IMG/VR virus record: IMGVR_UViG_3300025131_000561
Location: 1 to 20,182 of that record
Length of the DNA: 20,182 nucleotides
Direction: 5' to 3' (one strand)
Source: a virus
Of this stretch, positions 1-20,182 are shown one piece after another (the stretch's first letter is position 1; every line of letters begins with the position of its first letter). A program made the translations under genes and the position numbers. The notes beneath the pieces were generated by a model. The model worked only from the letters and a program-made list of their open reading frames with translations. It did no database searches and was not told the DNA's origin.

Positions 1-34
1 TGCGTGCGCGCATTTTATCTAAATCAATTGACAT
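1..34 (-). CDS. 5' end of a gene running off the window (possibly gp32-like ssDNA-binding protein)
   Basis: A start codon at 34-32 is preceded at good spacing by GGAG (46-43). It opens a frame reading MSIDLDKMRAR before the window ends. Only 11 residues are visible, so function cannot be assigned from homology. A short acidic start followed by an 'M-RA-R/K' helix resembles the N-termini of some T4-like single-strand DNA-binding proteins (gp32). That role would suit a gene just after a DNA polymerase, but this is a guess from position and a weak pattern. The presence of a gene is much better supported than its identity. Confidence 0.5.
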   Translation of the reverse strand, partial: MSIDLDKMRAR

Positions 35-110
35 TTTCTTGTCTCCTTTTTTTGTTAAAGTCAGTACAATAACTCTCTTGTACCGCTATTTTATATAATA
101 CTATAAATTT
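35..110 (-). promoter_or_regulatory. Intergenic region with a TATA-like element and small hairpin upstream of the leftmost gene
   Basis: This is the only sizeable gap in the left third of the window. Read on the minus strand it holds an AT-rich element around 100-86 (TATTATATAAAATAG). It is followed by a 6-bp inverted repeat, GTACAA (64-69) with TTGTAC (78-83), and then by the ribosome binding site of the leftmost gene. The AT element could be the -10 of a phage promoter giving that gene its own transcript. The hairpin has no following U-tract, so it does not look like an intrinsic terminator and may instead act in the mRNA leader. No -35 or activator site was recognised. Confidence 0.25.
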
Positions 111-967
111 AAATCTTTGTCAAGTCTAAAATTATTATTTTGAACTACTGAGCTGTTCAACAAACTAAATGCATAGATATCATTGTAGTTAGTTGAAAAA
201 ACTCCGTAGCTCATCTTCATTTTATCATATTGTTTTTGTTCTTTTAGCTGCTCTCCGATCTTTTTTAACAGTGTCCCATCGGTTTGGAGCGTTTTTTCAG
301 GCACCCCATAATAATACCTCTTTTCTCGCGGTATGTCAAGATCAAAAAATAGCTTTTCTTCACCAGTTTCGTAATTTAATAAACTAAAAGTTGACATTCG
401 CGCTGTCTCTACGAAAGGAGCAAATGTGGTAGTTTCCGCCTCCGAGTTGTTAAACACATTCATCATATGAATTGTATATGCAATTAATTCATTCAATTTG
501 TCAAAGTGATCTCGGATGGGGACATCCCCAACGATTTTAGCTATTTGCTCGTTATCTATCAAATATATCCTTTCGAATACAGCGGATCTAGCGTATTCTT
601 GAAGTACATGAAAAATAACATTATCGTTGCGCAGCTTTAATTCTGGGAGAAGTGTCCGATTTGGCCTAATATATAATATGCTTATCTGGCATTTATGTTT
701 TATTTGTTCTATAATCCTAAGTAACGCGGCCGAGATAAAGCCGCAACTCGTTATAAACAAGACATCGTTCTTTACATTTTTAAAAAAGCTTTTTAAGTTA
801 GGGCATTGTTCTTCATATTTTTCAGGGTGATTGTGCTCTGGAAAATTATAACAACGCGGGGCTTTTTTAAGTCCTGTGTCTATCTTATATATTTTATACT
901 GAGGATATTGAGCAAATTTATCTGCTATGCTACATCCTGCTTTTCCTAACCCAACTATTGTCTGCAT
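101..967 (-). CDS. Divergent FtsZ/tubulin-like protein (putative)
   Basis: A 288-residue protein whose architecture follows FtsZ by hand alignment. An N-terminal strand and glycine loop (GLGKAGCSIADKF, residues 6-18) sits where FtsZ has its first nucleotide-binding loop, and IYKIDTG (26-32) where FtsZ has the strand ending in NTD. DVLFITSCGFISAAL (68-82) is at the place of the G-box strand and loop. The stretch RIYLIDNEQIAKIVG (133-147) plus the helix after it resembles FtsZ's strand and helix around IPNDKLLKVLG. The C-terminal part (about 215-276) has the strand-helix-strand-strand pattern of the tubulin C-terminal domain. The GGGTGTG signature is replaced by SCGFISA and the catalytic T7-loop acids are not apparent, so GTP hydrolysis is doubtful. 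The main alternative is a Rossmann-fold protein, since the first loop also fits GxGxxG. The start overlaps the polymerase stop (TAATG), which implies coupled translation. Known phage tubulins (PhuZ) centre the replicating phage genome in the cell; that role is only an analogy here. Confidence 0.5.
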   Translation of the reverse strand: MQTIVGLGKAGCSIADKFAQYPQYKIYKIDTGLKKAPRCYNFPEHNHPEKYEEQCPNLKSFFKNVKNDVLFITSCGFISAALLRIIEQIKHKCQISILYIRPNRTLLPELKLRNDNVIFHVLQEYARSAVFERIYLIDNEQIAKIVGDVPIRDHFDKLNELIAYTIHMMNVFNNSEAETTTFAPFVETARMSTFSLLNYETGEEKLFFDLDIPREKRYYYGVPEKTLQTDGTLLKKIGEQLKEQKQYDKMKMSYGVFSTNYNDIYAFSLLNSSVVQNNNFRLDKDLNL

Positions 968-2151
968 TATCTTACATTCATCCTTTTCATGTCGCCAAAG
1001 TTTTTGCCACCAAAAATATTTACTTTAAACTTGCCTAGATCGGTACTCACAAACTCTTCTTTTATCTCGTGCACCAGCGATTCATCTTTTTCGGATAAAT
1101 CAATTATAAGGGAGTCATGCAAACAAAATGCGATTTGAGATTCCTTATCTTTAAGTAGTTCCCAAACTTTAATCATCTGCCGAAGAAATAGATCAGCCGC
1201 CGTTGATTGAATAATATAGTTTAAAGCGTGGTGTCTGTCTGCTTCAATCTCTCTATTAAAGTGTGTTTTGACACGAGTTCCATCCCAATATTTTGTTAAA
1301 AGCTCCTCTCTATCATACCACTGATTCGAAAGACGATCTTTTGATTCTGGGTTGTACAGCCATGCAAATATTCTCTTTTTGGCCCCTTCTCTTGTGCCTA
1401 CACCTTTGTATACATTTTTCAAGTTCCAGGCATGCAAATCTTCATGTGGCTGCTCCTTACCCAAGAGCGCAAGCATTACGCGAAGTTCTGCGGCATTGTA
1501 ATCTAGCTCTAAAAACCACTTGTTGTTGGGTTTTAATATTGTTCTATATTCTTTATCCATTGTTAAAATCGGAAAAGATTTTGATGTAAGCCTTCCAGTT
1601 TTAGTGCCTTGTGCATTGTACACAATATAAGGAGATGTGTCATTTATTTTTTTAAGGAATCGGCGCACTTTAAATTCGTAACGGCGTGCATCTAAGGAGG
1701 TTGTATCTATATTTAGTTTCGTATTTTTTATCTCTGTTAAAGCTTTCGCAAGGGCCGCCATAAATTCATAATTTTGTGGTTTTTTAAAATTTGAAAAAAC
1801 ATGGGCGCAAATTTTGCTCTTAATACGCGCATAGCTTAATAAAAAGTGCGGGGGTACAAGATCAAAAAAGCAATGCTCTTGAAGTTCTAATTTCGCTTCA
1901 GTCATTGCCCGATGAAAAGCTCCTAATTTTCTATTTACATCCTCCCACTCTTTCCTTAAATGGTCGGGGCACGCCTCACTAAGGCTTTTGCCGCCGCAAT
2001 AATATTTTGCGTATTCAACATCCTTATTTTTTAGAAATTCTGAATAACTCCATGTTTTTGTAAGGGGGGTTGGTAGTTTATCTTTATGAATTTTGTCTTT
2101 CACAAAAACAGCAACACATTTCTTTTTATCATCGAAAGTCTGGAAAATCAT
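967..2151 (-). CDS. Family A DNA polymerase, polymerase domain only
   Basis: Template-directed DNA synthesis. All core family A motifs are visible: TKTGRLTS (183-190); motif A LDYNAAELRV (216-225) with catalytic D217; the O-helix R254-x3-K258-x3-F262-x3-Y266, with the same spacing as E. coli Pol I R754/K758/F762/Y766; NYIIQSTAADL (311-321); and motif C LHDS (344-347) with catalytic D346. The usual HDE reads HDS here. F262 at the position of F762 is the dideoxy-discriminating form. Only about 180 residues precede the TGRLTS motif, too few for both a thumb and a 3'-5' exonuclease, and no exonuclease DxE motif is seen, so proofreading must be separate or absent. Split polymerase and exonuclease genes are known from Rhodothermus phage RM378, as I recall. 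T4 itself uses a family B enzyme. The gene follows a virion-type gene by 4 bases and overlaps the next start by one base. Confidence 0.93.
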   Translation of the reverse strand: MIFQTFDDKKKCVAVFVKDKIHKDKLPTPLTKTWSYSEFLKNKDVEYAKYYCGGKSLSEACPDHLRKEWEDVNRKLGAFHRAMTEAKLELQEHCFFDLVPPHFLLSYARIKSKICAHVFSNFKKPQNYEFMAALAKALTEIKNTKLNIDTTSLDARRYEFKVRRFLKKINDTSPYIVYNAQGTKTGRLTSKSFPILTMDKEYRTILKPNNKWFLELDYNAAELRVMLALLGKEQPHEDLHAWNLKNVYKGVGTREGAKKRIFAWLYNPESKDRLSNQWYDREELLTKYWDGTRVKTHFNREIEADRHHALNYIIQSTAADLFLRQMIKVWELLKDKESQIAFCLHDSLIIDLSEKDESLVHEIKEEFVSTDLGKFKVNIFGGKNFGDMKRMNVR

Positions 2152-2155
2152 TAGA

Positions 2156-3571
2156 TTAGTACTTAATGTTAGTGGCCTCTGGTTCCTTTTCTTTTTTAAT
2201 TATATCAGAGGCTTTATAGGAATGCAAGCCTGAACTAATGGAGGTTCCAAAATATTTTATTTTATAAGGAGCTTCTTTATCAATTGGGATTTTTTCATAT
2301 ATGTTTGTTCTTTGCACTAAGGAACCCAAATAAGAAATCGCGGCTTGTATACCAAAAGCTCTATTATAGTCTAATATTTTTTTCATTGCCGCAGTGAATT
2401 GCCGCGGCCTAAATCTAATGTGACTTTCTGCTAATCTTATTTTTAAATAAACTGGTAAGAAATATTCATCTGTATATTCCTTTTGAAATTTATTATCGAA
2501 GTCGAGGGGGATCGTATCTCTAGCGCCCTCACTTATACTTGTTTCATATCTGTTGCCGTCGATATTATTCCAAGTGGTATAAGTACAATTATTTATTTTA
2601 TATATTGTGCCGTAGGTCTTAGAATTTGGGTTGACCATCAAAGTTGCATATAAATTCCAGAGGCGGGCCTTTAAGCTTTCATATGAGAAGTATTCGCTTT
2701 CATAAAAATAACTAGAAAAAACACTATTATCCTCTAGGTTCACTCCAAAACGTTCCATATAGCCCGAGGGTTTTGGATTGTCAGGGTTTGGGTCGGACCA
2801 CGGACATATGCCCGGATGTTCGCCATGTTTACCAGTCATGATAGGCGAATCCATATTTACAGCAACTCTCCAAGGTGCATTTTTATCTACATAAAACCCA
2901 AAAGCTGTAGCAACTCTCAAATATCTATTAAAAGAAGGCTTAGAGATAAAATTATTATATTTGGCAAGATCATCGCCATAAGGGAAGCGCCCCAATTCAA
3001 TAAAAAGGCCACTAATAGCGTTGGGGCAGCGTGGAGAAACGATGTAGCCAGTTTTTGTTATTGGAAATTGATCAGCCATTAAGCGAGAATAGCTTATAAA
3101 TTCTGTGACTAGATCATTAAAATTTTTAATTTTTCTATTAATTTTAGGTACATTTATGTAGCTGTTTGCAAAAACTTCAAAAACATTTTTTACAAAATGA
3201 CTATTGTAAAGTTGATGAACACTTTTAGTTGCGGAGCGAGGCATAAAAGAAGGAAAAAGGTCCTTAAACAACCCTTGTGTTGCCAGTGCTTTATCCATGA
3301 ATTCTTTAAAATCTTTGAAGGCAGCAACAACAAAATCTAATGCTAAAATTAAGCCGGGGCCCGGCAACTGTGCCATGTTTACTTCGGAAGGATATATGGG
3401 TGTGCCATGTATATCTACCTTTCCGTAAAATGGTTTTTCATATATAGTATCCAAAGGGGTTGGGTCAAAGAGGCGCGAAAAAGCTTTTTCTTTGTATAAC
3501 AATCTTTGCTCGAACAAAGCTGGCTGCCCTACTGTGTTTGAGGCGTAAGGTTTTGTGTCAAAATTAGCCAT
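2156..3571 (-). CDS. Unrecognised 471-residue protein between baseplate and polymerase genes
   Basis: I do not recognise this family. The sequence is rich in aromatic residues (F, Y) and asparagine, with no signal peptide. One short hydrophobic stretch (LPGPGLILALDFVVAAF, 69-85) is too short and isolated to be a confident membrane segment. A distinctive central segment reads AFGFYVDKNAPWRVAVNMDSP (split by position: AFGFYVDKNA then PWRVAVNMDSP), followed by a Pro/Asp/Asn-rich loop. The C-terminus is charged (KKEKEPE). Its start overlaps the stop of the upstream hub-like gene as TAATG, so it is probably made with that protein. This favours a virion or baseplate component, but the polymerase 4 bases downstream leaves a replication-related role open. 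The gene is certain; its function is unknown. Confidence 0.8.
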   Translation of the reverse strand: MANFDTKPYASNTVGQPALFEQRLLYKEKAFSRLFDPTPLDTIYEKPFYGKVDIHGTPIYPSEVNMAQLPGPGLILALDFVVAAFKDFKEFMDKALATQGLFKDLFPSFMPRSATKSVHQLYNSHFVKNVFEVFANSYINVPKINRKIKNFNDLVTEFISYSRLMADQFPITKTGYIVSPRCPNAISGLFIELGRFPYGDDLAKYNNFISKPSFNRYLRVATAFGFYVDKNAPWRVAVNMDSPIMTGKHGEHPGICPWSDPNPDNPKPSGYMERFGVNLEDNSVFSSYFYESEYFSYESLKARLWNLYATLMVNPNSKTYGTIYKINNCTYTTWNNIDGNRYETSISEGARDTIPLDFDNKFQKEYTDEYFLPVYLKIRLAESHIRFRPRQFTAAMKKILDYNRAFGIQAAISYLGSLVQRTNIYEKIPIDKEAPYKIKYFGTSISSGLHSYKASDIIKKEKEPEATNIKY

Positions 3572-6423
3572 TAGAATTTAATCACTATCGGGTATTTTGC
3601 AAAATCAGGCAGGCCTGCTAATGCTTCTGCTCTTTTTTGTTCTAGCTCTCGTACGCGGGCGGCGAGGTGCACTTGATATTCACTAGATTGATCTTTGGTG
3701 AGAGTCAGTGGTTTGTATAAGCTGCCATTTCGAATAGCAGTATCAGCTATTGTAAGAACGCCCTTGACTTTTGTTTCCCACTTAGAGCTTGTAAAATAGG
3801 TATCTACTCCAATGACATAATAATACCCTCCGTTCATAATAAGCTCTTTAGAAAAGTGACCTCCACTAATCAAGTCCGTATTAATATAAAAATACTGACC
3901 AATATAAAAATATGGATTACCAATTAAGGTCAATTCGCAACTAAATTTAGCAGGCTTAATAACTCCTCTTTCGCTGTCAGTTCCAGATCCGGCCGCTTTC
4001 CTCCACATGGCAGTAGCAAATAACGCATCAGTGTTTTCTGTAAAGGTTACTTTTTTTAGTAATCCTCTATTGGGGCCTCCCACCATAAAATGAAAAATAC
4101 CCTCTACTCGATCTTCTAGCAAGTTTGCTGAAAGAGTTGATTTAATTCTTTGCTTAAACGGTTCGCTGTTCTTTGCGTGTAACAAGAATACATTAGAAAT
4201 TTTATTAATGGGGAGCTTTTTAAATGTTCGAAGGAATTGTTTATTTTTACCGTTCAAATCTAAAGTTGGATTTTTGTGGTGGCCTTTTTTAGTGAGCTTG
4301 CTTTCTACTAGTCTTGTAGGGAGATCAATAGAGGTAATATCTAATTCAAACTTTTGACGCTTTCCGTTAACCGCCTCTAACATGGCGCCGCCCGGGCCAG
4401 AGCCCGCTGTGGAAATTACATTGCTCATAACAAACTTAATTAGGTCTCGAAGAAATAACATTAAGGGGTATGCTTTTTTTCCTTCTCCTACAATTTTTTT
4501 GGCTAAAAAATTTACAAAAATTTCTAAAGATATAGGTAAATAATATAAACTACTTATCAAAACATTTGTGCGGCCGGGGGGAGTATATTCCATTATTCCA
4601 AAAATGATCCTAAAGTTGGGCGCCAATTGTTCTATTCCTTCTCCAAAGTTGTTGTGTTTCAGTATAGTAGAAATTAAATCTCCCAGCGTAAAAAACATAA
4701 TCTTTTCACCAGGAGTATAATCATCTGCTAAGAAAAATCTAGTTGGAATACTAGTTTTTTTATCACTTCCACTAGTAATGACCTCAGTTTGTGTGCCCAA
4801 TGTCTCCTTAACTTTGGTGTTTGCTGCTTCTGCGTCACTTTTATTAACGACCCCCCAGTCCGATTGTATGGAATTTATAATCAGTTGTTCTTCTGCGGCG
4901 TCTCCTTCTGACTCTACTCCACCTTCTTGAATTTCTTTCTGATATTTAAGATAGTTTTGAAAAGCGCTTTCTTTGGTAGTATCTAGCCACATTACTCGAT
5001 CATTGTTCAGCAATTCCTTAACAAAAACATATAAATTGCGGCTGCGGATTGTTGCTTCTAAAACTCGAAGCTTTGCCTTTATTTTTTCTTGTTCTTTTTG
5101 TAATGCCTCTTTATACTTTTTTGCGCCGCCTTCATCAATTCCCGGAGCTAATTGTCGAAGCGATTTGTTAACTCTTGCCTCTTCTTGGGCTTGATATTGC
5201 TCAGATGAAATTTGTCTTGCTGGTAACTGTCGCGCAATTCCTCGTAAGCTTTCTAAATTGCTTGTGAATTGATTGGTAAAGTTTGCTTTTTTTGCGGAAG
5301 CTTGAAGGGCTGTATAGTCCTTAGATTTGGCGTCTCCAACGCTGGCAAACGTTTCTCCGGAGTTTTCAACCCTTTCTTGGGCTTTGTCGATGGCCTTGTT
5401 GGTCGCTTTTAGCTGTAGAAGGGTGTCTTTCTGTTTTAATAAATCTTGGAACCGCTTCGCCCGGGCCCCCTTAGCATTTCTCGCGGCGGCTTCCCAATGT
5501 GTTAACTCAACTTTATTTAGCTCTGCTTTTAGTTGACGAATTTCTCCATTATCATCGAGACTGTAACTATTCATTAAATCAGCATTGACGTTACTCATCG
5601 CCCCTTCCAGGGCGCCTTTATATTGTATAGTTATTGCTACAGACCCATCTTCTAGAAAGTCCATAGTGTGCGTATACATATCTCCAATAAAATTCATTCT
5701 TGAGTTTCTAACAGCGTTAAAAAAGTCCTCACCTCCTCTTTTTTCTTTAAATATTGGATTATTTGGGTTTGCATTCCACCCTACAGACAATCTTATTCTA
5801 AAGGCCGCTGGGAGGGCTCTAGGGTCCGTGTCCGCCGATAAACTGCCGGGAGGATATCTAATCAAATCTGCATATTGAACACTAAATCCCTCCGGACTCA
5901 TCCACTCTGCAAATAAGGTTTTAACATCATTGAAAACTAGTTTTATACTAACTGACATGATATTAGCAGAAAAGGGGTTCTTCCCCGCACCGTCCATTTT
6001 CAAATCAACGCTTTGGAGGCCGGCCTCCCTTCCTCGAAAGGGTGCCGCTAATAGATTTTCAGGCGCCCATTCCTCATTAAAATTAGTATAAGCTTTAAAA
6101 GGAAAAAGAACTTCCGACACAGTTTGTCTATTTTTAAGATAAACTTTATATATTTCAATATGTGGCACTAATTGGCTATAATCGATGGGGCGTCCCTCGA
6201 AGAAAGTCATGACGTCTGGAGAAACCGTTAACTTATTAATAATTGCATCGCTGGATTGGTCTGTTTTTGCTAACTTAATATATTTGCTGACGGAGGCGTT
6301 TGGAAGTGTATGATCTGCCAAGGGATTTATAAGGGGGTGAAGATAAGTCATCAAAAATGCTTGTTTGTACCACGATTTTTTTAAATTGGCATTTAATAAT
6401 TGTGCTGTGCAGTCAGTAGTCAT
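3571..6423 (-). CDS. Large tail/baseplate protein, probable hub component with gpD/gp27-like C-terminal domain
   Basis: A 950-residue protein. The N-terminal 290 residues are rich in predicted beta strands. A charged helical region with heptad character (about 293-360, continuing after a break to about 470) suggests a coiled coil. The C-terminal part contains LTLIGNPYFYIGQYFYI followed by GYYYVIGVDTYFTSSKWETKV. This is the arrangement seen in tail hub proteins of the gp27 and P2 gpD type, where a strand pair 'L-GNP--x-G' precedes a beta barrel ending in 'Y-V--V-H/D'. Position after the tape measure and gp53-like genes agrees with a hub or central baseplate role. No lysozyme or peptidase motif was recognised. 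T4 gp27 is 391 residues, so this protein is far larger and would have extra domains. The assignment is an inference from pattern and context. Confidence 0.5.
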   Translation of the reverse strand: MTTDCTAQLLNANLKKSWYKQAFLMTYLHPLINPLADHTLPNASVSKYIKLAKTDQSSDAIINKLTVSPDVMTFFEGRPIDYSQLVPHIEIYKVYLKNRQTVSEVLFPFKAYTNFNEEWAPENLLAAPFRGREAGLQSVDLKMDGAGKNPFSANIMSVSIKLVFNDVKTLFAEWMSPEGFSVQYADLIRYPPGSLSADTDPRALPAAFRIRLSVGWNANPNNPIFKEKRGGEDFFNAVRNSRMNFIGDMYTHTMDFLEDGSVAITIQYKGALEGAMSNVNADLMNSYSLDDNGEIRQLKAELNKVELTHWEAAARNAKGARAKRFQDLLKQKDTLLQLKATNKAIDKAQERVENSGETFASVGDAKSKDYTALQASAKKANFTNQFTSNLESLRGIARQLPARQISSEQYQAQEEARVNKSLRQLAPGIDEGGAKKYKEALQKEQEKIKAKLRVLEATIRSRNLYVFVKELLNNDRVMWLDTTKESAFQNYLKYQKEIQEGGVESEGDAAEEQLIINSIQSDWGVVNKSDAEAANTKVKETLGTQTEVITSGSDKKTSIPTRFFLADDYTPGEKIMFFTLGDLISTILKHNNFGEGIEQLAPNFRIIFGIMEYTPPGRTNVLISSLYYLPISLEIFVNFLAKKIVGEGKKAYPLMLFLRDLIKFVMSNVISTAGSGPGGAMLEAVNGKRQKFELDITSIDLPTRLVESKLTKKGHHKNPTLDLNGKNKQFLRTFKKLPINKISNVFLLHAKNSEPFKQRIKSTLSANLLEDRVEGIFHFMVGGPNRGLLKKVTFTENTDALFATAMWRKAAGSGTDSERGVIKPAKFSCELTLIGNPYFYIGQYFYINTDLISGGHFSKELIMNGGYYYVIGVDTYFTSSKWETKVKGVLTIADTAIRNGSLYKPLTLTKDQSSEYQVHLAARVRELEQKRAEALAGLPDFAKYPIVIKF

Positions 6424-6437
6424 CTTTATTCTCTCAG

Positions 6438-6782
6438 TTACTCAAAAAAGTTTAAAATAACATTTAGTGGTTTTGGAACGTATACAAGCTCGCCCGGTTC
6501 GTAATCAGATTCTAATGGAAGTTTGTTAAACCATGGAATAATCCACCATAATGTTGGATCGCCATAGTGTTTTTCAGCTATTTTATAAAAACGGCTTCCT
6601 ACTCCCCATACTTCATTTTCTACACTTAGCGCTTTTAGCAATTGGCCTGTGGGATGGTTCATATTTGCTGTATCAAAATGGTTTATGAAGCGTAAATTTC
6701 TGCTAGAAAGTAATTTAGTGTATTGCGGAGAAGAGTTTCTCAATACTGTTCTGTTAAGATATCGCGAAAATTTAAAGGCCAT
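6438..6782 (-). CDS. 53: Baseplate wedge protein, gp53-like, LysM-type fold
   Basis: A 114-residue protein with a C-terminal LysM-like domain (about 58-104): VGSRFYKIAEKHYGDPTLWW, then IIPWFN and the closing EPGELVYVPKP. The pattern 'YKIAEKHYGDPTLWWII-WFN' is characteristic of phage baseplate wedge protein gp53, in which the LysM fold serves wedge joining rather than cell-wall hydrolysis. T4 gp53 is about 196 residues, so this is a shorter version, with an N-terminal basic helical arm of about 45 residues. It starts 2 bases after the stop of the upstream structural gene and ends 14 bases before the hub-like gene, so the three form one translational unit. Confidence 0.85.
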   Translation of the reverse strand: MAFKFSRYLNRTVLRNSSPQYTKLLSSRNLRFINHFDTANMNHPTGQLLKALSVENEVWGVGSRFYKIAEKHYGDPTLWWIIPWFNKLPLESDYEPGELVYVPKPLNVILNFFE

Positions 6783-6784
6783 AA

Positions 6785-7783
6785 TTAGTTATTTCCCAGA
6801 TTCGCCAGCGCGCGCTGCTGCCAAGTTCGAGAATCGAACGCACTATATGTTGGCATGCCAAGACCGTATTCTGACGTGGATACATCTCCAAGCTCAAGAG
6901 CTTCTTCCATATTGACTGCTAGTAACTGCTGGTGCATACTGAACTCATCATTGTTGCGCGCCTCCAGGTCAGCGGGCCCATCCATGGTGCCGTTTTTTTG
7001 TGTTACAGATACTTTGGAGCTGCCGTCAACGGTGCTTTTGCTGCCGGGGGTACTGGTGGTACGGTTATCTTTTTTCCTCTTTTTCCACTCGCCAGCATTA
7101 TATGGAAAATTATGGCCATAGCCATTAGGACTAAACTTATCTCCGTACCAACCTACAAGCTCGTCATGAACAACCGTAAAATCAAAACCGACTTTAATTT
7201 CTCGTGGAAGCGCACGATATCCTTTATCTTTTCCTTGTTTCCCAAAGGCGACATTTTTGGGAATTGTTCCTAGATCATGCCCAAGATTGCCAATATATCC
7301 TGTTAAACCATTAACAGACTCTCCTGTAAATTCTCCTCCGGCGGAAAAACTGCCAACATAATTTCCATATTTGATTCTAAAAAATGGGGGCGCTCCTAAA
7401 ACTGCTGTTGGATCTCCATTTATTGTGGCGCCGGTTTCGAAATAGGCGGGATATAAAAGTTGAGTAAGTAAATTTATATTACGAATATTGTTAACTACAC
7501 CTTGGGGGCCATCTAAAACATGGTGTGCTGAACATTTAAATCCAAATCGCATGTTTCGCGTGGTATTTGAATATGTTGCAATTGGGTCCATTCGTCCATA
7601 TACTTGCTGTGCATTATATGTTGCATTAAAGTTTTGGCTAATCGTAAAGTCTTCAACTGGAATTAATAGTGCATGATACCCAACAACTGTATCTTTTAAT
7701 GAAACATGTAAGGGCTCAAAGGAAAATACTTTGTATCCACTTTTAAGATGTGATACCGGTGGTGGTGCTTTGCTTACTACCAT
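6785..7783 (-). CDS. Baseplate/tail structural protein, possible tube-initiator type
   Basis: A 332-residue protein. The central region reads VYGRMDPIATYSNTTRNMRF (61-80), then a helical segment ending LLTQLLYPAYF (105-115), then APPFFRIKYGNYVG (131-144), and later a strand IKVGFDFTVVHDELVGW near 197-213. This 'YGR-DPI-Y--T-R' plus 'LYP' plus 'PP--RI--GN' order recurs in structural proteins of contractile-tailed phages that sit at the junction of baseplate and tube. About 216-300 is a hydrophilic Ser/Thr/Lys-rich stretch that looks disordered. In T4 the genes after the tape measure are 48 and 54 (tube initiators), so this gene holds the equivalent position, but I see no clear sequence match to either. 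GGAAA precedes the start. Confidence 0.6.
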   Translation of the reverse strand: MVVSKAPPPVSHLKSGYKVFSFEPLHVSLKDTVVGYHALLIPVEDFTISQNFNATYNAQQVYGRMDPIATYSNTTRNMRFGFKCSAHHVLDGPQGVVNNIRNINLLTQLLYPAYFETGATINGDPTAVLGAPPFFRIKYGNYVGSFSAGGEFTGESVNGLTGYIGNLGHDLGTIPKNVAFGKQGKDKGYRALPREIKVGFDFTVVHDELVGWYGDKFSPNGYGHNFPYNAGEWKKRKKDNRTTSTPGSKSTVDGSSKVSVTQKNGTMDGPADLEARNNDEFSMHQQLLAVNMEEALELGDVSTSEYGLGMPTYSAFDSRTWQQRALANLGNN

Positions 7784-7815
7784 TTCATTTTCCTTTTGTG
7801 TTTTAATCTAATCAT

Positions 7816-10023
7816 TTATTTAAACCTATCACCTTTGTAGGGGCCGGCCCAAGACGATACGGGTTTATATGTCAGGGCGCCGGCGGTTACTTTATTTTGC
7901 AAGTTTTCTCCGACCTCCTCAATAAACCTTGCAAGTACATCGCCTCGTAACATTAATGTAACATCGAGGTTTTGTGCGACCGTCGCGGCTGCAGCCGTGG
8001 ATTGTTGTTCTTTCATTTTTTCTTCTCTCACTTCGGCTCTGAGTTTTTCATCCTGGGTGACTTGGTGTAAACGTGCTGCGGCGTGCCCGGGCGGCCTGTT
8101 GACCACTTCGCCTGATGTGGTGAGCACCGATCCCGGGGCCCTAGATTCAAGATCTCTTGAATCCGCGGACGGCGGCTTACCTCCGCCTTCCATAATTTTC
8201 TGGCTCTTCATCGCTTCATAGCTTTCTTCTGCAAAACTCCAAAGACCTTTCCCAACAGTTGTTAAGACCTCGCCTAGGGTTTTGCCGTCTTCGGATGCAG
8301 ATTTCAAAAGATCATTGAATTCCCGCAGAGCATTGCTGGCGACGCCGCCTATAGAACTACGCACTTTATTCGCGACGACGTCAAGGCTTTTGACTATTTT
8401 CCGGCCAATTTCGTCGACGTTTTTATAGGCCTTCTCTACTAAAACCATCGACTGCGAGGTGGCTTTAAATTGTTCATTAATTGAGACCGCATTCTCCTTG
8501 GCCTGTTGGATCATTTTTTCATGAGTGGTTGTAGTATCTTTGGATTTTGCGACAACTTTGTCGACCTCTGCTTGGGCGCCCATAAAATATTTAGATGCTT
8601 GTTCTACATCCATTCCGACTGCTGATGCAATTGACTTTTGCATAAAGCGGTCCATTTCATTAAAGCTTTGGCCACTGGCTTGTACCGCTTCTCTCAACAT
8701 CTCGATTCTCTCAGCTTCAGTGGCATTGACCATATCTAGAGTATTTAAATACGGACCTCCCAACATTGCGTTCAAGTCGCCAACTTTATTAGCAGCTTTA
8801 TCTAGTTCATCATATTGTCCAGCCGTTTGGAGTAATGTAGTCATCGAAACACCTGTAACTGCAACAATTGCATTGAGCTTAATAAATTCTTCTTTTGCTT
8901 TTGGTAGACTGTATGCGGACAGCTGCTTCATGGCTGGTTCAAAATCTCCAGCGATAGAATCAACGGTGCGCCCAGAAGCACGGGCCATTCTCACAAACTG
9001 ATCCCCAAGATCGCGGGTGGTGCCTATCACATTATCACTTTTATATGTTTTGCCAACTACATCTAATGCTTTAGCATAATTTTCTGTGGATAGTCCTAGC
9101 CTTGTAAATGCTGTAGCTTCTCTAACCATATGATCAGTGAAGTCGCGTGTTAGTGACGTGTTCTTAGCCGTTAGTAACCCAAATGTCAGGGATGACGTGT
9201 GCAATTTGGTTCGTGTTTCCATGAGTTCTGTTGTGGTAACTCCAAGGCCTTTCATTGCTCGTTGGCTTTCTATCAGGCGCTGGGCTAGGGTATATTCTTC
9301 ATCATTTCCCTTGCGGACGGCCGCGTCTTTATCCATGATCAGGCCTGTCATTCTGGCATAAGCTGTGGTTACTTTATTGACATTCATGTACTCGTCTTTA
9401 AGACCGCTAATAGCTCCCTTCGCAACGTCGCCGGCTGCTTCGGCGCCGGCTTTTGCTACGACATAAGCGCCAATGGCTGTGAGCGCTCCGGCTTTAGCTT
9501 TTTCTAAGCCGGCATCTACGACCTCTTCCATCCAATTTATAACGCGGCCACCCATGATCTTCCCAATCTTGTCTGCGACGTCTCTTCCGGCGCCGGAAAG
9601 GGTATCCCCAACATCTTTTACAAAGCTAGCTGAATTGCCTGGCGATGCAGCCGCCGGTGGCGCGCCTGGAAGAGTCCGTTTGGGTTCTTGCTGTTTCTTT
9701 AACTCCGCCTGCTGTAATTTTAAACTAGCTAGAATCTCTTTATTAGCTTCTTTCTTGGCACCTAGTGCTTTTATTACCGCCCCAAGTGTGCTTATTTGTG
9801 TATCCAGAGCTTTGGCTTCTAACTCTCTATCTGTGGCAAGCTCGTGGTATAAACCAAGCTGTTCTTTTACCTGTTCGGTGATTGCATCTGTGGAAGTCTT
9901 TCCATTTGCAATTGCTTGGATCCATGGCTCTTGCGCTTCCTCTAATTGAGGATATAAAGCTAGAATTCTTTTTAGTGTTGCTTCTAATTGTGATGCCGCG
10001 GCGGCGTCTTCTTTGACGGTCAT
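7816..10023 (-). CDS. Tail tape measure protein (gp29-like role)
   Basis: A 735-residue protein that is almost entirely alpha-helical by composition (Ala, Lys, Glu, Leu-rich). It has an N-terminal coiled-coil-like region (45-115), a Pro/Ala-rich hinge (113-128), and a hydrophobic, Ala-rich segment (about 176-200) of the kind that tape measure proteins use for membrane insertion during DNA delivery. It is the longest helical protein of the tail cluster and lies directly after the small chaperone-like genes, the standard place for a tape measure. At about 0.15 nm per residue it would specify a tail near 110 nm, slightly longer than T4 (gp29, 590 residues). A 78-base gap with AAGGAAC before the start separates it from the preceding gene, so it may have its own transcript start. 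Confidence 0.88.
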   Translation of the reverse strand: MTVKEDAAAASQLEATLKRILALYPQLEEAQEPWIQAIANGKTSTDAITEQVKEQLGLYHELATDRELEAKALDTQISTLGAVIKALGAKKEANKEILASLKLQQAELKKQQEPKRTLPGAPPAAASPGNSASFVKDVGDTLSGAGRDVADKIGKIMGGRVINWMEEVVDAGLEKAKAGALTAIGAYVVAKAGAEAAGDVAKGAISGLKDEYMNVNKVTTAYARMTGLIMDKDAAVRKGNDEEYTLAQRLIESQRAMKGLGVTTTELMETRTKLHTSSLTFGLLTAKNTSLTRDFTDHMVREATAFTRLGLSTENYAKALDVVGKTYKSDNVIGTTRDLGDQFVRMARASGRTVDSIAGDFEPAMKQLSAYSLPKAKEEFIKLNAIVAVTGVSMTTLLQTAGQYDELDKAANKVGDLNAMLGGPYLNTLDMVNATEAERIEMLREAVQASGQSFNEMDRFMQKSIASAVGMDVEQASKYFMGAQAEVDKVVAKSKDTTTTHEKMIQQAKENAVSINEQFKATSQSMVLVEKAYKNVDEIGRKIVKSLDVVANKVRSSIGGVASNALREFNDLLKSASEDGKTLGEVLTTVGKGLWSFAEESYEAMKSQKIMEGGGKPPSADSRDLESRAPGSVLTTSGEVVNRPPGHAAARLHQVTQDEKLRAEVREEKMKEQQSTAAAATVAQNLDVTLMLRGDVLARFIEEVGENLQNKVTAGALTYKPVSSWAGPYKGDRFK

Positions 10024-10101
10024 AGATAAAAGTTCCTTTTATACAAAAGAGTTCACTATAATTAGTTGAGGCATTTATTTTTTGAAATTATTTGGTATTA
10101 A

Positions 10102-10323
10102 TTAAGGGCCATGCGGGCCTGGTGGGGCTTGAGATCCTTGTGATGCGGCGGGAGCTGCTTCCTCTTCTTTTTGTCTGACAAGTCTGTTAAAAAACCATCG
10201 ACGTAACCCTATTGGCAAATTATAAACTTCTAGCAAGCTCCAATTAGCATGATACTTTAATAGGAAGAATTGCTCATAAACTTGTTCCATATACTCATGC
10301 GTTAAACCAAAAAAAGTTGGCAT
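10102..10323 (-). CDS. Small protein between gp26-like gene and tape measure, probable tail assembly chaperone
   Basis: A 73-residue protein with a conserved-looking helical core (EYMEQVYEQFFLLKYHANWS, then LLEVYNLPIGLRRWFFNRLV) and a low-complexity tail rich in Glu, Ala, Pro and Gly. The start is inside the previous gene: the two overlap by 29 bases in different frames. A strong site GGAGGTG (10337-10331) sits 7 bases upstream of the ATG, so independent initiation is well supported. In many tailed phages a small helical protein just ahead of the tape measure acts as its chaperone, sometimes reached by frameshifting from the upstream gene; this position suggests the same (compare T4 gp51 beside gp26). 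Function is inferred from location only. Confidence 0.75.
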   Translation of the reverse strand: MPTFFGLTHEYMEQVYEQFFLLKYHANWSLLEVYNLPIGLRRWFFNRLVRQKEEEAAPAASQGSQAPPGPHGP

Positions 10324-11164
10324 TGAGGGGCACCTCCGTGGCCCCTGTGTGTTCGCAAACAGAACAAGTAAAAGAATGTTTCATATCTAGAGTTGGCAAT
10401 AGATCATTATATATTTTTCTTATATAACGAGCATGTAAGGCGGGTAAAGTATTAATAAAATTGTTTAAAGAACTTGTGTCTTTGATATTATTCACTGAGA
10501 CAATCACAAATCTCAAAAAATCACTAACGGGGGTTTCTGGAAAGTTTTTCTTCTTTTTATGTTCTTGCGCCTTTGAAACTTTCTTCTCATCGTGGCCAAT
10601 CAAAAATTTGGCTTCGACCGTATAATCAGTTTCTGGAAGCGGGATTAAAAAAGTATTATTTATAGTTTTTTCAATATTATATTTCGTTAATAATTCGTCG
10701 GTGGGAAATTTAATTTTAAGCGAATTTAAATCAAAAGAATAATTTTGAGACTCTAAACACTCCGGACATTTAACTGTTGTTTCATATTCTGGGCCATAAC
10801 CATGTAGGCGCGCCGCGATGACGAGCGCATTTTTGTCGCCCAAAAGCAAATCATCTATTTTTATTCTTCTGTCTATCAAGATGTTTTCAAGCATTCTATC
10901 CAATGCCAGTCCCTTCTTTAGCAACGTTACAGAAGTTAAAATATCTTCTTCTTTTGTAGTCATATGCTTGATTTCTACGACATCTTGATTGTGAAGGGGG
11001 TGATCAGAATTATAAAATTGTCCCCTACTTGGAAGTTCTACAAATTCAGTAGGAGTTATAAACTTTAAACTTTCTTGTTCCGGTGGTGGGGTTATTAATT
11101 CATCATTTTCTTCTAAAGCGACTGGGTCAATCCCAAGTCTATTTTCATTGGATCTTTCACTCAT
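10295..11164 (-). CDS. 26: Baseplate hub / tail assembly protein, gp26-like, with split cysteine cluster
   Basis: A 289-residue protein. It has the T4-type base plate protein pattern FVELPSRGQFY (41-51), HPLHNQ, then IKHMTTKEEDILTSVTLLKK (65-84), a conserved 'LLLGDKNALVIAARLHGYG' segment (106-124), and the terminal FFWFN. Two CxxC pairs, CPEC (133-136) and CSVC (267-270), could together bind a zinc ion and bring distant parts of the chain together. In T4-like phages this family (gp26) is needed for baseplate hub assembly and may act as a chaperone rather than a structural subunit. The first 35 residues are acidic and Pro-rich. The last 29 bases overlap the following small gene and contain a run of seven T residues (see Part 2). 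Confidence 0.75.
   Translation of the reverse strand: MSERSNENRLGIDPVALEENDELITPPPEQESLKFITPTEFVELPSRGQFYNSDHPLHNQDVVEIKHMTTKEEDILTSVTLLKKGLALDRMLENILIDRRIKIDDLLLGDKNALVIAARLHGYGPEYETTVKCPECLESQNYSFDLNSLKIKFPTDELLTKYNIEKTINNTFLIPLPETDYTVEAKFLIGHDEKKVSKAQEHKKKKNFPETPVSDFLRFVIVSVNNIKDTSSLNNFINTLPALHARYIRKIYNDLLPTLDMKHSFTCSVCEHTGATEVPLNANFFWFNA
10309..10315 (-). other. Seven-T homopolymer in the overlap of the gp26-like and 73-residue genes (possible slippery site)
   Basis: Coding-strand AACTTTTTTTGG lies in the 29-base overlap. In the upstream frame it reads Asn-Phe-Phe-Trp, and a +1 or -2 slip on the T run joins directly into the frame of the downstream protein (Phe-Phe-Gly-Leu). The downstream gene also has its own strong ribosome binding site, so slippage is possible but not required. 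Confidence 0.25.
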
Positions 11165-11211
11165 TTTTACCTCTCATTATAATGTATATAGTTTTTAATT
11201 AAAAATATATT

Positions 11212-11949
11212 TTAAAAAGTGCGCGCTGTCCATTGTGAGCTTTTGCTAAATAAGTCTTGCAATTGTTGTTGTTTTTCTGCGTCAGCAGCACTTAATCTAC
11301 TCTTTAGTTCTCTTTTAGACCACCCTTGCTCAAATTTAAAATTTTTGTAATCAAATTTTAAACTTACCGTTCCAAAACCAGCCGCTCCATAATTAATGTC
11401 AGAAAAATCTACACTAGTTAAAATTGGTTTGTAAATACTCCACTCTCCAAGCGTCCCTCCTCCGCCATCTAATTCTAGAATTGTAATAAGCTTAGGGTTT
11501 CCCATTACATAGCCTTTCATAAACAAATCATATTGTCTGTTTGGGGCGCCTTCTTTCATGCCAGTTACTGCTTCTTCATATTTCCATGTTTTTTGCATCA
11601 TTGCCAATGATGCATTGATGTGGCCGGCAGTGTCGGCTCCTTGGCGGCCAAAAGTATTTACATCAAGGAGGGTAACAGAAATTGGTTTTACAGTAAATCC
11701 CTGTGTGGGGTAATCTACTTTTGCAAAGTCTCCGGATTTTAATTGATATGTAGAGGTGCTTTTTTCAAGAGTGCTGTAGCCCGGGCGACTGAAGCTCTTG
11801 ACTACAAAAGGAGGAAAAGCATTTACATCTCTACCTCCAAACATTAAATCGCCAAATAATAAAATGGCCTCAAAAGCTCTTTTGGGTCTTACTGCTGGGT
11901 TGCTATAAAATTGCCAGGCGCCTGGAGAAAAAACTTCGTCACCAATCAT
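11212..11949 (-). CDS. Tail tube-fold protein, second copy (gp19-like)
   Basis: A 245-residue protein sharing an order of short motifs with the 204-residue protein just upstream: PKRAFEAILLFGD (compare PKRSFRWVLILDQ), then V-KSFSRPGY, a YPTQGFTVKPISVTLLD strand pair (compare YPGRITWNNIEVTLVD), and a C-terminal GFGTVSLKFDYKNFKFEQG strand. This is the pattern of phage tail tube proteins. About 30 C-terminal residues form a charged helix. It may be the main tube protein, a tube terminator, or a baseplate-proximal tube-like ring (T4 uses gp19, gp48, gp54 and gp3 for such positions). Which copy forms the shaft cannot be told from sequence. GGAG precedes the start. Confidence 0.68.
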   Translation of the reverse strand: MIGDEVFSPGAWQFYSNPAVRPKRAFEAILLFGDLMFGGRDVNAFPPFVVKSFSRPGYSTLEKSTSTYQLKSGDFAKVDYPTQGFTVKPISVTLLDVNTFGRQGADTAGHINASLAMMQKTWKYEEAVTGMKEGAPNRQYDLFMKGYVMGNPKLITILELDGGGGTLGEWSIYKPILTSVDFSDINYGAAGFGTVSLKFDYKNFKFEQGWSKRELKSRLSAADAEKQQQLQDLFSKSSQWTARTF

Positions 11950-11998
11950 TTTTATGCTCCTTTATGAATAATCTTAAAAATCATAAAATTATCACTTT

Positions 11999-12613
11999 TT
12001 ATGGCTGAGCCCCCATCTCTGCTCTGCGCTCTTGAATAGCTTGCAGCTGATCCGGACCATTGCCCATAATTAAATCTGGGGTTGGGTTTTTGCTGCTCTT
12101 TGGTTCGCCTTCATATTGAGCCCAGTCGTATCGAAGAGTTACAGTTATGTTGAGCATTGCGTCTTCGGTATAGTTTAAGGCTCCAAAACGACACTGCTCA
12201 ATCCACGCATTCCATAAGGTCCATCTCTCAATTTGGCGACCAGAAGCATCTAATTGTGCTATTGCCGGTACGCCGAGGGCAGCAACGGCATCAGACTTGC
12301 TAAAGGAGATTGAAGCTGCTTGTTCGGTGCCTGGGATGGCGTAGCCAGAAGCTTGCAGAATTTTAACTATTTTCGCAGAGGCATCAGGAAAAACTGGATC
12401 AACCAAAGTTACTTCAATATTATTCCAGGTTATTCTGCCTGGGTAATTGAATGAATACCCAATATATTGATGTGCAATATTATTTATAGTAAAACTTGGC
12501 TTTGCGGTTGAACGAATGACATAAGTGGGAATTTGGTCAAGAATTAGAACCCAACGAAAACTTCGCTTAGGGTCTACCGTTGTCGAACTCCAAAAATTGG
12601 TGCCCTTGCTCAT
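11999..12613 (-). CDS. 19: Tail tube protein (gp19-like)
   Basis: A 204-residue protein in the tail tube family: DPKRSFRWVLILDQIPTYVI, then RSTAKPSF, YPGRITWNNIEVTLVDP, WTLWNAWIEQCRFGALNY and MLNITVTLRYDWAQYE. The length is near T4 gp19 (163) with a short extra C-terminal tail, and it is directly after the sheath gene, which is the normal sheath-tube order. Tube rings form the rigid inner channel through which DNA passes after sheath contraction. It has its own copy of the CTATTTATTA motif upstream and GGAG before the start, which suits a highly expressed late gene. Confidence 0.8.
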   Translation of the reverse strand: MSKGTNFWSSTTVDPKRSFRWVLILDQIPTYVIRSTAKPSFTINNIAHQYIGYSFNYPGRITWNNIEVTLVDPVFPDASAKIVKILQASGYAIPGTEQAASISFSKSDAVAALGVPAIAQLDASGRQIERWTLWNAWIEQCRFGALNYTEDAMLNITVTLRYDWAQYEGEPKSSKNPTPDLIMGNGPDQLQAIQERRAEMGAQP

Positions 12614-12642
12614 TTTTTAATTTCTCCTTTTTGCTCTTCTAT

Positions 12643-12652
12643 TAATAAATAG
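12643..12652 (-). promoter_or_regulatory. Candidate late promoter motif upstream of the tail tube gene
   Basis: Coding-strand CTATTTATTA, ending 29 bases before the tube start codon and ahead of its ribosome binding site. Identical cores occur upstream of the sheath and 47-residue genes, and a one-variant copy upstream of the gp13-like gene. The complement reads TAATAAATAG, close to the T4 late TATAAATA box but in reversed orientation. Confidence 0.4.
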
Positions 12653-12667
12653 AATCAAATTAAATTT

Positions 12668-15600
12668 TTAGTCCTCAAAAGATGCTCCGGAGTCCGTAAT
12701 AATGAAATCAATTGCAATATATTCAATTGCTCTCGCAGGTTTAATATATATTTTTGCATACAAAATATTTCTATCGATAAGATCCGGGGTAGTGGTGGTT
12801 TCATCTAAAACTAATTTATAATCAGTAATACCTAGGCCAGCTTTAACATCGCTAAGGAATGGTTCAACTTTTGATTTAAATCTATTCCACGTTACTTGAA
12901 CATTCTGATCAAAAAGAATTGTAGCTGCAAATCTTGAAACTTGCTTCTTTAAGAAAAGAAGCAGGCGGCGAACATTAATTCTATCAAGTGCCGAAGCTTG
13001 CAATTGCAACGTTTTTTGACCAAAAATTACAATGCCTTCAGCTGGGAATGTTGCAATTGGGTTAATATTTGCCTCGTATAGATCATCGCGTTGTCTAGAA
13101 GTGAGTCGTTCTTCAACTCCTACAACTGGAATTCCCGCTGCTCGGTTTGCGCTCAAACCGCCTCGTGTGAAGCCGGCTGGTGCGAACCAAAGTTGTGAAT
13201 TCGCCTCACTATAGGACATGGCACCTATCGCAACAACTGATGGGGGTGCCCATAAAGTTGCGCCATTTATAGTGTCTCGAATTTGAACCCATGGATAATA
13301 GGCGCAACCATAACTACTATTAATTAGCAAATACCTTTTCTTGTTTTTGATAACGTTAGCGACGCTGCCCTTTCGTTGAGTTCGCGACTGATCATTTTCA
13401 GTGTCGGGAGTATAACCGTCCTTAAGATCAATAACGGCTAATGCGTCGGCGCGATTTTCACACATTTCTACTAATTTTGTATTAAGTGTATTGTTGGTTA
13501 TACCAGGCATTGCTATTAAATTATATTCTACAACTTCTGGATCTCGCAAAGAATCAATAGCAACATTAATAGAATTATAAGGCGCCCAGGTTGTCTCGGT
13601 TTTCTCCTCCAAGTCTGAGTTGTTAAAGGCGTCTCTTTCTGTAATGTCTAGGCCGTCCGAGCCGCCGTGCAAGCAGGTTGTAAACTGATTCCAGCCTGCG
13701 GAGGTTCCTCCTTCTACGTCGTCGATGACATTTTGATACGAAGCGCTTGCGGGGCCGAGGGTGCCCTCGGATGCGGCTTTTGATCCTGTGTGAATCGTAT
13801 AAGATGTTCCGTTAACTCGGGATCCCGATTCATAAACAGCATGTACGCCGTAAGATCCGGTATAAGTGCTCGAAGTAGTCTTAATATTTCTCACATCATC
13901 AAGAGAGAAAACCCATGAATATTCAGTGAGGCCTGTCGAGGCATCCCAAGGATCAGTGTCTTCTGCTTTGCCGCGCAACACTTCGAGGACGCTTTGATCA
14001 AAACGACTAGATCTATATGAAGTGTCGGCCCCAAAATAAGCATCTCTGGGATCACTCAAGGTGCCCCCTTCAGACGAACTTGCACGAAGCCTTAAGGCAG
14101 GGAATTTAAATTTTGCATTAACTATTTGGCCTTCGGATGAAGTATTGAAAGTTCCGGCGGAGGGAGCTTCCATCGGATTTGCAGACCCGTATTCAACAAA
14201 CATTCCGGTGCCGCCTTGGGGGGCGCTAGAATAATCATATGTTGCGGCGTCCGATCCCGAAACGGCGAAACCCAAATATCGAGGGGGTCCAAAAACACCG
14301 AAAGGAAGATATTCAGTGTTTGCAGTGCCGCGATCTACTTGATTGTTCATTTCTACATAAACATAGTTAGAACTGTTTGGATAATCACCAAAACTACGGT
14401 AGCGACGACCAGCATCATCCCATTGTTCAAACCTATCACCAATTAGTGTGGCAATATAATTATCCGAAGCGGGATTTAAGTTGCATTTATTGTATTGTTC
14501 TAAAATTTGTGGATTCGCGTCGGTATCGTCAACTTCTCGAATTACAACTGTAAAGCTACCGTACGGTTCTATGGTTGTGTCTACTGATGCTTTTATATCT
14601 TTAATAGAAACTTTTATTTTTCGTTGAGTCTCTTCTCCCATTTCGCGGCCGCATAATCGGAATAATTTCTGCATCGCGGACGGATTATAAGCACTCGAAT
14701 CACTTGAAAGGTCTTGTGAGATAAACCATCCTGTTTTTGCAAACTGCTTTGATGGGCTTTTACTCTTACTCATTCTAAAGTCGGCGCCATCCGTACTACC
14801 GTCTGGGGATGCTAGCCTCAATATAACTCCATAGCATGACGATGGGGTTGATCCACTTACGCCAACCGCGCTACCGCTACTATCAGTTCCCTTAAAGGAT
14901 TTTAAATTACCTTCAAAGCTTTCCCCTAGCCAGTAATTAAGAGTGCGTGATGAATTTAAAGTGGCGTTGGTTAATGTTGGATTGGTATTAAAAACTTTTC
15001 TAATATAACGTGCCGAAGTAGGATCAAAATTAAATGAACTATCAATGACAGTATCAGAAGCACTTGAACCCTGAATGACAACCTTAAATGTAGGGCCGCT
15101 GTCGGCGGCGCGCACAAAAGTTGCCATCCCTGCACTATAAGAGTTTGATCCTGTAACTATTGTTTGGCCAGAAAGAGCAATGGCGCCGTTGTTTAAATAC
15201 CAAACGGCAGCAAGAGTTCCGTTTAGGGCTGCGCCAAGGGCGCGTGATTCGCCACCCGAAAATAATGTATCGGTGCCGATTGTTGACCCAGTTACGGAAT
15301 ACGCGGCAGCCAAACTAGAAGTCAAACTATTAGAGTTGGCTGTTGAGCCAATGGCTGAAGCGGTAAGGTGAACAACGGCGCCATCAGAATTAGAGCTGAA
15401 ATCAGCCGATGCAGAAGCATTAATAAGCGCGGCAAGGTTAGTGGCCGCCTCTGTCTCGCTAGCGCCGGTTAAGAAATAATCTTGTACCCAGCTAGGATCA
15501 AATGCCCCTGTTGCTGTAAATATGTGACTGCCGGCTGAGCCGGTAAGCATAATGGGTTTCGTATCCATGGATGCCGTGGCCTCCATGGTTATAGAAGCGC

Positions 15601-16114
15601 TAGCATATGCTGTACCTGAAGTGATCGCAGATCCTGATGGCCATGGCGTAGAAGTGGTGGGTATGATAGATGAGCCAGGGGTGCCTTCACAGATAAAAAG
15701 CCCATAGGCGCCTCCATTTTCTGAGTAACTAGATGTTCCATCAATGTTACTGGTCTTCCAACCAGCCCAAGCAGTACTGTCGTTGGCGTTGCTGTTGGTT
15801 TGACCCAGAAGTCTAACCATTGTTACTGGAGAGTTGTTTCGAAGCCATGCCTGCGCTGCATATGCTGCATATGTCGGCGCCGTGAAGTTCCCAAAACGCC
15901 AGACGTCACCGCCTTGATTGCCCGCGAGTGGTTTACCAAAAATATCAACAAAGTCTGAGAAAGAATTAACCTGAATTGGCTTTAGTGCCGGGCCTTGTGC
16001 AAGCCTTCCTATAATTGCTGGGCCCATGGCTGTTGGTTCTGCCAATAACTGAGAATTATCAATTTCTTTGATAAAAATTCCTGGTGATATAAACTTAAAT
16101 TTTCTAGACGACAT
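12668..16114 (-). CDS. 18: Tail sheath protein (gp18-like), enlarged
   Basis: An 1148-residue contractile sheath subunit. The N-terminus (ISPGIFIKEIDNSQL, 9-23), the region QVNSFSDFVDIFGKPL (48-63) and YAAYAAQAWLRNNSPVTMVR (82-101) match the sheath pattern. The last 105 residues, with INVRRLLLFLKKQVSRF and VEPFLSDVKAGLGI, are the typical C-terminal domain that interlocks neighbouring subunits. T4 gp18 has 659 residues, so about 490 are extra. A Ser/Thr/Ala/Gly-rich block at about 155-345 contains ETEAATNLAALINAS and VVHLTASAIGST, a beta-rich domain pattern seen inserted in other phage sheaths. It probably lies on the outer surface of the tail, where extra domains may aid stability or host contact. 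The start follows GGAG with 9 bases between, and a late motif copy lies upstream. Confidence 0.93.
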   Translation of the reverse strand: MSSRKFKFISPGIFIKEIDNSQLLAEPTAMGPAIIGRLAQGPALKPIQVNSFSDFVDIFGKPLAGNQGGDVWRFGNFTAPTYAAYAAQAWLRNNSPVTMVRLLGQTNSNANDSTAWAGWKTSNIDGTSSYSENGGAYGLFICEGTPGSSIIPTTSTPWPSGSAITSGTAYASASITMEATASMDTKPIMLTGSAGSHIFTATGAFDPSWVQDYFLTGASETEAATNLAALINASASADFSSNSDGAVVHLTASAIGSTANSNSLTSSLAAAYSVTGSTIGTDTLFSGGESRALGAALNGTLAAVWYLNNGAIALSGQTIVTGSNSYSAGMATFVRAADSGPTFKVVIQGSSASDTVIDSSFNFDPTSARYIRKVFNTNPTLTNATLNSSRTLNYWLGESFEGNLKSFKGTDSSGSAVGVSGSTPSSCYGVILRLASPDGSTDGADFRMSKSKSPSKQFAKTGWFISQDLSSDSSAYNPSAMQKLFRLCGREMGEETQRKIKVSIKDIKASVDTTIEPYGSFTVVIREVDDTDANPQILEQYNKCNLNPASDNYIATLIGDRFEQWDDAGRRYRSFGDYPNSSNYVYVEMNNQVDRGTANTEYLPFGVFGPPRYLGFAVSGSDAATYDYSSAPQGGTGMFVEYGSANPMEAPSAGTFNTSSEGQIVNAKFKFPALRLRASSSEGGTLSDPRDAYFGADTSYRSSRFDQSVLEVLRGKAEDTDPWDASTGLTEYSWVFSLDDVRNIKTTSSTYTGSYGVHAVYESGSRVNGTSYTIHTGSKAASEGTLGPASASYQNVIDDVEGGTSAGWNQFTTCLHGGSDGLDITERDAFNNSDLEEKTETTWAPYNSINVAIDSLRDPEVVEYNLIAMPGITNNTLNTKLVEMCENRADALAVIDLKDGYTPDTENDQSRTQRKGSVANVIKNKKRYLLINSSYGCAYYPWVQIRDTINGATLWAPPSVVAIGAMSYSEANSQLWFAPAGFTRGGLSANRAAGIPVVGVEERLTSRQRDDLYEANINPIATFPAEGIVIFGQKTLQLQASALDRINVRRLLLFLKKQVSRFAATILFDQNVQVTWNRFKSKVEPFLSDVKAGLGITDYKLVLDETTTTPDLIDRNILYAKIYIKPARAIEYIAIDFIITDSGASFED

Positions 16115-16150
16115 GACCTAATTCTCCTTTGGTGAACATGCTTATTTCTT

Positions 16151-16160
16151 TAATAAATAG
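16151..16160 (-). promoter_or_regulatory. Candidate late promoter motif upstream of the sheath gene
   Basis: Coding-strand CTATTTATTA in a gap of about 80 bases between the gp15-like stop and the sheath start, ending 36 bases before the start codon. An A precedes the motif, as in the copies upstream of the gp13-like and 47-residue genes. Confidence 0.45.
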
Positions 16161-16193
16161 TAATAAAACTATGCAAAAACCTTTTTAAGATTC

Positions 16194-17093
16194 TCAATCT
16201 CTATAAAAATCGCTCTTAGGGTCAAATTGTTGCGTGTCACTCACAATAACTCGTTCTCGGGGTACTTTAACTTCGACCGCGTTTTCGCGCCGAATAATTT
16301 TAGGTCTTTTCTGATTTTTTCCTTCTCCAATCAAATACCCCAATACATTGAAATTAATTTTTGTTAGATATACCCTTTCTTCATCGGTGTAAGATGCAAG
16401 ATTGTTTTCGTGAGTTATCTCTTTCATAAAGACTTCATATTGATGGCCGGCCCGTTTAATTAAAAAAGAATTGATATGGCCCCCCAACGTTGTAAACGGC
16501 TGCAACATTTGATTCATATTTTGTTGATAGTTTGTTTTGAGAGTGAGGGCGTAATTAATGTCCACATAAACAGGTTGCGGCATGTATAGTGTTTCAACTA
16601 CAATTTTTTTATTCTTCTTGATCTTAGGGTAATAAGGCTGGCGGCCAGGAGTTCTATTGACAGTACTAAACTTTTTTCTATTACTCGCCACAGAAAAGTT
16701 GGTTGTTTTATCTTGAACAATTCTTCTTCCAATAGTAATTCTGCCACCATGATCTGATTCTGTCATGAGTGGGGGCGCTCCATAATACTTACCTTTTCTT
16801 TCTAAATTTTTAGCTATAGAGGTCTTTTCTATGCTCATTATAGGATAAATTAATGTACCATCTAGATCATATAATTCTTTTTTCTCTTTTGTAAAGAATG
16901 CGCGCTCTGGGGATGACCAGATAATAGGTACTTTTTTCCACCCTTTGTTTGTTTCAACGTGAATATTCATTTTATCGTTAATATAATCATAAAAGGCAAA
17001 GTCGATTGTTTCTAAATCTGAGGGCTCCATTATGACTTCGTTTAGAACATCATTGGCATTTTCAATTCCAGTATATGAGTAATCAGGTGCCAT
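16194..17093 (-). CDS. 15: Tail completion / sheath stabiliser protein, gp15-like
   Basis: A 299-residue protein. Order and spacing follow T4 gp15 (272 residues): VPIIWSSPERAFF (compare VPITYASKEHFMM), LIYPIMSIEKTSI (compare the ILPRINLHLVDFSY segment), VYVDINYALTLKTNYQQNMN followed by QMLQPF (compare IYELSIFTRYEDDMFQIVEQ followed by ILPYFQ), and YLTKINFNVLGYLI (compare IEWSLTFEVNGWMY). In T4 a gp15 hexamer caps the tail and joins it to the neck. The gene starts inside the end of the gp14-like gene (11-base overlap), as expected for proteins of one connector. The C-terminus is basic and then acidic (RRENAVEVKVPRERVIV). Confidence 0.75.
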   Translation of the reverse strand: MAPDYSYTGIENANDVLNEVIMEPSDLETIDFAFYDYINDKMNIHVETNKGWKKVPIIWSSPERAFFTKEKKELYDLDGTLIYPIMSIEKTSIAKNLERKGKYYGAPPLMTESDHGGRITIGRRIVQDKTTNFSVASNRKKFSTVNRTPGRQPYYPKIKKNKKIVVETLYMPQPVYVDINYALTLKTNYQQNMNQMLQPFTTLGGHINSFLIKRAGHQYEVFMKEITHENNLASYTDEERVYLTKINFNVLGYLIGEGKNQKRPKIIRRENAVEVKVPRERVIVSDTQQFDPKSDFYRD

Positions 17094-17589
17094 CGAAAGT
17101 CCCCTCTCTTGCTTTTACACATTTTGCTTCGATTTCAAACACTCTATCCCAGCCTGCCCACGCTTGTCCAAATATTTGTTTTGGATAGTTGAGTGTAAGA
17201 ATTTCAAAATAATCTTGGCCATATAAAACGAAATCACCTTCACGGACATATATGTTTTGATCTTCTGTTAGGCGGCGCCGGTGGAATTTAACTGTGATTG
17301 ATAATCTTTTATCAATCCCTAAATTAGATACGGTAGTGGCATAACCCAACCATGTTACAAGGGCATGAACTCTTATAGGGGCTAAAAAGCTTTTTTCAAT
17401 AGCTTCCCCATACAAAGGATGAAAATTAGTATTTTCTATGCTAATAGGATAATAAATAACTTCTTGGCCAATAACACGCTCTATTAATTCATCATTTACT
17501 TGTTTTACAAGATCCCGCTCTTTTTTACCTAAAAATAAAGGTGGTGGCGGAGCAGCAGGCTGAGACCATTTATTTTTGTCTAAAGGCAT
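17083..17589 (-). CDS. 14: Neck protein, gp14-like
   Basis: A 168-residue protein, shorter than T4 gp14 (256). Matches by eye are GQEVIYYPIS (compare GVECYYVPRE), HPLYGEAIEKSF (compare DLIFGEDLKNKF), and REGDFVLYGQDYFEILTLNY then IFGQAWAGWDRVFEIEAKCV (compare EGDLIYFPMDNSLFEINWV and the region after it). It has a Pro-rich N-terminal arm (PAAPPPPLF). In T4, gp13 and gp14 form the neck that closes the filled head and receives the tail. The position between gp13-like and gp15-like genes supports the call. It begins 6 bases after the upstream stop. Confidence 0.75.
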   Translation of the reverse strand: MPLDKNKWSQPAAPPPPLFLGKKERDLVKQVNDELIERVIGQEVIYYPISIENTNFHPLYGEAIEKSFLAPIRVHALVTWLGYATTVSNLGIDKRLSITVKFHRRRLTEDQNIYVREGDFVLYGQDYFEILTLNYPKQIFGQAWAGWDRVFEIEAKCVKAREGTFDGT

Positions 17590-17595
17590 TCTGTT

Positions 17596-18894
17596 TTATC
17601 CCACATATACCTTTAATGGTATGTGCTTGTCAATAGTATTTACGGCCTCCATGAGTTTAGCATCATCTTCCATTAACTTTGTATAAGTTAGCTCATCTAA
17701 GATGGTTTTTAATTCTTCTCTTAAATCTTTCTGTTCAGTGTGTGCCTGCGTTAATAAATCCTTGCCATCTAATGTTACGCTGTCGCCAGGAATTGGTATT
17801 GTACTAAATTTACTTCTAATCGTGCCCAAGGTCTCTTTGGAGAGTGCCAATGCAAACCTTCGAATCCACTGTTTGCCAATCGCATTAATGTTCTCATAGG
17901 GAAGGTTTTCGAAAGGCAATGTATTTAAGTTATTAATGCCATCGCTGGTGGACCCACCGCCGCGGCCTTCAGTGTCATCGGTTGTCCATGGGTCTGAATC
18001 AACAAAAAATTCCATCCAGAATCTTTTTGGACTAGTTTGAACCATGTTGGGAAATATTCTTATTCTATTGTTTTTTATTTCATACGAATATTGTGAATTT
18101 CTTGTATAAATTGCATCTTCAAAGGCCATAGACTGTGCTTTGTTTTGCCACACAGGAATTATTTGAAATGTTGAGTCGTCTGTCCATTGGCCGTAGCTAG
18201 ATAAATCCCCGACTGTATTTAAGCCGCCGTAATATCCGTAAAACCGCCACATAGCTTGTGCGGTTTTATAATAAACCTTTGTTACATTAATTCTTTTATT
18301 TCCTACTTTCCCGTAAAAATCCAAAGAGTCGTTTGAGGCCGCTGAAGAAGAAATAATTTGTTGCAAATCAAAATCTTGGTTCCCTGTCGACCCACTAAAG
18401 GATGCAGAATAGATTGTCACTTCGCCGCCAAAACCAATTTCAGTAGAGGTGCCAAGACCAACTCTTCGAGCATACGAAAACTCGAATCGCGGGAATTTAA
18501 GGTTAACATTTTGTTTATACAAGTTGCTTCCGCTTTGAATCTGCCCATCTTGGTCAAATGTACCGGTAGAAAAGCCCATCAAATCTGATAATGAATTTTT
18601 TGCTTGATGTAGGTTAAGAATATAAGAATATTCTAATGTAGATTCTTCGTAAGCTGCAAAAACACTACCACTGGTTAATTCAATGTCTAATACGTCTCCA
18701 CCAAACTTTTTATACGTGTAGGCAACCTGATCGGCTGCTCCGGAACAAAAATATTGGGAAAACAAATCCGAGGAAGAAGTAGAGTATAGCTGAAAAGGTA
18801 GTTCTGTGCTGTTTTCTACATTACCAGCAACGCTTGCAGATGGAAGCACCACCGTGCTTGTCTGGGATTGTGGATTTAAGGTGGGACGCGCCAT
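17596..18894 (-). CDS. 13: Neck protein, gp13-like
   Basis: A 432-residue protein, longer than T4 gp13 (309). The N-terminal segment VAYTYKKFGGDVLDIELTSG, then VFAAYEESTLEYSYILN (about 57-94), is the conserved neck/head-completion pattern in which an acidic helix follows a 'LDIEL' strand. The C-terminal part (343-410), with FALALSKETLGTIRSKFSTI, then PIPG and LDGKDLLTQA, is another conserved block of this family. The middle is Ser/Gly/Tyr-rich and beta-type and may be an inserted domain. It probably sits directly on the portal. A late motif copy and GGAG precede the start. First gene of the gp13-gp14-gp15 unit. Confidence 0.7.
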   Translation of the reverse strand: MARPTLNPQSQTSTVVLPSASVAGNVENSTELPFQLYSTSSSDLFSQYFCSGAADQVAYTYKKFGGDVLDIELTSGSVFAAYEESTLEYSYILNLHQAKNSLSDLMGFSTGTFDQDGQIQSGSNLYKQNVNLKFPRFEFSYARRVGLGTSTEIGFGGEVTIYSASFSGSTGNQDFDLQQIISSSAASNDSLDFYGKVGNKRINVTKVYYKTAQAMWRFYGYYGGLNTVGDLSSYGQWTDDSTFQIIPVWQNKAQSMAFEDAIYTRNSQYSYEIKNNRIRIFPNMVQTSPKRFWMEFFVDSDPWTTDDTEGRGGGSTSDGINNLNTLPFENLPYENINAIGKQWIRRFALALSKETLGTIRSKFSTIPIPGDSVTLDGKDLLTQAHTEQKDLREELKTILDELTYTKLMEDDAKLMEAVNTIDKHIPLKVYVG

Positions 18895-18910
18895 TCATTA
18901 GTTCTCCTTA

Positions 18911-18920
18911 CTATAAATAG
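18911..18920 (-). promoter_or_regulatory. Candidate late promoter motif upstream of the gp13-like gene
   Basis: Coding-strand CTATTTATAG, 16 bases before the start codon, immediately ahead of the ribosome binding site (AAGGAG). This copy is nearly palindromic (ACTATTTATAGT), so it also fits a T4-like TATAAATA box read on the opposite strand. Confidence 0.4.
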
Positions 18921-18953
18921 TTGGAGAAAGCAGAAAAAGCTACAGAGAAAGTA

Positions 18954-19097
18954 TTAGCTATCTTCCTTCTTTTTCCAAAATGGTCTCTTTTTCTCTTTTT
19001 TAACCTTTTTTGTCGTTTCTTCCACGATCTCTGCGACCTCTTGCGCCGCTTTTTTTACTTTTCTTGTTAACCAAAGTTTTTTCCATTTTTTACCCAT
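18954..19097 (-). CDS. 47-residue highly basic peptide of unknown function
   Basis: I chose the start at 19097 because AGGAGG (19109-19104) lies 6 bases upstream. A longer reading from 19136 would place the start upstream of the late motif and has no ribosome binding site. The 47 residues include 16 Lys and 2 Arg against 7 acidic residues. The middle (AAQEVAEIVEETTKKVKK) forms an amphipathic helix, with aromatic basic ends (KKWKKLWL and RPFWKKK). Possible roles are a nucleic-acid-binding or head-internal protein, or a membrane-surface peptide; nothing in the sequence decides. It lies between the capsid terminator and the neck genes, with its own late motif, so it should be expressed late. Confidence 0.65.
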   Translation of the reverse strand: MGKKWKKLWLTRKVKKAAQEVAEIVEETTKKVKKEKKRPFWKKKEDS

Positions 19098-19112
19098 GAT
19101 GAGCCTCCTTTC

Positions 19113-19122
19113 TAATAAATAG
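19113..19122 (-). promoter_or_regulatory. Candidate late promoter motif restarting transcription after the capsid terminator
   Basis: Coding-strand CTATTTATTA (preceded by A), 15 bases before the start of the 47-residue peptide and directly ahead of a strong AGGAGG site. As it is the first motif downstream of the capsid terminator, it is the natural place for transcription of the neck and tail genes to begin again. Confidence 0.5.
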
Positions 19123-19187
19123 TTTCTAATACCCAAAATCTCAAAAAATTGGCCGCGTAAATTTTGGCATATTCACTTTTTAGAAGT

Positions 19188-19221
19188 AAAAAAAGCCCTC
19201 ACCTTTTCAGGGGTGAGGGCT
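19188..19221 (-). terminator. Intrinsic terminator after the major capsid gene
   Basis: On the coding strand a perfect 10-bp stem (AGCCCTCACC, loop of 8, GGTGAGGGCT; arms at 19221-19212 and 19203-19194) is followed by a run of seven T (19194-19188). It lies 30 bases after the capsid stop codon. This is a textbook rho-independent terminator and would separate heavy capsid transcription from the neck genes. Confidence 0.93.
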
Positions 19222-19250
19222 AATACTAGATTAAAAATCTATCTTATGGT

Positions 19251-20182
19251 TTAGTTGCCACTCTCACCAAGCAGTCCGCGAACGACGACTAAGCCGTACA
19301 TATCGGGACGAACCATCTTCTTGGCATATCGAGTCATGACACCCTTGCGGGGCACGAAATCTTCCACACCAAAGATTGTGGGAGTAACTTGCAACGGCAC
19401 ATAAGGAGCATATACATAGCCACTTTCAAGGAAGCTATTGCCCTTACGACCGACCAAACAAAGATTGCGCGGGAAGTAAGGATCGACGAAAACGTCAAAT
19501 TTCTTACTTACACTACCAACCTTTTGCGCACCTGCGACACCTTTGTTGTCATCAGCAGTCACACTAGCTCGGAAGCCAGCAGTAAACTCCATGATATTTG
19601 CAACTTCCGGAGAAGTAACAACAAAGTTGGCACCACCACGCAAGGTCTTCCGATGAATCTGAGCAGAAACATCATTGATTGTCTCAATGAGAGTCTCATA
19701 CCACTCAGAAACGGTACCGGTGAAGTCCGGAGCTTTCGCAGAAGCACCGACTTCGGCTCCAGTAGATCGATTTACGAACAAACCGGGGGAGCGGGACCAG
19801 TAGTACGTGCCTGCCGATGCGCCCTTAACGAGGTCTTCCATGATCTCGCGGTCAATCTCAAGAGCAATTTGCTCAGAAAGAATTGACGTAAGCTCAACTT
19901 CGGCATCCAGATTATGGTAAGCATTAAGATCTTGACCAAGTTCTGGTGTCCACTTAGCTTTCAGCTTTTTGGTGATAGCCGTGACAGACACGGAATCGAC
20001 TTTCAAATCAATTTCGGGAATGGCAGTATTATTTTCCAATCCCCACGTATCTGTACCAACAACTGCACCAATAGCATTAGTTGAACCAGCCGCTGTGGCA
20101 GTTGCACTAAAGTCATCAGTCATCGCCCACGAGAAAGAAGCAGCCGTGTCAACTGCTGTACCACATTGAACTGGGCTCAGCA
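19251..20182 (-). CDS. 23: Major capsid protein (gp23-like), C-terminal part, cut by the window edge
   Basis: The frame is open through the window edge: upstream of the Met at 20123 it continues as LSPVQCGTAVDTAASFSWA, so that Met is internal. About 309 residues are visible, against 521 in T4 gp23. Features of the family's C-terminal half include LGQDLNAYHNLDAEVELTS, then ILSEQIALEIDREIMEDLV, then NVVTSPEVANIMEF-type strands (read here as FVVTSPEVANIMEF), then VFVDPYFPRN and YVYAPYVPLQ, and FVPRKGVMTRYAKKMVRP near the end. This is the shell subunit with the HK97-type fold. The codon use looks more GC-rich and uniform than in the neighbouring genes, as expected for the most highly expressed phage protein. 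A strong terminator follows. Confidence 0.93.
   Translation of the reverse strand, partial: LSPVQCGTAVDTAASFSWAMTDDFSATATAAGSTNAIGAVVGTDTWGLENNTAIPEIDLKVDSVSVTAITKKLKAKWTPELGQDLNAYHNLDAEVELTSILSEQIALEIDREIMEDLVKGASAGTYYWSRSPGLFVNRSTGAEVGASAKAPDFTGTVSEWYETLIETINDVSAQIHRKTLRGGANFVVTSPEVANIMEFTAGFRASVTADDNKGVAGAQKVGSVSKKFDVFVDPYFPRNLCLVGRKGNSFLESGYVYAPYVPLQVTPTIFGVEDFVPRKGVMTRYAKKMVRPDMYGLVVVRGLLGESGN

Follow-up and report, generated by a model that had tools for sequence, protein, structure and literature searches.

The TUB gene and its surroundings

The window, i.e. the whole stretch of DNA that we analysed (20,182 nucleotides), is a 20-kb virus fragment in which T4-type myovirus genes were recognised for the major head protein, the tail sheath, two tail tubes, and baseplate hub and wedge proteins. 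At positions 101-967 it contains an open reading frame for a protein of 288 amino acids, which we label TUB and which is assigned to the tubulin/FtsZ fold on the basis of an AF2 model, Foldseek and an hhalign comparison with FtsZ. The initial annotation had reported this reading frame without naming its strand; it lies on the minus strand, with its ATG at 967-965 and its stop codon at 103-101. The overlap with a polymerase gene that had been described as TAATG is also real: at 965-969 the stop codon of the upstream gene overlaps the TUB start. This upstream gene (967-2151, minus strand) encodes a family A DNA polymerase of 394 amino acids (PF00476, E 7e-17), hereafter PolA.

Upstream of PolA lie two genes of unknown function, both on the minus strand. 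The cluster 3 protein (2156-3571), found at 68 of 95 loci, had no family match at E <= 0.01, and the cluster 5 protein (3571-6423, 950 amino acids), which is encoded near the baseplate genes and recurs at 57 of 95 loci, had no significant family match. The tail sheath at 12668-16114 is 1148 amino acids long and matches known sheaths in roughly its C-terminal half; ahead of that lies what looks like a large N-terminal insertion or extension.

TUB is predicted to have a tubulin/FtsZ fold

The AF2 model of TUB, built with 95 diverse family sequences, reached a mean pLDDT of 93.5 and a pTM of 0.90 (an earlier model from 12 close sequences, with a pLDDT of 32, was discarded). All 50 matches listed by Foldseek against the PDB were FtsZ or TubZ, the best being S. 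aureus FtsZ (7ojd; E 1.2e-12, probability 1.00, TM 0.70), and B. cereus TubZ (4ei7) matched at E 1.8e-12 with a TM of 0.67. The top BFVD match (E 1.8e-11, TM 0.76) was a phage protein that carries an FtsZ annotation, and the six matches there at E <= 0.001 included FtsZ- and tubulin-annotated proteins.

The profile comparison pointed the same way. Aligned with hhalign, the TUB family profile (95 members) and a profile of ten FtsZs scored 43.4 (probability 69%, E 4.3e-5, 238 columns). Column shuffles of the FtsZ profile (100 in total) scored no more than 22.1, the reversed FtsZ profile 13.2 and 11 unrelated neighbour families 10-18, while the positive control, FtsZ against PhuZ, gave 33.6. HMMER profile searches of the PDB reached only the N-terminal Rossmann-like segment, not FtsZ.

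The tubulin/FtsZ reading of the initial annotation was based on the order of FtsZ elements, and these are all present: loop 1, GLGKAGCSIA (residues 6-15), the G-box position, TSCGFISAALL (73-83), the segment RIYLIDNEQIAKIVG (133-147) and, according to DSSP on the model, the C-terminal strand-helix-strand-strand (E213-223, H233-244, E251-259, E265-272). Both the fold search and the profile-profile search that it had proposed as checks came out in favour of this reading, with FtsZ and TubZ as the top PDB matches and an FtsZ score above those of the shuffles. The remaining possibility, that an NAD(P)-binding Rossmann protein (TrkA-N or saccharopine-dehydrogenase-like) has been mistaken for a tubulin, draws on weak Pfam matches (TrkA_N in 15 members, Sacchrp_dh_NADP in 7), all of which, where located, fall on the N-terminal GLGxAG segment. 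The full-length model, however, fits FtsZ and TubZ at E ~1e-12, whereas Rossmann enzymes appear in BFVD only near E 4e-3 with a TM of ~0.3, and both the N-[FY]xxxN pocket and the C-terminal domain of the tubulin type are found in TUB. Insofar as the model is correct, the fold search rules a Rossmann identity out, and we find it scarcely credible. Membership of the tubulin/FtsZ superfamily is thus well supported, as judged from the model and the sequence profiles.

An unnamed family in uncultured viruses

Relatives of TUB were found on at least 156 contigs in IMG/VR, with identities down to ~25%; judging by contig names alone, the sampled environment is probably marine. No relatives were detected among 50,697 phage records, whether the window protein or divergent members served as the query, and none were found in bacterial and archaeal genomes, where the scan works via short seed patterns. 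The family is unnamed and, in these searches, found only in uncultured viruses. Our literature search, which did not extend to subscription journals and preprints, returned no account of the family or of a tubulin gene fixed to polA, and TUB is a new form of phage tubulin.

In sequence searches, the window TUB alone had no significant match in Pfam, PHROGs, the PDB or cultured phages. The curated PF00091 cut-off was not met (best family member at E 0.0073, no hit for the window protein), and TIGR00065, the NCBIfam FtsZ model, gave sub-threshold matches in 7 of 49 members, one of them spanning T4 to H7 in register (residues 74-172 on profile positions 104-200). The PhuZ families phrog_4733 and PF22334 (TubZ_C_2) were not matched by the TUB family, while the phiKZ PhuZ control did match. 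A match to phrog_5908 (E 1.5e-5) in one of 49 members is unexplained; its carrier was not among ten others tried. In L042, TUB is split over two overlapping reading frames (386-826 and 802-1188), possibly through a sequencing frameshift.

Conserved and lost parts of the putative nucleotide site

All the TUB features described below lie on the minus strand of the window. The T1 loop (residues 6-14, GLGKAGCSI; 926-952), which reads GLGxAGxNI in the family, aligns with FtsZ GVGGGGGNA, and its glycines G6, G8 and G11 are all present in 134 of 140 members. The guanine-contact triad N-[FY]-N (N139, F155 and N159; 491-553) is complete in 128 of 140, and the hhalign register places these residues on FtsZ N165, F182 and N186. 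Their tubulin equivalents are N206, Y224 and N228, and in the FtsZ and tubulin structures the equivalent residues contact guanine.

Other parts of the site are altered. At the T4 (G-box) position (residues 74-80, SCGFISA; 728-748), the signature [SAG]GGTG[SAT]G is not kept, and in a motif census of 140 members most of the family has GSGK[IV][SA]G instead. The loss of GGGTGTG noted in the initial annotation therefore stands for the window, but full loss is specific to the window subclade, as most of the family retains a glycine loop. In that subclade the T4 loop is short of two glycines, the common Lys is gone as well, and Asn stands in place of R116. Given these changes, nucleotide binding may have been lost in the window member, as far as its sequence allows one to say. 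T3 (GAGxxPE in FtsZ) is not recognisable in the TUB family.

The polymer interface and the family signature

In FtsZ, the T7 and H10-S9 loops form the canonical subunit contact, and T3, T7 and H10-S9 touch neighbouring subunits. T7 and H10-S9 are among the most variable regions in TUB: the mean entropy is 2.57 bits in the T7 slot (residues 174-188; 404-448) and 2.80 bits in H10-S9, which also contains indels, while the family as a whole averages 2.02. In ten FtsZs the T7 entropy is, by comparison, below average (0.93 versus a mean of 1.52). Helix H8 is absent from the model, in which H151-173 runs directly into E191-197 (DSSP), and so is H9. The T7 acids that had been described as not visible in the window protein are indeed missing, with no conserved acid pair in the family. 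The hydrolysis site of FtsZ is shared between subunits and arises only when the T7 loop of the first reaches the nucleotide bound by its neighbour (PMC4603965). Because the T7 acids are unconserved, H8 is missing and the FtsZ site needs T7, the simplest inference, for which there are no GTPase data, is that the TUB family does not use T7-type hydrolysis.

The most conserved stretch of the family is a new motif, FHxLQEYxRSG, which in the window reads FHVLQEYARSA (residues 119-129; 581-613) and lies at the C-terminal end of helix H5. Its mean entropy of 0.69 bits is the lowest among the regions measured, and Q123 and R127 are invariant in all 140 members. That this end of H5 is opposite the nucleotide is inferred from fold topology rather than from coordinates. 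The C-terminal tail FRLDKDLNL (residues 280-288; 104-130) is strongly conserved, but only within the window subclade; it is predicted to be disordered (the last block has a mean pLDDT of 39) and is possibly a docking peptide.

Linkage to PolA and the replication cassette

PolA has no recognisable 3'-5' exonuclease domain, and PF01612 was not found in 12 long relatives. Its catalytic motifs are in place (motif A, D217/E222; O-helix, R254/K258/F262/Y266; motif C, H345/D346): R187, D217, R254, K258, Y266, Q315, H345 and D346 are invariant in 77 aligned relatives, and the catalytic residues are intact in 77 of 77 aligned sequences with the exception of one E222D.

PolA was then used as a query without reference to TUB, and the best 80 of 557 contigs were kept, more distant ones remaining outside the count. 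Among these, TUB followed PolA at each of the 76 loci with room for it, and the linkage reported for the window, which the initial annotation had suggested looking for in related phages, thus generalises. There is no gap, or an overlap, in 41 of the 76 loci, and in 21 the spacing is within 30 nt; in many members, polA and TUB are parted by a gap of ~200-950 nt or by small reading frames. Over 95 loci the gene order is constant, with baseplate-type genes, the two conserved unknowns, PolA, TUB and then replication genes. Those after TUB encode, often behind a small Sm-like protein, a gp32-like ssDNA-binding protein, a UvsX-like recombinase, a 5'-3' (flap) exonuclease and a DnaB-like helicase, and a ribonucleotide reductase sometimes ends the cassette.

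Mirror-tree distance correlations were 0.79-0.95 for all neighbours (30 common loci), with PolA not singled out, and the PolA-TUB linkage could stem from shared descent and co-expression without the two proteins interacting. Some members have additional genes within the cassette. By eye, L086 11466-12071 encodes a ClpP/SppA-like protein between the gp32-like and UvsX-like genes, as seen in some members of its subclade, and some members carry a gene inserted after TUB and ahead of the Sm-like one (L051 8806-9369), whose product has the look of an MT-A70-type methyltransferase.

Long relatives and relatives without TUB

Each of 12 records of 120-192 kb contained exactly one TUB copy and no second family match. 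In 11 of these 12 long relatives a DnaE-type polymerase is also encoded (split in G007); one example is a 1144-aa DnaE-type (Pol III alpha) gene at G002:C1:121885-125319, the record of L020, ~15 kb from TUB. These T4-type phages therefore combine DnaE and PolA with T4-like gp32 and UvsX, and they probably have two polymerases, of which PolA is one, because 11 of the 12 encode the DnaE type. No family B polymerase was found in the long relatives. Sliding clamps of the T4 gp45 type and DnaN were likewise undetected there, although divergent ones could have been missed. The idea that TUB substitutes for a sliding clamp of a sole polymerase, PolA, was dropped in view of the DnaE-type genes. For the same reason, any statement that TUB serves "the" phage polymerase needs care.

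The nearest annotated relatives of PolA are those of Flavobacterium phage immuto, a cultured isolate from the Baltic Sea, and of the 484-kb LR756508. In both, the slot after PolA holds no TUB despite similar cassettes; a tubulin split in two reading frames after PolA in immuto was considered, tested and rejected. A quick tree separates the PolAs that are linked to TUB from both of them, albeit with low support. As immuto and LR756508 are without TUB in that slot and stand apart in the tree, TUB was probably gained once in the TUB-linked PolA lineage and then kept, which implies a role that is advantageous but not universally required. The absence of TUB from the immuto and LR756508 modules also means that PolA can work without it.

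Possible role of TUB

The loss of the parts with which FtsZ burns GTP, alongside a retained guanine pocket and the linkage to PolA, suggests that a tubulin fold is used here in DNA replication and not as a normal filament. The reading that we favour, with confidence that is no better than evenly balanced, is that TUB, with its tubulin fold, binds a guanine nucleotide and assists phage replication without T7-type hydrolysis; its role is inferred. Reduced and divergent as it is, TUB would most likely bind guanine nucleotide and work with the short PolA and the downstream gp32-like ssDNA-binding protein. We infer that GTP or GDP occupies its site, serving as a switch or as a structural ligand, that without the T7-type catalytic interface polymerisation would be uncoupled from FtsZ-style hydrolysis, and that any assembly would be short or hetero-oligomeric. 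The invariant H5 surface FHxLQEYxRSG might then be a contact for a partner, be it TUB itself, PolA or the ssDNA-binding protein, and the likely effect would be that TUB scaffolds or localises PolA at replication forks or gaps. A more specific proposal, in which a non-filamentous, nucleotide-binding TUB belongs to the DNA replication machine and FHxLQEYxRSG replaces the T7/H8 interface and binds the polymerase or the ssDNA-binding protein, is possible but doubtful. Nucleotide binding, the lack of hydrolysis, the partner surface and the role of TUB are all inferences, with no biochemical or in vivo data behind them.

The chief rival, which we hold to be rather unlikely, is a cytomotive filament of the PhuZ/TubZ kind, in which some non-canonical longitudinal contact takes the place of T7/H8 and which would position or segregate phage DNA as it replicates. 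TUB belongs to the same superfamily as PhuZ and TubZ, and phage and plasmid tubulins of known role position or segregate DNA (PMC4244570, PMC3678025). PhuZ of 201phi2-1, with its weak longitudinal contact and a polymerisation that depends on the C-terminal tail, is a case of a phage tubulin whose interface is not the canonical one (PMC3678025), and the window subclade does have a conserved disordered tail. Across the TUB family, however, this tail is unconserved, T7 and H10-S9 are among the most variable parts and H8 is missing; nor was a TubR-like DNA-binding adaptor recognised beside TUB, though adaptors of novel sequence could be missed.

Two further readings are less likely than both the favoured one and the filament. 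A pseudo-GTPase, i.e. a tubulin fold that binds no nucleotide and acts as a purely structural scaffold, would agree with the missing T3 and degenerate T4, and with SCGFISA and N116 in the window subclade, but an empty pocket is not expected when the guanine-contact positions are kept in 128 of 140 members, down to ~25% identity, and the T1 glycines in 134; we consider it improbable. We give still less credence to TUB as an antagonist of host FtsZ, a tubulin mimic that would stop division during infection by capping FtsZ or assembling together with it. Some phages are known to inhibit FtsZ assembly, lambda Kil being an example (PMC3961180), and TUB offers an FtsZ-like core without the opposite interface, yet the T3, T7 and H10-S9 surfaces are unconserved both with FtsZ and within the family, and TUB sits inside the replication cassette in all sampled genomes.

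Comparison with known systems

With FtsZ (TIGR00065/PF00091), TUB shares the predicted fold over its whole length (TM 0.70), T1, the T5 position, the NDKL/DNEQ segment, the guanine-contact positions and the C-terminal strand-helix-strand-strand. It differs in being only 10-15% identical, in the altered GGGTGTG and the loss of T3 GAGxxPE, in lacking the conserved T7 acids (NxDxxD), H8 and H9, and in being encoded next to a phage polymerase while meeting no curated family cut-off. The family is a natural experiment on what stays useful in a tubulin after the catalytic polymer interface goes.

TubZ has the same fold (4ei7, E 1.8e-12, TM 0.67) and is likewise carried by a mobile genetic element, but TUB is ~100 residues shorter and its gene lies in a replication cassette rather than in a partition operon. 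The neighbours of TUB are replication genes, none recognised as TubR in a general annotation that included no TubR- or tubC-specific query. PhuZ of nucleus-forming jumbo phages (phrog_4733, PF22334) is also a phage-encoded protein of the tubulin superfamily and similar in size. An hhalign comparison of the TUB family with phiKZ PhuZ, however, gave a probability of only 3%, and TUB is carried by myoviruses of the T4 type, whose replication cassette is also of that type. To our knowledge, the phage tubulins of known role (PhuZ, TubZ) are all filament formers; a non-filamentous TUB in replication, if true, would take the tubulin superfamily beyond its cytoskeletal roles.

The immuto cassette has the same components (PolA, small reading frames, gp32-like, RecA/UvsX-like, 5'-3' exonuclease, DnaB helicase and ribonucleotide reductase, beside T4-type tail genes) but lacks a tubulin-like gene in the place behind PolA. 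With many diverse sequences, a known gene partner and this cultured outgroup, TUB is directly testable.
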